A stretch of DNA of 64,000 nucleotides from Microbacterium sp. 67-17. Lineage in GTDB: Bacteria > Actinomycetota > Actinomycetes > Actinomycetales > Microbacteriaceae. Location of the stretch: assembly GCF_001898325.1 (NCBI RefSeq), contig NZ_MKTR01000006.1, forward strand, positions 128,468 through 192,467. The letters run 5' to 3'. The notes beneath the pieces are model-generated. The model had not been told where the DNA came from and ran no database searches. It saw nothing but the letters and a program-made list of their open reading frames with translations. Below are positions 1-64,000 of the stretch, in pieces (the first letter of the stretch is position 1; each line of letters opens with the position of its first letter). The position numbers and the translations under genes are program-made.

Positions 1-693
1 AACCCGAACCGCGTCGGCAAAGACCCCGACATCGAGGTCGACACGATTTCGTTCCTCGAGACGGATGCCGCAGCATCGCGCGGCATCGTGCGCATGATCA
101 CCCGCAAGCAGGGGTGGCTCTTCTTCCCCCTGCTGACCCTCGAGGGCATGAACCTCTACGCACTGAGCTTTCGACACCTGCTCTCGCGAGGGCCCGTCAA
201 GGGCCGATGGACGGAGCTCGGCATCCTGACCCTGCGTTTTGGCATCGTGCTGGTGCCGATCTTCCTGTTGCTGCCGCTGGGCATGGCCTTCGCGTTCTTC
301 GGAGTCATGGTTGCCGTGTTCGGGGTGTACATGGGGGCGTCGTTCGCGCCGAACCACAAAGGGATGCCGATCATCGCGCCCGACGCGAAGCTCGACTTCT
401 TCTCGAAGCAGGTCCGTACCTCGCGGAACGTCGCCGGCGGTTGGTGGGCGACCTGGCTCATGGGGGGCCTGAACTACCAGGTCGAGCACCACCTGTTCCC
501 GAGCATGTCGCGCCTGCACCTGGCGCGGGCCCGTGAGATCGTGCGCGACTACTGCGCCACCCACGACGTTCCCTACACCGAGACCTCGCTCTGGCGCTCG
601 TACGCGATCGTCATCGACTACCTCAACAGGGTCGGGCTGGCCGCCCGCGACCCGTTCGACTGCCCCATGGTTTCGGAGTACCGTCGGGCCTGA
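1..693 (+). CDS. Fatty acid desaturase, C-terminal part (runs off window start)
   Basis: The reading frame is open from base 1 and gives 230 residues before the stop, so the start and the first histidine boxes lie outside the window. It introduces a double bond into membrane acyl chains in front-end or acyl-lipid desaturases of this type. The visible part has two hydrophobic stretches (about residues 36-60 and 75-110) and the third histidine box QVEHHLFP followed by SRLHLARAR, which ligates the di-iron centre and is diagnostic of the family. The N-terminal residues NPNRVGKDPDIE resemble the segment that follows the second His box. Substrate position cannot be judged. The family call is firm. 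Confidence 0.9.
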   Translation, partial: NPNRVGKDPDIEVDTISFLETDAAASRGIVRMITRKQGWLFFPLLTLEGMNLYALSFRHLLSRGPVKGRWTELGILTLRFGIVLVPIFLLLPLGMAFAFFGVMVAVFGVYMGASFAPNHKGMPIIAPDAKLDFFSKQVRTSRNVAGGWWATWLMGGLNYQVEHHLFPSMSRLHLARAREIVRDYCATHDVPYTETSLWRSYAIVIDYLNRVGLAARDPFDCPMVSEYRRA

Positions 694-753
694 GCCTCCC
701 CGACCCTCGGCGCGCGATCACCGTCCGGACGGAGCTCCCAGGTATCACTGGTA

Positions 754-954
754 GTGTCTTTCACGGCGGACATCGTTCTCGATCTCTGCCGGCGTCGTCG
801 ATACGCATCCCGGCCTGACGGTCCGGCTCTCTTCTCGAACGGCGAACCGATGCGCGAACCCGCGCCGTCGCCAATCCTCCGCTCACCACAGCCCTTCGCC
901 GCTTCACGCGGCTTGTGCAGCTGTGCGCGGACAATCACGAAAGCATCCCCATGA
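754..954 (+). CDS. Possible 66-codon leader ORF coupled to the helicase gene
   Basis: A GTG-started frame of 66 codons fills most of the 257-base leader before the helicase gene. Its TGA stop at 952-954 overlaps the helicase ATG at 951 in an ATGA arrangement, the usual sign of translational coupling. The peptide is rich in Arg, Ser and Pro, has CSCA near its end and matches no family I know. No clear ribosome binding site precedes the GTG. It may be a regulatory leader peptide or simply an open frame in a long 5' untranslated leader, which is common for cold-shock DEAD-box helicases. Low confidence as a gene. Confidence 0.25.
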   Translation: MSFTADIVLDLCRRRRYASRPDGPALFSNGEPMREPAPSPILRSPQPFAASRGLCSCARTITKASP

Positions 955-2429
955 CTACTTTCCTTGACCTTGGCGTGCCCGCAGTGCTCGCCGAGGTGCT
1001 CAGCTCCTCGGGCAAGACCGAGGCATTTCCGATCCAGCGCGACACGCTGCCCGACTCCCTTGCCGGGCGCGACGTGCTCGGCCGCGGCCGCACCGGCAGC
1101 GGCAAGACGATCGCGTTCGCGCTGCCGCTGGTCGCGCGTATCGCGGCATCCTCAACCCCGCTGACCTCCGGTCGCCCGCGCGGCCTGGTCTTGGCGCCCA
1201 CCCGGGAGCTTGCGACGCAGATCGCCGCGACGATCGAGCCGCTCGCAAACGCCGTCGGCCTGCGGGTCACGACGATCTTCGGTGGCGTCAGCCAGCGTCC
1301 GCAGGAGCAGGCGTTGCGCGCCGGCGTCGACATTGTCGTGGCCTGCCCCGGTCGCCTCGAAGACCTCATGAAGCAGCAGGTCGTCCGTCTCGACCGCGTC
1401 GAGGTGAGCGTGCTCGACGAGGCCGACCACATGGCCGACCTTGGCTTCCTCCCGGGCGTCACACGCATCCTCGCTGCAACGCCGGCCGATGGTCAGCGCC
1501 TCCTGTTCAGTGCCACTCTCGACGGCGGCATCGATGTGCTCGCTCGCCGGTTCCTGTCATCGCCCGTCAGCCACGAGGTCGACGAGTCCAGTGTTCCCGC
1601 CGGGGAGATGACTCACCGCGTGTTCTTGATCCCGGGCACCGAGGAGAAGACCGCGCTCGTTCGCGAGCTCGCTTCGGGCCAGGGGCGCCGCATCCTCTTC
1701 ACCCGCACCAAGCACCAGGCCAAGAAGCTTGCCAAGCAGCTCACTGCTGCAGGCATCCCCGCTGTCGACCTGCACGGAAACCTCTCTCAGAACGCCCGGG
1801 ACCGGAACCTTGCCGCGTTCTCGGCCGCACCCGAGGACGGCGGCGTGCGGGTGCTGGTCGCGACGGATGTCGCAGCCCGTGGCGTACATGTCGACCAGGT
1901 CGAGCTCGTCGTGCACGTGGATCCTCCCGTCGAGCACAAGGCTTACCTGCACCGGTCGGGGCGTACCGCACGTGCCGGTGCCGAGGGAACAGTTGTCACG
2001 GTGGGCCTCGAGGCGCAGCGCCGCGAGATCGCCCAGCTTCTCAAGAAGGCAGGCATCCAGGTCGAGGCGGAGTCTGTGAAGTCATCGTCGGCAGCCGTCG
2101 ATGAGCTGGTCGGACCGCGCGCCGCGCACCGGATGCTGCCCGTCACCGCGCCGGCGTCATCGCCCCGCACCGCCCGTTCAAGCGGGTCGGGTAGCGGAGG
2201 CCAGCGGTCCGGCAGTGGACAGCGCAGCGGCTCGGGTCGCGGTACCCAGCAGGGACGCGCAGCGAAGCCCGGGCACACGGCCAAGCCCGCCCACGCTCAC
2301 AACCCGCGTCACGCCGCCGACCAGGGGTCCGCGCCGGAGCGCAACCCGCAGCGCGCCGAGGGTGCGCCCGCCCGACGTCGCCGCGGTTCACGCGGGCGCG
2401 GCGCGGGTCAGCGCCCCGCCGCCCAGTAA
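951..2429 (+). CDS. DEAD-box ATP-dependent RNA helicase
   Basis: ATP-dependent RNA unwinding protein of 492 residues, of the DeaD/RhlE type involved in rRNA maturation and mRNA turnover. The ordered superfamily 2 motifs are visible: Q motif region (FPIQRDTLPD), Walker A GRTGSGKT, APTRELA, VLDEADHM (DEAD), SAT, then the second RecA lobe with ATDVAARGVHV and HRSGRTARAG. After about residue 390 comes a low-complexity basic tail rich in Gly, Ser, Arg and Gln, typical of actinobacterial RNA helicases that contact RNA nonspecifically. I chose the ATG at 951 over an in-frame ATG at 915 because the conserved N-terminus begins with MTTFLDLGVP. A long leader precedes it. Confidence 0.95.
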   Translation: MTTFLDLGVPAVLAEVLSSSGKTEAFPIQRDTLPDSLAGRDVLGRGRTGSGKTIAFALPLVARIAASSTPLTSGRPRGLVLAPTRELATQIAATIEPLANAVGLRVTTIFGGVSQRPQEQALRAGVDIVVACPGRLEDLMKQQVVRLDRVEVSVLDEADHMADLGFLPGVTRILAATPADGQRLLFSATLDGGIDVLARRFLSSPVSHEVDESSVPAGEMTHRVFLIPGTEEKTALVRELASGQGRRILFTRTKHQAKKLAKQLTAAGIPAVDLHGNLSQNARDRNLAAFSAAPEDGGVRVLVATDVAARGVHVDQVELVVHVDPPVEHKAYLHRSGRTARAGAEGTVVTVGLEAQRREIAQLLKKAGIQVEAESVKSSSAAVDELVGPRAAHRMLPVTAPASSPRTARSSGSGSGGQRSGSGQRSGSGRGTQQGRAAKPGHTAKPAHAHNPRHAADQGSAPERNPQRAEGAPARRRRGSRGRGAGQRPAAQ

Positions 2430-2443
2430 GGAACCAGGTCTCA

Positions 2444-2505
2444 CACGAGGGGTCGCAACACGCCGCACGCGCACAGCGCGACACGGCGTGTTGCGACCCC
2501 TCGTG
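2444..2505. terminator. 22-bp perfect inverted repeat between convergent genes
   Basis: Arms 2444-2465 and 2484-2505 are exact reverse complements over 22 bases and enclose an 18-base loop. The left arm begins CACGAGGGGTCGCAACACG. It sits between the stop codons of the helicase and the convergent reductase gene, so it probably ends transcription from both sides. There is no T-run, which is usual for high-GC actinobacteria. The length and perfection exceed a normal terminator, so it could also be one copy of a dispersed REP-like palindrome. Confidence 0.75.
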
Positions 2506-2552
2506 CTTGGTGCTCAGGCGCAGAGGCGACCTGAGACCGTTGAGAGCTCGGC

Positions 2553-3500
2553 TCAGATATCGGTGGGGGTCCACTCCGAGACGACGCTGAGCTCGTCGAG
2601 CTCGTCGTCGGTGAGCTGCAGCGTCGCGCTGGCGAGGAGGTCGGCTACCTGCTCGACGCGCGAGGCGCTCGCGATCGGGGCGACAACGTGCGGCTGTTCG
2701 CGCAGCCACGCCAGCGACACCGCCGCCATCGTGCTCGCGTGGGCCGCGGCGATCCGCTCCAAGACGTGCAGGACCTGCAGCCCCTGTGGCGTCGCGTACT
2801 TCGCGGCTCCCTTGGCGCGAGGTGACGCGCCGTCCTCGGCATCCGGTGACCGGTACTTGCCCGTGAGGAAACCGCTGGCGAGGGCGTAGTACGGCAGGAT
2901 GCCGAGCTCGAACTCGTCGGCGATCGGAGCCAGCTCGCTCTCGACCTCGAAGCGGTGCACGAGGTTGTAGTGAGGCTGCAGAGCGACGGGCCGAGCAACG
3001 CCGAGGTCGGCTGCGGTCAGCATCCATTCGCGGATGCGTTCGGGCGTGAAGTTCGACAGCCCGATCGTGCGAACAAGGCCGTCATCGACGAGCTTGCCGA
3101 AGGCGGCTACAGCTTCGGCGAGTGGAACCTCGGGATCGTCGTAGTGCGCGTAGTACAGGTCGATGGTGTCGATGCCGAGGCGCTCCAGCGACGCCTCGGC
3201 GGCACCGCGGATGTTCTTCAGGCCCGGGAAGTCGGGGTGGCGGCTGACCTTGGTTGCGATGGTCAGCTGTGCGGATGGACGGGCGGCGAGCCAGGCGCCG
3301 ATGATCCGTTCGCTGTCGCCGCCGGTGTTGCCCGGAACCCACGCGCTGTATCCATCGGCGGTATCGACGAAGTCGCCGCCTCCGTCGGTGAAGGCGTCGA
3401 GGATCGCGAAGCTCTCATCGCGGTCCGCTGTCCAGCCGAAAACGTTGCCACCGAGGCAGAGGGGGAAGACGTCGAGGTCGCTGGTTCCGATGCGGGTCAT
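2553..3500 (-). CDS. Aldo/keto reductase
   Basis: Cytosolic NADPH-dependent oxidoreductase of 315 residues with the TIM-barrel pattern of the aldo/keto reductase superfamily. The catalytic tetrad can be traced: Asp in FVDTADGYS, the following Tyr, Lys in IATKVSRH and His in YYAHYDDP. The C-terminal cofactor region reads VVAPIASASRVEQV, in place of the usual IPG(A/T)(S/R) motif. Length is normal for the bacterial YajO/Tas-like branch. It is monocistronic, convergent with the helicase and divergent from the GH18 gene. The substrate cannot be inferred. Confidence 0.93.
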   Translation of the reverse strand: MTRIGTSDLDVFPLCLGGNVFGWTADRDESFAILDAFTDGGGDFVDTADGYSAWVPGNTGGDSERIIGAWLAARPSAQLTIATKVSRHPDFPGLKNIRGAAEASLERLGIDTIDLYYAHYDDPEVPLAEAVAAFGKLVDDGLVRTIGLSNFTPERIREWMLTAADLGVARPVALQPHYNLVHRFEVESELAPIADEFELGILPYYALASGFLTGKYRSPDAEDGASPRAKGAAKYATPQGLQVLHVLERIAAAHASTMAAVSLAWLREQPHVVAPIASASRVEQVADLLASATLQLTDDELDELSVVSEWTPTDI

Positions 3501-3632
3501 GGGTCCATCCTCGCACCGCTACAACGTGAGGAGATTCTCATCGTGTCGTCGATGTCTACCCCGATGCGCCGTCGATAGCGTGTGGCTCGCGACATTCATC
3601 TCTGCATCAGCGTCCGCACCCGAGAGGACCCC

Positions 3633-5276
3633 ATGATCGTTCGATTCGCCCGCCCGGGACTTGCGATTCTCGCCGCCGCGGGGATGGTGCTGGGGGTCTG
3701 GCTGGCACTCGTCCCGGCGACACGATCGGATGCCGTCTCCTGCGCTCCCACGTGGTCGTCGAGGGCCACGTACGTCGGGGGTGACACGGCCAGCAAGAAC
3801 GGCATCCAGTACCGCGCGAACTGGTGGACGCGAGGGGATGACCCGGTCACCCACAACGGCGTCACGGGAACAGGCCAGCCGTGGACCTCCCTGGGCGCGT
3901 GCGGTGCCGTGCCACCCGCACCGACGGTAACCCCCACACCGACGGTAACCCCCACACCGACGGTAACCCCCACACCGACGGTAACCCCCGCTCCGACGAC
4001 CCCATCCCCGAGCCCGACGCCGACAGCTTCCTGCACAGTTGCAACCTGGAGCGCAGGGACGATCTACGTCGCAGGAAACACGGCAACGCGCAGCGGCATC
4101 CTTTATCGAGCGAATTGGTGGACGCGCGGTGATGACCCGACTACGCACAACGGCGTCACCGGGACGGGCCAGCCGTGGACGTCGCTCGGTTCGTGCGGTG
4201 CGACGCCCACCCCCACTCCGACCGCTACGCCAACGCTGACTCCGACACCCACGCCCACGCCGACGCGCACCGCTACGCCCTCACCAACGCCGACGCCGAG
4301 CCCTTCGGGAACCCCGGGACTCCCGCCGGAGTTCGTCTTCAGCCCGTACAAGGACGTCACCGTCGGCATGAACTGGAATACCTACGCGATGGGAACCGCC
4401 GTCGGCGGCTCATCCCGGCCGCTCGTGGGTGCCGGCGGGCTGCTCGGCAGCAGCACCACAGATCTGGATGCCGTCACCTTGGCTTTCGCGACCGGAACAT
4501 GCGGGAGCGAGAACTGGGGTGGTGTCGCTGCCCAGGCTTTCGCCGACGCCAACATTCCCGCGCTTGAGGTGGCAGGCGTCGACTACATCGTTTCCACGGG
4601 AGGGGCGGCGGGAGCCTTCCACTGCTCCTCGGCTGCGGGAATGACCACGTTCATCGAGAGGTACGCGTCAGATCACTTGATCGGCATCGACTTCGATATC
4701 GAATCCGGGCAGTCTGCGGCCGACATCCGTGATCTTGTTGCGTCTGCTGTCGGCGTCCAGCAGGCCTACCCGGACCTGCGGTTCTCGTTCACCCTCGCAA
4801 CTCTCGCCGCCAGCGACGGCAGTTACGGCGGCCTCAACGCGACCGGCGACACGACAGTGCGCGCGATTCTGGCATCGGGACTGCGCAACTACACCGTCAA
4901 CCTCATGGTGATGGATTACGGCGCCGCGGGTTCGGGCGTGTGCGTTGTCCGCGGCGGACTATGTGACATGGGAGCCTCGGCGATCCAGGCGACAAAGAAT
5001 CTCCAACACACCTATGCGATCCCGGCGAACAGGATCGAGCTGACCCCGATGATCGGGATGAACGACGTGCGCGATGAGATCTTCACCCTCGCGGATGTTC
5101 AGACCGTCGCCGCTTACGCGAAGACCTCAGGGCTCGCCGGCATCCACTTCTGGTCCCTCGATCGAGACGTGCCCTGTTCGCCGCCGACCCCGTGGGTCTC
5201 GATCACCTGCAACTCGGTGACCAGCGGCACCGCCTCGCTGTCGTACACGAACGGCTTCCTTGACGCGCTCGGGTAA
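3633..5276 (+). CDS. Secreted GH18 chitinase-like protein with two CBM5/12 modules
   Basis: Exported protein of 547 residues. A signal peptide (MIVRFARPGL then a hydrophobic core, residues 1-34) is followed by two nearly identical chitin-binding type 3 modules, each ending NGVTGTGQPWTSLG and carrying a YRANWWTRGDDP core, joined by Thr-Pro linkers. From about residue 230 comes a GH18 barrel with LIGIDFDIES, matching the DxxDxDxE catalytic signature with Glu as proton donor, and a late VNLMVMDYG strand. It should bind and cut chitin outside the cell. The ATG at 3633 has GAGAGG upstream and begins the signal peptide, so an earlier in-frame GTG at 3582 was not used. Confidence 0.92.
   Translation: MIVRFARPGLAILAAAGMVLGVWLALVPATRSDAVSCAPTWSSRATYVGGDTASKNGIQYRANWWTRGDDPVTHNGVTGTGQPWTSLGACGAVPPAPTVTPTPTVTPTPTVTPTPTVTPAPTTPSPSPTPTASCTVATWSAGTIYVAGNTATRSGILYRANWWTRGDDPTTHNGVTGTGQPWTSLGSCGATPTPTPTATPTLTPTPTPTPTRTATPSPTPTPSPSGTPGLPPEFVFSPYKDVTVGMNWNTYAMGTAVGGSSRPLVGAGGLLGSSTTDLDAVTLAFATGTCGSENWGGVAAQAFADANIPALEVAGVDYIVSTGGAAGAFHCSSAAGMTTFIERYASDHLIGIDFDIESGQSAADIRDLVASAVGVQQAYPDLRFSFTLATLAASDGSYGGLNATGDTTVRAILASGLRNYTVNLMVMDYGAAGSGVCVVRGGLCDMGASAIQATKNLQHTYAIPANRIELTPMIGMNDVRDEIFTLADVQTVAAYAKTSGLAGIHFWSLDRDVPCSPPTPWVSITCNSVTSGTASLSYTNGFLDALG
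3920..3991 (+). repeat. Four 18-bp tandem repeats in the GH18 linker
   Basis: Four head-to-tail copies of an 18-base unit (ACCGACGGTAACCCCCAC; the last copy has one change) encode the first Thr-Pro-Val linker of the GH18 protein. Because the unit is a multiple of three, copy-number change would lengthen or shorten the linker without a frameshift. Confidence 0.9.
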
Positions 5277-5350
5277 TGGATGCGCGGCGCGGGGCTAACT
5301 CACGGCTGCCGCTCCTGACGTGGGTGCTGCGGTTCGGTAGCGTGTGACGA

Positions 5351-7030
5351 GTGAACGCACCCGTCGATCCGACAACCACGCCTGCCTGGTCCGCCCTCAC
5401 CGACGCCGCATCCGGGTTCGCCCCGGATCTGCGTGCCTGGTTCGCCGCCGACCCCGGCCGGGTCGAGCGGATGAGTCATCCGCTTGCCGACCTGCACGTC
5501 GACCTGTCGAAGAACCTCGTCACCGATGAGATCCTCGCCTCGCTCGTGCAGCTGGCTGAGCAGACCGGGGTGCAGGAGCGTTTCGCGCAGATGCTCGCTG
5601 GCGTGCACCTGAATACCTCCGAGGACCGCGCGGTGCTGCACACGGCGCTGCGTCGCCCGGCAGGGGAGAGCCCCGCGCTCGTCGTCGACGGCCAGGATGT
5701 CGACACCGATGTGCACGCGGTGCTTGATGCGATGGATGCCTTCGCCAACCGGGTGCGGTCGGGGGAGTGGCTCGGCGTGACCGGCAAGAAGGTCACGCAC
5801 GTCGTCAACATCGGCATCGGCGGGTCGGACCTCGGCCCCGTCATGGTCTACGAGGCCCTGCGGCCCTATGCGAACGCCGGGATCGAGGCGCGGTTCGTCT
5901 CGAACATCGACCCGACCGACATGGCGCAGAAGACCGCGGACCTCGACCCCGAGACGACGCTGTTTATCGTCGCCTCGAAGACCTTTACGACGCTCGAGAC
6001 CCTCACCAATGCCCGGCTTGCGCGAGACTGGCTGTGGGCTGGGCTCACGGCATCCGGTGCCATCGACGGGACGGAAGCCGCCAAGACTGGTGCCGTCGCT
6101 CACCACTTTGCGGCTGTCTCGACCGCGCTCGACAAGGTCGCCGCGTTCGGCATCGACACCGACAACGCATTCGGCTTCTGGGACTGGGTGGGCGGCCGCT
6201 ATTCGGTCGATTCGGCGATCGGGCTCTCGCTCACCATTGCGCTCGGTCCGGATGCCTTCCGTGACCTGCTCGCCGGATTCCACGCCGTCGATGTGCACGT
6301 TGCGACGACCCCGCTCGAGCGGAATGTGCCGGTGCTCATGGGCCTGCTCAACGTCTGGTACACGAACTTCCTCGGCGCACAGACCCACGCGGTGCTGCCG
6401 TACGCGCAGCAGCTGCACCGGTTCCCGGCATATCTGCAGCAGCTCACGATGGAATCCAATGGCAAGCGCGTCCGCTGGGACGGTTCGCCGGTTGTGACCG
6501 ACACCGGTGAAGTGTTCTGGGGTGAGCCCGGCACGAACGGGCAGCACGCGTTCTATCAGCTCATCCATCAGGGCACCCGGTTGATCCCTGCCGATTTCAT
6601 CGCCTTCGTCAACCCCGCCTACCCGCTCGAGGATGGCGGCCGTGACGTGCACGGACTGTTCCTGGCGAACTTCCTCGCCCAGACCAAGGCGCTGGCGTTT
6701 GGCAAGACCGCCGAGGAGGTCGAGGCCGAAGGGTCAACCGGGGCGCTCGTGGCCGCGCGCACCTTCCCGGGCAACCGCCCCACCACGTCGATCTTCGCGC
6801 CCGCACTCACTCCGTCGGCGCTCGGTCAGCTCATCGCGCTGTACGAGCACATCGTGTTCACGCAGGGGACGATCTGGGGCATCAACTCCTTCGACCAGTG
6901 GGGAGTCGAGCTCGGCAAGCAGTTGGCTTTGCAGATCGCTCCGGCTATCGAGGGTGACGCTGCCGCTGTCGCGGCGCAGGATGCTTCCACCCAGGCTCTG
7001 CTGGAGTACTACCGCACTCACCGCCGCTAA
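5351..7030 (+). CDS. pgi: Glucose-6-phosphate isomerase
   Basis: Glycolytic enzyme of 559 residues interconverting glucose 6-phosphate and fructose 6-phosphate in the cytosol. Family signatures are intact: [11 protein letters not shown] in the first SIS domain, [25 protein letters not shown] with the catalytic Glu and His region, and the C-terminal [12 protein letters not shown]. Full length for the bacterial enzyme. The start is a GTG at 5351 giving [13 protein letters not shown]; the upstream Shine-Dalgarno is weak. It appears monocistronic, with the next gene convergent. Confidence 0.97.
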
Positions 7031-7068
7031 GACGGTGCGGGGCATCCTTCCGTAGGGGAGGCTGCCCC

Positions 7069-8319
7069 TCAGTGGTGGGTGGAGTGGTGGGTGGGCGGGG
7101 CCTGCTCGGCGGCGAGCACGCCACCCAGCTCGCGGAAGAGGCTGTCGGCCAGGTTCGGGTAGAGACCTTCGGCGTCGAAAGCCTCGGGCAAGAACGTGAC
7201 GGCCACCGAGATCGAGAGGTCCTCGTCGGCGAGGTACGCGGCCACCGCGGCATACCCGCTGAAGAGCGGGTTTTGCAGGATCCAGTCCCCAGAGGTGACC
7301 AGACCGATGCCGTAGGTGTACGGCTCGATCTGGGTGAAGCAGGACGGGCACCCGTCGACCGGTGAGCCAAATCCGCGCAGCTCCGTGGAGGTCATGGCGT
7401 CATGGGCTTCGGGGGAGAGGAGCTCACCGGTGCCGATGGCACGGATCGTGGTGTCGAGGTCGTCGATCGTCGAGGTCTGGACGGCGCCGTGGGGGAGCGT
7501 CCACGACGGGTTCCAGTAGGTGCTCTCTTCGGTGAAGACCCGACCATCGGTGATGTCGAAGAACGGGCGCCGCTCCGAGGTGAAGGCGTGCAGGGCGGGC
7601 TCGGGAATCTCGCCGGTGAGGCTCGCGTGAGTGCCGGTCAGGCCCAGCGGATCAAGGATGCGCTGCTGGATGAGCTGATCCAGGGGCGTGCCGGTCGCAG
7701 CTTCCAGCGCCTTGCCGAGGATGACGTACCCGGTGTGGGAGTACCCCCAGTTCGTGCCGGGCTCAAACCACAGGGGCTGATCGGCGCCAAAGGCGATGAG
7801 CTCGTCGGCGGTCCACATGCGGTACGGGTCGCTGTAGCTGCCCTCGACGAACGCGGGATTGGGGACGAAGTCCTGGATGCCGGAGGTCATCTGCGCTAGC
7901 TGCAGCAGGGTCACCTCGTCGGCATGCGGGATCTCGGGCTCCCACACCGAGAGGCGATCATCAAGATGGAGCACTCCTTCATCGGCAAGCTGGAGAAGCA
8001 CCATCGCGACGTAGCTGATCGCTACGGCGCCGTTGCGGAAGTGCATCTCGGGTGTTGCGGGTACCCCGGTGATCGACTCCCCGAATGCTTCACGAAAGAT
8101 CGTCTGTCCGTCGCGGCTGACTTTGACGATCGCGGCCCGGACTGGCTGCGTGGCGATGAAGTTCTGCACCGTCGTCTCGATCAGGGCGGCCTCGGTGCTC
8201 GTGGCAGTTGCTGAGGCATCCGGAGTCGCTGAGGCATCCGGAGTCGGCGCGGTGCATCCGGTGAGCGCGGCGACGACGAGCGCGGCACTGACAGCGGCGA
8301 CGAGGGGTGAAAAGCGCAT
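7069..8319 (-). CDS. Beta-lactamase-family lipoprotein lacking catalytic residues
   Basis: Lipoprotein of 416 residues: signal peptide with lipobox ALTGC, an Ala/Thr/Ser spacer, then a class C beta-lactamase / D-alanyl-D-alanine carboxypeptidase fold. Where family members have the SxxK nucleophile (G-S-V-T-K) this protein reads RNGAVAISYVAMVLLQL, so both Ser and Lys are replaced. The YxN motif reads YSH, and the region of the C-terminal HxG reads QNPLFSGYAAVAAYL. The fold-level signature (HLDDRLSVWEPEIP, LLQLAQMTSGIQDF, NWGYSHTGYVILGKALE) is otherwise intact. It is therefore probably a non-catalytic surface protein. Its ATG overlaps, on the opposite strand, a potential ATG of the RNase H gene. 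Confidence 0.9.
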   Translation of the reverse strand: MRFSPLVAAVSAALVVAALTGCTAPTPDASATPDASATATSTEAALIETTVQNFIATQPVRAAIVKVSRDGQTIFREAFGESITGVPATPEMHFRNGAVAISYVAMVLLQLADEGVLHLDDRLSVWEPEIPHADEVTLLQLAQMTSGIQDFVPNPAFVEGSYSDPYRMWTADELIAFGADQPLWFEPGTNWGYSHTGYVILGKALEAATGTPLDQLIQQRILDPLGLTGTHASLTGEIPEPALHAFTSERRPFFDITDGRVFTEESTYWNPSWTLPHGAVQTSTIDDLDTTIRAIGTGELLSPEAHDAMTSTELRGFGSPVDGCPSCFTQIEPYTYGIGLVTSGDWILQNPLFSGYAAVAAYLADEDLSISVAVTFLPEAFDAEGLYPNLADSLFRELGGVLAAEQAPPTHHSTHH

Positions 8320-8386
8320 GAGCGACAGTGTGTCAGATCTGTCCCGCGTGCTCTGCTGGGCGCTGCTGGCTGGAAGACTAGAAGGC

Positions 8387-8953
8387 GTGCCAGATCCGAT
8401 CTCCCCGCATCCGACCGACCGGTACATCGTCGCCACCGACGGTGCCTGCAAGGGAAACCCGGGGCCGACCGGATGGGCGTGGGTCGGGGAGGACGGCAAT
8501 TGGGCGGCGGGGTCGCTGCCGGAGGGCACCAACAACATCGGCGAGTTGCTGGGGTTGCTCTATGCGATCACTGATCATGCCGATGTGACCGAACTCGTCA
8601 TCCAGGCCGACTCGAAGTATGCGATCGACACGTACTCGTCGTGGATGGACGGCCACCGCCGTCGTGGATGGGTGACCAGTGCGAAAAAGCCGGTGGCCAA
8701 TCGAGACATCCTCGAGCGTCTCATCGCCGCCCGCGACGCCCGCCGCGCGGCGGGAATGCCGGATGTCGTGCTCGAACATGTGCGCGGGCACAGCGGTCAT
8801 CGCCTCAACAGTTGGGCCGACGAGCGTGCCGTGCGCGCGTCCGAGCATGCGGCGAAAGGCGAGGCTCTCGTGTGGACGTCACTGCGGGGGCTTGACCCGC
8901 TCGACGTTTCGACCGACCCGCCTCGGTCGGCTGCCGACCGGAACCGGCGCTGA
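8387..8953 (+). CDS. rnhA: Ribonuclease HI
   Basis: Endonuclease of 188 residues that cuts RNA in RNA-DNA hybrids. The four acidic metal ligands can be followed: Asp in VATDGACKGNPG, Glu in NNIGELLGL, Asp in IQADSKYAID and Asp in NSWADERAV, with the catalytic-loop His in RGHSGH. The GTG at 8387 was chosen because GGAAG lies ten bases upstream and the protein then begins close to the first strand. An ATG at 8318 is also in frame but overlaps the divergent lipoprotein start. A short C-terminal tail after the fold looks disordered. Confidence 0.93.
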   Translation: MPDPISPHPTDRYIVATDGACKGNPGPTGWAWVGEDGNWAAGSLPEGTNNIGELLGLLYAITDHADVTELVIQADSKYAIDTYSSWMDGHRRRGWVTSAKKPVANRDILERLIAARDARRAAGMPDVVLEHVRGHSGHRLNSWADERAVRASEHAAKGEALVWTSLRGLDPLDVSTDPPRSAADRNRR

Positions 8954-8972
8954 GCGCAATATCGGGGGCGTC

Positions 8973-10995
8973 CTAGACCATGCTCGATTCGGTGCGTGCC
9001 GTCGGAAGGATGAGCGTCACGATCACGCCCTGCCGCTCGGGAGATGAGATCTCGACCCGGCCGTTGTTCGCTTCGATCAACTCGCGGGCGATCGCGAGTC
9101 CGAGTCCGACGCCGGGCGTCTGCGCCACCTCGGCATCTGGTGTGCGATAGAACCTGTCGAACACGAAGGGAAGCTCGTCTGGCGCAATGCCGGGGCCGGT
9201 GTCGCTGACCGCGATCCGCACGGCAGCTATGTCTTGCCCATCCGAGTTTGTGAGAGCATCGTCGACTGTTTCGGCGTGTATCCGCACCGTGCTTGCCTGC
9301 GGTGCGAACTTCAGCGCATTCGAGATGAGGCTTCCCAGTGCGCGCACGAGTTCGTGATGCACACCGCAAACCGTCCCCTCGGTCCCACCGACGACGAGCT
9401 CGGTTCGTCGTTCGGCTGCGGTGTCGCGGAACGGCGTGAGCGCCTCCTCGATGAGAGCCGCCACCGGGATCGAGACGTGCAAGCTTGGTGCGCTCGCGTG
9501 ATCCTTTGCTCGTGCCAGGAAGAGCAGATCGTCGGTGAGGTCCGCCAGCCGGGCGGTGTTTCGTCGTGCGACCGACACCCACTCCCGTGACGGCCCGGTC
9601 AGCTCCTCTGCATCGTCGAGCAACTCGAGGTATCCACTCACGTTCGCGATCGGTGTGCGCAGCTCGTGGCTCGCTGTCGCGATGAAGTCGACCTGCCTGC
9701 GTTCGAGTTCGAGTCGTGCCGCCAGCGTCCTTGCCCGCTCGGTCTCGGCCGCCAAGCGGTCCTGCGTCGTACGCACGCTATCGGTGATGTCAACGAGTTG
9801 CACAGAGATCCGCGGTGTGGCGCCGCTGGTCTCGGAGGCGTCGATGTTCAGGATGCGCTCGTTGGCCTCGAGCGTGACGAGGCGCTGGAGCTCCAGGCTC
9901 TGCTGCGCGGCATCCCGGAGCGGACCGGGACGCCAGCGCCTGTGTGCGTCGAGATCCTCGCTGAGGATGCGGCGGGCGGCCGTGTTTACGAGGAGCACCG
10001 CCCATCCATCGCCGCGGCACTCGGCGACGAGGAGTCCGACACGAGAATCGACGATCCCATTGGTGACGAGGTCAGCCACGTTCCGGGCGGACAGGGTGGC
10101 TGCGCGCAGTTCGTAACTGGCCGCAGTGAGGAACAGGTTCGTGCTCGCGGCCATGAACAGGAAGAGCGTGACCAGGAGCGCCGCTGTGGTGGGAGTGAGA
10201 GCGTCGTCGTTGAACGGACCGAACCCGGCCACGGTGGTGCCGAGGATGACCGTGTTCGCGATCAGCGACTCCGTGTGCGCCGCGCGAATGGGAAAGCGAA
10301 ACGCCGCCCACGCGAGGATCCCGATGGGAAGGAACGTGAGGGGCATGGTGGCGCCGGCGACGATGAGGAAAGTGAGGATGCCGCCGAGGGGGGATGATGA
10401 CCTGGAGGGTGATCTCGACCCACCGAATGGGTTGTCCGAGGTGGGGCGGAAGGACGGCGAACGGAGCGATCATCAGGATCGCCGCAGCGTGCGAGGCAGC
10501 GACGTGCGCGGCAGTCTGAAGAGGGCTCGCCGCAGTACCGGCGACGATGACGCCGATCAGAAGACCGAAGACGCTGGATGCGGCGATCGTCGACAGGGCG
10601 AACCGCCAGGCAGCGCTCACCGATCGAATCCGAAAGCCCCGGGGGTGGCGCCACAAGAGAATGGTCGCGAAGATGCCCACTTCCACCGCATTGGCGACGC
10701 CGAAGGCGCCCGCGATCGGGACATCCCGCCCACCCAGAATGTTCGCCGCCATGGTGACGACGGCCACCATGACCAGAACCGCCCACCATCGAGATCGCGG
10801 AACCATCAGGATGAACAGTGCCGAGACTCCAGCGGCGGGCCACCAGGCGGCGACGGAGCCACCGGGCGGTGTCATGTTCACGCTGATCAGCGAGAGTGCG
10901 AAGATCGCTGCGGCGGCCAGGAGCCAGGCCCACCATGACGGTCGCGTGAATGCCGCGGCATCCGTCACGGCTCGCCGATCATCCCCCGCCGCCAT
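8973..10995 (-). pseudogene. MASE1-domain sensor histidine kinase, single-base frameshift
   Basis: Two frames together make one membrane sensor kinase. The N-terminal frame (start 10995) gives eight or so hydrophobic segments resembling MASE1 and breaks after WVEITLQVIIPP. The second frame resumes with GGILTFLIVAGATMPLTFLPIG and carries a PAS-like region, HisKA with ASHELRTPIANVSGYLELL, and HATPase_c motifs SNALKFAP, DTGPGIAP, FDRFYR and GVGLGLAIA. The break is in a run of six G on the plus strand at 10388-10393; five would restore one frame. It may be a real mutation, phase variation or a sequence error. No response regulator gene is adjacent, so it is an orphan kinase. Confidence 0.85.
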
Positions 10996-11081
10996 GCAGA
11001 GAATCTACCGTCGCGACACGTCGTGTGGTCGGGATCTCTCGGAATTACGGCAGTTGTCGTAGGCCTGCCCGGGGAGGGGCC

Positions 11082-12077
11082 TCAGGGTTCCGGTTCGCTC
11101 GTTCTCCTTCGTCTGCCCGCAATGTCGCGAACAACATAGCCCTCGTCGGTTCGAGTGAGTCCCGCCCGTCGCGGACGATGGATGCCGCGCGCTCGCTCGT
11201 CTTCGAGAGTCCGGGCTATCGTCACGGCGAGTGAGCGGGTAGCGCCGCCCGAGGCGAGAAAGGCGTCGGCGCGACGCCGGGCGAATCCGGTGTAGTCGGC
11301 TGGAAGCCAGAGGGGGAGCGACCGGGGGCCGGCCCAGTAGGCGACGTCGTGAGCGAGAAGCTCGTCATCCGTTGCCGCGATCACTTCTCCGCGGAAGCCG
11401 GTAGCGCGCCGCGTCTGCTCGAGGACGTCGGTGAACGCATGCGGCGGCCCGACGGCGTTGGCTACGCCGGTTGCACCGTCGACGCCGACGAGAAGGAGCC
11501 AGGCCGCGAGGTCGTCGACGTCGATGACCTGCACGTGGCGTCCAGCGGCCGTTGGGACGAGTGCGGGACCCGGCTGCAGGAAGCGCGCCATCCAATACCC
11601 GAACCGGTCCGAGGGGTCGCCCGGGCCCACGATCAATCCTGGTCGTGCGACGAACAGCCGGTCACCGACCGCGGCGGTCGCGGCGCGTTCCGCAGCGACC
11701 TTTGCATCCGGATACTGCGAGAGGTCCTGTGGCTCCACGAGATCCGCGGACTCTCCGGCATCCGGCTCGTCATTTCGCTCATAGACCGAGACGCTGGATA
11801 CCAGCGTCCAATGGGCGGCGTTGTGCGAGAGCGCTCGGAGCGCGCCGGTCACGAGGTCGGGCGCGTACGAGAGCTCGATCACCTCGTCCCACGGACCGGA
11901 CACCTCGTCGTAGGCGGAGGGCAGGGTGCGGTCGGCGCGGATGAGTCGCACGCCTGGGGGAGCTGATCCCGCGCTCCCTCGGGCCAGGCACACGACCTCG
12001 GCACCGCGCTCGCGCCATGCTCGGGCAACGCGCCCTCCCAACCAGGCGGTTCCGCCCAGCACCAGCACCCGCGTCAC
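11082..12077 (-). CDS. NAD-dependent epimerase/dehydratase-family reductase
   Basis: Extended short-chain dehydrogenase of 331 residues. The Rossmann glycine motif appears as LVLGGTAWLGGRVA and the catalytic pair as YPDAK (YxxxK), with a preceding LVSSVSVY strand supplying the Ser. Such proteins act on nucleotide sugars or other secondary alcohols; the substrate is not evident. I chose the GTG at 12077 (VTRVLVLGGT) since the alternative in-frame start twelve bases upstream is TTG. It is monocistronic between the kinase and a flavin/F420 oxidoreductase gene. Confidence 0.85.
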   Translation of the reverse strand: MTRVLVLGGTAWLGGRVARAWRERGAEVVCLARGSAGSAPPGVRLIRADRTLPSAYDEVSGPWDEVIELSYAPDLVTGALRALSHNAAHWTLVSSVSVYERNDEPDAGESADLVEPQDLSQYPDAKVAAERAATAAVGDRLFVARPGLIVGPGDPSDRFGYWMARFLQPGPALVPTAAGRHVQVIDVDDLAAWLLLVGVDGATGVANAVGPPHAFTDVLEQTRRATGFRGEVIAATDDELLAHDVAYWAGPRSLPLWLPADYTGFARRRADAFLASGGATRSLAVTIARTLEDERARGIHRPRRAGLTRTDEGYVVRDIAGRRRRTSEPEP

Positions 12078-12142
12078 GCGTTCAGCCAACCAGACGCCCG
12101 CCTATCGGCGCTTCCCGGTTCGCTGCGGGCTGACGATCAGCG

Positions 12143-13183
12143 CTAGGCCGTCACCGCGTCCCGGGTCGACTTCCAGCCCAGCGCGGGTGCGACGTGCTTC
12201 GCGAACGCCTCCACGATTCGCAGGTTGAAGGCCACACCCAACTGGCTGGGGATCGTGAGCATCAGCGTGTCAGCCGACTGCACGGCGGCATCCGCCAGCA
12301 GCTGCTCGACGAGGGCATCAGGGGCTCCCGCATAGGTCTTCCCGAAGGTCGAACGCATGCCGTCGATGTAGCCGACGCCGTCGCCGTCCTGGCGGCCACC
12401 GAAGTACATCTCATCTTCGGCGGTCGTGATCGGGAAGATGCTGCGACTGACCGACACTCGCGGTTCGCCCGCGTGACCGGCCGCACGCCATGCCGCGCGG
12501 AACGCGTCGATCTGCTGGGCCTGAAGCTCATCGAAGGGCAGGCCGCGATCCTCGGTCAAGAGGGTCGACGACATCAGGTTGACGCCCATCCGTCCCGCCC
12601 ACTCGGCGGAGTCGCGGTTTCCGGCACCCCACCAGATGCGCGAGCGAAGCCCGGGGGAGTGCGGTTCGATGCGCTGCAGCCCAGAACCGCCGCCGAAGGG
12701 GCTCATCGCGTCGCGCTCGGCCAGGCCCTCTCCTTCGACTGCGCGAAGGAACAGGTCGAAGTGTTCGCGGGCGATGTCGGCGCCGCGCGGGTCGGTCGAG
12801 CCGGTGTAGCCGAACGCCTCATAGCCGCGAACGACGGTCTCGGGTGAACCACGGCTGACGCCGAGGGCGAGTCGTCCCTCGCTGATGAGATCGACGGATG
12901 CCGCTTCCTCAGCAAGGTACAGAGGGTTTTCATAGCGCATGTCGATGACGCCGGTGCCGACCTCGATGCGCTGGGTCTTGGCTGCGATAGCGGCAAGTAG
13001 CGGCATGGGAGAGGACTGCTGCCTCGCGAAGTGGTGCACCCGGAAGTAGGCGCCGTTCACGCCAAGGTCATCCATGCCCTGCGCCAGATCGATCGCCTGG
13101 AGCATGGAGTCCTGCGCCGTCAGGATGTGTCCGCCGCCGAGGGGACCGTAGTGGCCGAACGATAGGGTTCCGAATCGCTGCAT
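12143..13183 (-). CDS. LLM-class flavin/F420-dependent oxidoreductase
   Basis: Cytosolic luciferase-like monooxygenase-family protein of 346 residues. Family features are the N-terminal RFGTLSFGHY, FRVHHFARQQSSPMPLLAAIAAKTQRI, the conserved TGVIDMRYENPLYLAEEAASVDLISEGRLALGVS-type core (residues about 75-110) and WWGAGNRDSAEWAGRMGVN. Whether it uses FMN or F420 cannot be decided by eye. The ATG at 13183 is preceded by GGAGG at nine bases, which excludes the upstream TTG in the same frame. Confidence 0.9.
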   Translation of the reverse strand: MQRFGTLSFGHYGPLGGGHILTAQDSMLQAIDLAQGMDDLGVNGAYFRVHHFARQQSSPMPLLAAIAAKTQRIEVGTGVIDMRYENPLYLAEEAASVDLISEGRLALGVSRGSPETVVRGYEAFGYTGSTDPRGADIAREHFDLFLRAVEGEGLAERDAMSPFGGGSGLQRIEPHSPGLRSRIWWGAGNRDSAEWAGRMGVNLMSSTLLTEDRGLPFDELQAQQIDAFRAAWRAAGHAGEPRVSVSRSIFPITTAEDEMYFGGRQDGDGVGYIDGMRSTFGKTYAGAPDALVEQLLADAAVQSADTLMLTIPSQLGVAFNLRIVEAFAKHVAPALGWKSTRDAVTA

Positions 13184-13249
13184 ATCTGATTCAACCTCCA
13201 AGGGGGTCAATCTATTCCGGTGAATGGATGCTGGGGTAGTAGGCGGCGA

Positions 13250-13789
13250 TCACACCGGCCGGGCGAGAACGAAGTCGTGCTCGAGGCGCTCGCCGACGCG
13301 GAAGCGTTTCTCGCCGACGGCGGTGAATCCGTGTTTCGCATAGAACCGCTGCGCGCGGACGTTCTGTTGATTCACGCCGAGCCACACATGACGGATGCCA
13401 CTCGCACGTGCCTCGTCGATCGTGCGCTCGAGAAGGCGTGCGGCGACCCCCGATCCGTGAGAGGAAGGGAGGGCGTAGCACTTCGACAGTTCGGCAACCG
13501 GGCGCGTACGGTCGTCACCGAGCGCGACGTGGACGTCGGTGTCCGTCGGTTCGCCGAGCACGAGCATCGTGTAGCCGACGAGCCTGCCCTCGATCTCATC
13601 GACGAGCACGACGCGGTCGGGGTCGACGAGGTAGCCGAGGAAGGATGCCTCGCTCAGGTGTGCATCGATGAACGCGCTCTGGTCGAGAGCCGTCGACTCC
13701 GGCGGGCACGCCAAGGGGAACGTCTCCGCGGCGAGCTCATGCAGCGCTGCGGCATCTTCCGGGGCGGCACGACGGATCACGGCATCCAT
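13250..13789 (-). CDS. GNAT-family N-acetyltransferase
   Basis: Protein of 179 residues with a single acetyltransferase fold: N-terminal IRRAAPEDAAALHEL, central strand VVLVDEIEGRLVGYTMLVLG, the acetyl-CoA loop SSHGSGVAARLLERTIDEA and C-terminal NVRAQRFYAKHGFTAVGEKRF. It transfers an acetyl group from acetyl-CoA to an amine; the acceptor is unknown. The ATG at 13789 begins MDAVIRRA; longer upstream extension is Arg-rich and not family-like. Confidence 0.9.
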   Translation of the reverse strand: MDAVIRRAAPEDAAALHELAAETFPLACPPESTALDQSAFIDAHLSEASFLGYLVDPDRVVLVDEIEGRLVGYTMLVLGEPTDTDVHVALGDDRTRPVAELSKCYALPSSHGSGVAARLLERTIDEARASGIRHVWLGVNQQNVRAQRFYAKHGFTAVGEKRFRVGERLEHDFVLARPV

Positions 13790-13857
13790 TCTGCCGTTCG
13801 CGCCGCTAGCTTTGGCATGAGAGCCGCATCGTCGCGGCCCGATCTGGGAGTGTGCCC

Positions 13858-14319
13858 GTGTACGCATTCATCGTCCTGCTGCAAACGCTGATCTTGCCTG
13901 TCGTCTCAGGTGGGATCCAGCTCCTGGTGTCAGGAGGACACCCCCTCCTCGTCTTCGGTCTGTGGTGGGGGTTCTGGGGCGTTGGTATCCGTCTGACACT
14001 GGCCGGCCTCAGTCAGGTGATGAAACCCGACCGCACGCGCAAGATCCTGGGAGTCGATTCGACGGATGCCAACCAGGTCGTCCAGGAGCTCGGCTATGCC
14101 AACCTCGGGATGGGGGTGACAGCACTCGCGATTCCTTTCCTGCCGGCGTGGGGTGTGCTCTTGGCGGTACCAGGAGCGATCTTCCTGCTGCTTGCCGGCC
14201 TGCGGCACGTGTCCAAACCGGGCAAGAACACCGCCGAGCAGGTGGCCACGTGGACCGACCTGCTCGTCTTCCTGGGTGTGACCGCGGGCGTGGTGGGGCT
14301 CGCGATCGTCGGGTGGTGA
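13858..14319 (+). CDS. Four-helix integral membrane protein, unknown function
   Basis: Protein of 153 residues with four predicted membrane spans: two near the N-terminus (VYAFIVLLQTLILPVVSGG; LLVFGLWWGFWGVGIRLTLAGL), one around residues 85-110 and one at the C-terminus (LLVFLGVTAGVVGLAIVGW). A polar loop carries MKPDRTRKILG. GGGAG-type Shine-Dalgarno (GGGAG at 13846-13850) sits seven bases before the GTG at 13858, ruling out the GTG at 13852. I do not recognise a characterised family. It stands alone, convergent with the next gene. Confidence 0.75.
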   Translation: MYAFIVLLQTLILPVVSGGIQLLVSGGHPLLVFGLWWGFWGVGIRLTLAGLSQVMKPDRTRKILGVDSTDANQVVQELGYANLGMGVTALAIPFLPAWGVLLAVPGAIFLLLAGLRHVSKPGKNTAEQVATWTDLLVFLGVTAGVVGLAIVGW

Positions 14320-14373
14320 CCGGGCCTGTGTGCGCAGGAGAGCGGGGAGTTCGTTGGCGCACCGCGACGCGGT

Positions 14374-14811
14374 TCAGCCCTGAAGCTGTTCCACGACCTT
14401 CGTAATCCGACGCGCGCGGGTGTCGGCGGCATTCGCTTCCTCGACGGATCGGGCATGCTCTTTGCGGCGCGACGGCGCCAGGGCGTCGAAAGCTGCGCGC
14501 ACGCCGGCGGCATCCAGAGCAAGCGTGAGGTCCTCGGGTACCTCGATCTCGCGAGGAGCGGTGTCGAGTTCGACGGTGACCCGGTGTTGTTCCCCGCCCG
14601 AGACTCCGGCAGCAGACCAGGTTGCCGCGTTGACCGGGATGAGCGAGAGCCCGCGCATGACCCCGACCGTCGTGCGGTACTCGTAGCCGTTGAGTATGAC
14701 GCGAACGGGCGGGCGCTTGCCGCCGCCGATCTCGGCGATCTGCTCGTCAGAGAGCGGGATGCCGACATTGTTGCCGCCGGTGCGAAGCAGTTCCACTGTG
14801 AACGTCGGCAT
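14374..14811 (-). CDS. DUF1905 / YdeI-OmdA family protein
   Basis: Small cytosolic protein of 145 residues. Residues 1-95 form the beta-rich DUF1905 domain (FTVELLRTGGNNVGIPL, PVRVILNGYEYRTTVGVM, ATWSAAGVSGG) and the C-terminal half the YdeI/OmpD-associated helical domain (FDALAPSRRKEHARSVEEA then RRITKVVEQL). The two-domain order is typical of the family, whose biochemical role is not established. GGAG lies upstream of the ATG at 14811. Confidence 0.85.
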   Translation of the reverse strand: MPTFTVELLRTGGNNVGIPLSDEQIAEIGGGKRPPVRVILNGYEYRTTVGVMRGLSLIPVNAATWSAAGVSGGEQHRVTVELDTAPREIEVPEDLTLALDAAGVRAAFDALAPSRRKEHARSVEEANAADTRARRITKVVEQLQG

Positions 14812-14942
14812 GAACTCTCCTTGCTGGATCGACGTGTGGGACTCGACCCCTCGGCACGAGGATCCCAGAACATCGCATCGAACGGAACGGGCGATCCTGG
14901 ACGGATCGCCCGCAGTGGGCGGGTCGTCCGTAGGCTGGAGGC

Positions 14943-15125
14943 ATGAACAAAGGCACTCTCTGGACGATCCTCGGAGTCATCGCGGCGATCGTGATCGCGT
15001 GGATTCTCGTGGAACTCCTTTGGGGCGTTGCGCTGCTCATCGTGAAACTTGTGGTCGTGGCGGTCGTCGCCCTCTTCGTTTTCTTCCTGCTGCGCGCAGT
15101 CTTCTCGCGGTCCTCGTCTGAATGA
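14943..15125 (+). CDS. Small two-span membrane protein
   Basis: Sixty residues, almost entirely hydrophobic: one span at residues 6-27 and another at about 32-54, ending in FSRSSSE. GGAG lies eight bases before the ATG. Its TGA overlaps the ATG of the following lipoprotein gene (ATGA at 15122-15125), implying translational coupling. No family recognised; small hydrophobic proteins of this kind are often overlooked. Confidence 0.7.
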   Translation: MNKGTLWTILGVIAAIVIAWILVELLWGVALLIVKLVVVAVVALFVFFLLRAVFSRSSSE

Positions 15126-16275
15126 ACACGCGCACGGTTCGGGGCACAGCTGGCGCAGCGCTCCTCGCTGCGGCGCTGACCCTGACCGCGTGCGTGGAAT
15201 CGGCATCCGAGCGCGTGCAGACCCCGAGCGCGGAGGCGACGACGCCGGCGGCAACACCACTCCGAGTACGTCATCGATTCCCGCGATGTGGCGCTCGGCC
15301 GGTGCGCCGACCGCCGTGGCGGCGAACCTGAGCGTGCCGTGGTCGGTCGTGCCCTTCGCCGATGGGACGCGCATCGTCAGCACGCGCGGCGGCGAGATCG
15401 TCGAGATCGACGCGAGCGGTTCGGTACGTACGATCGGCGGGATCTCCGGCGTGAGCGCCACCGGTGAGGGTGGCCTTCTCGGGCTCGCTCTGCTCGAGAA
15501 GGATGCCGAAGCGTGGCTTTACGCCTATCTCACGAGCTGGGACGGGAACCGCGTCATCCGGATGCCGCTTCTGGGCGCTCCTGGTGAACGTGGTCTCGGC
15601 GGTGAGCAGATCATCCTCGAGGGCATCCCGAAGGCGAACACGCACAACGGCGGACGTATCGCTTTTGGTCCGGACGGGTACCTGTACGTCGCGACAGGGG
15701 ATGCCGGAAACCGGGATGCATCGCAAGATCCCGGTTCGCTCGCGGGCAAGATCCTGCGGATCGACGCTGAGGGCTCACCGGCGCCGGGTAACCCGTTCGG
15801 CACTGCCGTCTACTCCCTCGGGCACCGCAACGTGCAGGGCTTGGCGTGGACCGACGATGGCGCTCTGTGGGCCACCGAGTTCGGTCAAGACCAGGTGGAT
15901 GAGATCAACCGCATCGTGCCGGGCGGTAACTACGGCTGGCCGATCCACGAGGGGGCCGCGGGGGATCCCGCATACATCGATCCGATCGTCACCTGGCCGA
16001 CCGATCAGGCAAGCCCCAGCGGTCTGGCGGCTGTCGGGAACACCCTGTTTGTCGCGGCGCTGCGCGGTGAGCGGGTGTGGATGCTCGATGTCGGCCCCGA
16101 GGGGATGATCGGCGATCCGCAACCCCTGTGGATCGGGGAGTTCGGTCGCATCCGTGACGCTGCGGTCGACGACGACGAACTGCTGTTGCTGACCAGCAAC
16201 ACCGACGGGCGCGGCACGCCAGCGGGTGACGATGACCGGCTGCTTTCGGTTCCGCTCGTCGAGGCGGCACCGTAG
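15122..16275 (+). pseudogene. PQQ-dependent sugar dehydrogenase-like lipoprotein, frameshifted
   Basis: The first frame gives a lipoprotein signal peptide (MNTRTVRGTAGAALLAAA, lipobox TLTAC) and runs on to ATTPAATP near 15260. The body continues in another frame from TTPSTSSIPAMWRSAGAP, with the six-bladed glucose/sorbosone dehydrogenase signature: NLSVPWSVVPF, GEGGLLGLAL, NTHNGGRIAFGPDGYLYVATGD, ILRIDAEGSP, YSLGHRNVQGLAW, EFGQDQVDEIN and GGNYGWP. One missing base around 15245-15285 would explain the shift. The intact protein would oxidise aldoses outside the membrane using PQQ. Without the signal peptide the body would be misplaced. Either a broken gene or a sequence error. Confidence 0.8.
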
Positions 16276-16290
16276 GTCGAGAAGAGCGCC

Positions 16291-17196
16291 TTAGCTGGCG
16301 AGGCGCTTCTCGAACCAGTGATGCGCGTAGGGCTCGTCGTTGAATGCGGGAATCTCGACATAGCCCGCTGACCGGTATAGCCGAATGGCCTCGGTGAGTG
16401 TGCGGTTGGTATCGAGCCGCACCACCGTTGAGCCGGCATCCCTCGCGGCATCCTCGATGGCGGTGAGCAGGCGCCTGCCCAGGCCCATGCCGCGTGTCTC
16501 GGGGGCTACCCAGAGGCGTTTGATCTCTCCGACGCCGTCGGGGTGAAGCTTGACGCCCACGCATCCGACGACGGTGCCCTTGAGTGTTGCGATCAGAAAG
16601 CGGCCCGCCGGGGGGCGGAGCGCGTCTGCGGGGGCGGGGCGGGTCGTGGCGGGATCGAATCCCAGCTCGAAGCGCTCCGCGAGCACGGCGTAGTACTGCG
16701 TGATCGCTTCGCGGGCTGCGGGTTCGTCGGGGTCGGTGGGTGAGATCTCAATTGCTGAAGCGGTCAGAAGTTTGCGCGTTGTTGCAGCGGCCGAGAGCAA
16801 CTCTTCGCGTTGACTCGGCGTGAGCGGCTCGAGGATCGCGTCGGCAAGATCATCAGACAGGCGATCCAGGATGTCGACCTCAGCGCGTCCGGCATCCGTG
16901 ATCTCTGCTCGACGCACGCGGCTGTCATCGCCGGATGCGACCGTCACGATGAGTCCCTCGTGCTCGAGAGCGCGGAGCATGCGGCTGAGATAGCCCGAGT
17001 CAAGACCCAGACCAGTTCGCAGATCCCGTACCTCCGCCCCGTCGGTGCCGATCTCCCAGAGCAGCCGGTCCAGGGCCAGTGACCGGCCCCGGTCGAGGTA
17101 CTGGTCTTCGAGAACCCCGATCCGCTCGGTGACCCTTCTGTTGAAAGCGCGCAGCTCCGCGCGCGCGTGAACGGGGTCGGGCGGGCTCGAACTCAT
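16291..17196 (-). CDS. MarR-type regulator fused to GNAT acetyltransferase
   Basis: Two-domain protein of 301 residues. Residues 1-145 are a winged-helix MarR domain (FNRRVTERIGVLEDQYLDRG, GLDSGYLSRMLRALEHEGLI, the wing SGDDSRVRRAEIT). Residues 150-301 are an acetyltransferase with EIKRLWVAPETRGMGLGRRL (acetyl-CoA loop RGMGLG) and the C-terminal YRSAGYVEIPAFN. Fusions of this order are known in actinobacteria; the ligand and acetyl acceptor are not. The ATG at 17196 lies four bases from a 16-bp palindrome, which suggests autorepression. Confidence 0.9.
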   Translation of the reverse strand: MSSSPPDPVHARAELRAFNRRVTERIGVLEDQYLDRGRSLALDRLLWEIGTDGAEVRDLRTGLGLDSGYLSRMLRALEHEGLIVTVASGDDSRVRRAEITDAGRAEVDILDRLSDDLADAILEPLTPSQREELLSAAATTRKLLTASAIEISPTDPDEPAAREAITQYYAVLAERFELGFDPATTRPAPADALRPPAGRFLIATLKGTVVGCVGVKLHPDGVGEIKRLWVAPETRGMGLGRRLLTAIEDAARDAGSTVVRLDTNRTLTEAIRLYRSAGYVEIPAFNDEPYAHHWFEKRLAS

Positions 17197-17199
17197 ATC

Positions 17200-17215
17200 T
17201 CTGACTATAGTCAGA
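17200..17215. promoter_or_regulatory. 16-bp palindrome, likely MarR operator
   Basis: TCTGACTATAGTCAGA is a perfect palindrome located immediately upstream of the MarR-GNAT start codon (17196, minus strand). Size, AT-rich centre and position fit a MarR dimer site; TATAG in the centre may be part of the promoter, so binding would block transcription. It could also serve the divergent oxidoreductase-sigma pair. Confidence 0.6.
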
Positions 17216-17250
17216 CAATCCTCCGGATTCGAGATCTGGATCGGGAGCGA

Positions 17251-17277
17251 CCTCACACTCTGGGGAGCCACGTCGTC
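17251..17277 (+). promoter_or_regulatory. Candidate ECF41-type promoter
   Basis: CCTCACA at 17251-17257 and CGTC at 17274-17277 are separated by 16 bases. As I recall, the published ECF41 consensus is TGTCACA, about 16 bases, CGTC; this site matches five of seven and four of four. It lies 54 bases before the oxidoreductase gene that is coupled to the ECF41 sigma gene, the expected place for autoregulation. Confidence 0.45.
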
Positions 17278-17330
17278 CTGAATGATGAGAGCGTGCGTCC
17301 TGGTCGTGACGACGCGGACGAGGAGGAATC

Positions 17331-18095
17331 ATGCGCATCGCCGTTGCAGGTGGAACCGGAACGGTGGGTCACCACATCGTCGAGCAAGCGACGAGAGCCG
17401 GGCACGAGGTCGTCGTGCTCTCGCGCTCGAACGGCGTCGATCTGGTGGCAGGCGACGGCGTGCGAGCCGCTATCGAAGGAGCGGATGCTGTCATCGACGT
17501 CGCATCGATCCAGACGCTGTCGGCCCGAGCATCTCGCGAGTTCTTCGGGGCGGTGACTGAGAACCTGCTCGCGGCTGCCCGCGGCGCCGACGTTCACCAC
17601 GTCGCGCTGTCGATCGTGGGTGCGGCGCAGGCTCCCCACGGCTACTACGCGGGCAAGTTCCTGCAGGAGCAGCGGGTGGCGGCATCCGCCGGGCACTGGT
17701 CGATTCTGCGGGCGACGCAGTTCCATGAGTTCGCCGTCCAGGTGCTCGCGCAGGCGAAGGTCCTCGGCGCGCACCTCGTGCCGCGGATGCGGTCACAACC
17801 CGTGGCCGCGTCCGAGGTTGCCGCTGCGCTGATTCAGATCGTCGAAAGCGGCGCACACGGCAACGCGCCCGACCTCGCGGGCCCGCGCGAAGAACGGATG
17901 GCAGACCTCGCCCGGAGCTATCTGCGTCGGACGGGATCCACCGCGCGGGTGCTCGAGGTGCGGCTCCCCGGTGCGCTGGGTGCCGAGATTGCGAATGGCG
18001 GACTGCTGCCTGGGCCGGGCGCCCGCCTCGGGTCGCAGACGTTCGATGACTGGCTTGCTCAGCGCGGTGGCTCCGGGAGAACCGATGACCGATGA
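17331..18095 (+). CDS. NAD(P)-binding NmrA-like oxidoreductase (ECF41 partner)
   Basis: Atypical short-chain dehydrogenase of 254 residues. The nucleotide-binding motif is AVAGGTGTVGHHIVEQA, followed by AGDGVRAAIEGADAVIDVAS and VHHVALSIVGAAQAPHGYYAGKF. There is no YxxxK pair at the expected position, which is usual for NmrA-like sensors and reductases. The gene overlaps the sigma factor gene by eleven bases. ECF41 genes are typically paired with a carboxymuconolactone decarboxylase, oxidoreductase or epimerase; this is the oxidoreductase version. AGGAGG precedes the ATG at a short four-base spacing. Confidence 0.85.
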   Translation: MRIAVAGGTGTVGHHIVEQATRAGHEVVVLSRSNGVDLVAGDGVRAAIEGADAVIDVASIQTLSARASREFFGAVTENLLAAARGADVHHVALSIVGAAQAPHGYYAGKFLQEQRVAASAGHWSILRATQFHEFAVQVLAQAKVLGAHLVPRMRSQPVAASEVAAALIQIVESGAHGNAPDLAGPREERMADLARSYLRRTGSTARVLEVRLPGALGAEIANGGLLPGPGARLGSQTFDDWLAQRGGSGRTDDR

Positions 18096-18981
18096 GACTC
18101 TCGACGACGAGGCGATCGCCGAACGTCGGCACCTCGTATCGCTCGCGTTCCGGATGCTGGGCACCGTCGCCGAGGCCGAGGATGCCGTGCAAGAGACATA
18201 TGTGCGCTGGTATCGCCTCAGCGACCAGGAGCGGGCGTCGATCGTGTCACCGCGCGCCTGGCTCACTCGGGCGGCGAGCAGAATCTGTCTGGACATGCTC
18301 GGGAGCGCGCGGGCGCGGCGCGAGAGCTACGTCGGGGAGTGGCTCCCGGAGCCGGTGCCGGTCTCGGCGTTCGCTGCTCCGCAGGAATCCGATGGCCTAG
18401 ACCCGCTTGACCGCGTGAGTCTCGACGACTCGGTCTCCAGTGCGCTGCTGACGGTGCTGGAGTCGATGACACCGGCGGAGCGTGTCGTGTTTGTGCTGCA
18501 CGAGGTCTTCGCGGTGCCCTTCCGCGAGGTCGCTGAGGTGGTCGGGCGAACGGATGCCGCGTGTCGCCAGCTCGCGGCATCCGCTCGCCGTCGGGTACAG
18601 AGCGCCGGGGCGCGTCGCGTCTCACGGGAGGAACACGACAGGGTGGTCTGGGCTTTCGCGGCGGCCGCCCAGTCGGGTCGCCTCGATGAGCTGGTGGCCG
18701 TGCTCGACCCGGAGGTCGTGCTGCGCTCGGACGGCGGCGGTCATGTCAGCGCTGCCCGCAGGCCGGTCGTGGGCGCCGACCGCGTTGCTCGCTTCCTCCT
18801 GGGTACCGCGAGCAAGCGCCCCGAGGTTCAGCTGCGACCTCAGCAGACGCCCGACGGACTCGGCTTCGTCATGTGGTTGGATGCGCGGATCATCGGGGTC
18901 GTGACGCTCGAGGTGGGCGAGGGGAGTGTGCGCGAGGTCAGGCTGGTCTTGAACCCCGAGAAGCTCTCACTGTGGAACTGA
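18085..18981 (+). CDS. ECF41 (SigJ-like) RNA polymerase sigma factor
   Basis: Sigma factor of 298 residues. Residues 1-70 form sigma region 2 (LVSLAFRMLGTVAEAEDAVQ, ETYVRWYRL), residues 110-175 region 4 (MTPAERVVFVLHEVFAVPFR, then EVAEVVGRTDAACRQLAASA) and the remainder a SnoaL-like domain. The ECF41 marks are present: WLPEP between regions 2 and 4, DGGG in the C-terminal domain and NPEKL near the end. In this group the C-terminal domain controls activity in place of a membrane anti-sigma. The ATG at 18085 overlaps the upstream gene. Its 3' end overlaps the convergent DUF1275 gene by 44 bases. Confidence 0.93.
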   Translation: MTDETLDDEAIAERRHLVSLAFRMLGTVAEAEDAVQETYVRWYRLSDQERASIVSPRAWLTRAASRICLDMLGSARARRESYVGEWLPEPVPVSAFAAPQESDGLDPLDRVSLDDSVSSALLTVLESMTPAERVVFVLHEVFAVPFREVAEVVGRTDAACRQLAASARRRVQSAGARRVSREEHDRVVWAFAAAAQSGRLDELVAVLDPEVVLRSDGGGHVSAARRPVVGADRVARFLLGTASKRPEVQLRPQQTPDGLGFVMWLDARIIGVVTLEVGEGSVREVRLVLNPEKLSLWN

Positions 18982-19633
18982 CAGCGGCGACGACTCCCGC
19001 GAACAATGCGCCGTACCAGAGCGCTGCCGTTCCGGTCACTGCATAGACGGCCGCGCCGCAGACCGCGCCCACTGCGATGGCGAGCCAGAGTGCAAGGTAG
19101 CGCAGCCATCCGGTGCGGTCGCCGCCGCGCAGTGCACCGACGATTCCTTCGCCGATCTTCACGAGCGCGCCGGTCATATAGGTGATGCCGAAAGAAGGCC
19201 CGCCGCTGCCACTGAAGACGGTGTTCACGGCTCCCATCGCGAGCGAGAGGCAGAGCGCGGTGGGCGTGACGGCCAGCAGCGCCGCGCCAGTCACCGCGTT
19301 GGCGTCGATCGGGGGAGCGGATGCCACAGCCGCACCGACCGCGACCAGCACTGCCACGCCGAGCAGAACAATCCATCCCCGGTCGCGCCGCGGTGTTCGG
19401 ACCACCGTCCCGGCCATGACCCCGACGACGAAGGCGACGATCACGGCGAAACCGAAACCTGCGGCCGCAAGATCGCCCCCGGCAAGCTCGACGCCGGACT
19501 GGGTCGTGTTGCCGCTCATGAACGACACGAAATAGCCGCCCAGATAGATGAACGCGACGCCGTCGATGTAACCCGCCAGCACCGCGAGGAGTACGGCGAT
19601 CGCGAGCCGAGAACGGGGGAGTGAATCGACCAC
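18938..19633 (-). CDS. YoaK/DUF1275-family membrane protein
   Basis: Integral membrane protein of 231 residues with about six spans. Family marks are the N-terminal AGYIDGVAFIYLGGYFVSFM followed by SGNTTQSG, and the central AMGAVNTVFSGSGGPSFGIT then YMTGALVKIGEGI. Transport or another membrane role has been suggested for the family, but none is proven. It converges on the sigma gene with a 44-base overlap of coding ends. Confidence 0.88.
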   Translation of the reverse strand: MVDSLPRSRLAIAVLLAVLAGYIDGVAFIYLGGYFVSFMSGNTTQSGVELAGGDLAAAGFGFAVIVAFVVGVMAGTVVRTPRRDRGWIVLLGVAVLVAVGAAVASAPPIDANAVTGAALLAVTPTALCLSLAMGAVNTVFSGSGGPSFGITYMTGALVKIGEGIVGALRGGDRTGWLRYLALWLAIAVGAVCGAAVYAVTGTAALWYGALFAGVVAAVSSTVRASRGSRPA

Positions 19634-19716
19634 GGGCGGGCGGCATCCTTTCCCGCGGCGATCCTCGCGCGGTCTCAGCGCCCACAGTAGCGCTGCGCGC
19701 CATTTCGGCTGCGCGG

Positions 19717-20715
19717 TCAGTGGCTGCGCATGCCGGTCAGGTACTGGGCGGTCATCTGAACGCGACGGTCAGGATCGTGGATCAGGCGCTCGAGAATGCC
19801 GGTCGCCTCGTCGCTCTCGATCTCGCCGAGAGCCTGGGTCAGCCGAAGTCGGGCATCGGCGTCGGCGCGGGGCGTCAGCGCGGCATCCAGTCTCCGCTCG
19901 ATCTCGCCCGGATGGGAGCGTGCGATGTGCCCGAGCGATTCGGCTGCCTCGACATCGCTCGTGCCCCGCACAATCATCGCGATGAGTTCGTCTGCCGCCT
20001 CCGGCGCGCCGCGTGGGCCGAGGCTCAGCGCAGCAGCGCTGCGGATGACCGGATCGGCGTGGGCGAGAGCGTCGAGCAGGACAGAAACGACATCCGTCCG
20101 CGCTGGCGACGCGATCTTCGCGAGCGTCGTGATCGCTCGCTGTCGGACCGCGCCATCGGGTGAATCGAACGCGCTGCGCAGCGTTGCGACGACGGTCTCG
20201 TCGGCCGTTCGCGCGAGCGCCCACTGCAGCGCCCCGGCGACGTTCGGGTCATTCTCGGCGAGCACCGCGTCGGTGAGTGCCGCTGCCATCGGCTGCGTGG
20301 GGTGTGCGAGCGCTGCGCGTTGTCGGTGAGAGGCATCGTCTGATCCCAGCCGCTGCAGCAGCGCGACCGTGTGCAGGACGTCGCTCCAGTCCTCGGGTTG
20401 TTGCTCCCGCAGCCGACGGAGTCGCCCGAGCAGTTCTTGCTCCCGGGTGATCGTCTCAACGGTTCTCGCGATGACGCGATCCAGGATGTCGGACGGCGCC
20501 GCATCGGCATCGGCCAGAGCGTGCCCGACCTCACGGAGCGGCAGTCCGAGCGAGCGCAGAGCCTCGACCTGCAGCAAGCGACGCAGATCGTCATCGCCGT
20601 AGTCTCGGTACCCCGCGCTGGTGCGCTCGCTCGGTTGCACCAGGCCGATGCGGTCGTAGTGCCGCAGCATCCGTGCGCTCACCCCCGACAGTCGGGAGAG
20701 CTCGCCGATTCTCAT
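19717..20715 (-). CDS. MerR-family regulator with HEAT-repeat sensor domain
   Basis: Protein of 332 residues. Residues 1-110 are a MerR winged helix and dimerisation coiled coil (MRIGELSRLSGVSARMLRHY, DRIGLVQPSERTSAGYRDYG, QVEALRSLGLPLREVGHAL). Residues 150-332 are HEAT-like helical repeats (NDPNVAGALQWALART, DGAVRQRAITTLAKIAS, DPVIRSAAALSLGPRG, DPDRRVQMTAQYL). Replacement of the usual small-ligand domain by a helical solenoid points to protein or extended-ligand sensing. Its ATG overlaps the stop of the upstream HEAT gene (ATGA at 20712-20715), so both are made together. Confidence 0.9.
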   Translation of the reverse strand: MRIGELSRLSGVSARMLRHYDRIGLVQPSERTSAGYRDYGDDDLRRLLQVEALRSLGLPLREVGHALADADAAPSDILDRVIARTVETITREQELLGRLRRLREQQPEDWSDVLHTVALLQRLGSDDASHRQRAALAHPTQPMAAALTDAVLAENDPNVAGALQWALARTADETVVATLRSAFDSPDGAVRQRAITTLAKIASPARTDVVSVLLDALAHADPVIRSAAALSLGPRGAPEAADELIAMIVRGTSDVEAAESLGHIARSHPGEIERRLDAALTPRADADARLRLTQALGEIESDEATGILERLIHDPDRRVQMTAQYLTGMRSH

Positions 20716-21404
20716 TCGACCGTTCCCGCCGCCGAGCCGCCGGCGACCGTTGGCGCGTTGCGCAGCGAAACGACACGCTTCGCCGCGAACACGGCTGCTT
20801 CGAAGCCCTCGTCCGGGTCGGCGAGCAGCCGCTGGGTCGCGAGGGCATGCATCCGGGCTGCCTCGCTGGGCTTACCCGCAAGGATCCGATCGACCGCGGC
20901 CGATCCCGCGTCGCCCAGGGCCACGATGGCGCGGCTGAGACTGCGCTGCACCTCCATGTCGCCTCGACCGAGCTGACCGGTGAGCGCGTCGGCGAGCTCG
21001 GGCTCGAGTCCGGCCGGGACGAGGACGGCCGCCGCGCGCCAGGCTGACCGCGCGACCTCGTCATCTGGGTCGCCGAGCACCTCCGGTGTGATCGCCTGCC
21101 ATCCGTCTGCCGCGCCCACCTTCGACAGGGTGTGCAGCGCCTGACTGCGAGCCTGAGGGTTCGCGCTGCGCGCCTCGACGAGAAGCCGCGGCACCGTCTG
21201 CGCACGGTCGTGACGCGTGATCGCCCAGGTCAGGGTGTCGCGCACACTGAAGTCGGGCTCGATCGCGCACCGACCGATCAGAAGTTCGACGAAGCCCGGG
21301 TCGGGATGTGTGCCAGCCGTCAGCGCCGCCTGCATCCGCGTCGGCGCTGACGTATTCCGCAACAGCAGGTCCAGGTGGTCAATGCTCGGGGATTGCGTGC
21401 TCAT
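20712..21404 (-). CDS. HEAT-repeat protein, operon partner of the MerR regulator
   Basis: Protein of 230 residues composed of short paired helices (TRMQAALTAGTHPDPGFVEL, DFSVRDTLTWAITRHD, NPQARSQALHTLSKVG, DDEVARSAWRAAAVLVPAG, DMEVQRSLSRAIVALGD). It resembles the sensor half of the downstream MerR protein. AGGAGG precedes the ATG at 21404 by six bases. With the dyad just upstream and the ATGA junction downstream, the two genes form one autoregulated unit. A scaffold or partner role is an inference. Confidence 0.85.
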   Translation of the reverse strand: MSTQSPSIDHLDLLLRNTSAPTRMQAALTAGTHPDPGFVELLIGRCAIEPDFSVRDTLTWAITRHDRAQTVPRLLVEARSANPQARSQALHTLSKVGAADGWQAITPEVLGDPDDEVARSAWRAAAVLVPAGLEPELADALTGQLGRGDMEVQRSLSRAIVALGDAGSAAVDRILAGKPSEAARMHALATQRLLADPDEGFEAAVFAAKRVVSLRNAPTVAGGSAAGTVE

Positions 21405-21431
21405 AAGACACCTCCTGCACCCATCCAAAAG

Positions 21432-21448
21432 CTTGTCACAGTGACAAG
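21432..21448. promoter_or_regulatory. 17-bp dyad, likely MerR operator
   Basis: CTTGTCAC-A-GTGACAAG has perfect eight-base arms around one base. On the minus strand it lies between TTGACC (a good -35) and TTGGAT, 19 bases apart, the over-long spacer expected of MerR-controlled promoters. It is 28 bases from the ATG of the HEAT-MerR operon. Confidence 0.65.
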
Positions 21449-21510
21449 GTCAAGCGCTGCAGTGGCTGGTTTCCCAGCGATCTTGCCGCCGCGCGTGTTA
21501 GCGTCCGGGC

Positions 21511-21921
21511 ATGTCCTCGACAGGCCCCGAGGCTGTGTCTCCCAGCTCCCACTCCGCACCGTCCGGCTCGCTCGAGCGCGAGATCCGTGCCGAGATCGCT
21601 GACGCCGAGCGCGCGGACCGCCCGATCAGGCGGATGCTGCGCCGGGCGCGCGGCTGGGTCGCGCGGCATCCGCGTATCGAGATCGCCTACCGTGTCGGCG
21701 TCGCTCTCGTCGGGGCAGTCATGACCCTCGGCGGCCTCGTCCTGGTTCCGCTGCCGGGGCCGGGATGGCTGATCGTGTTTCTTGGGCTCGCGGTGCTCGG
21801 CACCGAGTTCCATTGGGCACGCCGACTGTCTGGCTGGGTCAAGCGGATGCTGGACCGGTTCTGGCAGTGGTGGCGTCAGCGTCGCGCGGCTCGTGCCGCC
21901 CGCGAAGCTCGCGCAGAATGA
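21511..21921 (+). CDS. TIGR02611-type PGPGW membrane protein
   Basis: Membrane protein of 136 residues. A charged N-terminal half precedes two spans (RVGVALVGAVMTLGGLVLVP; WLIVFLGLAVLGTEF) separated by the family motif PLPGPGW, and a basic C-terminal tail (WWRQRRAARAAREARAE). Actinobacterial TIGR02611 proteins have this layout; their role is unknown. Its coding end overlaps the convergent HNH gene by 83 bases. Confidence 0.85.
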   Translation: MSSTGPEAVSPSSHSAPSGSLEREIRAEIADAERADRPIRRMLRRARGWVARHPRIEIAYRVGVALVGAVMTLGGLVLVPLPGPGWLIVFLGLAVLGTEFHWARRLSGWVKRMLDRFWQWWRQRRAARAAREARAE

Positions 21922-22237
21922 GAGCCCAGGCTAGAAGGAACGCCGGTTCGTCGAGCCGTCGTCGTCGCATCCAGCTCGTGACCTCTTCGTTGCACTTGCT
22001 TGCGTTGCAGCTGCCGCAGGCCGGAACCACGTTGTCGATGGTGTAGCGGCCGCCGCGCGAAATCGGCAGCACACACTCCTTCTGCAGGGCGAGACCAGCG
22101 CGTCCGCAGTAGGCGCAGCGTCCCCACGCATCGCGGATGAGTACCCATTCGGCTTCGGTGAGGTCGCTTCCCGATGCGGCGACACGCCTGGCGCGGCGGC
22201 GTGCAACGCGGGCACGACGGGTGCGTGGGGCGGCCAT
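21839..22237 (-). CDS. Small HNH-endonuclease-like protein
   Basis: Protein of 132 residues with a basic N-terminus (RTRRARVARRRARR) and a zinc-ribbon HNH core: CAYCG, VLPISRGGRYTIDNVVPACG, SCNASKCNEEV. The two CxxC pairs and the Asn are present, but the His expected before VLP (DHVxP in most members) is Cys here (KECVLP). Either this subgroup uses a variant metal site or the nuclease is inactive. It may nick or cut DNA; no target is known. Coding end overlaps the convergent PGPGW gene. Confidence 0.8.
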   Translation of the reverse strand: MAAPRTRRARVARRRARRVAASGSDLTEAEWVLIRDAWGRCAYCGRAGLALQKECVLPISRGGRYTIDNVVPACGSCNASKCNEEVTSWMRRRRLDEPAFLLAWALILRELRGRHEPRDADATTARTGPASA

Positions 22238-22286
22238 GGCATTGACCGTAGTGCCCTTCTCCCGCGGCGGCGCGGCGAAACGCGCG

Positions 22287-22739
22287 TCAGCCAGCGGCGC
22301 GGTGAACGAGATCGCGCAGGGTGGCTTCCACCTCGTCGGTGACTGCGACAACGGCGAACGCCGTCGCCCACATCGCGCCGTCATCGAGCAGAGCGTCCTC
22401 GTTGAACCCGATGCTGCCGTATCGCGTGTCGAATTTCGATGCGGGCTGGTAGAACACGACGACCTTGCCGTCGCGCGCATACGAGGGGAACCCGTACCAG
22501 GTTTTCGGGTCAAGGTGGGGCGCCTCATCCTGAACGATCCGGTGGAGCAGTTCGGCGACGGCCTTGTCGGTTCCGGTGAGTGCGGCGATGGCATCGATGC
22601 ACGCCTGCGCTTCCTTCTTCTTCTTTGCCGAGCCCGTTCCGCCCGCCGCTTGCTCGCGCAGCTCCGCGGCGCGCTGCTTCATCGCCTCGCGTTCGGCGTC
22701 GCTGAAGCTCTCCGATGAGGTGTCACGCTTGTCGGCCAT
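22287..22739 (-). CDS. DUF1801 (YdhG-like) domain protein
   Basis: Cytosolic protein of 150 residues. A charged, Lys-rich N-terminal third (SDAEREAMKQRAAELREQ, SAKKKKEAQ) leads into the DUF1801 fold: LLHRIVQDEAPHLDPKTWYG, FPSYARDGKVVVFYQPASKF and YGSIGFNEDALLDDG. Some relatives have been called iron chaperones, but function is not established for this branch. AAAGGA precedes the ATG at 22739. Confidence 0.85.
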   Translation of the reverse strand: MADKRDTSSESFSDAEREAMKQRAAELREQAAGGTGSAKKKKEAQACIDAIAALTGTDKAVAELLHRIVQDEAPHLDPKTWYGFPSYARDGKVVVFYQPASKFDTRYGSIGFNEDALLDDGAMWATAFAVVAVTDEVEATLRDLVHRAAG

Positions 22740-22972
22740 CGTGGTTCCTTTCTGGTGCCGGTGACACCGAACATACGGGGATCATGCAGTCGCGCGCTTC
22801 TTGATTCCTGCTCGATACGCAGGCACGCACACGGTGGTGGACACAGAAAGCACAGGGGATTTCGTGACCGAATCTCGACCCGGCTGGCGCCGACGCCGAA
22901 GGCGGGCGCTGCTAATCTGCCGCGTGGGATCGACCCGATGATGGGGCCCAGACACCTGACGGAGTGACTCTT

Positions 22973-24958
22973 ATGCGGAACGTCGTGCGCCACGTCCAGC
23001 CCCACCCGACCGCATCGACCGATAGCGAGGGCGCCCACACTGCGGGTCGGCGCGTTATCGGCGCGGTCGCAGTCGTGATGGCATCCGTGCTCGCTCTGGC
23101 CGGCTGCTGGGCGCCCGCAGATCCCGATGGTGAGGGCTCGGCGGTGAGTGGTTCGGTCGTCCCCGTCGTCGACGGTGCGGCCGTCTCTGGGTGGGACGTG
23201 TCGGCCTGGTCAGCCGGTGCTGAGGGCGAGCCGGCGTCGCAGATCGGTTCTGCGTCATCCGACCGCGATGGTGACTTCGTCGTCGACCTCGGTTCTGTCT
23301 CGCGGGACGACGAACTCGTCTACGTCCTCGCTACAGCTCCCGGCGGAGATGACGCAACGATGTCCGCGACTTTTGCCGCCATCGTCCCCGCGGATGCCAC
23401 GGGGGTTGTCCTCAATGAACGAACGACCATTGCAGCCGGTTATGCGCTCGCCCAGTTCACCGGGCGGAACGGGGTCGAGGGGTCTGCGCCGGGTCTACCC
23501 AACGCTGCAGCGATGTACGCGAATCTCGTGGATGCCGAAACCGGCGACTATGGCGCCGTGCTGACGTCAGCGCCCAATGGCACGCAGACCGAGGCGCTTC
23601 CGACATTCACCTCGCTCACCAACATCCTCAGTGCTTGCGTCCTCGACACCGACGCGTGCCGCGCCCTGGCCGACGCAGCGAGCGCCCGCTCGGACGAGCG
23701 GCCCGTTGACACGTTCCGCGCGTTCGCGCAGATCGCCCGCGACCCGAGTGCTGCGGCCTCGGCGCTCTACGACCTGTCGCTGAGCGTTGCCGGGGATCGC
23801 CCCGGCCTGATGGCGGCCCCGGCGGCCTGGACTCTCGCACTTCGTTTCGATGGCGACGGCCAGACTCTCGACGGCCCCGGCAACTTCGCGATCGACCCCG
23901 ACGGCAACATCTGGGTCAACAACAATTATGAGTACGGTGCCGACCCGCAGGACCCGACCTGTGGCAGCGATCTGCTGATGAAGTTCGCACCCAACGGCGA
24001 GATGGTCGGAAAGTATACGGGGGGTGGCCTGAGCGGTTCGGGATTCGGCATCGCGTTCGATCCGTCCGGGCAGCTGTGGGTGAGCAACTTCGGCTTCGCC
24101 GGTGAAGGATGCACCGAGCAGCCCACGCACAACAGTGTGTCGCTCTTCTCGATCGAGGGGGAGCCGCTCTCGCCGGCGGGCACCGGATTCACCGCCGGTG
24201 AGCTCGCGTGGCCGCAGGGCATGGACATCACGGCCGCGGGCGATGTCTGGAACGCGAACTGCCAGACCGGCACTGTCACCGTGTATCCCGGCGGCGACCC
24301 CGAGAAGGCGATGACGCTGGATGCCGGCCTTGACCAGGCGTTCGGTGTCGTCGACACGGGCACGCACGTTGTCGTAAGCGGTATCGCGAGCAGCTCTGTG
24401 GCGGTCTTCAACTACGACGGGACGCTCGTGGGTGGCGCTCCGCTCTCGGGCGACGAGTTTGTGCTGCCGATGGGAGTCGCAGCCGACCCGCACGGCAACG
24501 TCTGGGTCGCCAACTCCGGCTCCACGACCCTCCCGTGCCCGACCCGGCCGATCTCGTCGGGACCGGCGGGTTCGATCGCGCTGATCGACGGCGACGGCCA
24601 GACGGTGTCAGGCCCCTTCGCCGGCGGAGGGATCACCCGGCCGTGGGGTATCACGACCGACGGCAACGGCAACGTCTTCGTCGCGAACTTCTCCGACCAG
24701 CGAGTGTCGGCGTTCTGCGGCACCTCGACCGAGACCTGCCCGGGTGATCTGTCGACGGGGGACCCGATCTCACCGGATGCGGGCTACGCATTCGACGGAC
24801 TGGTCCGCAACACCGGGCTGATCGTCGATCCGTCGGGGAATCTCTGGATCGCCAACAACTGGGAGACGGTGCCGCTGCAGACGAACCCCGGTGGCCACCA
24901 GATCGTCGCCTTCGTCGGTCTTGCCGCGCCGGTGGAGGTTCCACCCTTCACCAGCTGA
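22973..24958 (+). CDS. NHL/Vgb-like beta-propeller lipoprotein
   Basis: Lipoprotein of 661 residues with an unusually long N-terminal region before the signal core and lipobox LALAGC. Residues about 45-270 are Ala/Asp-rich with a helical part (TFTSLTNILSACVLDTDACR). From residue 285 a beta-propeller of the NHL/Vgb type repeats the pattern GNFAIDPDGNIWVNNN, FGIAFDPSGQLWVSNF, GMDITAAGDVWNANC, GVAADPHGNVWVANSG, GITTDGNGNVFVANFS and GLIVDPSGNLWIANN. Such propellers bind or cleave extracellular ligands. GGAG sits before the ATG at 22973; a GTG nine bases earlier is less likely. No operon partner. Confidence 0.88.
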   Translation: MRNVVRHVQPHPTASTDSEGAHTAGRRVIGAVAVVMASVLALAGCWAPADPDGEGSAVSGSVVPVVDGAAVSGWDVSAWSAGAEGEPASQIGSASSDRDGDFVVDLGSVSRDDELVYVLATAPGGDDATMSATFAAIVPADATGVVLNERTTIAAGYALAQFTGRNGVEGSAPGLPNAAAMYANLVDAETGDYGAVLTSAPNGTQTEALPTFTSLTNILSACVLDTDACRALADAASARSDERPVDTFRAFAQIARDPSAAASALYDLSLSVAGDRPGLMAAPAAWTLALRFDGDGQTLDGPGNFAIDPDGNIWVNNNYEYGADPQDPTCGSDLLMKFAPNGEMVGKYTGGGLSGSGFGIAFDPSGQLWVSNFGFAGEGCTEQPTHNSVSLFSIEGEPLSPAGTGFTAGELAWPQGMDITAAGDVWNANCQTGTVTVYPGGDPEKAMTLDAGLDQAFGVVDTGTHVVVSGIASSSVAVFNYDGTLVGGAPLSGDEFVLPMGVAADPHGNVWVANSGSTTLPCPTRPISSGPAGSIALIDGDGQTVSGPFAGGGITRPWGITTDGNGNVFVANFSDQRVSAFCGTSTETCPGDLSTGDPISPDAGYAFDGLVRNTGLIVDPSGNLWIANNWETVPLQTNPGGHQIVAFVGLAAPVEVPPFTS

Positions 24959-25159
24959 CCTGTCCTTCTTCTCGCCTTGCGCGGGGCATCCGGCGGGTGT
25001 TACATTTCTCGACCCACAACGACGTGCCCAGGGGTAACCGTCAGGTCCCCGGATCAACGGCACGACCCGAAACCGCTGTATCTCGGTAGGTCGGAAGAAG
25101 TGCCCAGCGATCGCCGGGCGCGCGTTGTCGGGGTGCGCCCGCTGTGCCAGGCTCGGATC

Positions 25160-26812
25160 GTGAGCACCAACGCCGACCTTCGCGTGACACCACCTACCCG
25201 CCGCGAATGGCTCGCCCTCGCGGTGCTATCCACGGGGCTCGGCATGATCGTGCTCGACGGCACGATCGTCGGCGTCGCGCTCCCGGTGATCATTGCCGAT
25301 ATCGGCCTCGATCTCACCGATGCGCAGTGGGTCAACAGCCTTTACGCAGTGCTGCTGGCCGCGCTCCTGCTCTCGACGGGCAAGCTCGCCGACAGATGGG
25401 GACGCAAGCTCCTGTTCCAGGTGGGTCTTGTCGTCTTCGTCGGCGGCAGCATCCTGGCCGCGATGGCGGATGCCGCGGGTCCGCTGATCGCGGCGCGTGC
25501 CGTGCAGGCGATCGGCGCGGCGCTGATCATGCCTTCGACGCTTTCGACCGTGAACGCGGTGTTCCGCGGCAAGTACCGAGGCGCGGCGTTCGGCGTGTGG
25601 GGCGCAGTGATCTCGGGGGCTGCAGCTGTCGGACCGCTCGCGGGCGGCGCCCTGACCCAGTGGGCCTCGTGGCACTGGATCTTCCTCGTGAACATCCCCC
25701 TCGGGGCTGCGGTGTTCATCGCGGGCCTGCTCACGGTGCCCGAGACCAAGGGGGCCAAGGGGCGACCGGGAGCGGATGTCGACGGTGCACTGCTGAGCGC
25801 CATCGGCTTCGGGGCGCTGGTGTTCGCTGTCATCGAGGGCCCGCAGCTCGGCTGGTGGGCACCGACCGGTGAGTTCTCGATCTTCGGATGGCAGTGGCCG
25901 GCTGACGCTCCGGTCTCGGTTGTCCCGATCGCCTTCGCGATCGCGATCGTGGCGCTCGTGCTGTTCGTGCTGTGGGAGCGTCACCGCGAAAAGGTGCGCC
26001 GATCGGCGATCCTTGACCTCAACCTCTTCCGCCTGCCCACCTTCACCTGGGGGAACGTGACGGCAGCAATGGTCGCCGTGGGGGAGTTCGCGATCATCTT
26101 CGTGCTGCCGCTGTACCTCGTCAACGCGCTCGGCCTCGATGTCATGGGCGCGGGCCTGGTCCTGGCCGCGATGGCCCTGGGCGCGTTCTTCTCGGGTGCG
26201 TCGGCCCGGCACCTCGCCGCACGTTTCGGCTCGCCCGGAACGGTGCTGATCGGCCTCGCGCTCGAGGTCGCCGGCGTTGCTGTGCTCGCGCTTCTGATCA
26301 CCGGTGACAGCTCCGGGTGGATTGTCGCGATCCCGCTGGTCGTCTATGGCCTAGGTCTGGGACTGGCATCCGCTCAGTTGACCGGCACGGTGTTGCAGGA
26401 TGTGCCGGTCGATGTTTCCGGTCAGGGATCTGCCACCCAGAGCACCGTGCGGCAGGTGGGGTCGGCTCTCGGAACTGCTTTCGCGGGAGCTGCGCTGGCG
26501 GTCGCCCTCGCGCTCACGCTCCCGGCTGCCCTGACGGATGCCGGCATCACCGGATCCACCGCCACCCAGCTCGCTGACACCACACGGCAGTCCGCCGGAA
26601 CGACGATCAGTCAGTTGCGCGCCGAGGGGGCTAGTAGCCCGCTGGGCGAGCAGACCACGGCAGCGGTGACGGCGCTGTCGAACGGCTTCGCGGATGCCAC
26701 CCGCTGGTCGCTGCTGGTGGCGACGGTGTTCCTGCTGCTCGGGTTCGTCGGAGCCCTGGTGGTCCGCCGTGCTGCGGCGCGGTCGGCCGCGGGCGTGGGG
26801 GAGCGCGCGTGA
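25160..26812 (+). CDS. MFS drug exporter, DHA2 (EmrB/QacA) family
   Basis: Proton-coupled exporter of 550 residues with about 14 spans. Motif A is GKLADRWGRKLLFQ, the DHA2 family feature LDGTIVGVALPVI lies in the first span, and motif C-like GPLAGGALTQWASWHWIFLV in span five. The long loop between spans 13 and 14 has ISQLRAEGAS. GTG at 25160 begins VSTNADLRV. It overlaps the GyrI-like gene by four bases (GTGA), so a transporter and a small-molecule-binding protein are co-expressed. The 200-base leader before it holds no recognised RNA element. Confidence 0.92.
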   Translation: MSTNADLRVTPPTRREWLALAVLSTGLGMIVLDGTIVGVALPVIIADIGLDLTDAQWVNSLYAVLLAALLLSTGKLADRWGRKLLFQVGLVVFVGGSILAAMADAAGPLIAARAVQAIGAALIMPSTLSTVNAVFRGKYRGAAFGVWGAVISGAAAVGPLAGGALTQWASWHWIFLVNIPLGAAVFIAGLLTVPETKGAKGRPGADVDGALLSAIGFGALVFAVIEGPQLGWWAPTGEFSIFGWQWPADAPVSVVPIAFAIAIVALVLFVLWERHREKVRRSAILDLNLFRLPTFTWGNVTAAMVAVGEFAIIFVLPLYLVNALGLDVMGAGLVLAAMALGAFFSGASARHLAARFGSPGTVLIGLALEVAGVAVLALLITGDSSGWIVAIPLVVYGLGLGLASAQLTGTVLQDVPVDVSGQGSATQSTVRQVGSALGTAFAGAALAVALALTLPAALTDAGITGSTATQLADTTRQSAGTTISQLRAEGASSPLGEQTTAAVTALSNGFADATRWSLLVATVFLLLGFVGALVVRRAAARSAAGVGERA

Positions 26813-27426
26813 AGTACGACCTCAAGAAGGATCGGAAAGACCTCTACGCGCCCACGACTCATGACTTCACGCGCGTGACGGTTCCGCCGATGACCTATCT
26901 CGCGATCGACGGTCACGGCGACCCCAACACGGCACCGGCGTACACGGATGCCGTCAGTGCCCTCTACGCGTCGGGGTATGCCATCAAGTTCGCCTTCCGG
27001 GGCCGCTCGGGTGACGACTTTGTCGTCGGGCCGCTCGAAGGGCTGTGGTCCAGCAATGACCCGTCGAGCTTCACCGCCCGCCGCAAGGACGCCTGGGATT
27101 GGACGATGCTGATTCCGCTGCCGCCGGCGGTGACGGATGCCGACATCCGTGCCGGACTCGAGACGGCAGCACGCAAGAAGCCTGAGCTTCCGATCGGCCT
27201 GGTGAGTGCGGTCACGATCGACGAGGGGGTGTCGCTTCAGATCCTGCACGTGGGGTCATACGACGCGGAAGCCCCGACGCTGCATCGCCTGCACGCCGAG
27301 CTCATGCCGGCGCAGGGTCTGACATTCAATGGTCCGCACCACGAGATCTACCTCAGCGATCCGCGTCGCGTGGCCCCCGAGAAGCTGAAGACGATCCTTC
27401 GTCAACCGGTGCGAGAGATCGAGTGA
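26809..27426 (+). CDS. GyrI-like small-molecule-binding domain protein
   Basis: Single-domain protein of 205 residues resembling stand-alone GyrI-like proteins (COG4832 type): MKYDLKKDRKDLYAPTTHDF, VTVPPMTYLAIDGHGDPNT, WDWTMLIPLP, LQILHVGSYDAEAPTLHRLH and HHEIYLSDPRRVAPEKLKTI. The fold binds amphipathic compounds in multidrug regulators. Without a DNA-binding domain it may sequester or modify a drug handled by the exporter encoded just upstream, an inference from the four-base GTGA overlap. Confidence 0.88.
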   Translation: MKYDLKKDRKDLYAPTTHDFTRVTVPPMTYLAIDGHGDPNTAPAYTDAVSALYASGYAIKFAFRGRSGDDFVVGPLEGLWSSNDPSSFTARRKDAWDWTMLIPLPPAVTDADIRAGLETAARKKPELPIGLVSAVTIDEGVSLQILHVGSYDAEAPTLHRLHAELMPAQGLTFNGPHHEIYLSDPRRVAPEKLKTILRQPVREIE

Positions 27427-27467
27427 GGACGCAGGTCCGGCAGGAGAGCTGCCGGACCCGCGAGCCC

Positions 27468-28343
27468 TCATGCGGCGGGCTGCGCCTCGGCGACCGCCGC
27501 GCGAAGGCCCTCGATGAGCGGCGTCGTCGGCCGACCGATGAGTCGCGCGAGCGTTCCATCGGTATCGGCGAGAACCCCGTCGGCGATCGCGAGGTCGATT
27601 CCCACGACAAACTGCGCGACGTCGGTGGGGAGGCCGAACTGCTCGAGCTGTGCCTGCTTGTCGGCGGCAGACAGCGAAACGTACGCCACATCCCGGTCCA
27701 GAACCTCGCTGGCCGCGGCGGCGAGCTCGTCGTAGGTCCATGCCACGTCGCCCGCGAGCTCATAGACCCGACCAACGTGCCCGTCCTCGGTCAGAGCGAC
27801 GGCCGCAGCCTCGGCGTAGTCGCGGCGGCTCGCGCTAGCGACGCGCCCCTCGCCGGCCGCTGCGGCCATGACGCCGGATTCGGCCGCTCCGAGAACGTCC
27901 TGCGTGTAGTTCTCGTGGTACCAGTTGTTGCGCAGGATGACGGCGGGAAGGCCCGCGGCAGCAATCGCCTCCTCCGTCGCGCGGTGTTCGGCGGCGAGCG
28001 CGTAGTCGGCGGAGGTCGCCTTGGGTGCGCTGGTGTACACGAACTTCTCGACGCCCGCCTTCTGCGCTGCCTCGATGACGTTGAGGTGACCCGCGAACCG
28101 GGATCCGACCTCGGAACCCGAGATCAGCAGGACACGGTCAACACCCTGGAGGGCTGCATCGATGGTGGCGGGCTCTGCGTAGTTCAGGTGTGCGATGTGA
28201 ACACCGAGGTCGACGAGGGGGGCTGCCTTGTCGGGCGTGCGCACGCCGGCGACGATGTCGGATGCCACAACGCCGCGCTCAAGGAGTGCGTTGACGACGT
28301 GGCCGCCGAGATGTCCGGAGGCGCCCGTAACGAGAATGGCCAT
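27468..28343 (-). CDS. NmrA-like NAD(P)H:quinone oxidoreductase (QorB/YtfG type)
   Basis: Atypical SDR of 291 residues: VTGASGHLGGHVVNALLERG at the N-terminus, AGVRTPDKAAPLVDLGVHIA, GVDRVLLISGSEVGSRF, FVYTSAPKATSADYALAAEH and LRNNWYHENY, all features of the QorB/YtfG group that reduces quinones with NADPH. AAAGGA precedes the ATG at 28343. It is divergent from an HxlR/DUF24 regulator with a conserved N-terminal Cys, a pairing known for quinone- and disulfide-stress responses. Confidence 0.9.
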   Translation of the reverse strand: MAILVTGASGHLGGHVVNALLERGVVASDIVAGVRTPDKAAPLVDLGVHIAHLNYAEPATIDAALQGVDRVLLISGSEVGSRFAGHLNVIEAAQKAGVEKFVYTSAPKATSADYALAAEHRATEEAIAAAGLPAVILRNNWYHENYTQDVLGAAESGVMAAAAGEGRVASASRRDYAEAAAVALTEDGHVGRVYELAGDVAWTYDELAAAASEVLDRDVAYVSLSAADKQAQLEQFGLPTDVAQFVVGIDLAIADGVLADTDGTLARLIGRPTTPLIEGLRAAVAEAQPAA

Positions 28344-28416
28344 GGTGAATCCTTTCGATCGTGACGCCGCATCGGCGCTCCTGAGCCGAAACCGGGACCC
28401 GCGATCGCACATTCCT

Positions 28417-28451
28417 TGCGTACGGTACCCACTTTTTCGTAAGGTACCCAC
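28417..28451. promoter_or_regulatory. Two 16-bp direct repeats, candidate HxlR operator
   Basis: TGCGTACGGTACCCAC (28417-28432) and TTCGTAAGGTACCCAC (28436-28451) agree at 14 of 16 positions and are 19 bases apart start to start, about two helical turns. They fill the space directly before the HxlR GTG and face the divergent reductase promoter, so they are the best candidates for regulator binding. AAGG in the second copy also serves as a possible Shine-Dalgarno. Confidence 0.5.
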
Positions 28452-28826
28452 GTGTCAGTAAGTCTTGCGGAAATTCGGGATGTTCGGGAGCGGGCTTTCT
28501 CTGCGGCCTGCCCCACACGGGTCGTGCTCGACCACGTGATGTCGAAGTGGGGAGTCCTGGTGTTGCTCACGCTTGGCGACGGCACAGCCCGGTGGGGAGA
28601 GCTGCGCCGCAGCATCGACGGCATCAGCGAGAAGATGCTTGCGACGACGCTCAAGACCCTCGAGGGTGACGGTCTTGTGCAACGTACGTCGTACCCCGAG
28701 GTTCCTCCACGAGTCGAGTACTCGCTCACAGAGCTCGGGTGCGACCTGATGCTGCGCCTCGGTCCGCTCATGGACTGGGTCGCCGAGCACGCTGGTGCCA
28801 TGGTCGACCGGGAGCAGTCGTCCTAG
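28452..28826 (+). CDS. HxlR/DUF24-family redox-type regulator
   Basis: Winged-helix repressor of 124 residues: CPTRVVLDHVMSKWGVLVLL, TARWGELRRSIDGISEKMLA, TLKTLEGDGLVQRTSYPEVP and YSLTELGCDLM. Cys20, just before the first helix, is the position used for thiol sensing in YodB/QorR-like DUF24 proteins. Together with the divergent quinone-reductase-like gene this suggests a switch responding to quinones or diamide-like oxidants. Start is the GTG at 28452, with AAGG seven bases upstream. Its 3' end overlaps the convergent DUF4386 gene by four bases. Confidence 0.9.
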   Translation: MSVSLAEIRDVRERAFSAACPTRVVLDHVMSKWGVLVLLTLGDGTARWGELRRSIDGISEKMLATTLKTLEGDGLVQRTSYPEVPPRVEYSLTELGCDLMLRLGPLMDWVAEHAGAMVDREQSS

Positions 28827-29500
28827 CCCAGCTGCGCACGCTCGACGCTCGGGCGGAACCCGACGAAGAGCAGATAGCCCGCGAACCACAGCTCGAAGGC
28901 GAAGATCGGCGCCGCGGCGAGGCCCGCAAGCACGTTCGTCTGATCCATGAAACCGAACAGTTGTGCAAGGTCGGAAACCAAGACGAGGGTTGCTCCGACG
29001 GCGCCGAGAACCGGAATCCCGCGCACGACGGCGCGTGAGCGCCACAGGAGCCACGACAGCACGAGGGTGTTCACGCCGATGACGAGGCCCTGTCCGACCA
29101 GGAACGATGCGGCGTGCATCCCCACCAGGCTCGCGACGATCGTCGGGTCGGGAGAGGTTGCGATCGCGATGTCGGCGCCCGGAATCGCTCCGGAGAGCAC
29201 GGAGACGAGCGCGAGTATCGGCAGGATGCCGGCGCCGATGATCGCGCCTTCGAGCGTGCGCAGGCCGGCGAAGGTGTAGGCAGCTGCCGGCCCAGACGGG
29301 CGGAGGGCGGCCAGGAGCACGGTGCCATTGGCAACACACGCGATCGCAAGGATGAGCTCGAGCGCGATCCCCGTGCGAAGCAGTCCCACGGATGACTCGG
29401 CGATGCCCCCGGCGTAGGCGAATGCTGCGGCGACCGAGGTGACATGGGTGACGAGGTAGAGGGAGCCGGCCCAGAGGGCGAGGGCGCGGATTCGGGGCAT
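28823..29500 (-). CDS. DUF4386-family membrane protein
   Basis: Integral membrane protein of 225 residues with about six spans (LALWAGSLYLVTHVTSVAAA, ALELILAIACVANGTVLLAAL, ILPILALVSVLSGAIPG, MHAASFLVGQGLVIGVNTLV, LGAVGATLVLVSDLAQLFG, and a final WFAGYLLFVGFRPS). The pattern of spans and the LVSDLAQLFGF region match DUF4386, whose function is unknown. It is divergent from a TetR regulator with two operator-like palindromes between, so it is probably the regulator's target. Confidence 0.85.
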   Translation of the reverse strand: MPRIRALALWAGSLYLVTHVTSVAAAFAYAGGIAESSVGLLRTGIALELILAIACVANGTVLLAALRPSGPAAAYTFAGLRTLEGAIIGAGILPILALVSVLSGAIPGADIAIATSPDPTIVASLVGMHAASFLVGQGLVIGVNTLVLSWLLWRSRAVVRGIPVLGAVGATLVLVSDLAQLFGFMDQTNVLAGLAAAPIFAFELWFAGYLLFVGFRPSVERAQLG

Positions 29501-29533
29501 TGCTGTCTCATTTCGGGGTTGGTCGGCGGGTTG

Positions 29534-29548
29534 GTATACGACGTATAC
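29534..29548. promoter_or_regulatory. TetR operator candidate 1
   Basis: GTATACG-A-CGTATAC, perfect seven-base arms around one base, lying 34 bases before the DUF4386 start. It shares 12 of 15 bases with a second box 35 bases away. Confidence 0.65.
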
Positions 29549-29568
29549 ACGACTATCGACGACTGTAG

Positions 29569-29583
29569 GTGTACGTTGTATAC
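29569..29583. promoter_or_regulatory. TetR operator candidate 2
   Basis: GTGTACGTTGTATAC, an imperfect copy of the box at 29534-29548, 54 bases before the TetR start. Two boxes between divergent regulator and target genes fit dual control by one TetR-type repressor. Confidence 0.55.
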
Positions 29584-29636
29584 GTGTCAAGTTCCCGAAG
29601 AGAACGCGGCGTTGTCGTGCGGACAGCGGGTGCATC

Positions 29637-30383
29637 ATGACGGCAGCGAGTTCGCGTGGTGTGCTCACGACGCCGAGCGTGACAGCGGCTGCTGTCGAGC
29701 TCGCAGATGAGGTGGGGCTCGAGGCGATGACGATGCGGCGCCTTGCGCAGGCGCTCGGGGTGACACCGATGGCGCTCTACAAGCACGTCGACAATCGCGA
29801 GAAGCTGATCGACCTCATGGTCGATCAGCTCGTCCTCGAAATGGCGCCTGAGCTCGGAGAGCATGACCCGGCTTCTGCTGCGCCTGGCGCGAACGACCCC
29901 GATGTGAGCGCCGATTGGCGTGACGCGCTGCGTGAGCAGATCCTTGCCGCGCGAGCGACGATGATGTCGCACCCGTGGTCGGTCGAGGCGATTCAGACAC
30001 GCACCCTCGCGACCCCGATCGTGCTCGCGTACATGGACCGGCTCATGGGGATCATGTTCCGCGGGGGCCTGTCGGCGGATCTCGTTCATCACGCCATGCA
30101 CACGCTCAGCACCCGCATGTGGGGGTTCACGCAAGACGTGCTCCCGACGCCCTCGGCATCCGATGCTGCGGCCGAATCGGGGGGAACGCTCCTGTCTGAG
30201 GAAGCAGCGTTGGTGTCGTTTGCGGCATCGTTTCCCAACATCGTGCGCATGGCGATGACGGCACCGGGCGCTGCAGGGCAGTGCGATGCGGATGCCGAAT
30301 TCGGCTTCGCCCTGGACATCCTGATCGACGCGTTCGAACAGCGCCGACTCTCCGGGTGGAGCTCGATCAGCGTGCATTCCTGA
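29637..30383 (+). CDS. TetR-family transcriptional regulator
   Basis: Repressor-type protein of 248 residues. The DNA-binding helices are at residues 15-62 (VTAAAVELADEVGLEAMTMR, RLAQALGVTPMALYKHVDNR). The rest is a helical ligand domain resembling the TetR C-terminal family, with WRDALREQILAARATMMSHP and VHHAMHTLSTRMWGFTQ. The ligand is unknown. Divergent DUF4386 gene and paired palindromes suggest local control. The Shine-Dalgarno before the ATG is weak. Confidence 0.92.
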   Translation: MTAASSRGVLTTPSVTAAAVELADEVGLEAMTMRRLAQALGVTPMALYKHVDNREKLIDLMVDQLVLEMAPELGEHDPASAAPGANDPDVSADWRDALREQILAARATMMSHPWSVEAIQTRTLATPIVLAYMDRLMGIMFRGGLSADLVHHAMHTLSTRMWGFTQDVLPTPSASDAAAESGGTLLSEEAALVSFAASFPNIVRMAMTAPGAAGQCDADAEFGFALDILIDAFEQRRLSGWSSISVHS

Positions 30384-30478
30384 GAGGTGCGTTCGGGCCC
30401 TCGGAGGCAGGAGGGTGGCTCGGTCGTCGCCCGAGACGTCGATCCTCGCGCGCCGTTGCGCGGCGGCTGTGTGACCAG

Positions 30479-30508
30479 TTGACAGTCGAGTGTGCTTACT
30501 TCTATGGT
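30479..30508 (+). promoter_or_regulatory. Promoter of the ROK/ABC/glycosidase operon
   Basis: TTGACA (30479-30484) and TATGGT (30503-30508) with an 18-base spacer give the best housekeeping-type promoter in this gap, about 55 bases before the ROK start codon. Confidence 0.55.
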
Positions 30509-30512
30509 TAAT

Positions 30513-30534
30513 TCACGACTTAACAAAGTTGTGA
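30513..30534. promoter_or_regulatory. Candidate ROK operator downstream of promoter
   Basis: TCACGACTT (30513-30521) and AAGTTGTGA (30526-30534) are inverted with one mismatch and a four-base centre AACA. The dyad begins just after the -10 hexamer and so would block initiation when bound; the first gene of the operon is a ROK repressor. Confidence 0.55.
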
Positions 30535-30562
30535 CGGAACTGGGTAATCACAAGGGAGTGAC

Positions 30563-31771
30563 GTGGCGAAGGTCAATCGATCCACGGCGGATGTCAACCG
30601 GACGGCGATCCTTGCGCATCTCGGCGGCCAGGGCCCCGCATCCCGTGCCGAGCTTGCCCGGGCACTCGACGTGTCTCCGGCCCTTGTCACCCAGCTCACG
30701 CGAGACCTCCTGACCGAGGGCCTGGTCGAAGAGCTGGAAGTCGCTAGTAGCGGTGGACGCCCCGCACGTCGACTCGGCATCGTGGCCCGTGGGCTGACGG
30801 CGCTCGGCGTCAAGGTCGCGCCAGACCACGTCGCGATCGTCGAGGTGGGCATCGATGGTGTCGTCGCTCGCTCTGAAACTGCCGAATTCGATGCGGTGTC
30901 TCCGGTAGCGACATCCACGCTCATCGACCTGATCCGTGCCTTCATCGCGAAGGGCAGCGCCGCCTCGATCCTCGGCGTCGGCGTGGGTCTGCCTGGAACG
31001 GTTGCAGAGCAGGGAGTCGGCATTGTCGACTCGACCCAGTTGGGATGGCACCAGGTGCCCCTCGGAGACCTGTTGCGGCGGGGTTTGGACCTGCCCGTGG
31101 TCGTCGAGAACAACGTCAACGCCCTGTGTGTGGCTGAGCACCTCTTCGGCCAAGGTCGCGGATCAGACAACGTGCTCGTCGTCACCGTCGGAAACGGTGT
31201 CGGTGCGGGAATCATCGCCGACGGCGCCATCGTGCGCGGCAGAGCAGGCGGCGCGGGCGATCTCGGTCACATGCCCGTTCGCGAGGACGGCCCGCTCTGT
31301 CAGTGCGGAAATCGCGGATGCCTCGAGGCGATCGTCGGTCAGGGCGCACTGGTCAATGACGCTCGTTCGATCCGGCTACTGGGGGCGCACGAGGGAATCG
31401 ATGAGCTGCGCGCGCTTGCCGATTCCGGCAATGCTGACGCCCGAGAGATCTTCGCGCACGCGGGTCACACCTTCGGCCGCGCTCTGGCCGGTGCGGTGAA
31501 CCTCTTTGATCCGGATGTGGTCGTGCTGTCCGGTGAGGGAGTTGAGGCGTGGCACTACTGGTCGGATTCGTTCGAGAAGGCGCTGCGCGGAGCGCTCGTT
31601 CCAGGCAAGCGCGGCACTCCTGTCGCCGTGGAGCGGTGGCTGGATGACCGGTGGGCACAGGGTGCTGCCGCGCTCGTCCTCGCGACGCCGTTTGACGCGC
31701 ACGGCGTCTCGGGTGAGCAGGGCCGTCTCGTTCGCGAACGTTTCGTCACGTCCCTCGAGGTGAATCGGTGA
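30563..31771 (+). CDS. ROK-family transcriptional repressor
   Basis: Protein of 402 residues with an N-terminal winged helix (NRTAILAHLGGQGPASRAEL, ARALDVSPALVTQLTRDLL) and a sugar-kinase-like ROK domain: GVGVGLPGTV, VENNVNALCVAEHLFGQG, VTVGNGVGAGIIADG and the zinc motif CQCGNRGCLE. It probably binds the sugar imported by this operon and releases the promoter dyad. GTG start at 30563 with GGGAG upstream. The stop overlaps the first permease start (GTGA). Confidence 0.93.
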   Translation: MAKVNRSTADVNRTAILAHLGGQGPASRAELARALDVSPALVTQLTRDLLTEGLVEELEVASSGGRPARRLGIVARGLTALGVKVAPDHVAIVEVGIDGVVARSETAEFDAVSPVATSTLIDLIRAFIAKGSAASILGVGVGLPGTVAEQGVGIVDSTQLGWHQVPLGDLLRRGLDLPVVVENNVNALCVAEHLFGQGRGSDNVLVVTVGNGVGAGIIADGAIVRGRAGGAGDLGHMPVREDGPLCQCGNRGCLEAIVGQGALVNDARSIRLLGAHEGIDELRALADSGNADAREIFAHAGHTFGRALAGAVNLFDPDVVVLSGEGVEAWHYWSDSFEKALRGALVPGKRGTPVAVERWLDDRWAQGAAALVLATPFDAHGVSGEQGRLVRERFVTSLEVNR

Positions 31772-32733
31772 CGACTGTTCCGTTGCGCTCGGCATCGACC
31801 GATGCCGCAGACGCTCTGCGCGTGCGGGGTGGTGGGACGCAGAGGCGAACCCCACCGCGGGGGAAGCGGGCGAAGTACACCCTGACGGTGCTCGTATTCC
31901 TGCTGCCGAGCCTCATCCCGCTGCTGGCTTTCGTCTTCGGCCCCATGATCTCCGCCGGGTGGACAAGTCTTCACTCCTGGAACCTCATCGGTCCGATGGA
32001 GTGGGTAGGCCTCGACAACTATGCCGACCTGCTCACCGACCCCGCCACCGGCGCAGCGTTCTTGCACACCCTCTACTACATCGTCGGTTACCTGCCGCTG
32101 GTCTACGTCGGCGGCCTTGCCCTCGCGCTCGCTCTCAACAGCAAGCTCAAGGGTCGCTCTCTGCTGCGCGGTGTGTACTTTCTGCCGGTCATCACCAGCT
32201 GGGTCGTGGTCGCGCTCGTGTGGCGGTGGCTGCTGAACCCCAGCACGGGTGTGGTCAATACCGTGCTTGCCTGGTTCGGCATCGACGGGCCCGGATGGTG
32301 GGCAGACCCCGCCTGGGCGATGCCCTCGATCATCCTCGCGTCGGCGTGGAAGGATCTCGGGTTCGTCATGGTGATCCTGCTGGCGGGACTTCAATCGATC
32401 AACGCCGACCTCTACGAGGCTGCCGAGCTCGATGGAGCGAACTGGTGGCAGCGACTGGTTCACGTGACGATGCCGATGCTCTCGCCATCCACCTTCTTCG
32501 TCATCGTGCTCTCGCTGATCAACGGCTTTCAGGTTTTCGATCAGGTCTATGTCATGACCGCTGGCGGCCCCAACAATGCCACACAAGTCGTCGTGCTCGA
32601 AGTGTACGACCTGACATTCCGCTACGGACAGGCGGGGATGGCATCCGCGCTTTCGTGGCTTCTGTTCATCGTGATCCTCGTGGTCACCCTCATCCAGTTC
32701 TACGGACAGCGGAAGTGGGTGAACTATGACTAA
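31768..32733 (+). CDS. Carbohydrate ABC transporter permease, MalF type
   Basis: Membrane component of 321 residues with six spans following a basic N-terminus. The inner-membrane EAA loop, which docks the ATPase, reads EAAELDGANWWQRLVHVTMP. Early features YTLTVLVFLLPSLIPLLAF and WTSLHSWNLIGPMEWVGLDN are typical of the CUT1 family. It pairs with the next permease (eight-base overlap) and the binding lipoprotein. No ATPase gene is in the operon, so a shared ATPase such as MsiK is expected elsewhere. Confidence 0.95.
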   Translation: MTTVPLRSASTDAADALRVRGGGTQRRTPPRGKRAKYTLTVLVFLLPSLIPLLAFVFGPMISAGWTSLHSWNLIGPMEWVGLDNYADLLTDPATGAAFLHTLYYIVGYLPLVYVGGLALALALNSKLKGRSLLRGVYFLPVITSWVVVALVWRWLLNPSTGVVNTVLAWFGIDGPGWWADPAWAMPSIILASAWKDLGFVMVILLAGLQSINADLYEAAELDGANWWQRLVHVTMPMLSPSTFFVIVLSLINGFQVFDQVYVMTAGGPNNATQVVVLEVYDLTFRYGQAGMASALSWLLFIVILVVTLIQFYGQRKWVNYD

Positions 32734-33541
32734 GGCGATTCGCACGACGTCTGTTTACGTGCTGCTCATCGCGGGTGGGCTGGTCATGCTCTTCCCGTTC
32801 CTGTGGACAGTCGTGACCTCGATCACTCCTGGTGCGAGCCTCACGGTGACTCCGCAGCTCATCCCCGAGAACCCGTCGTTCGAGCCCTACTTCCAGCTGT
32901 TCAGCTCCGTTCCGTTCGCCCGCGTGATCGTCAACTCGATCCTCATCGCGGTCGTGAGCACGCTCCTGCAGCTGGTGACCAGTTCCATGGCGGCGTACGT
33001 GTTCGCCCGGATGCCGTTCCCCGGCCGAAACCTCGTCTTCTTGCTGTACCTGGCGACCATGATGATCCCGTTCCAGGTGCTCATCGTGCCGCTGTTCGCG
33101 GAGATGCGCACGCTTGGACTGATCAACACGTATCTCGGGGCGATCCTCCCGACGATCGCGTCAGCCTTCGGGGTGTTCCTCTTGCGCCAGGCGATGAGCA
33201 CGGTGCCCTACGACCTCGACCAGGCTGCGACCCTCGACGGTGCTGGCCACTTCCGCATCTTCTTCCAGATCATGCTGCCCCTCATCCGACCGGCCCTCGC
33301 GACCCTCGCGGTGTTCGCTTTCCTGAACACCTGGAACAGCTTCCTGTGGCCGCTCATCATCCTGCGCGACCCCCTGCTGCAGACCCTGCCCGTCGCGCTG
33401 TCCAGCCTCCAGGGTCAGTACTCCACGCAGTGGGACGTGCTCATGGCGGGATCCGTCATCAGCATCATCCCGATGTTCGCTCTCTACGTCTTCGCCCAGA
33501 AATACATCGTTCAGGGCGTTGCCGGGACCGGCCTGAAATAG
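32726..33541 (+). CDS. Carbohydrate ABC transporter permease, MalG type
   Basis: Second membrane component, 271 residues, six spans. EAA loop variant DQAATLDGAGHFRIFFQIML then PLIRPALATLAVFAFLNTWN with the CUT1 signature FLNTWNSFLWPLIIL. The C-terminus IVQGVAGTGLK is characteristic of MalG-like proteins. Its start lies inside the end of the first permease gene, giving tight stoichiometric coupling. Confidence 0.95.
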   Translation: MTKAIRTTSVYVLLIAGGLVMLFPFLWTVVTSITPGASLTVTPQLIPENPSFEPYFQLFSSVPFARVIVNSILIAVVSTLLQLVTSSMAAYVFARMPFPGRNLVFLLYLATMMIPFQVLIVPLFAEMRTLGLINTYLGAILPTIASAFGVFLLRQAMSTVPYDLDQAATLDGAGHFRIFFQIMLPLIRPALATLAVFAFLNTWNSFLWPLIILRDPLLQTLPVALSSLQGQYSTQWDVLMAGSVISIIPMFALYVFAQKYIVQGVAGTGLK

Positions 33542-33591
33542 GCCACCCGAACCCCTCACCACCCATCCGAATCGAAGGAGATCCCGATCAC

Positions 33592-34839
33592 ATGAAAAAG
33601 ACACTCGTAGCGACGACGGCGATGGCAGCCGTCGGTGCACTCGCGCTGGCAGGATGCTCGGCATCCGGCGACGGCGGAACCGACAGCGGTCCCGTCACCA
33701 TCACCTACTCGAACTTCATCTCCAACGGCGGGAACGAAGAGAACCTTCAGACGATCGTCGACGCGTTCGAGGCCGAGAACCCCGACATCACCGTCGAGGT
33801 CACGACTGCTCCGTATTCGGACTACTTCACGCAGCTGCAGACTGACCTTGCTGCTGGTACGCAGGCCGACGTGTTCGACGTCGATGCAGGGAGCTTCCCG
33901 AACATCCAGGCCAGCGGGGCGCTGGCAGAACTGACGGATGTCGACGCATCGGCATACCGGACCTCTGTGCTCGAGACCTACGCCGTTGATGGGGCGCAGT
34001 ACGGGCTTCCCACGTCGTTCTCGGATGTCGTGCTGTTCTACAACAAGGATCTGTTCGACGCTGCGGGCCTCGAGTATCCCACTGCCGACTGGACCTGGGA
34101 CGACGAGATGGCCGCGGCCGAGGCCCTCACCGACACCGCCGCCGGTGTCTGGGGTGACTACCAGCCGATCAGCTACTACGAGTACTACAAGACCGTGCAG
34201 CAGGCCGGTGGTGACTTCCTCAACGCCGACAACAGCGCTGCCGCGTTCGACTCGGAGGCTGGTCTGCGCGCGGCGAACTGGCTCGCCGGGAAGTCCGGAA
34301 CGGTGATGCCGACCGCTGAGGACGGAGCCGGCACCCCCGACTTCGACTCCAACCTGTTCAAGGACGGCAAGCTGGCCATGTGGCACACCGGGATCTGGAT
34401 GATCAGCCTCGTCGGTGACCTTCCCTTCGCTTGGGACATCGCCGTCGAGCCGGGTGACGTGCAGAAGGCCAGCGCGGTGTTCTCGAACGCCGCTGTGGTC
34501 TCGGCGAACTCGGAGCACAAGGAGGCCGCTCAGAAGTGGGCGGAATTCCTCACCTCGTCGCAGACGATGGTCGATGTTCGCCTGAGCAGCGGGTGGGAAC
34601 TGCCCGCAATCAGCGATGACGCCCTCCTGGCGCCGTACCTCGAGCTCACCCCGCCCGAGAACCGTGCAGCGGTCTTCGAGGCGCTCGAGAACATCGCAGT
34701 GGCACCGCAGCTCGGTACGAATGCGACCGAGATCCAGGATGACGTCACCAACACCCTCGGCGAGATCGCCGCTGGACGCGCGTCGGCCGACGATGCCATT
34801 CCTGCGCTTGCCGATCAGGTGACCGGCCTCCTCGAGTAG
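33592..34839 (+). CDS. Carbohydrate ABC transporter substrate-binding lipoprotein
   Basis: Lipoprotein of 415 residues: basic N-terminus MKKTLVATTAMAAVGALALA with lipobox LAGC, then an extracellular solute-binding protein family 1 fold (ITYSNFISNGGNEENLQTIV, DAFEAENPDITVEV, ADVFDVDAGSFPNIQASGAL, YGLPTSFSDVVLFYNKDLF, LFKDGKLAMWHTGIWM). Clusters of Trp and Tyr (DWTWDD, PISYYEYYK) suit oligosaccharide stacking. AAGGAG precedes the ATG. It captures the sugar for the two permeases upstream. Confidence 0.95.
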   Translation: MKKTLVATTAMAAVGALALAGCSASGDGGTDSGPVTITYSNFISNGGNEENLQTIVDAFEAENPDITVEVTTAPYSDYFTQLQTDLAAGTQADVFDVDAGSFPNIQASGALAELTDVDASAYRTSVLETYAVDGAQYGLPTSFSDVVLFYNKDLFDAAGLEYPTADWTWDDEMAAAEALTDTAAGVWGDYQPISYYEYYKTVQQAGGDFLNADNSAAAFDSEAGLRAANWLAGKSGTVMPTAEDGAGTPDFDSNLFKDGKLAMWHTGIWMISLVGDLPFAWDIAVEPGDVQKASAVFSNAAVVSANSEHKEAAQKWAEFLTSSQTMVDVRLSSGWELPAISDDALLAPYLELTPPENRAAVFEALENIAVAPQLGTNATEIQDDVTNTLGEIAAGRASADDAIPALADQVTGLLE

Positions 34840-34853
34840 CAGCCACACCACGC

Positions 34854-34890
34854 GGTGCCGCGCCTGGTTGCCTTGACCAGGTGCGGCACC
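34854..34890 (+). terminator. Intercistronic hairpin after the binding-protein gene
   Basis: Arms 34854-34868 and 34876-34890 pair over 15 positions (14 Watson-Crick, one G-T) with a seven-base loop. No T-run follows and the next operon gene starts 45 bases later. Such hairpins usually protect the binding-protein mRNA and partly end transcription, giving more binding protein than glycosidase. Confidence 0.65.
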
Positions 34891-34935
34891 CGTGTCCGGC
34901 GCACGACCTGCCCCGTTCACAGATAGAAGGATCCC

Positions 34936-36105
34936 GTGGCCAATACGCCAAGCCGTCCCGACTCGTTCGCTGCTCTTGCTGAGCACAGCATCCGCCTCAT
35001 CACGAGCCTGCAGACCCCCGAAGGGGCGTATCCTGCGAGCCCCACGTTTTCGGCGTATGTCGGATACAGCTGGCTGCGCGATGGTTCCTTCATCGCCGAT
35101 GCCGCATCGGTGTCGGGAGCGGCGCAGTCGGCAACAGCATTCTTCGAATGGTGTGCGAGCACGCTCGAGAGGCGCCGCCACGCGATTCAGGGGATCGTCG
35201 CGCAGGCTGCCGAGGGCCGCCCTGTGCCCGCGACACACATGCTTCCGGCACGGTTCACGTTCAGCGGCGACGACGGTTCCGACGAGTGGTGGGACTTCCA
35301 GCTCGACGGCTATGGCACCTGGGTCTGGGCGCTGACGGCTCATCTTGCCCGCCACGGGCTGCCCGGCGACCGGTTCGTCGGCGCCGTTGAGCTCACTGTC
35401 GACTATCTCGTCGCCTCCTGGCAGCGGCCCTGTTACGACTGGTGGGAGGAGCACTCTCAGCACGTACACATTTCGACCCTCGCGTGCGTGCAGGCGGGAT
35501 TGCGAGCAGCATCCGACGCCGATCTCATCTCGGGCGACCGCCGGGTTGCTGCTGACGCCGCGGCCCGCGCGATCGCGGAGTTCATAGCGGAGCGTGGAGT
35601 ATCGGACGGCCACCTCGTGAAGTGGGTGGGATCGAGTGCCGTCGATGGCAGCCTCGCCGCGGCGCTCGCGCCCCTGGGCGTGATCGATGCGCGCTCGGCC
35701 GTGGGGCGGCGCACGATCGAGGTACTCGAATCTCATCTCACCGTCGATGGCGGAGTGCACCGCTACCTCGGCGACACCTTCTTCGGTGGCGGGCAATGGC
35801 CCCTGCTCAGCTGCTTCCTCGGTCTCGCCCATCTCGCCGCGGGCGATCGCGGCCGTGCGCTGGAGCTGCTCGCATGGGCCGCCCACACTGCGACCGCGGC
35901 TGGAGACCTGCCCGAGCAAGTGGGGGGTCACCTGATCGCTCCCGGAATGCGTCAGGAATGGATCGACCGCTGGGGCCCGGTTGCCACCCCCCTGCTGTGG
36001 AGCCATGCGATGTTCCTTCGACTGGGTATCGAACTCGGCGCCATTGACCCGACACCGCTCGCGCTCGTCGCACAGAACTCCAACGCTCAGGAAGGCTCAC
36101 GATGA
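34936..36105 (+). CDS. GH15-like glucoamylase/isomaltase-type glycosidase, cytosolic
   Basis: Protein of 389 residues without signal peptide, an (alpha/alpha)6-barrel with GH15 marks: YVGYSWLRDGSFIADAASVS, CYDWWEEHSQHVHISTLACV with the general acid Glu in WWEE, VDGSLAAALAPLGVID, GGQWPLLSCFLGLAHL and AGDLPEQV with the likely base Glu. It should release glucose from imported alpha-gluco-oligosaccharides; alpha-1,6 or alpha-1,4 preference cannot be read. GTG start with AGAAGGA upstream. ATGA overlap with the GH31 gene. Confidence 0.88.
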   Translation: MANTPSRPDSFAALAEHSIRLITSLQTPEGAYPASPTFSAYVGYSWLRDGSFIADAASVSGAAQSATAFFEWCASTLERRRHAIQGIVAQAAEGRPVPATHMLPARFTFSGDDGSDEWWDFQLDGYGTWVWALTAHLARHGLPGDRFVGAVELTVDYLVASWQRPCYDWWEEHSQHVHISTLACVQAGLRAASDADLISGDRRVAADAAARAIAEFIAERGVSDGHLVKWVGSSAVDGSLAAALAPLGVIDARSAVGRRTIEVLESHLTVDGGVHRYLGDTFFGGGQWPLLSCFLGLAHLAAGDRGRALELLAWAAHTATAAGDLPEQVGGHLIAPGMRQEWIDRWGPVATPLLWSHAMFLRLGIELGAIDPTPLALVAQNSNAQEGSR

Positions 36106-38342
36106 TCCGTCACCGCCCGAAAGGCTCGGGGCACCCGTACGCTGTCGACACTGAGCAGCGGTCTCCGATCGTCCCGCTCGTGGGTTCGACAGCGACGCTC
36201 GGCGTCAGAACGGATGCCGCGGCCATGTCCGTCACCTGCGTTCTGGAGTGGCACGGCGACGATGGCACGGTCGAGACCGCCGAACTGCCGCTCGAGCGGG
36301 TCCAGCGAGCCTCGCGCGGACGTGTTGAAGATGGCGGTCATCTCGCCTCAGCTGCCGCACGCCTCGCGCGCTCGGCGGGTGGATGGCAGGTGACGACGCC
36401 CGCTCTGCGCAGTGGTGGGTCATACCGGTACCGCTTTTCAGCAATCCGGGAGAACGGAGCGAACGAGCAGACCCGGTGGTTCTCATTCCGCGCAGCGCAG
36501 TGGCAATCGCGTCCCGAGGCTGTGGCGGTCAACGGATTGTCAACAGTCGTTCCCGGAAGTATCGAGGTGCTCCACGACGGAGACCGGGCGTGGCGCGTGC
36601 GCTTCGCGTTGCCGTTGCGGGTGGGCGAGCGCGTCGTCGGCTTCGGGGAGCGATACGACGCTCTCGACCAGACCGGCACCCGGCTGGACTCTGTGGTCTT
36701 CGAGCAGTACAAGTCGCAGGGCGCCGAACGCAAGACGTACATGCCGATGCCTTTCGCGCATGTCGTCGGTGACTCGGGCTGGGGATTCCACGTCGACACG
36801 TCGCGGCGCGTGTGGTTCGACGTCGGCGCTTCCGCGGCTGACCGCATCCTTGTCGAGGCCGAGACAGGGCCCGACGGGACCGTGCCGCTTCGCCTGTTCG
36901 CCGGCACGCCCGTCGAGGTGCTGCACGGGTTCCTCGACGGTGTCGGACGAGCGACGGAGTTGCCGTCGTGGGTGTTCCGCCTGTGGGCCAGTGGCAACGA
37001 GTGGAACACGCAAGCCGAGGTCATGCGGCAGATGGATCTGCACCGCGAGCACGACATCCCGGTCGGATCGGTCGTGATCGAGGCGTGGAGCGATGAGTCG
37101 ACGTTCACCGCGTTCCGCGATTCCCAATACGAACCCACCGCTGATGGTGCGCCTCACCGACTCTCGGATTTCACCTTCCCGGCTGAGGGGGCGTGGCCAG
37201 ATCCGAAAGGCATGGTCGACGAACTTCACCGTCGCGACGTCACGGTTCACCTGTGGCAGATTCCGCTGATCAAGATGCGTCCGCATCCGGTCGGGCAGGC
37301 GGCAGCCGATGCCCGCGCCGCGATCGCAGAGAACGTGCTCATCCGGGAGCCTGACCCGCGTGGCGGACTGCGACCGTATCGCAACCGGGGATGGTGGTTC
37401 CCGCTCGGCCTCATGCCGGATCTCACCGACGAGCGGGCGGCGCGCTGGTGGACCGATAAGCGCCGTTACCTCGTCGAGGATGTCGGCATCGACGGGTTCA
37501 AGACCGACGGCGGCGAACACGCGTGGGGGAGTGAACTCGTTTACCTCGACGGGCGAACCGGCGACGAGAAGAACAACACCTTCCCGGTCGCTTACGCCGC
37601 GTCGTACGGCGAGTTGCTGAAGTCGGCAGGCAAAGCACCGGTGACGTTCAGCCGTGCGGGATTCTCGGGTTCGCAGGCGCACGGCGCGTTCTGGGCCGGC
37701 GACGAGAACAGCACCTGGGAGGCGTTCCGCTGGTCGATGAACGCTGGGCTGTCGGCAGCTGCCAGCGGCATCGTCTACTGGGGGTGGGATATCGCCGGGT
37801 TCTCGGGAGACGTGCCGGATGCCGAACTGTACCTCCGGGCGATGAGTGCGTCGGTCTTCGTGCCGATCATGCAGTACCACTCCGAGTTCAACCACCACCG
37901 GCTCCCGTCGCGCGACCGCACCCCCTGGAACGTCGCAGAGCGGTCCGGTGACGAACGGGTCATCCCGCTGACGCGGCGTTTCGTCAAGCTTCGCGAGGCC
38001 CTCGTTCCGTATCTCGCGGAGGCTGCTCGACAGACGATTGCGACGGACCGCCCACTCATGCGCCCGCTGTTCTTCGACTGGCCGACCGACGAGCGTGTGT
38101 GGAGCGGAACGCAATGGATGCTGGGCTCTGACCTCTTGGTCGCTCCCGTGCTTGAGCCGGGCGTCGAATCCTGGTCGGTGTACCTGCCCGAGGGTCGTTG
38201 GCGTGACGCCTGGACCGGTGCTGAGCACGCCGGCTCCCAGTCGATCATCGCGCGTGCTTCGATCGATCAGGTTCCCGTCTTCGTTCGCGCAGAATCCGAG
38301 GCTGCGGCAGATCTGATCGCGCTGTTCGGCGGCATCCGGTGA
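36102..38342 (+). CDS. GH31 alpha-glucosidase/alpha-xylosidase family enzyme
   Basis: Cytosolic protein of 746 residues. An N-terminal beta domain (VGFGERYDALDQTG near residue 180) precedes the catalytic barrel with WASGNEWNTQAEVMRQMD, IEAWSDESTFTAF, VGIDGFKTDGGEHAWG holding the nucleophile Asp, and HGAFWAGDENSTWEAFRWSM holding the acid/base Asp. C-terminal parts include LLVAPVLEPGVESWSVYLPE, the usual GH31 beta segment. It cleaves a non-reducing terminal alpha-glucose or alpha-xylose; which one is not certain. Coupled to neighbours by ATGA and GTGA overlaps. Confidence 0.92.
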   Translation: MIRHRPKGSGHPYAVDTEQRSPIVPLVGSTATLGVRTDAAAMSVTCVLEWHGDDGTVETAELPLERVQRASRGRVEDGGHLASAAARLARSAGGWQVTTPALRSGGSYRYRFSAIRENGANEQTRWFSFRAAQWQSRPEAVAVNGLSTVVPGSIEVLHDGDRAWRVRFALPLRVGERVVGFGERYDALDQTGTRLDSVVFEQYKSQGAERKTYMPMPFAHVVGDSGWGFHVDTSRRVWFDVGASAADRILVEAETGPDGTVPLRLFAGTPVEVLHGFLDGVGRATELPSWVFRLWASGNEWNTQAEVMRQMDLHREHDIPVGSVVIEAWSDESTFTAFRDSQYEPTADGAPHRLSDFTFPAEGAWPDPKGMVDELHRRDVTVHLWQIPLIKMRPHPVGQAAADARAAIAENVLIREPDPRGGLRPYRNRGWWFPLGLMPDLTDERAARWWTDKRRYLVEDVGIDGFKTDGGEHAWGSELVYLDGRTGDEKNNTFPVAYAASYGELLKSAGKAPVTFSRAGFSGSQAHGAFWAGDENSTWEAFRWSMNAGLSAAASGIVYWGWDIAGFSGDVPDAELYLRAMSASVFVPIMQYHSEFNHHRLPSRDRTPWNVAERSGDERVIPLTRRFVKLREALVPYLAEAARQTIATDRPLMRPLFFDWPTDERVWSGTQWMLGSDLLVAPVLEPGVESWSVYLPEGRWRDAWTGAEHAGSQSIIARASIDQVPVFVRAESEAAADLIALFGGIR

Positions 38343-39151
38343 CAAACGAAGCGTTCGAAGCATACGCAGCCAGGATCGCGTGCGTTGCACAGGCTCATCC
38401 GCAGATCCTCGGAGCGGCGCTCGTCGGCTCGGGAGCGGACCCGGACCGGGCCGATGAGTGGTCCGATCACGATGTCATTGTTGTCGCGCGCCCCGACGCC
38501 GTAGAGCCGCTGCGGAAATCCGCTGATTGGCTGCCCGATGCGAACGAGCTCGTGGCGCTCGAGCGCGAATGGCACGACGGCTTCGTCGGGATCTTCCGTG
38601 ATGGGCGCGCCATCGAGTTCGCGGTCGTAGACCTCAACGCCCTCGCTGAGTTTCCCCTGCATGCGGCACGCATCCTGCACGACGAAGGGGGACTCAGCGC
38701 CGCGATCGAGCGGGCCGCTTCAGCAACTCCAGCGCGGCAGAGATCCCGTGCTGAGGTCGTTGCTGTGTCCTTCCTCTTCCACATTCTCATCGGCGTCGGG
38801 CGCGCGCGGCGTGGCGAGCTCGTCAGTGCGGGTGATGTGATCCGGTCCGAGGCAGTCGAGTCGTTTCTGGACCTCGTCTTCGCTGTTCGGTATCCGGATC
38901 GACCCAGTCCAGACCACTTCGACCCGCGCCGGCGATTTGAGCAGGTCGACCCCACGCTCGCCCGGGAACTTGCCACCGCAACGGCACAGAGCGTCGAGGA
39001 TGCTGCGCGCTCGCTCCTGACGCTGGCCGAGCGCACGTTCTCGGGCTGGGCGTCATGGCCTCGCGTTGCCGCTGCTGTGGTGCGCTCGCGTTACGGATGG
39101 GACGAAACGGATCCGGTCACGCACCGCGAAGGTCTTGAGGCGGCGGTCTAG
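38339..39151 (+). CDS. Minimal nucleotidyltransferase-fold protein at the operon end
   Basis: Protein of 270 residues. The N-terminal nucleotidyltransferase pattern is GAALVGSGADPDRADEWSDH followed by DVIVVA, giving the G-S and paired Asp metal ligands, with a third acidic residue in AIEFAVVDLN. The C-terminal half is helical, as in aminoglycoside adenylyltransferase-like proteins. It overlaps the GH31 gene by four bases (GTGA), so it is transcribed with a sugar-utilisation operon, an unexplained association. Substrate unknown. Confidence 0.75.
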   Translation: MTNEAFEAYAARIACVAQAHPQILGAALVGSGADPDRADEWSDHDVIVVARPDAVEPLRKSADWLPDANELVALEREWHDGFVGIFRDGRAIEFAVVDLNALAEFPLHAARILHDEGGLSAAIERAASATPARQRSRAEVVAVSFLFHILIGVGRARRGELVSAGDVIRSEAVESFLDLVFAVRYPDRPSPDHFDPRRRFEQVDPTLARELATATAQSVEDAARSLLTLAERTFSGWASWPRVAAAVVRSRYGWDETDPVTHREGLEAAV

Positions 39152-39378
39152 CGCCTCCACAGGAGCGTATTCCGATCGTCGCGGCACTGATGAGCGAAGC
39201 CGCGATGATCGCGCCACCTGCGCGGGTAGCCAACGCCGCGTCGGCGTCCCCGCGCGCCGCCTCGGTGGGGATGCTGACGCGACACCGCGCATCGGTGGTC
39301 CCTCCAGGCGGGCCGTGCCGTGCCCTGAAATGTGCCAGCCGTGGGCCGGTCAGGGGTCGGCGGTCGTAGCCTGGACGG

Positions 39379-40164
39379 ATGACAGGCGACTCCCGTGACG
39401 CAGCGGGCCCGGTCACTGCCGCCTCGACGAAGACCGGTGCAGCGGCATCCGCTGACCTTCAGGGCGCCCGTCGGCAGCTGCTCGATCTCGTGTCGACAGA
39501 TCCGACGGTCGCGCCCCGCGACAGCCTGGCGGCGCTCCTCGGCTTCCCGGATGACCCCGACGCGAGGCGGGCTGCGGTCCTCATCCTGTTCGGGGTGCTC
39601 GATGACGCGCCGAGCGCTCACCGCGCGAGCGCTGCGGCTGTATCCCGCGACCTCGACGTGCTTCTGCTGGCGCGGGCGACGACGCTGCGTTCGCACGCGG
39701 GACAGGTTGCCTTTCCCGGGGGCAGGCTCGAGCCCGCTGACTCCGGTCCCGTCGCCGCCGCACTGCGGGAGGCTCAGGAAGAGACCGGTGTCAACCCGGA
39801 CGGCGTCGATGTTCTGGGCACCCTCGCAGAGGTCCCGCTGCCGTACTCGTCGCATCGCGTCACGCCGGTCCTCGCATGGTGGCGTGAGCCGTCGCCGGTG
39901 CGAGCTGTCGACGTAGGCGAGTCGTCGGCCGTCTTCCGGGCGCCCGTGGCCGACCTGCTCGACCCCGCCAATCGTGGATGCACCGTCATCGATCGCGGTC
40001 CACGCGCTCACCGCGCACCGGCGTTCCAGGTGCGCACCGACACGGGCGAGCACCTGGTCTGGGGCTTCACCGCGATGCTACTGGACGGCCTGTTCGATCG
40101 CCTTGGGTGGACCGAGCCGTGGGATCAGATGCGTGAGCTCGCGATCCCCAACCTCCTGCCGTAG
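39379..40164 (+). CDS. Nudix hydrolase, CoA pyrophosphatase-like
   Basis: Protein of 261 residues. It has the UPF0035-type segment LLLARATTLRSHAGQVAFPG preceding the Nudix box GGRLEPADSGPVAAALREA then QEETGV, a combination typical of NudL-like CoA diphosphatases. An Ala/Thr-rich N-terminal 25 residues look disordered. It probably hydrolyses CoA or a related dinucleotide. The 227 bases before it carry no gene I can support. Confidence 0.9.
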   Translation: MTGDSRDAAGPVTAASTKTGAAASADLQGARRQLLDLVSTDPTVAPRDSLAALLGFPDDPDARRAAVLILFGVLDDAPSAHRASAAAVSRDLDVLLLARATTLRSHAGQVAFPGGRLEPADSGPVAAALREAQEETGVNPDGVDVLGTLAEVPLPYSSHRVTPVLAWWREPSPVRAVDVGESSAVFRAPVADLLDPANRGCTVIDRGPRAHRAPAFQVRTDTGEHLVWGFTAMLLDGLFDRLGWTEPWDQMRELAIPNLLP

Positions 40165-40189
40165 ACAGCGGCCGCCTGCGCCATCTGGA

Positions 40190-41344
40190 TCAGCGGGCGA
40201 GCGGGATGACGGCCAGAAGTGAAACGACCGGCGCGGCGACCAGGCCCATGAGGACGAATCGGGTCCAGCTGACCTCGACGCCGTCGGCGCGCAACCGCTG
40301 ATGCCACAGCAGGGTCGCGAGCGAGGCCCATGGCGTGATGAGTGATCCGGCGTTCACCCCGATCAGCAAAGCCGCGAGGCGCTCCGGTGAGGCTGCTATC
40401 GGCTCGACGAGCAGGTAGGCTGGCAGGTTGTTGATGAGGTTGGCCGAGACGAGGCCCGTCCCGGTGAGGCGCCACAGCGACAGCAGGTCCGTGCCGGAGC
40501 CTGCGATCGAGCTGATCAGGGCGCCTGAGCCGAGCGTCTCGAGAATGCCGACGGCGAAGAAGAGCCCTGCCGCGAAGATCACGAGCGAGACGGGGACCAG
40601 TCGCCATGCCAGGGCTCGTGGATGCCGCCAGACGAAGACGCCGAGCAGAACGAGCGCCGCTGCGGATGCGGGGATCCAGGGAGGCATCCCCGATACGAGA
40701 AGTGGCAACAGCACCACCACGACGACCGCTGCGATGCGAAGCAGGACCGGATCGGCTGTCTCCGGTGCTGCTACTGACGGATATGTTCCGCGCAGACGGC
40801 GATGGAAGAACAGCACCAGAAGGCCGACCGTTGCCATGATAGCGATCCCGGCCGACGGGCCGAGGAGGGCGATGAACTCCCACGGGCCCACGTGCAAGAG
40901 ATCGGCGGCGAGCAGGTTGGTGAGGTTCGAGACCGGCAGCACGAGTGATGCCGTGTTCGCGAGCCAGACGGTTGCGAACACGAACGGGAGCGGGTCGAGG
41001 CGCCGCGCCCGCACGACGGCGACGATCACCGGAGTCAGAAGCACCGCGGTGGTGTCGAGGGACAGGAAGGCGGTGGCCGCGACAGCGAGAACGACCACCA
41101 GCGCCCAAAGTGCGACGGTTCGTCCTTTCCCCAGGCGCGAGAGTCGGTGTGCTGCGGCGTCGAAGACCCCGGCCGCTGCTGCGAGTTCGGCGACGATCGT
41201 CACGGCAACGATGAACAGAAGGATCGGCCACACCCGATCCGCGACGACCATCGCGTCATCGGGGCGGGCAAGCCCTGTCGCGATCGCAGTGGCTGCGGCC
41301 AGAAGGAGTGCGACGCCGATGATCGCCAGTTTCACGGCATCCAT
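40190..41344 (-). CDS. SLC13/ArsB-type inner membrane permease
   Basis: Transporter of 384 residues with 10-12 spans. The two symmetric family segments are visible: LSLDTTAVLLTPVIVAVVRA with WLANTASLVLPVSNLTNLLA in the first half, and ISANLINNLPAYLLVEPIAA-like (VSANLINNLPAYLL) with GVNAGSLITPWASLATLLW in the second. These match the ArsB/NhaD ion-transporter superfamily. The ion (arsenite, Na+, dicarboxylate) is not evident, and no ars genes are adjacent. Confidence 0.9.
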   Translation of the reverse strand: MDAVKLAIIGVALLLAAATAIATGLARPDDAMVVADRVWPILLFIVAVTIVAELAAAAGVFDAAAHRLSRLGKGRTVALWALVVVLAVAATAFLSLDTTAVLLTPVIVAVVRARRLDPLPFVFATVWLANTASLVLPVSNLTNLLAADLLHVGPWEFIALLGPSAGIAIMATVGLLVLFFHRRLRGTYPSVAAPETADPVLLRIAAVVVVVLLPLLVSGMPPWIPASAAALVLLGVFVWRHPRALAWRLVPVSLVIFAAGLFFAVGILETLGSGALISSIAGSGTDLLSLWRLTGTGLVSANLINNLPAYLLVEPIAASPERLAALLIGVNAGSLITPWASLATLLWHQRLRADGVEVSWTRFVLMGLVAAPVVSLLAVIPLAR

Positions 41345-41389
41345 CCTCTCCTGTTCGACCGTTGTCTCAGCGGCGGAAGGTGATCGACG

Positions 41390-41530
41390 ATGAGAGCCTC
41401 AGAGGCGCACACCCGATCTCGCGTTGTCCTGGTCTTGGCCGTGCTTCTTGCCGCAGTGACCGTGTTCGACATCCTCTTGCATGTCGTGATCGATCAGGTC
41501 GAGCTGATCGCCGCCTCCGTCTTCTCCTGA
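41390..41530 (+). CDS. 46-residue single-span membrane peptide
   Basis: Short gene below usual length cut-offs. GGAAGG lies nine bases before the ATG, a strong Shine-Dalgarno. The product has a basic start (MRASEAHTRSR), one membrane span (VVLVLAVLLAAVTVFDILL) and an acidic-amphipathic end, stopping at TGA 41528-41530. No family recognised. It sits divergent to the permease gene. Support comes from the RBS and the clean span only. Confidence 0.5.
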   Translation: MRASEAHTRSRVVLVLAVLLAAVTVFDILLHVVIDQVELIAASVFS

Positions 41531-41635
41531 TCGTGGGCAACCACGGTACCTAGCCGTGAGTAGTTCTTACTCATTGCTCAGGGCGGGGCATGACTCGATG
41601 CTGAGTGGGTCCCTGCCCGATCTAAGGAGATCTCC

Positions 41636-42121
41636 ATGTTCCGCCGCAGCCGCACAATCGCTGCTTCAGCAACCATCGTGACACTCTTCGCAGCTTCGCT
41701 TGCGCTCTCGTCGTGTGCGAACCCCGTCGAGCAGTTCATCGAAGACCAAACGGGCGTCTCGATCGATAGCGACGGCGATGGCAACGTCACCGTGGAAAGC
41801 GAAGACGGCGAGATGACGATCACGGCGGGAACCGAAGTTCCCGACGACTTCCCCGGTGAGGTTCCGCTGCCCGCGACGGGCACGCTCGAGTCGTCGCTGG
41901 CGATGTCGGGCACCTGGAACCTCACCTATAGCGGTGTCGATGAGTCGACGCTGGACAGCGTCGTCGGCGCCTTGGAGGGGGCGGGGTTCACCCGAACGTA
42001 CGACATGACAGCTGGCGACTACGCGCAATCGACGTGGGATAACGGAGCGTGGACGGTGAGTCTCGTCTGGGATCGGTCTTCTGACGGCGCGCTGAACGTC
42101 AGCGTCGTCGCGACCCCGTAA
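41636..42121 (+). CDS. Small lipoprotein, paralogue of the one at 47235
   Basis: Lipoprotein of 161 residues: MFRRSRTIAASATIVTLFAA, lipobox ALSSC. The mature part has an acidic beta-rich segment (VSIDSDGDGNVTVESEDGEM) and VPDDFPGEVPLPATGTL, GTWNLTYSGVDESTLDSVVG. The same order of motifs occurs in the product of 47235-47702, so they are paralogues. AAGGAG precedes the ATG. Function unknown; probably a surface or membrane-associated domain. Confidence 0.8.
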   Translation: MFRRSRTIAASATIVTLFAASLALSSCANPVEQFIEDQTGVSIDSDGDGNVTVESEDGEMTITAGTEVPDDFPGEVPLPATGTLESSLAMSGTWNLTYSGVDESTLDSVVGALEGAGFTRTYDMTAGDYAQSTWDNGAWTVSLVWDRSSDGALNVSVVATP

Positions 42122-42315
42122 GGCGCACGTGGGGGCGTGCTGCTCGGGCGGTTCGGGGGAGGGCGGTGGCGCTGGGGAGCCGGGGTCGGGTTCCGGATCC
42201 TCAGCGTCCCACTGGTCCGGTGATACCTGCCCCGTCGGCCGGTGGGTCGTGGACTACGGGTCGTAGGCCTCGGCCCTCGGTGGAATGACGCGAACCGAGA
42301 TCCCGGATGCCGAAC

Positions 42316-43854
42316 TCAGCGCCTCGCGGTCGCGGACTGGCTCGTGCCCGTCTGGCGGCGGCGCAACACGAGCACGGCGCCACCGGCGAGGAGCGTTGTC
42401 CCGAGGAGCGCGATGAGGCCTACCAACTGCAGGGCGCTGGCATCCATCCCGCCTTCGGCGAGGACTGACGCACCGCCGCCGCTCGATGACCCGGATGCCG
42501 TGACCGTGATCGGCGTCGAGAACTCGCGATCGGAGGAGAGGCCTCGGGCCACAAGAGTGTGAGAGCCGGGGACCGTGCCCGTCGGGATCGTCAGCGTCGT
42601 AGAGAAAGTGCCCGTCGCGCTGGCGGGGATCGACGCGAGAACGACCGGGGTTGAGTGCAGCTCGATCTGAACTGTCTCGTTCGGCCCGAAGCCGCCGCCC
42701 GAGAGCACGACCTGCCCGCCTTGCGTGACGTCGCTGGCGCTTGCAGTTATTCCGCGGGTTGCGGCCCAGCCCCCGATCGACTCCTGCACGATGTTCGCGA
42801 TCTCGAGCACCCCGCCCTCGTCCGGGTGCAGTGCGCCGATCTTCACGCAGATGTCGGTGTTGCCGTCTGCGGGCAGGTAGTCCGGATCACACGTCGAACC
42901 GCTGTTGAGGTAGAGCGTGATGCCGTTGATCCACGGATCGGGCGTACACAGAGTATTGCCGGCCGTCTGGTCCCACGTGGGAATGAAAGTGAAGTTCGCG
43001 GCTGTCGCCGCAGCTTCGATCGTGTCGTCGAGCTGCTGCTCGATGTCGTGCAGGAACTGCAGGTCGACACCGTTGTAGGGCACCGAGTTCGCGGTCAGCG
43101 GATCGGTGAAACAGGCGTCAGTCGCATTATTGGGAGCTACCTGCGGGTAGCCGACCACGAAGACCTGCGCGTTGGGTGCGACTGCGCGGATCGCAGCGAA
43201 TGTCGTCGCGAGACGCGGGGCCACCGAGTCGGTGATGCGTCCGAACAGGTACGCGGACGGGTAGTTCACCGGGTCGTCGAAGTAATCCTTGCAGTTGTCG
43301 AACGCGCCGACCTTGTCGGCGAGGTAAAGCGGGTCGGAGTCGACGGAGAGGCGCATACACGCTGTCGCGATCGACGAAAAGCCGAGGTCGTTGCCGCCGA
43401 TCCCGACGGTGACCACATCGGTGTCGGCGCTGAGCCCGGCGGACTGCAGCTGCGGCGCGGTCATACCCGACAGGGTCACCTGCAGCGTGGAGACGTCGGG
43501 AAGGGTCGGCAGGATGACGTTCGGATCGGTTGGCGAAACCGTAGCCGACCCGTAGCCGATGTTTGCCGTGATCGCCCCGGAGCACGTCTGATCGTTGATC
43601 GTCAGGCCGAAGTACGCGGCCAGGATGTGGGGGTAGTTGCCGTCTGCCTGGTAGCACCCGTTGGGGTCACCGGCGAACGGACTCGTGTTGCTGAAGGGGT
43701 TGAGCCCGTAGCCCGCTTGATACGAATCGCCGAGTGACACGTAGTCGAGTCCATCGAGCGGGCCTGAGCCCCCATTGGCGATCGCGGGTGCTCCCGTCAC
43801 GAGCATCAAAACGAGACCGGTCGTCGCAGCAACAGCCGCCATCAGCTTTCGCAC
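42316..43854 (-). CDS. Secreted SGNH/GDSL hydrolase with C-terminal membrane anchor
   Basis: Exported protein of about 512 residues. Signal peptide VRKLMAAVAATTGLVLMLVT with cleavage after PAIA, then SGNH block I YVSLGDSYQAGYG (nucleophile Ser), block III VGIGGNDLGF and a late LHPDEGG with the His. Many Cys residues suggest disulfides. Residues about 385-470 form an immunoglobulin-like repeat (SDVTQGGQVVLSGGGFGPNE). A Ser/Gly linker, one span (LVGLIALLGTTLLAGGAVLV) and RRR end the protein; no LPXTG is seen. Lipase or esterase activity is likely. GTG at 43854 was chosen for the basic signal start. Confidence 0.88.
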   Translation of the reverse strand: MRKLMAAVAATTGLVLMLVTGAPAIANGGSGPLDGLDYVSLGDSYQAGYGLNPFSNTSPFAGDPNGCYQADGNYPHILAAYFGLTINDQTCSGAITANIGYGSATVSPTDPNVILPTLPDVSTLQVTLSGMTAPQLQSAGLSADTDVVTVGIGGNDLGFSSIATACMRLSVDSDPLYLADKVGAFDNCKDYFDDPVNYPSAYLFGRITDSVAPRLATTFAAIRAVAPNAQVFVVGYPQVAPNNATDACFTDPLTANSVPYNGVDLQFLHDIEQQLDDTIEAAATAANFTFIPTWDQTAGNTLCTPDPWINGITLYLNSGSTCDPDYLPADGNTDICVKIGALHPDEGGVLEIANIVQESIGGWAATRGITASASDVTQGGQVVLSGGGFGPNETVQIELHSTPVVLASIPASATGTFSTTLTIPTGTVPGSHTLVARGLSSDREFSTPITVTASGSSSGGGASVLAEGGMDASALQLVGLIALLGTTLLAGGAVLVLRRRQTGTSQSATARR

Positions 43855-43931
43855 GGGATCACAGTAGCGGCACCGACGAAGCGCGCGCATCATCGCGCCG
43901 ATGCCAGTAGCCGATGCCACTATTGGTTGTC

Positions 43932-46604
43932 ATGAGCAGTGCGACGCCGCATCCGGGTTCTTGGCCCGTGGTGGGCCGAGACACGGATGCCGAGAGCTTG
44001 GTCTCAGCGCTCGGGAAGCTGCCCGTTCGCGCTCAGATCCTGACGGGACCCCCGGGCATCGGTAAGACTGCGCTCGCGGGTCTTGTGGCAGAACGGATGC
44101 CGGAGCGCGCTGCGGTATCGATCATCGGGCTCTCTGAGCTCGCGGCAGTACCGCTTGCCGCGTTCTCGCCGGCGCTTACGGTACTGGGGCTGCCCGTCGA
44201 CCCTGCCGAGGCTGTGCCCGCGCTGATCTCACGTATCGGACGAAACCCGGGCGATTTCATCTTCGTTGTGGATGATGCGCCGCGTCTGGATGATGTTTCG
44301 GCCGCCGTCGTCTATCAGCTCGTCCGCGGATTCGGTGTGCCGATGATCGCAACGGCACGGCTGGGCGAGACCCTTCCGGCGCCCCTGGCCAAGTTGCTTC
44401 TCGAGGGTTTCGCCGAGGAACGACGGGTCAGGGGGTTGGCCGTCGACGACGTTCAGGAGCTTCTTCACCATCGGTTCGGCGCGGTCGGGCGTCGTGCCGA
44501 TGCCTCGCGCCTGGCGGGACGGACCGACGGAAATCCGCTCTACCTGCGGATGCTCGTGGAGGCTGCCCACCGTGAGGGCGCCGTGCGGGTCTCGGACGGC
44601 GTCGTCGAGATCGAGGACGGTGCAACGCCACCTGACCTCCTGCAGACCGTCGACGCCGCGATCGCTGCTCTCAACGAGGACGACCGCGCCGCGCTCAGAT
44701 TCGCCGCGGTGACGCAGCCGCTTGATCTCGACAGCCTGGATCGGTCCTCTCCGTGGCCGCGACGAATGTTCGATGCTCTGCTGGCGCGCGGTCTTCTGGT
44801 GAGAGACGCCGGAACGCGGTCGGTGCGCGTGGCTCACCCACTGCTGTCGGAAGGGCTCGACCTTCTCGGCGACGACGCGGCCCCCGCGCGGACCTACGCG
44901 ATCGCGCACCTTCGCTCGCTGGCCGATCCCACGAGCCGATTCAAGGCCATCGTGTTGCAGTCTGAAAGCGCCGCCGTGGATGCCGTCGATCTCGTGTGGG
45001 CAGCAGATCATGCGTTTCGATCGGCTGACTTCGAACATGCCGCCGCGTTCGCGCAGCGGGCTACTGGCGCGGCATCCGTCCCAGCACAGCGTTTCCGTGC
45101 GTATCTCGTTCTGGCGTGCGCGAGATCGAGCCTGGGCGATCTGGATGCCGCAGACGCTGCCTTCGATGCGGCGATCGCTCTCACCGAGACGGGCTCGATG
45201 CGGGCCGGTTCATCGACGAGTGGTTCGGGTGAGGTTGCGGAAGCTTCAGAGGATGAGATCCCCTGGCGCGACCGCGCCTTGCTCGCCAGCCGACGTGGCG
45301 AGCATCTCGCCTTCCGTCGGTTCGACGTTGCCGCTGCCATCCAGGCCGCCGAAGACCTGCAGGCGTCGGCACCGCCGACCGTCGGAGCCACTTTGGAGCC
45401 GGAACTGCGGTTGTGGCGGGGACTGGTCGGGCAGATGCATGAGCGAACAAGCGAGACCGAAGCCGATGAGTCTCCTGAAATGCTCGTTCGTGGCGCTGTC
45501 GCATCGATCATGACCGAGTCGATGAACGGGCGCACCGCGGCCGCCGTCGAGGCCGCCTCACTTCTGTCAGACGCGCAGGCGAGGTTCGGGGTACTGGACC
45601 CGTTCGCTGCGGCCATGATCGGATTCGAGACCTACTTCGGGTTCCTCTCGCGCGGAGAGCATGAGCGCGCCGTCGAGTTCGCTGAACAGCGACGCGCGAC
45701 AGCCGGCGAGGGTGCCGGCATCTGGACGAGCACGGTCGCCGAACACCGCAGCTACAACGGTCGTCTCAGCGAGGCTCGCCGGCTCTCAGCTCTTGCCGTC
45801 GATCAGCTCCGCTGGCGGGACCCCTTTGCGATCATGCCGCTAGCTCTGGCCATCCGCGCTGACCTGACGGCGAAGTCGGGGGATCTCGTCGGCGCACGAG
45901 ATCTGCTCGACGCGATGGATCCCGCCCAGCGGTCGGAGCCGAAGGCGTTACTGATGGCTGCGGAGTGCGAAGCCTGGCTTGCCCACGCGGCAGGCGACTC
46001 GGCTCGCGCGGCTGCGCTGATTGAGGCAGCAGCCGAGCAAGCGATGGGGGTGGGCTTCCAGCTCGTCGCCGCGATTTCACTCGGTGTCTGCATCCGTGTT
46101 GGGAAGGTCGACCGAGCCGCAGCGATGCTCGAGGCGATCTGCGAACAGGTGCCTGCCGAGATGCGCCTGTTCACGGCGCTGCGCGATGTCGCCGTTGCGC
46201 TGCGTGATCGCACACCGGGGCGCATGCCCACCGCAGCATCGGCTCTCGTCGCGGGCGGGATGGCGCCGACGGCCCTCGACGCGATCGAGCTGGCTCGCCG
46301 GATGCGGCAGGACGCCGAAACCCGGCACCGCCTCGATCGCGTTGCCCTGATGGCAGCCGACGGGGTGGATGCGCCGCTGTTGCAGCGCCGCGATAGCCCC
46401 GTGATCTCGCAGCGAGAGCGCGAGGTGGCGATAGCCGCCGCGAGTCGTGCCCGCAGCCGCGAGATCGCCGAACGCTTCGGTGTCTCATCACGGACGATCG
46501 ACAACCAACTGCAGTCGGTGTACCGGAAGCTCGGTGTCTCATCACGCGACGAATTGCGTGCCGCGCTTCATGAGACGGGCCTCTTGGCTCGGAGCGCCGA
46601 TTAG
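43932..46604 (+). CDS. Large ATP-binding LuxR-family (LAL) regulator
   Basis: Regulator of 890 residues. AAA/NB-ARC-like part with Walker A LTGPPGIGKTALAG and Walker B FIFVVDDAPRLDD at residues about 35-115, long helical TPR-like middle, and C-terminal LuxR helix-turn-helix (ISQREREVAIAAASRARSRE, IAERFGVSSRTIDNQLQSVY). LAL proteins activate transcription after ligand and ATP binding. The ATG at 43932 (MSSATPHPG) is used; one at 43914 is possible. Divergent from the SGNH hydrolase gene, which may be its target. Confidence 0.92.
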   Translation: MSSATPHPGSWPVVGRDTDAESLVSALGKLPVRAQILTGPPGIGKTALAGLVAERMPERAAVSIIGLSELAAVPLAAFSPALTVLGLPVDPAEAVPALISRIGRNPGDFIFVVDDAPRLDDVSAAVVYQLVRGFGVPMIATARLGETLPAPLAKLLLEGFAEERRVRGLAVDDVQELLHHRFGAVGRRADASRLAGRTDGNPLYLRMLVEAAHREGAVRVSDGVVEIEDGATPPDLLQTVDAAIAALNEDDRAALRFAAVTQPLDLDSLDRSSPWPRRMFDALLARGLLVRDAGTRSVRVAHPLLSEGLDLLGDDAAPARTYAIAHLRSLADPTSRFKAIVLQSESAAVDAVDLVWAADHAFRSADFEHAAAFAQRATGAASVPAQRFRAYLVLACARSSLGDLDAADAAFDAAIALTETGSMRAGSSTSGSGEVAEASEDEIPWRDRALLASRRGEHLAFRRFDVAAAIQAAEDLQASAPPTVGATLEPELRLWRGLVGQMHERTSETEADESPEMLVRGAVASIMTESMNGRTAAAVEAASLLSDAQARFGVLDPFAAAMIGFETYFGFLSRGEHERAVEFAEQRRATAGEGAGIWTSTVAEHRSYNGRLSEARRLSALAVDQLRWRDPFAIMPLALAIRADLTAKSGDLVGARDLLDAMDPAQRSEPKALLMAAECEAWLAHAAGDSARAAALIEAAAEQAMGVGFQLVAAISLGVCIRVGKVDRAAAMLEAICEQVPAEMRLFTALRDVAVALRDRTPGRMPTAASALVAGGMAPTALDAIELARRMRQDAETRHRLDRVALMAADGVDAPLLQRRDSPVISQREREVAIAAASRARSREIAERFGVSSRTIDNQLQSVYRKLGVSSRDELRAALHETGLLARSAD

Positions 46605-46627
46605 TCGTCATCTCGCACGTCGAGTAT

Positions 46628-46693
46628 GTCGGGGCGGGGGACTCCCCATGGCTCGCAGGCGCTTCCCGATCGCTGCCTGCTCCCCGCCCCGAC
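46628..46693. terminator. GC-rich inverted repeat between convergent genes
   Basis: GTCGGGGCGGGG (46628-46639) and CCCCGCCCCGAC (46682-46693) pair over 12 bases across a 42-base loop, between the ends of the LuxR gene and the convergent lipoprotein gene. A bidirectional terminator is plausible; the loop is long. Confidence 0.45.
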
Positions 46694-46704
46694 CGTTCGG
46701 GTCG

Positions 46705-47238
46705 CTACGGCTTGGCGAGCGTGACCGTGTAGGTCACCTCGAGTTCTGCCGCATCGCCGAACGCTTTGAGGTCGACGTCTCCCGCTACTCCGCCGATGTC
46801 GGCGATGTAGTGCAGCGTCTCGGTGAGGAAGTCGTCGTTTCCGCTGCGCTGGTCGCTGGTGTTGGTCCACCCAGGATCCGCCGAGAGTCCATCGACGGTT
46901 CGCCAGAACGGGTCGGGCGTGCGGCACTCAAACTCCCACACCCACTGGGTGTCGAACTCTGTCTCGTTGACTGAGTAGTCCAGCTGCTCCTCACACCCGT
47001 AGAGGGCGACCTCGGGCATTCCCTCGGGCACGGGGATGGGCTCGCCCTCGACGGCGGCGCCACCGGTCGCGGCGGGCTCAGTCGTGGCATCGGTGTCGGC
47101 GGATTCCTCTGCGGCAACGTCGAGAGCGACATCCGTGGGGGTGGGGGCGGCATCTGGTGCCGCGCAACCGACCAGGAGCAGAGCCGGAATGACAGCGAGC
47201 GCGGCGAACGCGGCACGCGGGTGACGGCGCGGCGTCAT
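46705..47238 (-). CDS. Hypothetical lipoprotein
   Basis: Lipoprotein of 177 residues: MTPRRHPRAAFAALAVIPAL, lipobox LLVGC, a Thr/Ala/Asp-rich linker to about residue 60, then a small domain with two Cys (YGCEEQLDYSVN, WEFECRTPDPFW) likely forming a disulfide. No family recognised. Its ATG overlaps the stop of the upstream lipoprotein gene (ATGA at 47235-47238), so the two are co-translated. Confidence 0.8.
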   Translation of the reverse strand: MTPRRHPRAAFAALAVIPALLLVGCAAPDAAPTPTDVALDVAAEESADTDATTEPAATGGAAVEGEPIPVPEGMPEVALYGCEEQLDYSVNETEFDTQWVWEFECRTPDPFWRTVDGLSADPGWTNTSDQRSGNDDFLTETLHYIADIGGVAGDVDLKAFGDAAELEVTYTVTLAKP

Positions 47239-47702
47239 CGGGATGTCACCCCGTAGATGAGAGCTTTGCTTCCGCCTTCGGCGCCATCCCAGATCACGGT
47301 GGCAACCCACGTGTCGTTCTGGTAGGAGGCGATGCGCCCGTCGGCGGTCGTGCCGTCGGTGACCAGTTCGTACCCCGAGCCGGCGAGAGTGGCGATGATC
47401 TGCTCGACAGAGTCCGCCTCGACCCCTTCGTAGGTGAGGTTCCACGATCCAGGAGCCGTGACGACGCTCACGAGCTGGCCAGTTGGTTGAGGCAGCTCGG
47501 CGGGGAAATCGGCGGGAACCTCCGTCGTCGTGCCGACCTCGATGGTTCCTTCGTCGGTTTCGATCGAGGCGCCGTTCTCGTCGACGGAGATGCCGGTGGC
47601 GTCTTCGACGATGTCGGTGACCGAAGGCATGCAGCCGCTGAGAAGCAGCACCGTACCCACTGCGAGGGCCGGAACGAGAAGGGTTGCGCGGGGGTGGGGC
47701 AT
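47235..47702 (-). CDS. Small lipoprotein, paralogue of the one at 41636
   Basis: Lipoprotein of 155 residues: MPHPRATLLVPALAVGTVLL, lipobox LLSGC. The mature part follows the order ISVDENGASIETDEGTIEV, VPADFPAELPQPTGQLVSV, GSWNLTYEGVEADSVEQIIA, closely parallel to the product of 41636-42121. GGAG lies eight bases before the ATG at 47702. Co-translated with the next lipoprotein. Function unknown. Confidence 0.8.
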   Translation of the reverse strand: MPHPRATLLVPALAVGTVLLLSGCMPSVTDIVEDATGISVDENGASIETDEGTIEVGTTTEVPADFPAELPQPTGQLVSVVTAPGSWNLTYEGVEADSVEQIIATLAGSGYELVTDGTTADGRIASYQNDTWVATVIWDGAEGGSKALIYGVTSR

Positions 47703-47883
47703 GGATGTCTCCAGGGGAGCGGACAGGGACATTCACATGGTCGCGTGCGCCCTCGACGGCGGCAATGAGTATGAACTACCTATCGCCGCCCCATCCTGTC
47801 TGCCGTCGTCACCCGACAGTTCCCTAGGATGGGCTCGGGCGGCCTGGGTACTTCTGACGAAACCAGCAAGGGGGCGGTGCGGC

Positions 47884-48822
47884 ATGGCGTGGATCGGCGG
47901 CCTCCTCGTGATCAGCATCGCGGTCGCGGGCGCCATCATCGCCTTCGCGCTTCCCATCATCGGTTCGCCCGGACGAGGGCAGCTGTTCGTGCGGTTCTGC
48001 ATCATTGCGGGCATCGCCGCCGTGGGCTCGACCTTGATGTACGCGATCTACGAAACGACAGCCACCGTTCTGGCGCTCGCGGTCGGTGACACGTTCATGG
48101 TGCTCGGTCCGGGCGGGATTCTGTTGGCGCTTCGTGCGCTGTCGGGTCGGCTGCGCAGTGCCACGATCGTGGTGTCCTGTGCCGTGTTGGCTGTGGCGGC
48201 GACCACGGCGCTCATCGGACTCCCCGTCTCGGCGCTCGTGAAGGTCTCTGCACTCCTGCTGCTGTGCGTGCTCACGGCGTGTGAGACCCGCGTCGCGCCG
48301 ATCGTCGGCGAGGCCGGCGCGCTGACGCTTCTACTGGTGAACGCGGGGTACGCCGCCTTCTCGTTCGGACGCATCGCCGTTGCTCTCACGCTGGGGATGG
48401 ATTCGCCTCTCTACCGGGCGGCGTTCTCGATTTATCCGACGACAGCTGTCGGAATCGTGGCTGTCGCTGGAACCGGAGTCGCGGTCGTACGGATGGCAGT
48501 GGCGCGAAGCGTGGGCGGGCGGATGTCGCCAGACGGGCCCGAGTCCGGATACAGCGTGGACGGCTGGTCGGTGGGTCTGCCCGCGGTCGATGATCTGCGC
48601 GCCGCGTTCGGGAGCTCCACGGTGTCTCGACTTCGGGCCGACCTTCGCGAGGCATGCGAGGTGATCAGCGCTGACGGTGCGCCCGAGGCGACGGTGCTCG
48701 CCAGAAGGCGGTCGCATCAGGTCTTCAGCCAGGCGCTGTCTGCAGAACTCGAGTCACGCGGGTGGTCCGAGAGCGAGATCGCGATGGTGGTCATCGTCCC
48801 GGACGAGCGGACGGATGGCTGA
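47884..48822 (+). CDS. Seven-span membrane protein with cytosolic tail, unknown
   Basis: Protein of 312 residues. About seven hydrophobic spans occupy residues 1-205 (first: WIGGLLVISIAVAGAIIAFA; others include ATIVVSCAVLAVAATTALIG and TTAVGIVAVAGTGVAVVRMA). The last 100 residues are soluble (LPAVDDLRAAFGSSTVSRLR, SHQVFSQALSAELESRGWSE). The 7TM-plus-tail layout resembles a receptor or sensor, but I recognise no signalling domain in the tail. Monocistronic; the start ATG at 47884 has no strong RBS. Confidence 0.65.
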   Translation: MAWIGGLLVISIAVAGAIIAFALPIIGSPGRGQLFVRFCIIAGIAAVGSTLMYAIYETTATVLALAVGDTFMVLGPGGILLALRALSGRLRSATIVVSCAVLAVAATTALIGLPVSALVKVSALLLLCVLTACETRVAPIVGEAGALTLLLVNAGYAAFSFGRIAVALTLGMDSPLYRAAFSIYPTTAVGIVAVAGTGVAVVRMAVARSVGGRMSPDGPESGYSVDGWSVGLPAVDDLRAAFGSSTVSRLRADLREACEVISADGAPEATVLARRRSHQVFSQALSAELESRGWSESEIAMVVIVPDERTDG

Positions 48823-48846
48823 GGTCCCGTTCGGTATCGCTTAACT

Positions 48847-48860
48847 TGCCTATATAGGCA
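48847..48860. promoter_or_regulatory. 14-bp palindrome, likely ArsR operator
   Basis: TGCCTATATAGGCA is a perfect palindrome directly before the -10 hexamer of the arsR gene, where ArsR-type repressors commonly bind to autoregulate. Confidence 0.65.
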
Positions 48861-48866
48861 TATGAT
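48861..48866 (+). promoter_or_regulatory. -10 hexamer of a probably leaderless arsR transcript
   Basis: TATGAT (five of six to TATAAT) ends six bases before the ATG at 48873. Transcription would start at or next to the A of the start codon, and no Shine-Dalgarno is present between. Confidence 0.5.
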
Positions 48867-48872
48867 TGAGAT

Positions 48873-49235
48873 ATGGCCCGAGCCGCAACCACCTCCGACG
48901 CGTTCAACGCGATTGCCGAACCGCGGCGGCGCGACATCCTGATGCTGCTGCGCGACGGAGAGCGAGCGGTAGCCGAGCTGGCCGACAACCTCGAGATGAC
49001 GCAGCCCCAGACTTCCAAGCACCTGCGCGTGCTGCGAGAGGTGGGACTCGTCCGGGTTCGTGGTGCCGGCAAGCAGCGGTTGTACGGACTGGATGCCGAG
49101 GGCCTGCGGCCCATTCACGAGTGGACGGGAGGCTTCGAGCAGTTCTGGAACGGCAGCTTCGACCGACTGGATGCCTACGTGCAGCGGCTGGCGCAGCATC
49201 CGTCAACGACAGACAGAGGAGACACGGATGACTGA
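48873..49235 (+). CDS. ArsR-family transcriptional regulator
   Basis: Winged-helix repressor of 120 residues: DAFNAIAEPRRRDILMLLRD, GERAVAELADNLEMTQPQTS, KHLRVLREVGLVRVRGAGKQ and RLYGLDAEGLRPIHEW. It lacks the Cys-rich metal site of classical ArsR, matching the SdpR/YvaK-like group that pairs with SRPBCC genes. The next gene, an AHSA1-type SRPBCC protein, overlaps by eight bases. Likely autoregulated through the palindrome at 48847. Confidence 0.92.
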   Translation: MARAATTSDAFNAIAEPRRRDILMLLRDGERAVAELADNLEMTQPQTSKHLRVLREVGLVRVRGAGKQRLYGLDAEGLRPIHEWTGGFEQFWNGSFDRLDAYVQRLAQHPSTTDRGDTDD

Positions 49236-49710
49236 CCAGCACATACCCGCCACGGGGTCCGAGCCCGAGGCAGACCGAACCGTCGTGGTCGAACGGCTCG
49301 TCAGCGCGCCTCGCGAGGTCGTGTTCGAGGCTTTCACGAGCGTCGATCATCTCTCGGCGTGGTGGGGGCCCGACGGCTTCACGACATCGACGCGAGAGTT
49401 CGAGTTCCGCGAGGGCGGGGAGTGGATCTTCACGATGCACGGACCCGATGGCACTGACTATGCGGAGTGGATCCGGTGGCGTGAGATCGTTGCACCCGAG
49501 CGCATTGTGCTGCTGCACGGGGAGTATGCGGGCGATCCGAATGCGTTCGACTCGGTGTTCACCTTCGACGAGGTGGGAGCGCAGACTCGGATCACGCTGT
49601 CGACCGTGTTCCCCACGAAGCAGCTGCGCGACACGGCAGTCGAGGAGTATCACGCGATCGAAGGCGGTGCGCAGACCCTCGGGCACCTGGCGACCTACGT
49701 CGAAGCCTGA
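49228..49710 (+). CDS. SRPBCC (AHSA1-like) domain protein
   Basis: Protein of 160 residues with the hydrophobic-cavity fold of AHSA1/SRPBCC proteins: RLVSAPREVVFEAFTSVDHL, SAWWGPDGFTTSTREFEFRE, GGEWIFTMHGPDGTDY, FDEVGAQTRITLSTVFPTK. It presumably binds a small ligand, and the pairing with ArsR suggests ligand-related regulation. AGAGGAGA precedes the ATG at 49228, which lies inside the end of the arsR gene. Confidence 0.92.
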   Translation: MTDQHIPATGSEPEADRTVVVERLVSAPREVVFEAFTSVDHLSAWWGPDGFTTSTREFEFREGGEWIFTMHGPDGTDYAEWIRWREIVAPERIVLLHGEYAGDPNAFDSVFTFDEVGAQTRITLSTVFPTKQLRDTAVEEYHAIEGGAQTLGHLATYVEA

Positions 49711-49746
49711 CTCCCTCCGCGGTCGGTCCACCCGTACCGTGGTCGT

Positions 49747-50481
49747 GTGAGCATTCCCGCGCCCGACATCTCGGTCCCGCCGCGGGTGCGGGAGTTGGCG
49801 CGGGGTGCAGTCTTGACTCCGGCCTGGATCAACGACCTCGGCGGCCTGACGTTCCGGGCGACGGATGCCGGCGGCATCCGCTTCATCAAATACGAGCCGC
49901 ACAACCCCGAGTGGTCAGCCGAGGCCGAAGCCGAACGGTTGCGGTGGTCGACGCGCTTCACGCCGGTGCCGCGGGTCATCGAGTGCGGACGCGACGAAAA
50001 CCACGCGTGGCTGGTGACCGAGGGGTTGGCGGGCGAGAGCGCGGTATCGCCGCGGTGGCGCTCCGAGCCTGCGACGGCGGTTCGGGCGATCGGCGAGGGG
50101 CTGCGGGCGCTGCACGACGCCTTGCCTGTCGACGAGTGCCCGTTTCGGTGGGACGTTCCCACGCGCCTGGCGAACGCGGCGGCTCGCGGCATCCGTGTGC
50201 CTGCCGCCCTGCACGAGCCGCCGCCGGCCGACCGGCTCGTCGTGTGTCACGGCGACGCGTGCGCGCCGAACACGCTCATCTCGGATGCCGGCACCTGGTC
50301 AGGTCACGTCGACCTCGGCTCGCTCGGCATTGGTGATCGGTGGGGCGACCTCGCCTCGGCCGCGCTGAGCACCCAGTGGAACTATGGCCCCGGGTGGGAG
50401 GACGCGCTCGTGGCCGCCTACGGCATCGACCCCGATCCGGAGCGGATGCAGTACTACCAGGCCCTGTGGAACGCGACCTGA
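49747..50481 (+). CDS. Aminoglycoside phosphotransferase-like kinase
   Basis: Protein of 244 residues of the APH(3')-like family. The catalytic loop is VVCHGDACAPNTLIS (HGDxxxxN) and the metal-binding motif HVDLGSLGIGDRWGDLA (DxG). The N-terminal lobe has IRFIKYEPHN with the ATP-binding Lys. C-terminal YGIDPDPERMQYYQALWNAT closely resembles the end of APH(3') enzymes. A chromosomal kinase of this kind may or may not give resistance; substrate is not proven. GTG start, no strong RBS. Confidence 0.88.
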   Translation: MSIPAPDISVPPRVRELARGAVLTPAWINDLGGLTFRATDAGGIRFIKYEPHNPEWSAEAEAERLRWSTRFTPVPRVIECGRDENHAWLVTEGLAGESAVSPRWRSEPATAVRAIGEGLRALHDALPVDECPFRWDVPTRLANAAARGIRVPAALHEPPPADRLVVCHGDACAPNTLISDAGTWSGHVDLGSLGIGDRWGDLASAALSTQWNYGPGWEDALVAAYGIDPDPERMQYYQALWNAT

Positions 50482-50537
50482 GCCGCGGCCCGGCTCGTCG
50501 TGCGCAAGATGTCGCATGTCGAAGGGATGCTGGGCAC

Positions 50538-51329
50538 GTGAGCTCTGACCCATCCGCCGTCGAACGCCTGCCTCCGCCGCCGGATCGCGCCCCCGACCTC
50601 GACGAGCGTTTCACTGGTGCGCTCTCAGCTGAGCGATGGGTGGCGCACTACCTGCCGCACTGGACGACTCCCGAGCGCTCGAAGGCGCGCTACCGAATCA
50701 CGCCCGAAGGGCTCGAGCTGCGCATTGACGAGGATCAACTCGACTGGCGACCCGAGGATGCCCCGCTGCGAGTGTCGAACCTGCAAACCGGCACCTTCTC
50801 GGGGCCGTTGGGGTCGGCATCCGGAACCCACCGCCACCGCGACGACGTGCGCGTGCGCACCCAGACGCCGCTGCGGCTGCTGTTCGCTCCCTCGAGCGGA
50901 CGCGTCGACCTCACCGTCTCGGCCACGCGCGATGACGGATGCATGCTCGCGGCCTGGCTCGTGGGAACCGAGCATCTTTCGCCACAGGATTCCGGAGAGA
51001 TCTGCGTCTTCGAGATCGATGCAGATGCCGTGGCTGGGAGCACGGTCGCGCGGACTGGTGTCAAGGCGCATCATGATCCGCGGATGCACACCGATATGGC
51101 TGACGTGACGTTGCCGTTCGATGCGAGCCGGCCCCATACGTGGACGGTGACCTGGGGGAGCGGTGCGACCGTCATCGGGTGCGAGGGGCGCGTCGTGCGT
51201 CGGATCGGGCAGGCTCCCGACTATCCGCTGTTCCTGATGATCGACCTGTTCGAGATCGGACCGCCCCGAGGCGCCTATCCGAAGGCAGCGATGATCCACC
51301 GCGTGCAGGGGTGGAGCTTCGACGAGTAG
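50538..51329 (+). CDS. GH16-like lectin/glucanase-fold protein, cytosolic
   Basis: Protein of 263 residues without a signal peptide. The sandwich pattern DLDERFTGALSAERWVAHYL, RYRITPEGLELRIDEDQ, SGEICVFEIDADAV, DASRPHTWTVTWGSGATVIG and LFLMIDLFEIGPP resembles GH16/concanavalin-A-like proteins. GH16 active sites read ExDxxE or ExDxE; here the segment reads EIDAD, so one acidic position is Asp or missing. It may be a non-catalytic or altered glycan-binding protein. GTG at 50538 was chosen because the conserved region follows closely. Confidence 0.75.
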   Translation: MSSDPSAVERLPPPPDRAPDLDERFTGALSAERWVAHYLPHWTTPERSKARYRITPEGLELRIDEDQLDWRPEDAPLRVSNLQTGTFSGPLGSASGTHRHRDDVRVRTQTPLRLLFAPSSGRVDLTVSATRDDGCMLAAWLVGTEHLSPQDSGEICVFEIDADAVAGSTVARTGVKAHHDPRMHTDMADVTLPFDASRPHTWTVTWGSGATVIGCEGRVVRRIGQAPDYPLFLMIDLFEIGPPRGAYPKAAMIHRVQGWSFDE

Positions 51330-51356
51330 TCGCGGTATCCGACGCGGGGCAGTCCT

Positions 51357-52028
51357 TCAGTCGCTGAGCCGATGCCAGACGCCTTCGGAGACGACCTCGA
51401 CCCGGGCGCCGTCAACGACGATCGCCGTGTCGTCATCCATGACATACGCGGGGACATCGATCTTGGATGCCCACTTCTCGGCGACCTCCATCGCGGTGCC
51501 GGGCCGATCGCCGACGGCCAGGTGTGGGCAGATCGCGAAGTCGACGACGCCGAGCCCGCGGTCGCCGAGGGGTGATTGCCAGCCGACGAACTCCTGTCCG
51601 ATCCGCGGCGCCATGACCATGCTGCCGGCGCTCATGCCGACCCACACGGTGTCGTCGAGGTCGTCGAGCAGGTCCAGCATCCGTGACTCGCGCAACCAGT
51701 GGTGCAGGTAGATCGCATCGCCGCCCGAGACGAGCAGCGCATCGGCATCGCGCACCTGCGGCATCCAGCGCTCGTCGGGGACGCTCGGCAGCGCCGTCAG
51801 TTCGAGGAGCCCGACGGACTTCCAGCCGAGCGACACCATCGGGTTGCCGGGTTCTCGGCCTGCGGCGAACTCCCATGCCTTCACGCCCGGCCCGAGCCAC
51901 GGATGCCCGTACATTGCGGTCGGAATGCACAGTGCAGTCGACTCCTCGATGGGTTTGCTGAGCAGATCGACGAGTGCCCTCCGGATGCTGGGATTGGTCA
52001 CTCCGCCGGAGGTCAACAGCAGTCGCAT
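51357..52028 (-). CDS. Peptidase S51 / dipeptidase E family protein
   Basis: Protein of 223 residues with the class-I-amidotransferase-like fold of peptidase E: MRLLLTSGGVTNPSIRRALV, DADALLVSGGDAIYLHHWLR, and the nucleophile elbow VWVGMSAGSMVMA with Ser. FAICPHLAVGDRPG supplies the likely His region. AAGGAG precedes the ATG at 52028. It probably cleaves small Asp-containing peptides, or is a related hydrolase of unknown substrate. Confidence 0.88.
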   Translation of the reverse strand: MRLLLTSGGVTNPSIRRALVDLLSKPIEESTALCIPTAMYGHPWLGPGVKAWEFAAGREPGNPMVSLGWKSVGLLELTALPSVPDERWMPQVRDADALLVSGGDAIYLHHWLRESRMLDLLDDLDDTVWVGMSAGSMVMAPRIGQEFVGWQSPLGDRGLGVVDFAICPHLAVGDRPGTAMEVAEKWASKIDVPAYVMDDDTAIVVDGARVEVVSEGVWHRLSD

Positions 52029-52152
52029 CGTGTCTCCTTGTCGGCGCGGGCGCCTCCCCAGGAGGCCAGATCCCCACGCGGATGTCAAGCGCTGGCGGAG
52101 CCGTTCAGGACCGCGTCGAGCTCCGCTTCGATATCGCGGGAAGAATGGCGGC

Positions 52153-52803
52153 GTGAGCTCCTACCATCGTCCACCGATCGAGACGCCGGTGTTCCGCGAC
52201 GCCGCGGGACAAATCATCGAGTACGGACGCCGCTGGGAAGACTCACCGCCTACCGAGACCTATTCGGTCGACACGCATCCCGAGCGGTTCGCTCCGCTCC
52301 ACACCGTCGCCGATGCGCTCGTGGCGCATGTCGCTGAGACCTACGACGTCCGGATCACCGAGGGGCCGGATGCCGCGGCCGACCTCCTTCGCCAGAGCAG
52401 GCCCTTCGCGCGGGCGGTGCGCATCGAGCCGATCGACCCGCGATGCGCCGCGATCACGCTCGTCTACACCGACTATCCAGGCATCGTCATGCATGCGGGA
52501 TTGCTGCACGACTTCCACTTTCCGATCTGCGGGTGTGACGCGTGCGACTCGACCGGGGAGGCGGAGGTCGACGAGTTCGAACGGCATGTGTTTGCCGTCG
52601 TCGGTGGCAGGTACAGCGAGAGCGTCGACGAAGGCCCTGATCCGTGGGTTGGGTACTCGCTTGAGTATCCGAATGGGTCGACGTCGGGGCGAGGGCCCAT
52701 CGGCGAGGACCTGCCCGTCGCCCGCGTCGAGGCGGCACGCCCCATCCTTCGAGCCCTCTCCGGCGGCTGGGCTCCGTGGCCTCGCGTCGCGGTTGAGTCC
52801 TGA
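52153..52803 (+). CDS. Uncharacterised actinobacterial protein (DUF6226-like)
   Basis: Cytosolic protein of 216 residues with N-terminal RPPIETPVFRDAAGQIIEYG followed by RRWEDSPPTETYSVDTHPER, FAPLHTVADALVAHVAETYD, and a central FPICGCDACDSTGEAEVDEF. The Cys trio in CGCDAC could bind zinc. The order of motifs is what I recall for DUF6226 proteins of Microbacteriaceae; this is from memory and not certain. GTG start at 52153. Function unknown. Confidence 0.72.
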   Translation: MSSYHRPPIETPVFRDAAGQIIEYGRRWEDSPPTETYSVDTHPERFAPLHTVADALVAHVAETYDVRITEGPDAAADLLRQSRPFARAVRIEPIDPRCAAITLVYTDYPGIVMHAGLLHDFHFPICGCDACDSTGEAEVDEFERHVFAVVGGRYSESVDEGPDPWVGYSLEYPNGSTSGRGPIGEDLPVARVEAARPILRALSGGWAPWPRVAVES

Positions 52804-52852
52804 ATGGGATGCCGCCCGCTCACGGCCATGACGCATGACCGGCGCGGGAACG

Positions 52853-53278
52853 TCATCCGTGACTGTCGACGGTGGCGATGCCGAGTTCGCTCCAGGCGTG
52901 CAACAACGCTTCGTCGCCGGAAACGGCAACGAAGTCATCGGATGCCGTTGCTACCGCACTTGCCGCATGAACGGCGTCGTATCCGCGCAGTGCCTGAGTG
53001 CGAGCGATCTTTGCGGCTTCGCGGATGATGAGCGGCGCAACGGCGATGCGCGCCACGCCGGCCCAGAGGGACTCGAACGCCGCGAGCGCGCGCTCGTGCG
53101 AGGCATCCGTCAGTCGATCGAGCCGGCGTGCCTGGGCGAGCGCCGCGTGCGCCTCGACGTATGCGAGGTCACTGGTGACGATGACAGCTGCGGCATCCCA
53201 CACGTCGCGACAGCGCGCTGTCGCCGGTTCGTGGATGACGAGGGGGATCAGTGCGGAGGTGTCGAAGTACGCGAGCAT
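52853..53278 (-). CDS. vapC: VapC-type PIN-domain toxin
   Basis: PIN ribonuclease of 141 residues. Conserved acidic residues are in MLAYFDTSALIPLVIHE (first Asp), SDLAYVEAHAAL (Glu), RGYDAVHAASAV (Asp) and AVSGDEALLHAW (last Asp), the complete four-acid site. It cuts RNA when not bound by its antitoxin, encoded 13 bases upstream on the same strand. Start ATG at 53278. Confidence 0.92.
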   Translation of the reverse strand: MLAYFDTSALIPLVIHEPATARCRDVWDAAAVIVTSDLAYVEAHAALAQARRLDRLTDASHERALAAFESLWAGVARIAVAPLIIREAAKIARTQALRGYDAVHAASAVATASDDFVAVSGDEALLHAWSELGIATVDSHG

Positions 53279-53291
53279 CGCTGTGCGGTGC

Positions 53292-53555
53292 TCAGCGGCG
53301 CTGGTCGGCCACGAGATCGCTCACGGTGCCGGATGCTTCGACCGGCTCGAGGAGTTCAGCACGCCCCGAGCGGGGGAGCGTTGCCAGCCCCGCCCGGACG
53401 AGGGCTTCGAGCCCGGACTCGACGCCGATGGGCACGATCATCGCGACGGGGCGCCCATGGTCGGTGACCGTCAGTTCCGTTCCGGCACGCACGTCGGCCA
53501 GGTGCCGACTGAGTCCGTCGCGCAGCTCCCGGATGCCGATTGTGGCGCGTTTCAT
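53292..53555 (-). CDS. VapB/Phd-type antitoxin
   Basis: Antitoxin of 87 residues with a Phd/YefM-like N-terminal DNA-binding fold (MKRATIGIRELRDGLSRHLA, DVRAGTELTVTDHGRPVAMI) and a flexible C-terminal toxin-binding tail ending SDLVADQRR. ATG at 53555 is preferred because the -10 hexamer TACACT ends six bases before it, as at the other antitoxin genes; an ATG six bases upstream is also in frame. Represses the operon with VapC. Confidence 0.9.
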   Translation of the reverse strand: MKRATIGIRELRDGLSRHLADVRAGTELTVTDHGRPVAMIVPIGVESGLEALVRAGLATLPRSGRAELLEPVEASGTVSDLVADQRR

Positions 53556-53559
53556 GAGC

Positions 53560-53591
53560 ATAGTGTAGCCACAATGCCCAGACCTGAGGTC
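53560..53591 (-). promoter_or_regulatory. VapBC promoter with -35-overlapping palindrome
   Basis: On the minus strand GCTACACTAT (53560-53569) contains the -10 hexamer TACACT, ending six bases before the ATG. GACCTGAGGTC at 53581-53591, five-base arms around one base, covers the -35 region and is a likely antitoxin-binding site. The ten-base GCTACACTAT recurs before the RelB-like gene. Confidence 0.55.
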
Positions 53592-53631
53592 GGAAGCATG
53601 CGCCGCAAGATCACCACCGGCTGATGCGCGC

Positions 53632-53841
53632 TCACCCGAGGTTCGCGAGCAGCCACTCCTCGCCGACGATCGGGATGCCGTAGTCCCGAGCCTTCCGCGC
53701 CTTGCCCGAGAGCGAGTCGGGGTCGGCGGCGACGACGAGTCGCACCTTCTTGGTCACGCCCGGTTTCGGGGCGACTGCGACTGCCCGGGCGGCTGAGGGG
53801 CGCCCGGCTGGCTCGACACCCGGCCCCGTGGCCTCTGGCAC
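53632..53841 (-). CDS. Short protein with C-terminal half of a BRCT domain
   Basis: Sixty-nine residues from a GTG start, with an in-frame stop shortly upstream. The first 25 residues are Pro/Ala-rich; the rest, KKVRLVVAADPDSLSGKARK then ARDYGIPIVGEEWLL, is the second half of a BRCT domain as found in NAD-dependent ligases and DnaQ-like exonucleases. The first strands (usually with a TG(x) motif) are missing. It may be a gene remnant or a tiny interaction protein. Confidence 0.6.
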   Translation of the reverse strand: MPEATGPGVEPAGRPSAARAVAVAPKPGVTKKVRLVVAADPDSLSGKARKARDYGIPIVGEEWLLANLG

Positions 53842-53858
53842 AACGGAAGAATAGGGTC

Positions 53859-54620
53859 ATGGTCTCGTCGAGCCACCCTCCGCCGCTGCCGGGTCGGCCG
53901 GTCATCGCCCAGCGCTGGTCGCGGGCAGTCTTCCTGCATTGGCGGGTGGATGCCGCGCGCCTGGAGCCGCTGCTGCCGCCGGGGGTGCGCCCGGATGTGT
54001 TCGACGGCTCGGGCTGGGTGGGTTTGGTTCCCTTTGTCCTCTCGCAGTTTCGGTTCTTGCCTGCCCCGCCGGTGCCCTTTCTCGGAACCTTCAACGAGAT
54101 CAACGTTCGCACCTACGGCATCGATGACGAGGGCCGGCGCGGCGTGGTGTTCCTGACGCTCGAGGCTGAGCATCTCATTCCCGTGCTGACGGCGCGCGCG
54201 CTGTTCGGTCTGCCGTATCGGTGGGCGAGCATCGGTCACCGCCTGGATGCCGAGGATGCCGAGGATGCCGCGACCATCGAGTACCGCTCCCGGCGCCGTC
54301 GAGTGGACGGTGCAGCGCGCGGCCCCGGCACGCGACTGCGCGTTCGCGTTGGCGAGGAGGTCGTGGATGACGAACTGTCGCGCTTCCTCACGGCGCGGTG
54401 GGGCTTTCACGAGCGTCACCTCGGCCGCACGATCTGGGCCGCCAATGCGCACGAGCCGTGGCCATTGCGGCGGGCGGAGTTGATCGGCATCCGTGACGGG
54501 CTTCTCGCTGATCGGGGATTCGCGGATCTCGCAGGGCGACGACCGGATTCGGTGCTGGCGATGCCGATGGACCACCCCGGCTTCGTCACGCAGTTCGCTG
54601 CTCCCGTACGCGTGCACTGA
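53859..54620 (+). CDS. YqjF-like DUF2071 family protein
   Basis: Protein of 253 residues. Family features: QRWSRAVFLHWRVDAARLEP, LLPPGVRPDVFDGSGWVGLV PF region, FNEINVRTYGIDDEGRRGVV and a late WTA-like AHEPWPLRRAEL segment. DUF2071 proteins are related to acetoacetate decarboxylase-like folds and have no settled function. Its start is near and divergent to the BRCT gene. Confidence 0.85.
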   Translation: MVSSSHPPPLPGRPVIAQRWSRAVFLHWRVDAARLEPLLPPGVRPDVFDGSGWVGLVPFVLSQFRFLPAPPVPFLGTFNEINVRTYGIDDEGRRGVVFLTLEAEHLIPVLTARALFGLPYRWASIGHRLDAEDAEDAATIEYRSRRRRVDGAARGPGTRLRVRVGEEVVDDELSRFLTARWGFHERHLGRTIWAANAHEPWPLRRAELIGIRDGLLADRGFADLAGRRPDSVLAMPMDHPGFVTQFAAPVRVH

Positions 54621-54693
54621 GACACGCCTCGAAGAACCCTCGACCCTGTCTCGATATCCCTCGGCGCCTGTCCACGCGACGTGGTTATTCGAC

Positions 54694-55346
54694 GAGCGCA
54701 GCACCTGATTACTCGGCGAGCACGGCGACTGCTTGCCAGCCGAGCGCAGCACGTGGTTACCGGCTGAGCACAGCGCCTGCTTATCGGAGGAGCGCAGCAG
54801 CTGGCTGCCCGGCGAGCACAGCAGTTGGCTACCGGCCGAGCGCTGCACCGGGTTACTCGGCGAGTGCAGCACCGGGTTGCTCGGCGAGTGCAGCACCGGG
54901 TTACTCGGCCGAGCGCTGCACCGGGTTACTCGGCAAGTGCAGCACCGGGTTACTCGGCCGAGCGCTGCACCGGGTTACTCGGCGAGTGCAGCGCCTGCTT
55001 ATCGGAGGAGCGCAGCAGCTGGCTGCCCGGCGAGCACAGCAGTTGGCTACCGGCCGAGCGCTCTACCGGGTTACTCGGCGAGTGCAGCGCCTGCTTATCG
55101 GAGGAGCGCAGCAGCTGGCTGCCCGGCGAGCACAGCAGTTGGCTACCGGCCGAGCGCTGTACCGGGTTACTCGGCGAGTGCAGCACCGGGTTGCTCGGCC
55201 GAGCGCTGCAGCGGGTTACTCGGCGAGTGCAGCACCGGGTTGCTCGGCCGAGCGCTGCAGCGGGTTACTCGGCGAGTGCAGCACCGGGTTGCTCGGCCGA
55301 GCGCTGCACCTGCTTACCGGCCGAGCGCTGCACGTGGCTACCCGAC
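54694..55346. repeat. 27-unit tandem array of a 24/25-bp repeat
   Basis: Twenty-seven contiguous units, 22 of 24 bases and five of 25, account exactly for the 653 bases. A typical unit is GAGTGCAGCACCGGGTTACT followed by CGGC. Each unit begins and ends with GAG/CTCGG so neighbours form CTCGG(C)CGAG dyads. Higher-order copies are evident: 54984-55079 and 55080-55175 (96 bases, one mismatch by eye), a diverged third copy at 54766-54861, and a 49-base pair repeated at 55176-55224 and 55225-55273. A degenerate unit lies at 54671-54693. No stop codons occur in several frames, but the 25-base units break every frame, so it is not coding. It fills the 717-base gap after the DUF2071 gene and its last unit overlaps the stop of the DUF222 gene. 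Confidence 0.95.
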
Positions 55347-56924
55347 GATCGCGCCATCGGACTGCCCAGCGTACGTCGCGGCTTCACCTTCCCTGGGTCT
55401 TCCCTCGCGCCAGGGTGGTCTGTCGGGCGGGGGCGGGGGATCCCACGCCCACGCCCACGGCGCCTTCGTCCGCAAAACCCTCGGGGTCGCCGGTTCGCCG
55501 CCGAGACCCACGTGCCCGAACGGTGGTACGAGAATGAACGCGCCGTGACCGTCGCGGATGATCTTCCATCCGTTGTTGTGGAGCTGCATGTGATGGAACC
55601 GGCAGAGCAGTACCCCGCGGTCGATGTCGGTTCGGCCATTGTCGGCGGCGACGTGGTCGATGTGGTGGGCCTCGCAGTACGACGCGGGCATGCGGCATCC
55701 TTCGGCGATGCATCCGCCGTCGCGAACGGCCAATGCGATCCGCTGCTTCGCCGTGAACAGGCGCTGTTCGTGTCCGACATCGAGCGGGTTGCCGCCACTG
55801 TCGACGGTGACGGTCACGGTTCCGTTCATGCAGATGTTGCGGTCGACGACTGACCCGGGGAGGGCATCCCCGCCGTCTTCGGCGTGTCCGGTCTTGATGA
55901 GCCGGCCGATCGGGTCCCGCGGCCCGCTCGCATCGCCAACCAGAACGATCCGAACCCCGGGTTGACGTGCCCCGAACACGTCGGGGGCGCTCGCGAGCGC
56001 CCCGGCACGAATGAGGTCGACGAACAGGTCGTACTCGAGCTGCTCGTTGCTGCGCGGGTCATCGGAGAGCTCTTTCGCTGCGGCGCGGTCGGCATCCGAG
56101 ATGAACCGGGGTCCACCGCGCCGGGGACGTAGCGCCGCGGCAAAGGCGGACCGCAGCCACAGCGCCATCTCGTCGTCGAAGATGATGTGGCCGTGGTGTT
56201 GTCCGTGTTGGTCGATCCACGTGCGTAGCGACCGCTTCTCGTACCGCGCCTGGAACCGATCTTCGGCGCCAACGGGGTCGAGAATGTCGCGCAACTGCCT
56301 CGCCCGAGCCCGCAACTCCTCAACGGATGCCCCGCCCACCGCCTCATCGACGAGGGTCTCGGCCGCAACCGACCACGCGAGAGCAGCGGATGCCGGATCC
56401 ACACCCTCCGCCGAAGGCTCGCCGAGCCCACCGCGGATCGCATCACTCTGAGCCGTCGTCAACCGGCCAGCCCAGAGTGCGGATTGCAGCGGAGCGTGCC
56501 ACGGCGCGCGGGTCGCGTCGGGGGAGTCGTCCGTCGCCGGTGCCGGCTCAGCGCCCGAGGCAGCACCCGCATCCGGCGCCGCACCATCAAGCAGCGACTG
56601 CCCGACACGCACTTGCCGCAGCGCGTCTGCGCGCGTTCCGCCGGTGATCGACTGCACCAGAGCAACGGGTGACGCGTGCCCCTGGGTGGCCGCGAGCCCC
56701 GAGTGCCCCTTCTCGCGCCTCGATCGCTGGGCGGCGACACCCGCAACCACGGACTGCAACCGTTCCGCATCGTTCGCGATGCCGGTGACCTCGCGCAACA
56801 CCTCCAACACGGATGCATCGCTGAGCGCCGCGGCGCCGGACGGGAGGCTCGAGGGCTCGACATCCAGCTCAGCGAAAACCGCGAGCCGGTCAAGCCGCTC
56901 GCGCATCGCCGTGAGGATGTTCAT
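55338..56924 (-). CDS. DUF222-HNH (13E12-type) protein
   Basis: Protein of 528 residues. The N-terminal two thirds are the helical DUF222 domain (TGIANDAERLQSVVAGVAAQ, LRQVRVGQSLLDGA, LWAGRLTTAQSDAIRGGLGE). The C-terminal HNH nuclease reads GCRMPASYCEAHHIDHVAAD then TDIDRGVLLCRFHHMQLHNN, with all expected His, Asn and Cys. The family is multi-copy in actinobacteria, including the REP13E12 elements of mycobacteria. A Pro/Trp-rich tail ends inside the tandem array. Function is unproven; mobility is suspected. Confidence 0.93.
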   Translation of the reverse strand: MNILTAMRERLDRLAVFAELDVEPSSLPSGAAALSDASVLEVLREVTGIANDAERLQSVVAGVAAQRSRREKGHSGLAATQGHASPVALVQSITGGTRADALRQVRVGQSLLDGAAPDAGAASGAEPAPATDDSPDATRAPWHAPLQSALWAGRLTTAQSDAIRGGLGEPSAEGVDPASAALAWSVAAETLVDEAVGGASVEELRARARQLRDILDPVGAEDRFQARYEKRSLRTWIDQHGQHHGHIIFDDEMALWLRSAFAAALRPRRGGPRFISDADRAAAKELSDDPRSNEQLEYDLFVDLIRAGALASAPDVFGARQPGVRIVLVGDASGPRDPIGRLIKTGHAEDGGDALPGSVVDRNICMNGTVTVTVDSGGNPLDVGHEQRLFTAKQRIALAVRDGGCIAEGCRMPASYCEAHHIDHVAADNGRTDIDRGVLLCRFHHMQLHNNGWKIIRDGHGAFILVPPFGHVGLGGEPATPRVLRTKAPWAWAWDPPPPPDRPPWREGRPREGEAATYAGQSDGAIVG

Positions 56925-57101
56925 ACGCTCACTCTCTCACCCACCTCCGACATTCATCGCGGGCCAGAACAGAACCAAAAACAGCCTGTGGACAGGTCAT
57001 TTCCTGAGTCGCCTGGGGAGGAACCGACGCCCGTGAACACACACGACCTAAGCTCGGACACCAGACCGAAATCGGCACACCCAGGCCCGGAAGGGAGTGG
57101 C

Positions 57102-57908
57102 ATGAACACCCCCACCCGCCCGCGCGCCGACGCACCGACAGGCACCCCACCCGTGCCGCGCGCTGACCTCACGGTCGCGGCCGCTGCCGTCATCCTCGCC
57201 GCGGTCGCCCTCGTCGCCTCGAGCCTGCAGTCGGGCTTTGCGCCTCTGATCACGCTCACCCTCACCCCACCCGGAATCGCCCCGGCCGACGGCGGAATGA
57301 TCATCGTCGTCACTCCCACGCCCGACCTCTTGCCCGGCATCCAGATGGGCGCAGCGATCGCGACGCTTCTGTTCTTCGTCGCCGGGATGCGCCTGCTGCT
57401 GCTCATCCCTGCCGTCCGCCGGCGTCACGCCACGGATGCCGCAGCCGATCGCCACACCTGGCGCTGGATCGAGTACTCGCAGCTGGCAGGTGTCGGCACC
57501 TTTCTCGTCGCGCAGCTGAACGGCATCACCGAGGTCACGAGTCTCGTGCCGATCTACGCGCTGGGCGCCGCCGGAGCGCTCTTCCTCATCGTCCACGACC
57601 ACCGCGCCGCGACCGGGCGCTTCGGTGGCCCCGCTTTCGCCCTCGGATCCGCGGTCGCGATCGTGCCGTGGGGTGTCATCGCCTTCGCGCAGATCACGAC
57701 CCTCCTCGCAGGCTTCGAGGTGTCGGCATCCGTTCGCGTCGTGACTCTGCTGATGCTGGCGGCTTCGGCATCCGTGTGGGTCGTGACCGGATGGCGCGCC
57801 CGCCGTGATCCCAAGCGAACAGACGGATGCCGCACCGACGCGCTCCTCGGCTGGGTCCTCCCTCTGGCGCCAGCCGCCCTCGTGCTCTCGACCGTGTGGG
57901 TGGGCTGA
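57102..57908 (+). CDS. Heliorhodopsin-family membrane protein without retinal lysine
   Basis: Seven-span protein of 268 residues. Heliorhodopsin marks: SLQSGFAPLITLTLTPPG after span one, WRWIEYSQLAGVGTFLVAQL followed by NGITEV in span three with the counterion-position Glu124, PAFALGSAVAIVPWGVIAFA in span five, and a final span GWVLPLAPAALVLSTVWVG. In heliorhodopsins the last span carries the retinal-binding Lys (SLxAKxxLxW); here that position is Ala and the whole protein has one Lys, in a loop (DPKRTDG). It should not form a Schiff base. ATG at 57102 has GGGAG upstream; an in-frame GTG at 57033 with GGAGG is an alternative. Confidence 0.78.
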   Translation: MNTPTRPRADAPTGTPPVPRADLTVAAAAVILAAVALVASSLQSGFAPLITLTLTPPGIAPADGGMIIVVTPTPDLLPGIQMGAAIATLLFFVAGMRLLLLIPAVRRRHATDAAADRHTWRWIEYSQLAGVGTFLVAQLNGITEVTSLVPIYALGAAGALFLIVHDHRAATGRFGGPAFALGSAVAIVPWGVIAFAQITTLLAGFEVSASVRVVTLLMLAASASVWVVTGWRARRDPKRTDGCRTDALLGWVLPLAPAALVLSTVWVG

Positions 57909-57933
57909 GGCGCTCCGGCCAGCCAGGCGCTGC

Positions 57934-57963
57934 TGTGTACACAATGACGCCAAGTGCTACACT
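57934..57963 (+). promoter_or_regulatory. RelBE-type operon promoter with palindrome
   Basis: TGTGTACACA (57934-57943) is a perfect palindrome over the -35 region. The -10 hexamer TACACT (57958-57963) ends six bases before the antitoxin ATG, inside GCTACACTAT (57956-57965), which is identical to the VapB promoter core. Confidence 0.55.
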
Positions 57964-57969
57964 ATCCGC

Positions 57970-58233
57970 ATGGAATCCGTCACCACTGAGGTCTCGACGC
58001 GAGAGCTGCGAAGTCAGCTTGCTGACGTGCTCGGACGCGCAATGTACGCGGGCGAGCGTATCGGAGTGACCCGCAACGGCAAGCTTGCGGCTGTGGTCGT
58101 GAGCGTGGCCGATCTGGAGGCTCTCGAAGCGTTCGAGATGGCCCAGGATGTTGCTGCCTACCGGCAGGCCAAGGCCGAGGATGATGGCACCCGCGTGACC
58201 CTCGATGAGTTGCGCGCCGACCTCGCGTCGTGA
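57970..58233 (+). CDS. Phd/YefM-type (RelB-like) antitoxin
   Basis: Antitoxin of 87 residues: VSTRELRSQLADVLGRAMYA then GERIGVTRNGKLAAVVVSVA form the Phd/YefM DNA-binding fold, and the acidic C-terminal tail (DDGTRVTLDELRADLAS) wraps the toxin. No Shine-Dalgarno; the -10 position suggests a leaderless mRNA. The toxin gene starts in its stop codon (GTGA at 58230-58233). Confidence 0.92.
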   Translation: MESVTTEVSTRELRSQLADVLGRAMYAGERIGVTRNGKLAAVVVSVADLEALEAFEMAQDVAAYRQAKAEDDGTRVTLDELRADLAS

Positions 58234-58490
58234 GCTACCGCGTAGAACTCACCACGTCGGCAGCGCGTCAGATTAAGAAGCTCCCGCGCCCGGCACGCGA
58301 TCGGGTGCTTGATGCAATCGCGCATCTGACCAGCGATCCCCGGCCCCATGGGGCTACGAAGCTCGCCGGGGAAGACACTGCCTGGCGGATTCGTGTCGGC
58401 GACTACCGGGTGATCTACGACGTGTTCGACAGTGAGCTGGTGGTCACGGTCGTTCGCGCCGGCCACCGCCGCGAGGTCTACGACCGATAG
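58230..58490 (+). CDS. relE: RelE/ParE-type toxin
   Basis: Toxin of 86 residues: YRVELTTSAARQIKKLPRPA, LTSDPRPHGATKLAGEDTAW, RIRVGDYRVIYDVFDSELVV and GHRREVYDR, the RelE fold with the basic and aromatic residues (Lys, Arg, Tyr) used for ribosome-dependent mRNA cleavage. Co-translated with the antitoxin. Its end is eight bases from the convergent MazF-like gene. Confidence 0.92.
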   Translation: MSYRVELTTSAARQIKKLPRPARDRVLDAIAHLTSDPRPHGATKLAGEDTAWRIRVGDYRVIYDVFDSELVVTVVRAGHRREVYDR

Positions 58491-58498
58491 CGAGTCCG

Positions 58499-58867
58499 TC
58501 ACAACGACAGGTGAAGCCGCAGGGCGTCATCGAGAGCGCCGAGCGATTCACCGGTCAGACGGCCAGTGACGCGGCTCACACGCGAAATCGACACCGCGCG
58601 CACCTGTTCGGCCTGGGCTTTGCTGGGCCAGGGGAGTCCCGATTCTTCCGGGGAGAGAAGCACCTGAAACGGATGCACCGTCGAGATGTTCGACGTCACT
58701 GGCACGACGGTGATCACCCCGTGTCCGGTGCGCGCAGCGCTGAGGTTTGCCGTCGCGTTGCTGACAACGATGGCCGGGCGAGTTCGCGCGGCTTCGGATC
58801 CGACGGCTGGATCGAGATCGACCAGCACGACGTGACCGCGTCGCAACGCGCGCACAGGATCTGTCAC
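58499..58867 (-). CDS. mazF: MazF/PemK-type endoribonuclease toxin
   Basis: Toxin of 122 residues: RRGHVVLVDLDPAVGSEAAR, TRPAIVVSNATANLSAARTG, HGVITVVPVTSNISTVHPFQ and KAQAEQVRAVSISRVSRVTG follow the MazF order (GxVxxVDLdP, RPxvVvs, tviPvT, dQvrtvd). It cleaves mRNA at short sequences. The start is the GTG at 58867, overlapping the antitoxin stop (GTGA), which excludes an earlier start. Confidence 0.92.
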   Translation of the reverse strand: MTDPVRALRRGHVVLVDLDPAVGSEAARTRPAIVVSNATANLSAARTGHGVITVVPVTSNISTVHPFQVLLSPEESGLPWPSKAQAEQVRAVSISRVSRVTGRLTGESLGALDDALRLHLSL

Positions 58868-59085
58868 GACCGCGCAAGTCCGTCGCCGGATGCCGCATCC
58901 CACGCGTCATCGGCGGGTTCGGCGAAGGCGTCGGCGTAGGCATCCGCGAGTCGTTCTTCGCGCAGCACCCGCACGGCGTCTTGCACCGCCGCGGACCGAC
59001 TGGAATAGACGCCGGTTCGAGTCTGGTCGTCGAGGAACGCGAGGTCATCGGTGCTGAGGCTCAGGCTGACTTTCACATGCACCAT
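58864..59085 (-). CDS. Ribbon-helix-helix antitoxin of the MazF-like toxin
   Basis: Antitoxin of 73 residues. The ribbon VHVKVSLSLSTDDLAFLDDQ and the helices TGVYSSRSAAVQDAVRVLRE are a ParD/MazE-type RHH DNA-binding domain; the acidic tail (AYADAFAEPADDAWDAASGD) binds the toxin. Coupled to the toxin gene by GTGA. The ATG follows TAGCAT by six bases. Confidence 0.9.
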   Translation of the reverse strand: MVHVKVSLSLSTDDLAFLDDQTRTGVYSSRSAAVQDAVRVLREERLADAYADAFAEPADDAWDAASGDGLARS

Positions 59086-59091
59086 CTTTCG

Positions 59092-59108
59092 ATGCTACCA
59101 AAGTAGCA
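59092..59108 (-). promoter_or_regulatory. MazEF-type operator/promoter dyad
   Basis: TGCTAC (59093-59098) and GTAGCA (59103-59108) are exact inverted arms with a four-base centre. On the minus strand TAGCAT (59092-59097) is a possible -10, ending six bases before the antitoxin ATG. The dyad would allow the RHH antitoxin to block the promoter. Confidence 0.5.
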
Positions 59109-59229
59109 ATATCGCGGGTCGGGTGACGGTCGAGCTTCGCCTTTCCGAGTCCGTCACACTGGGTAGACGGCGCCTGACTCTGAGTCTGCATTGGGGCTCA
59201 GAGCGCCCAGGTGTGATCAAGGAGGCGAC

Positions 59230-59868
59230 ATGCGGTCTGTGCACGAGCTGCCGGGCGAGCCCTGGCCCCACGACATGGTGATCAGCGTCGATCAGCCCAA
59301 CAACCTGATCACGCTGCTGTTCGTCCGCGAAGTGTGGGACATCGCTCGAGATGTGGACATCCCCGCACTGGCGCCTCCACCCGCGCCCGGAGACTCGATG
59401 CGTCCAGAATCGCCGTCGCCGGACGTCTGGTCTGAGCGTTGGGTCGAAACGTGGAACGCCGCTTGGGCATGGTACGTGGACGGCGGAGGAATCCAACACC
59501 GGGATGCCGCGCGGATTGACCCTCAGGCTGCGCTTGCCGAACTAGCCGCTCACCTCCCGCCAATGTGGGAGACGCAGTACGGAAGCGACGGCATCGACCG
59601 GGATACCGTGTGGCAATGGATGCAGACCCTGCACGATGCGCCCAGACCACTCGATGAGGCACCCGAACGACGAAGCCTCTCCGATCTCATCGAGGCGTGG
59701 CGGGACGGCATCGACTCCATCATCGTTCTTCCCTACGGCATCGACTTCTCCCGGAGGATCACGTCCCGGCACCTCGTCGTTTCATCGACTACCCGCGATG
59801 ACCCGTCTCTGTACGGCCAGGCGCTTCGGCGAGCGGCCGGCGCGCCTCCAAGCCTCGGCACTCCGTGA
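59230..59868 (+). CDS. Hypothetical protein of 212 residues
   Basis: Cytosolic, Trp-rich protein with a strong AGGAGG Shine-Dalgarno before the ATG at 59230. N-terminal beta-like part (PHDMVISVDQPNNLITLLFV), a Pro-rich stretch (PALAPPPAPGDSMRPESPSP) and a helical part (WVETWNAAWAWYVDGGG, DTVWQWMQTLHDAPRP). The late segment IIVLPYGIDFSRRITSRHLV could be an Ig- or PUA-like strand pair. I recognise no family. It precedes the putative defence cluster. Confidence 0.7.
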   Translation: MRSVHELPGEPWPHDMVISVDQPNNLITLLFVREVWDIARDVDIPALAPPPAPGDSMRPESPSPDVWSERWVETWNAAWAWYVDGGGIQHRDAARIDPQAALAELAAHLPPMWETQYGSDGIDRDTVWQWMQTLHDAPRPLDEAPERRSLSDLIEAWRDGIDSIIVLPYGIDFSRRITSRHLVVSSTTRDDPSLYGQALRRAAGAPPSLGTP

Positions 59869-60022
59869 CCTTCGCTCCACGTGATGTGTTCGTCATCCCT
59901 GCTGCCGCGGGATATATGCGAAACCCGGCGATAACCGACTGTTTCCGAAACTGACAGAGACACTCCGCCGCTGACCCGATAGCAAGATGACAGGCCATCG
60001 ACCATCGTAGGAGAGCACTGTC

Positions 60023-61483
60023 ATGAGCGTTTCCAGTACTTGGATTCAGGGGCAGCGTCATCCGGCCCTCGAAGGTATTGTCGCGAACTTCGCGCGTGAC
60101 GACGCCGACATCGAGTGGGATGCCACGTCCGTCGTGTTCGACGGGTGGGACGGTATCTTCGTCGCGCGACTACAAGAGGGGGAGTCGCGGGTCCGGATCT
60201 CGGTTCTGTTCTACGAGCCGGCTCATGAGAATGCGCTCAGCGACGCCTCGATCGAGGACTGGTTTAACCGTCAGCCCCTGCCTTACGCGAGTGTCTTGGC
60301 ACTGGGCCATGCCGCCGACGATCTGGACGGGGTCACCGTATGGCCCCGCCTTCGTTTCGAGCGATCGGTGGACAACTTGCAGCTCATGGGCATCACGAGC
60401 GATGTGAGCGCCTTTGCGGATGCCTGGGACAGCGGTGGCGTTGCAGAGCCGCCGCGTGCAGGGTACCTCGACGTCGGCGATCCGACCGAGGAGCGACCTC
60501 GTGCAGCGTGGATCTTCATCGGGGCAGAGGCGTCCTATCCGGAACCAGAAGAACTCGACGCCTCCCGAGAGAAGGGAGGTGTTGGGGTCTACGACCTGCA
60601 ATGGACTGCGCCGAAGAACTCGGACGTCGGCGACCTGGCCCTGGTCTATTTCGTCGCCCCGCGGAAAGCGGCCTGTTTTGTCGCTCGCATCGCGTCGCGT
60701 CCGTTCCTCGAGACAGGGGTAGAGCGCTCGCCTGATGACGAGTTCGACCCGAATCAGTGGTGGTGTTATCTGACGCCGCTGGTCGAGATCGAGCCGATCG
60801 CCTACGAGGAGCTCAAGGCCGCAACTGATGGCCACCTGCTCCTCAGGGGCAAAGGGGGAAAGTACCTCTCGCCTCGCGCCGCGTCTCGGCTTACCTTCAC
60901 GGCTGTCAGGCCTGACGAGCAGGAACTCGTTGACCGGATCGCGCAGGTTCCCGAGGGTCCAGCAGAGCTTCCGCAGCTCGCCGGTATCGATTTTGAGAAC
61001 TGGTCGACCATCCCCGCAGGCATGCTCGCCGTCGAGGCGCAGGTCGAGCACTACATCGTTGACCCGCTCCTGGCGTTCGTCAACGAGCATCGCGGCGCCG
61101 CGCGCATTGCGCTACCGCCCCTTCAGCCGAAGCGTCAACACCGACTCGCGCGCCGGATCGTCGATTACGCGGTCATGTGCGACGGCATTCCGCTCGTGGC
61201 GGTCGAAGTGAAGCTCTCGCTGCGGCGACCCGTCGGTGGCGACTGGATGACGTCGCCCGACTTCCGCCAGGTCCGCGCCTACATGGACGAGATGGACGTT
61301 CCGGGTCTGCTCGTGGATTCGCGATCGATCTGGCTCGTTCCACGCGGCGCCGAAGCTCCGTCATACGCCTTCGAGCGAGCGAGCATGACGGATGCCGACA
61401 TCACCGCGATCGTTGATCTGATCTTCGAGCAGGCCTACCACGCGTTCGGCGGCAGCGCGGGGATCCGTCAGCGGCGACTGTAA
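60023..61483 (+). CDS. EVE/PUA-like plus PD-(D/E)XK nuclease-like protein
   Basis: Protein of 486 residues with three parts. Residues 1-145 are an unrecognised beta-rich domain. Residues about 155-260 resemble EVE/PUA modified-base readers (AWIFIGAEASYPEPEELDAS, DVGDLALVYFVAPRKAACFV). Residues 340-486 look like the N-terminal nuclease domain of type I HsdR: VEHYIVDPLLAFVNEH, then Asp381 in RIVDYAVMCDGIP and Glu395-x-Lys397 in VAVEVKLSL. A protein that reads modified DNA and cuts it is one reading. AGGAGA precedes the ATG. Domain calls are by eye; the nuclease motif is the firmest. Confidence 0.7.
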   Translation: MSVSSTWIQGQRHPALEGIVANFARDDADIEWDATSVVFDGWDGIFVARLQEGESRVRISVLFYEPAHENALSDASIEDWFNRQPLPYASVLALGHAADDLDGVTVWPRLRFERSVDNLQLMGITSDVSAFADAWDSGGVAEPPRAGYLDVGDPTEERPRAAWIFIGAEASYPEPEELDASREKGGVGVYDLQWTAPKNSDVGDLALVYFVAPRKAACFVARIASRPFLETGVERSPDDEFDPNQWWCYLTPLVEIEPIAYEELKAATDGHLLLRGKGGKYLSPRAASRLTFTAVRPDEQELVDRIAQVPEGPAELPQLAGIDFENWSTIPAGMLAVEAQVEHYIVDPLLAFVNEHRGAARIALPPLQPKRQHRLARRIVDYAVMCDGIPLVAVEVKLSLRRPVGGDWMTSPDFRQVRAYMDEMDVPGLLVDSRSIWLVPRGAEAPSYAFERASMTDADITAIVDLIFEQAYHAFGGSAGIRQRRL

Positions 61484-61559
61484 GGCTTGTCTACAGAGGT
61501 CCGAAGGTCTTCTCGAAGATCGCTTTGACGGCTTTCGTCTTGGCGGCGCGTGACCGATG

Positions 61560-62075
61560 TCAGGCCTTCGGGTTGCCCTGGTCGAACCCAAACTTGCCGC
61601 CAGTGATAGCGACAACCACGACGCCGATGATCGCTGCTCCTCCCAGAATCGTCTTGACATAGGCGCCCGCTTTTGCCGCCTTCGCCTCCGAGTTCAGGCG
61701 GTGCTGTCCTTCGACGGTCTTGCCGATCTCGGCGTTGATGCGAAGCTTGTCTTCTAGGGAGAGATTGGGCTGCTTCAGCATCTCGTCGAGGATTGCGCGC
61801 TGCTCGCGGTAAGCGTCGTGCACCTGCCGGTCGCCGTCGTCCGCCGACTTCAGGAACGCCTGGAAGCTCTTGTCCAATGAGTCGAGGGCACCGCCTGCGA
61901 GTTGACGGAACTCAGGAAGCTGATCGATGAGCTTCTTTTGCACGTCCTCACTCAGGTGCTGCACTTGCATAGCGAACCGGCCGTAGTTGCTGCGTGCAAG
62001 CTTTTTCAGCGACTCGAACTTGCGTCCGGATATCTCTTCCGTGATTGGTTCGGTCTCTTCAGCACTGTCGGTCAT
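61560..62075 (-). CDS. Coiled-coil protein with C-terminal membrane span
   Basis: Protein of 171 residues. A charged helical body (LKKLARSNYGRFAMQVQHLS, QKKLIDQLPEFRQLAG, YREQRAILDEMLKQPNLSL, EDKLRINAEIGKTVEGQHRL) ends in one span (TILGGAAIIGVVVVAITGG) and a short FGFDQGNPKA tail. No family recognised. AAAGGA precedes the ATG. It lies between the PD-(D/E)XK and DUF262 genes and could be a membrane-associated partner. Confidence 0.75.
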   Translation of the reverse strand: MTDSAEETEPITEEISGRKFESLKKLARSNYGRFAMQVQHLSEDVQKKLIDQLPEFRQLAGGALDSLDKSFQAFLKSADDGDRQVHDAYREQRAILDEMLKQPNLSLEDKLRINAEIGKTVEGQHRLNSEAKAAKAGAYVKTILGGAAIIGVVVVAITGGKFGFDQGNPKA

Positions 62076-62104
62076 GTTGTCCTTTCCGGCCGCTCAGACG
62101 GACG

Positions 62105-62187
62105 AGCAAGGCCGAGCGTTGGCGTGCGTGTTGCGCCGAGTGTGACATCATCCAACTCGCGTTGGCCGGCGTTCAGCAAGGCCGAGC
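62105..62187. repeat. Pair of 13-bp direct repeats in the intergenic gap
   Basis: AGCAAGGCCGAGC occurs at 62105-62117 and 62175-62187, 70 bases apart, in the 171-base space between the coiled-coil and DUF262 genes. No promoter is obvious; possibly short recombination scars or a binding site. Confidence 0.4.
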
Positions 62188-62246
62188 AGCATTTCTGGAC
62201 ACTCAGTGACGCTAGCCGGACACGCAACGCCGAGCGAGCGCGGCGA

Positions 62247-63956
62247 CTACAGCGAGAAGTAGTAGTCCCGAATCACCTTCGCCATCAACACGCGCCTCTC
62301 CTTCAAGAAGTCGCCGTACGTCTCGGCCGTGGTCGTGCGGATGCTCGCAGGGATCGCGTTCGCGCGCAGGTTGGCATCCAACTCGACCTCTGACGTGATC
62401 TCGCCCAGCCGAAGCACCCCATCGGCGACCTGCTGATCGACACGCGCCATGTAGTCGGCGGGGGCGGCGTCCTTGATCGAGATGTTGATCGGTGTCTCAG
62501 TCAGCGCGAAGTTGGCAATCTGGTTATAGTCGCCGCGGTCGTTCACCCCGTTCGAAACGAGGTAGTTCTTCGGTATGACGTGATGGATGTCGCCGACTTC
62601 TTCGACCATGCTCGAGACCGTGACGTTCTTTGACAGGAACCCACGCGCCTGGGTCTGGATCTGCGCCGCAAGGAACGCGAGGAAGTAGGGACTCCGCACC
62701 GACGAGGACTCCATCTCCATCGGAAGGCCAACATCCCAGAAGGTGTCAGCCAACTGCGACGATTCGATGTCGCTCAGTGCCTGGAGGGCGCCGATCTCGT
62801 TGATCCGGCGGATGTCGGCTTCGAACGCGGTCTCGAAGCTACCCGTGTACCGACCGGTTAGCACGGACATCACGAACCAGCGGCGCACGACGAACTTGAT
62901 CTGCCCCTCGTTGAGCGTGCGCTCGGAGCGAAGCTTGAGGTACAGCGCGTAGGCGAAGTTGAGGGCGTTCTTCGAACTGATCAGGCGAGGGGCGATGAAG
63001 CCGGCCGACTTGATCGTGAGCGTGAACTGCTGGAAGTTGTACTGGTTCACGATCTCGAGCAGGACGTTCTCGAGCCGGCCAAACGACTCGACCGCCAGCT
63101 CCTCACTGAAGGTGCGGGTTTCGAAGTCGCGACCCGACAGCACGCTCACGAGGGCCGCGACTTTCCCACGTGAGAACTCCTTGATCCCCGCGACGCGGAT
63201 GACGTCCGTGTAGGTCGGGTCATAGAGGTCCGAACTGTCGTTCTTCAGCCAGGCGATCGAGTTCAGATACCCGGATGCCGCGAACGCCGTGTCATGCTGC
63301 GCGATGTCGCTGTACACGTGCGGCGCGACGGCCAGATGGCAGAAGTAGTCGATGAGCTTACGCAGGTCGCTGCCGATCTGTCCGTGGCTGGCAATCTTGC
63401 TCATGGCGAAGTCAGCACTGCTGAGCGCCACACCCTTGGAGTTGATGCGGATGAAGATCTCGGTGACGGTCTCGATGTCGAGATCCTCAGCAAGTGTGAT
63501 GATGCCAACTTGGGCTTGGCGGATGCCGGCGAGGCGCTCGAGTGCCTTCTCTACGCCGTCTGCGTCGATGCCCTCGTTCGCTTCCATGTATTTCCGGGTC
63601 GCCGAGAACATTGAAGACGAGTTGAGGAACTCTGCCACGTCTGAGATCCAGGCGGGGTCACGATCCAGAATCGGTGTCTGCGTGGCGAACTGCTCGGTGA
63701 TGGGGTTGAAGGCGATCTTGATCCGCTTGCGTCGGTAGTTCTTGTCGACGACCTCTTGCCCGACGAGGGCGGCGGTCATCGCCGTGATGCGCTGCTGTCC
63801 GTCGATAAGGATCTGTCGAAAGGCCGACGTAGTTCCGTCCTTCAAGCCCACGTCGGCGCTTTGCCAGGTGATCAGGTATCCAATCGGGAACCTGGAGTCC
63901 CGCGGGGTGGTGGTCTTTCGGGCCCGCGGCGTCGTGACCGCGACGGGGTGAGCCAT
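62247..63956 (-). CDS. DUF262-HNH (GmrSD-like) protein, N-terminus uncertain
   Basis: Frame of about 569 residues. DUF262 marks are FPIGYLITWQSADV and ILIDGQQRITAMTAAL (the DGQQR nucleotide/ParB-like motif); the C-terminal DUF1524-like HNH reads VGDIHHVIPKNYLV and GDYNQIANFALTETPIN. GmrSD proteins cut DNA carrying sugar-modified hydroxymethylcytosine. The usual start of the DUF262 domain, IPxFQRxYVW and a following helix, is not visible: residues before DSRFPIG are PRARKTTTPR. The frame stays open to the window edge, so the true start may lie beyond it, or the 5' end is rearranged. ATG at 63956 is the first ATG. Confidence 0.82.
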   Translation of the reverse strand: MAHPVAVTTPRARKTTTPRDSRFPIGYLITWQSADVGLKDGTTSAFRQILIDGQQRITAMTAALVGQEVVDKNYRRKRIKIAFNPITEQFATQTPILDRDPAWISDVAEFLNSSSMFSATRKYMEANEGIDADGVEKALERLAGIRQAQVGIITLAEDLDIETVTEIFIRINSKGVALSSADFAMSKIASHGQIGSDLRKLIDYFCHLAVAPHVYSDIAQHDTAFAASGYLNSIAWLKNDSSDLYDPTYTDVIRVAGIKEFSRGKVAALVSVLSGRDFETRTFSEELAVESFGRLENVLLEIVNQYNFQQFTLTIKSAGFIAPRLISSKNALNFAYALYLKLRSERTLNEGQIKFVVRRWFVMSVLTGRYTGSFETAFEADIRRINEIGALQALSDIESSQLADTFWDVGLPMEMESSSVRSPYFLAFLAAQIQTQARGFLSKNVTVSSMVEEVGDIHHVIPKNYLVSNGVNDRGDYNQIANFALTETPINISIKDAAPADYMARVDQQVADGVLRLGEITSEVELDANLRANAIPASIRTTTAETYGDFLKERRVLMAKVIRDYYFSL

Positions 63957-64000
63957 CGTGCGATGGTCAGTGAGAACGACCAAGAACTCACACAGAAAGA

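Follow-up and report, generated by a model that had tools for sequence, protein, structure and literature searches.

A lysine-less and probably blind branch of the heliorhodopsin family in Microbacteriaceae

The window, a stretch of 64,000 nucleotides from Microbacterium sp. 67-17 (G000), carries at 57102..57908 on the forward strand a coding sequence for a lysine-less heliorhodopsin (HeR) homologue, assigned by homology and by purifying selection. The ATG is at 57102, preceded by GGAAGGGAG, the stop codon ends at 57908, and the intact frame encodes 268 amino acids. Translation agreed with the reading frame, motifs and coordinates given in the initial annotation: RWIEYS (which contains E124), NGITEV and AIVPW were all found, and the last span reads GWVLPLAPAALVLSTVWVG. 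A scan for promoters and terminators from 56850 to 58050 found nothing (0.2 and 0.3 expected).

Seven helices were drawn for the protein by a first AlphaFold2 model of low confidence, and a simple hydropathy scan agreed with them, except that helix 3 was missed and the helix 5-6 region was split, with overlap. Counted from the N-terminus, the loops carry 3, 0, 2, 0, 1, 0, 3, and 0 Lys plus Arg residues (helix limits from the first, low-confidence model), which fits an N-terminus inside, as in HeRs. We infer an inverted topology with the N-terminus in the cytoplasm. Helix 7 (57834..57902, residues 245-267, forward strand) contains no lysine. The column of K241 in the HeR 48C12 falls on P254 (57861-57863) in the multiple alignments or on P257 in the profile comparison; the register is uncertain by three residues, and the helix is lysine-free in either register. 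The sole lysine, K238 (57813..57815), lies in the helix 6-7 loop, in accordance with the single loop lysine first described. On the same strand, E124 (57471..57473) is the equivalent of the helix-3 counterion glutamate (E107 of 48C12) in the alignment, N140 is encoded at 57519..57521, and P189-W190-G191 at 57666..57674.

The gene is located between a DUF222 gene on the opposite strand and a Phd/ParE pair. A DUF2071 (PF09844) gene at 53859..54620, on the forward strand, is a possible partner. Between the DUF2071 and DUF222 genes there is a 24-bp tandem array (54682-55341; about 27 copies, 74% matches). Genes of toxin-antitoxin type occur around the gene at 52853-53561, 57970-58490, and 58499-58903 (PIN/Phd, Phd/ParE, PemK). 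The Phd/ParE pair has a whole match in genome G149, only part of the antitoxin in G279, and neither in G187 (M. schleiferi FXH-192).

Descent from heliorhodopsins and retention of their fold had been proposed from the sequence, and profile searches and structure prediction both placed the protein with HeRs. Pfam PF18761 matched residues 68-200 with 56.4 bits (E=3.7e-15), above its gathering cut-off of 26.7 bits, which places the protein within the family. The NCBIfam HeR model NF038020 also matched (E=7.4e-16), with 58.4 bits, below its equivalog cut-off of 100 bits. Searched singly, the window protein matched heliorhodopsins in the PDB, six distinct chains with E values from 3e-8 to 5e-6. A profile of the lineage described below (41 proteins, A2) matched the heliorhodopsin 9ljj_A at 9e-36 over profile positions 5-240 of 244, nearly end to end, and the canonical HeR profile with a probability of 99.9%. 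PF18761 matched 36 of the 41 lineage proteins at E<=0.01, and NF038020 matched all 41 at that same E-value threshold. The type-1 rhodopsin family PF01036 was not among the window protein's matches at E<=1, a search in which the HMMER filters drop most weak ones. A non-homologous membrane protein with chance motifs was rejected by the PF18761, PDB chain, and lineage-profile matches, and the homology to HeRs is far beyond chance.

The first AlphaFold2 model, based on five sequences, was too poor (pLDDT 46). A second one, to which two canonical HeRs from viral contigs were added, was of moderate confidence (pLDDT 62.9, pTM 0.61); its best ten Foldseek matches in the PDB were heliorhodopsins, eight of them at E<=0.001. 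The two canonical HeRs in its alignment may have helped to impose the HeR fold. As first supposed, the protein is predicted to keep the seven-helix HeR fold. First searches of viral contigs with the lineage profile and the canonical profile gave no match; the two distinct canonical HeRs used in the model came from later searches. Plasmids and phages searched with the window protein gave no match.

Loss of the Schiff-base lysine, claimed at first for this one protein, was found throughout the lineage: in the alignment, the helix-7 column held lysine in 0 of 39 divergent proteins, the window protein included, versus 30 of 30 canonical HeRs. A conserved alanine in its place had been thought possible. 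The column proved variable, with alanine in only 5 proteins and threonine (14) and proline (8) commoner; the others had L (3), V (2), S (2), G (2), F (2), and R (1). The arginine belongs to L071 (G431), and excerpts of Becker 2016 (PMC4915679) report the same residue at this column in haloarchaeal opsin-related proteins that belong to group A. All 50 canonical loci from the order and phylum samples had the SLxAK context; among further loci, 18 of 20 had the helix-7 lysine, and the remaining two were one fragment and one without a match. A frameshift or sequencing error, the initial annotation's own caveat, was looked for and ruled out, because G279 and G149, the nearest relatives with an intact gene, have a near-identical lysine-free last span and the lysine is absent from 39 of 39 proteins. 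Attachment of retinal to K238 is unlikely, since G149 has glutamate at that position and 30 of 41 lineage proteins have no lysine anywhere; the other 11 have one each, none in helix 7. Retinal binding appears to have been lost in the lineage.

The window gene is not the single oddity it had seemed; it belongs to a paralogous lineage found under 11 genus codes of Microbacteriaceae. The window protein matched 13 of 366 genomes of its genus, its own included, and the lineage profile, run on 198 genus genomes, matched three (G000, G084, and G206), with no carrier beyond those of the window-protein search. In the Microbacteriaceae sample, 80 of 398 genomes matched PF18761, and the scores fell into two groups, canonical (276.9-326 bits) and divergent (23-132 bits). 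By this split, 28 of the 398 genomes, in 11 genus codes, had a divergent HeR-like gene, and 3 of the 28 genes were under the PF18761 cut-off. One further match, in G459 with 129 bits, comes from a fragment at the end of a contig (L058) and was taken as canonical from its sequence. A canonical HeR was also present in 10 of the 28 carriers; 18 had no canonical match. In the 10 double carriers, the two kinds were more than 700 kb apart or on different contigs. Members of the lineage include Microbacterium sp. BWSM_13 and BWSM_6, M. schleiferi FXH-192 (a broken copy), Agromyces tardus SJ-23, and Labedella endophytica EGI 6500705.

PF18761 matched 25 of 347 genomes in the order sample, where all matches besides the window's own scored at least 299 bits, and 109 of 396 in the phylum sample, where, the window's own again aside, full-length matches scored at least 276.9 bits and the rest were partial. 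Full-length matches from these two samples whose loci were not fetched were classed by score alone (276.9 bits or more). Two of the partial phylum matches (G1293 and G1212) were fetched, and one of them was matched, as a fragment, by the canonical profile. The heliorhodopsin match at G1293:C1:1725526-1725901, from a different family of the phylum, is split in two and has an in-frame TAG. The lineage profile matched 16 of 198 order genomes: the window's, 14 that had scored as canonical before, and one weak partial match (20.9 bits, G908). By score, no full-length lysine-less member was found outside Microbacteriaceae in the 347 order and 396 phylum genomes, and within these samples the lineage is confined to that family.

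For the alignment, 28 proteins of the family sample were joined by 11 from the Microbacterium matches of the window-protein search, giving 39. L058 (G459, the fragment) and L087 were dropped before the counts, the latter because the frame of G187 is broken. The canonical rows were reduced from 98, among which the genes of G674 and G747 occurred twice, to 58 at 82% identity. In the tree of these 97 rows, which is unrooted, one branch of length 1.31 parted the 39 lysine-less from the 58 canonical proteins with an SH-aLRT of 100. A second tree with bootstraps, in which the four longest rows were omitted and the canonical rows thinned further, gave the same split (36 versus 38 proteins) at 100/100, and the canonical HeRs of Microbacteriaceae formed another group (98/92). 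The lysine-less proteins are one lineage. The longest end branch of the tree is L159 (G614), a second, very divergent heliorhodopsin that has the lysine (SLVSKSVLGW) and stands beside a normal copy. We speak of a duplicate of heliorhodopsin because the lineage occurs in one family and canonical HeRs are widespread in the phylum, with no root inferred; origin by duplication is the likely course of events.

Canonical columns are numbered here as in 48C12, and residues at least 95% identical among the 58 canonical proteins, which occupy 48 columns, are called HeR-invariant. H23, H80, E107, and K241 are residues with known roles in 48C12, and the 9ljj row has the same letters at these positions. 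At 34 of the 48 columns, the HeR-invariant residue was present in under half of the lineage. The changed columns include H23, H80, Y108, N138, E149, F206, F209, Q216, Y217, S237, and K241, and many lineage proteins have gaps around 215-226. The conserved retinal pocket and the other HeR-invariant residues are not kept as a set in the window protein, which retains 15 of the 48, including R104, W105, E107, and Y108 (48C12 numbers). The counterion glutamate singled out at first is indeed kept in this protein as E124; across the lineage the position holds E in 25 of 39 proteins, G in 7, D in 4, and A in 3, and it is no mark of the lineage.

The lineage has 13 columns of its own that are at least 95% identical among its 39 proteins. 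Y152, G191, and T215 (window numbers) occur in 39 of 39 lineage and 0 of 58 canonical proteins each, and N140 in 39 of 39 versus 8 of 58. L219 and R235 are also conserved in the lineage, and are found in 1 and 30 of the 58 canonical proteins; G141, P189, and W190 are lineage-conserved and common to canonical HeRs. Q197 is glutamine in 35 of the 39 proteins and glutamate in 4. The conserved marks of the lineage are a new residue set, invisible from one sequence. The first-model helix limits and the charge pattern predict that N140, Y152, Q197, and T215 belong to the extracellular half of the protein and that W231 and R235 are at the cytoplasmic end of helix 6. The loss of HeR-invariant residues, together with the gain of invariant residues of its own, suggests that the lineage changed its function and did not simply decay.

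Comparison of lineage pairs gave dN/dS values of 0.13-0.43 in 22 of 23 pairs. The window gene gave 0.18 against G279 and 0.17 or 0.21, by the stretch compared, against G149. The remaining pair, G088-G087, gave 0.84 on 18 changes. Canonical pairs with dS under 0.9 ranged from 0.03 to 0.47, many of them below the lineage values. Intact lysine-less frames numbered 39, from 39 genomes and 11 genus codes; in M. schleiferi FXH-192 (L023/L087), a 7-nt deletion near the IVPW motif breaks the frame in this assembly. The lineage is under purifying selection. The light-independent relative suggested at the outset is probable, and the lineage is probably used for something other than light sensing.

A search for retinal genes elsewhere in the genome had been advised. 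Profile searches found no BCD, RPE65 dioxygenase, or Bac_rhodopsin match in the window genome and no second heliorhodopsin, with one PF18761 match in all; G279, G149, and G187 likewise had no BCD, RPE65, or Bac_rhodopsin match. The same searches were positive elsewhere (BCD in 21 of 57 genomes, RPE65 in 8 of 18, Bac_rhodopsin in 9 of 18). Outside Microbacterium, 12 of 17 genomes whose sole HeR is the lysine-less kind had BCD; it was also present in 6 of 10 with both kinds of HeR, and in 3 of 17 with a canonical HeR only, one of the three below the cut-off. Among the 13 Microbacterium carriers of the lysine-less gene, 8 had RPE65. Retinal-forming genes are, because of these counts, no mark of the lineage. 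Their absence as proof of lineage-wide retinal loss was rejected as a test, as BCD was present in only 3 of the 17 canonical-only genomes.

At 21 representative loci, where neighbours were called by a GC-position rule, 42 nearest neighbours were listed and 31 scanned with Pfam, and these were diverse. No widely common gene partner was found, and neighbour clusters were mostly within a genus. In G369 (L084 3457-7048), two GAF-ANTAR genes upstream and, some 140 nt downstream, a HATPase_c gene share one strand with the lysine-less gene in an operon-like arrangement, and the nearer GAF-ANTAR gene overlaps it by 4 nt on the start chosen. A LuxR-type regulator lies 36 nt upstream of the gene in G727. 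The other scanned neighbours were enzymes, transporters, and unknowns. The case for a signalling role comes from these two genomes, because no neighbour is widely common.

On balance, we consider it probable that the gene descends from an early heliorhodopsin duplicate in Microbacteriaceae that lost retinal and was selected for a light-independent task, most likely as a membrane sensor or regulator. The duplicate would have lost the helix-7 lysine and much of the binding pocket while retaining the inverted seven-helix fold, and selection would then have kept the paralogue for the different task. N140, Y152, G191, T215, and Q197 (in 35 of 39 proteins), most of them predicted for the extracellular half, may make up a site that binds a small ligand or a partner helix. 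A change at this site might be relayed to W231 and R235, where helix 6 ends on the cytoplasmic side, and from there to a cytoplasmic partner. It is possible, though we put it forward tentatively, that the proteins are retinal-free, inverted seven-helix chemical receptors, in which a small molecule or lipid would be bound by the polar residues N140, Y152, Q197, and T215 of the extracellular half, and binding would trigger an output in the cytoplasm. In animals, opsins and other G protein-coupled receptors are related, and the chemical-receptor reading draws on this likeness.

Other explanations have to be weighed against selection for a light-independent task. Once retinal was lost, the paralogues might simply drift, each a residual hydrophobic scaffold on its way to loss. 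Long branches in both trees, patchy presence (13/366, 3/198, and 28/398 genomes), the deletion in M. schleiferi FXH-192, the lack of a widely common neighbour among lineage loci, and the G088-G087 value of 0.84 all agree with such decay, and fast evolution together with the patchy presence (13/366; 28/398) could mean weak constraint. We nevertheless regard decay as unlikely: the other 22 pairs lie inside the canonical dN/dS range (many canonical values being lower), several of the 13 conserved columns are nearly or wholly missing from canonical HeRs, and the 39 frames are intact across 39 genomes and 11 genus codes.

Two further explanations give the protein a role through its partners, and both seem to us improbable. 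HeRs form dimers, and the lysine-less protein might pair as a subunit with a canonical HeR or a type-1 rhodopsin and tune that retinal-bearing partner; both HeR kinds are present in 10 of 28 family-sample carriers, and 4 of 13 Microbacterium carriers of the lysine-less gene have a type-1 rhodopsin. Pairing and tuning of this sort are speculated for lysine-less type-1 rhodopsins in passages of PMC10308929. However, 18 of the 28 carriers have no canonical match, no match to a type-1 rhodopsin or to a second HeR was found in the window genome, and in the double carriers the genes are far apart or on different contigs, as given above. Alternatively, the protein could be a scaffold that senses nothing itself and binds a cytoplasmic enzyme, which in the window sub-clade would be the DUF2071 protein. 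The DUF2071 gene is on the same strand within 3 kb at all six sub-clade loci, and in G088 and G087 it follows directly downstream, its start only a few nucleotides beyond the end of the lysine-less gene; canonical HeRs are reported, in excerpts of PMC9529153, to bind and regulate glutamine synthetase. Against this, the window DUF2071 protein had no match in the other 36 of the 41 loci searched, and the gene order differs: in the window, DUF2071 is upstream with the DUF222 gene between, versus downstream in G088.

Among known systems, the HeR family itself (type-3 rhodopsins; PF18761, NF038020; 48C12, TaHeR) is alike in its near full-length profile homology, seven helices, and predicted fold, in the PW motif and the N-inside charge pattern, and in RWxE of the window protein. 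It differs in that the lineage is without the helix-7 lysine, has most HeR-invariant residues changed and invariant ones of its own, and in that the window protein is below the NCBIfam HeR cut-off. The type-1 opsin-related proteins without the Schiff-base lysine, as portrayed in the excerpts of Becker 2016 (PMC4915679), also lost the lysine and were kept over time as diversified groups, with non-light sensing proposed for them; they are, however, of a type-1 lineage, mainly from haloarchaea and fungi, whereas HeRs have inverted topology. According to passages of PMC10308929, Rh-noK and the FArhodopsins are paralogues of retinal rhodopsins; Rh-noK and the freshwater FArhodopsins have no lysine and stand beside a canonical copy, but they belong to xanthorhodopsin/proteorhodopsin lineages, and the FArhodopsins have a flotillin context. 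For HeRs, glutamine synthetase (PMC9529153), a photolyase (PMC9769723), and an ABC transporter (PMC11109279) are named as protein partners in the excerpts available, which suggests protein binding or modulation as a way in which the HeR fold can act; those HeRs bind retinal, in contrast to the lysine-less lineage, which is unable to form a Schiff base in helix 7.

No described lysine-less heliorhodopsin was found in full-text literature searches with incomplete coverage of the key HeR papers, in agreement with the initial annotation, whose author knew of none. The excerpts of PMC8612252, PMC9529153, PMC9448325, PMC11109279, PMC8591293, PMC10308929, and PMC4915679 contain lysine-less type-1 opsins, but no lysine-less HeR.

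The observation is confirmed and extends beyond the one gene first described, to a whole branch of heliorhodopsin relatives that lack the lysine and are probably blind. Its members are heliorhodopsins by descent and stand outside them if retinal attachment is the defining feature. A Pfam 'Heliorhodopsin' match in Microbacteriaceae is alone no indication of light sensing, because 18 of the 80 matching family-sample genomes have the lysine-less kind only. The proposals for HeR function in the literature examined assume light. A selected lineage that is seemingly rid of retinal and has kept the fold separates the role of the scaffold from the role of light, and its own conserved residues indicate where in the fold a function other than light sensing may reside.
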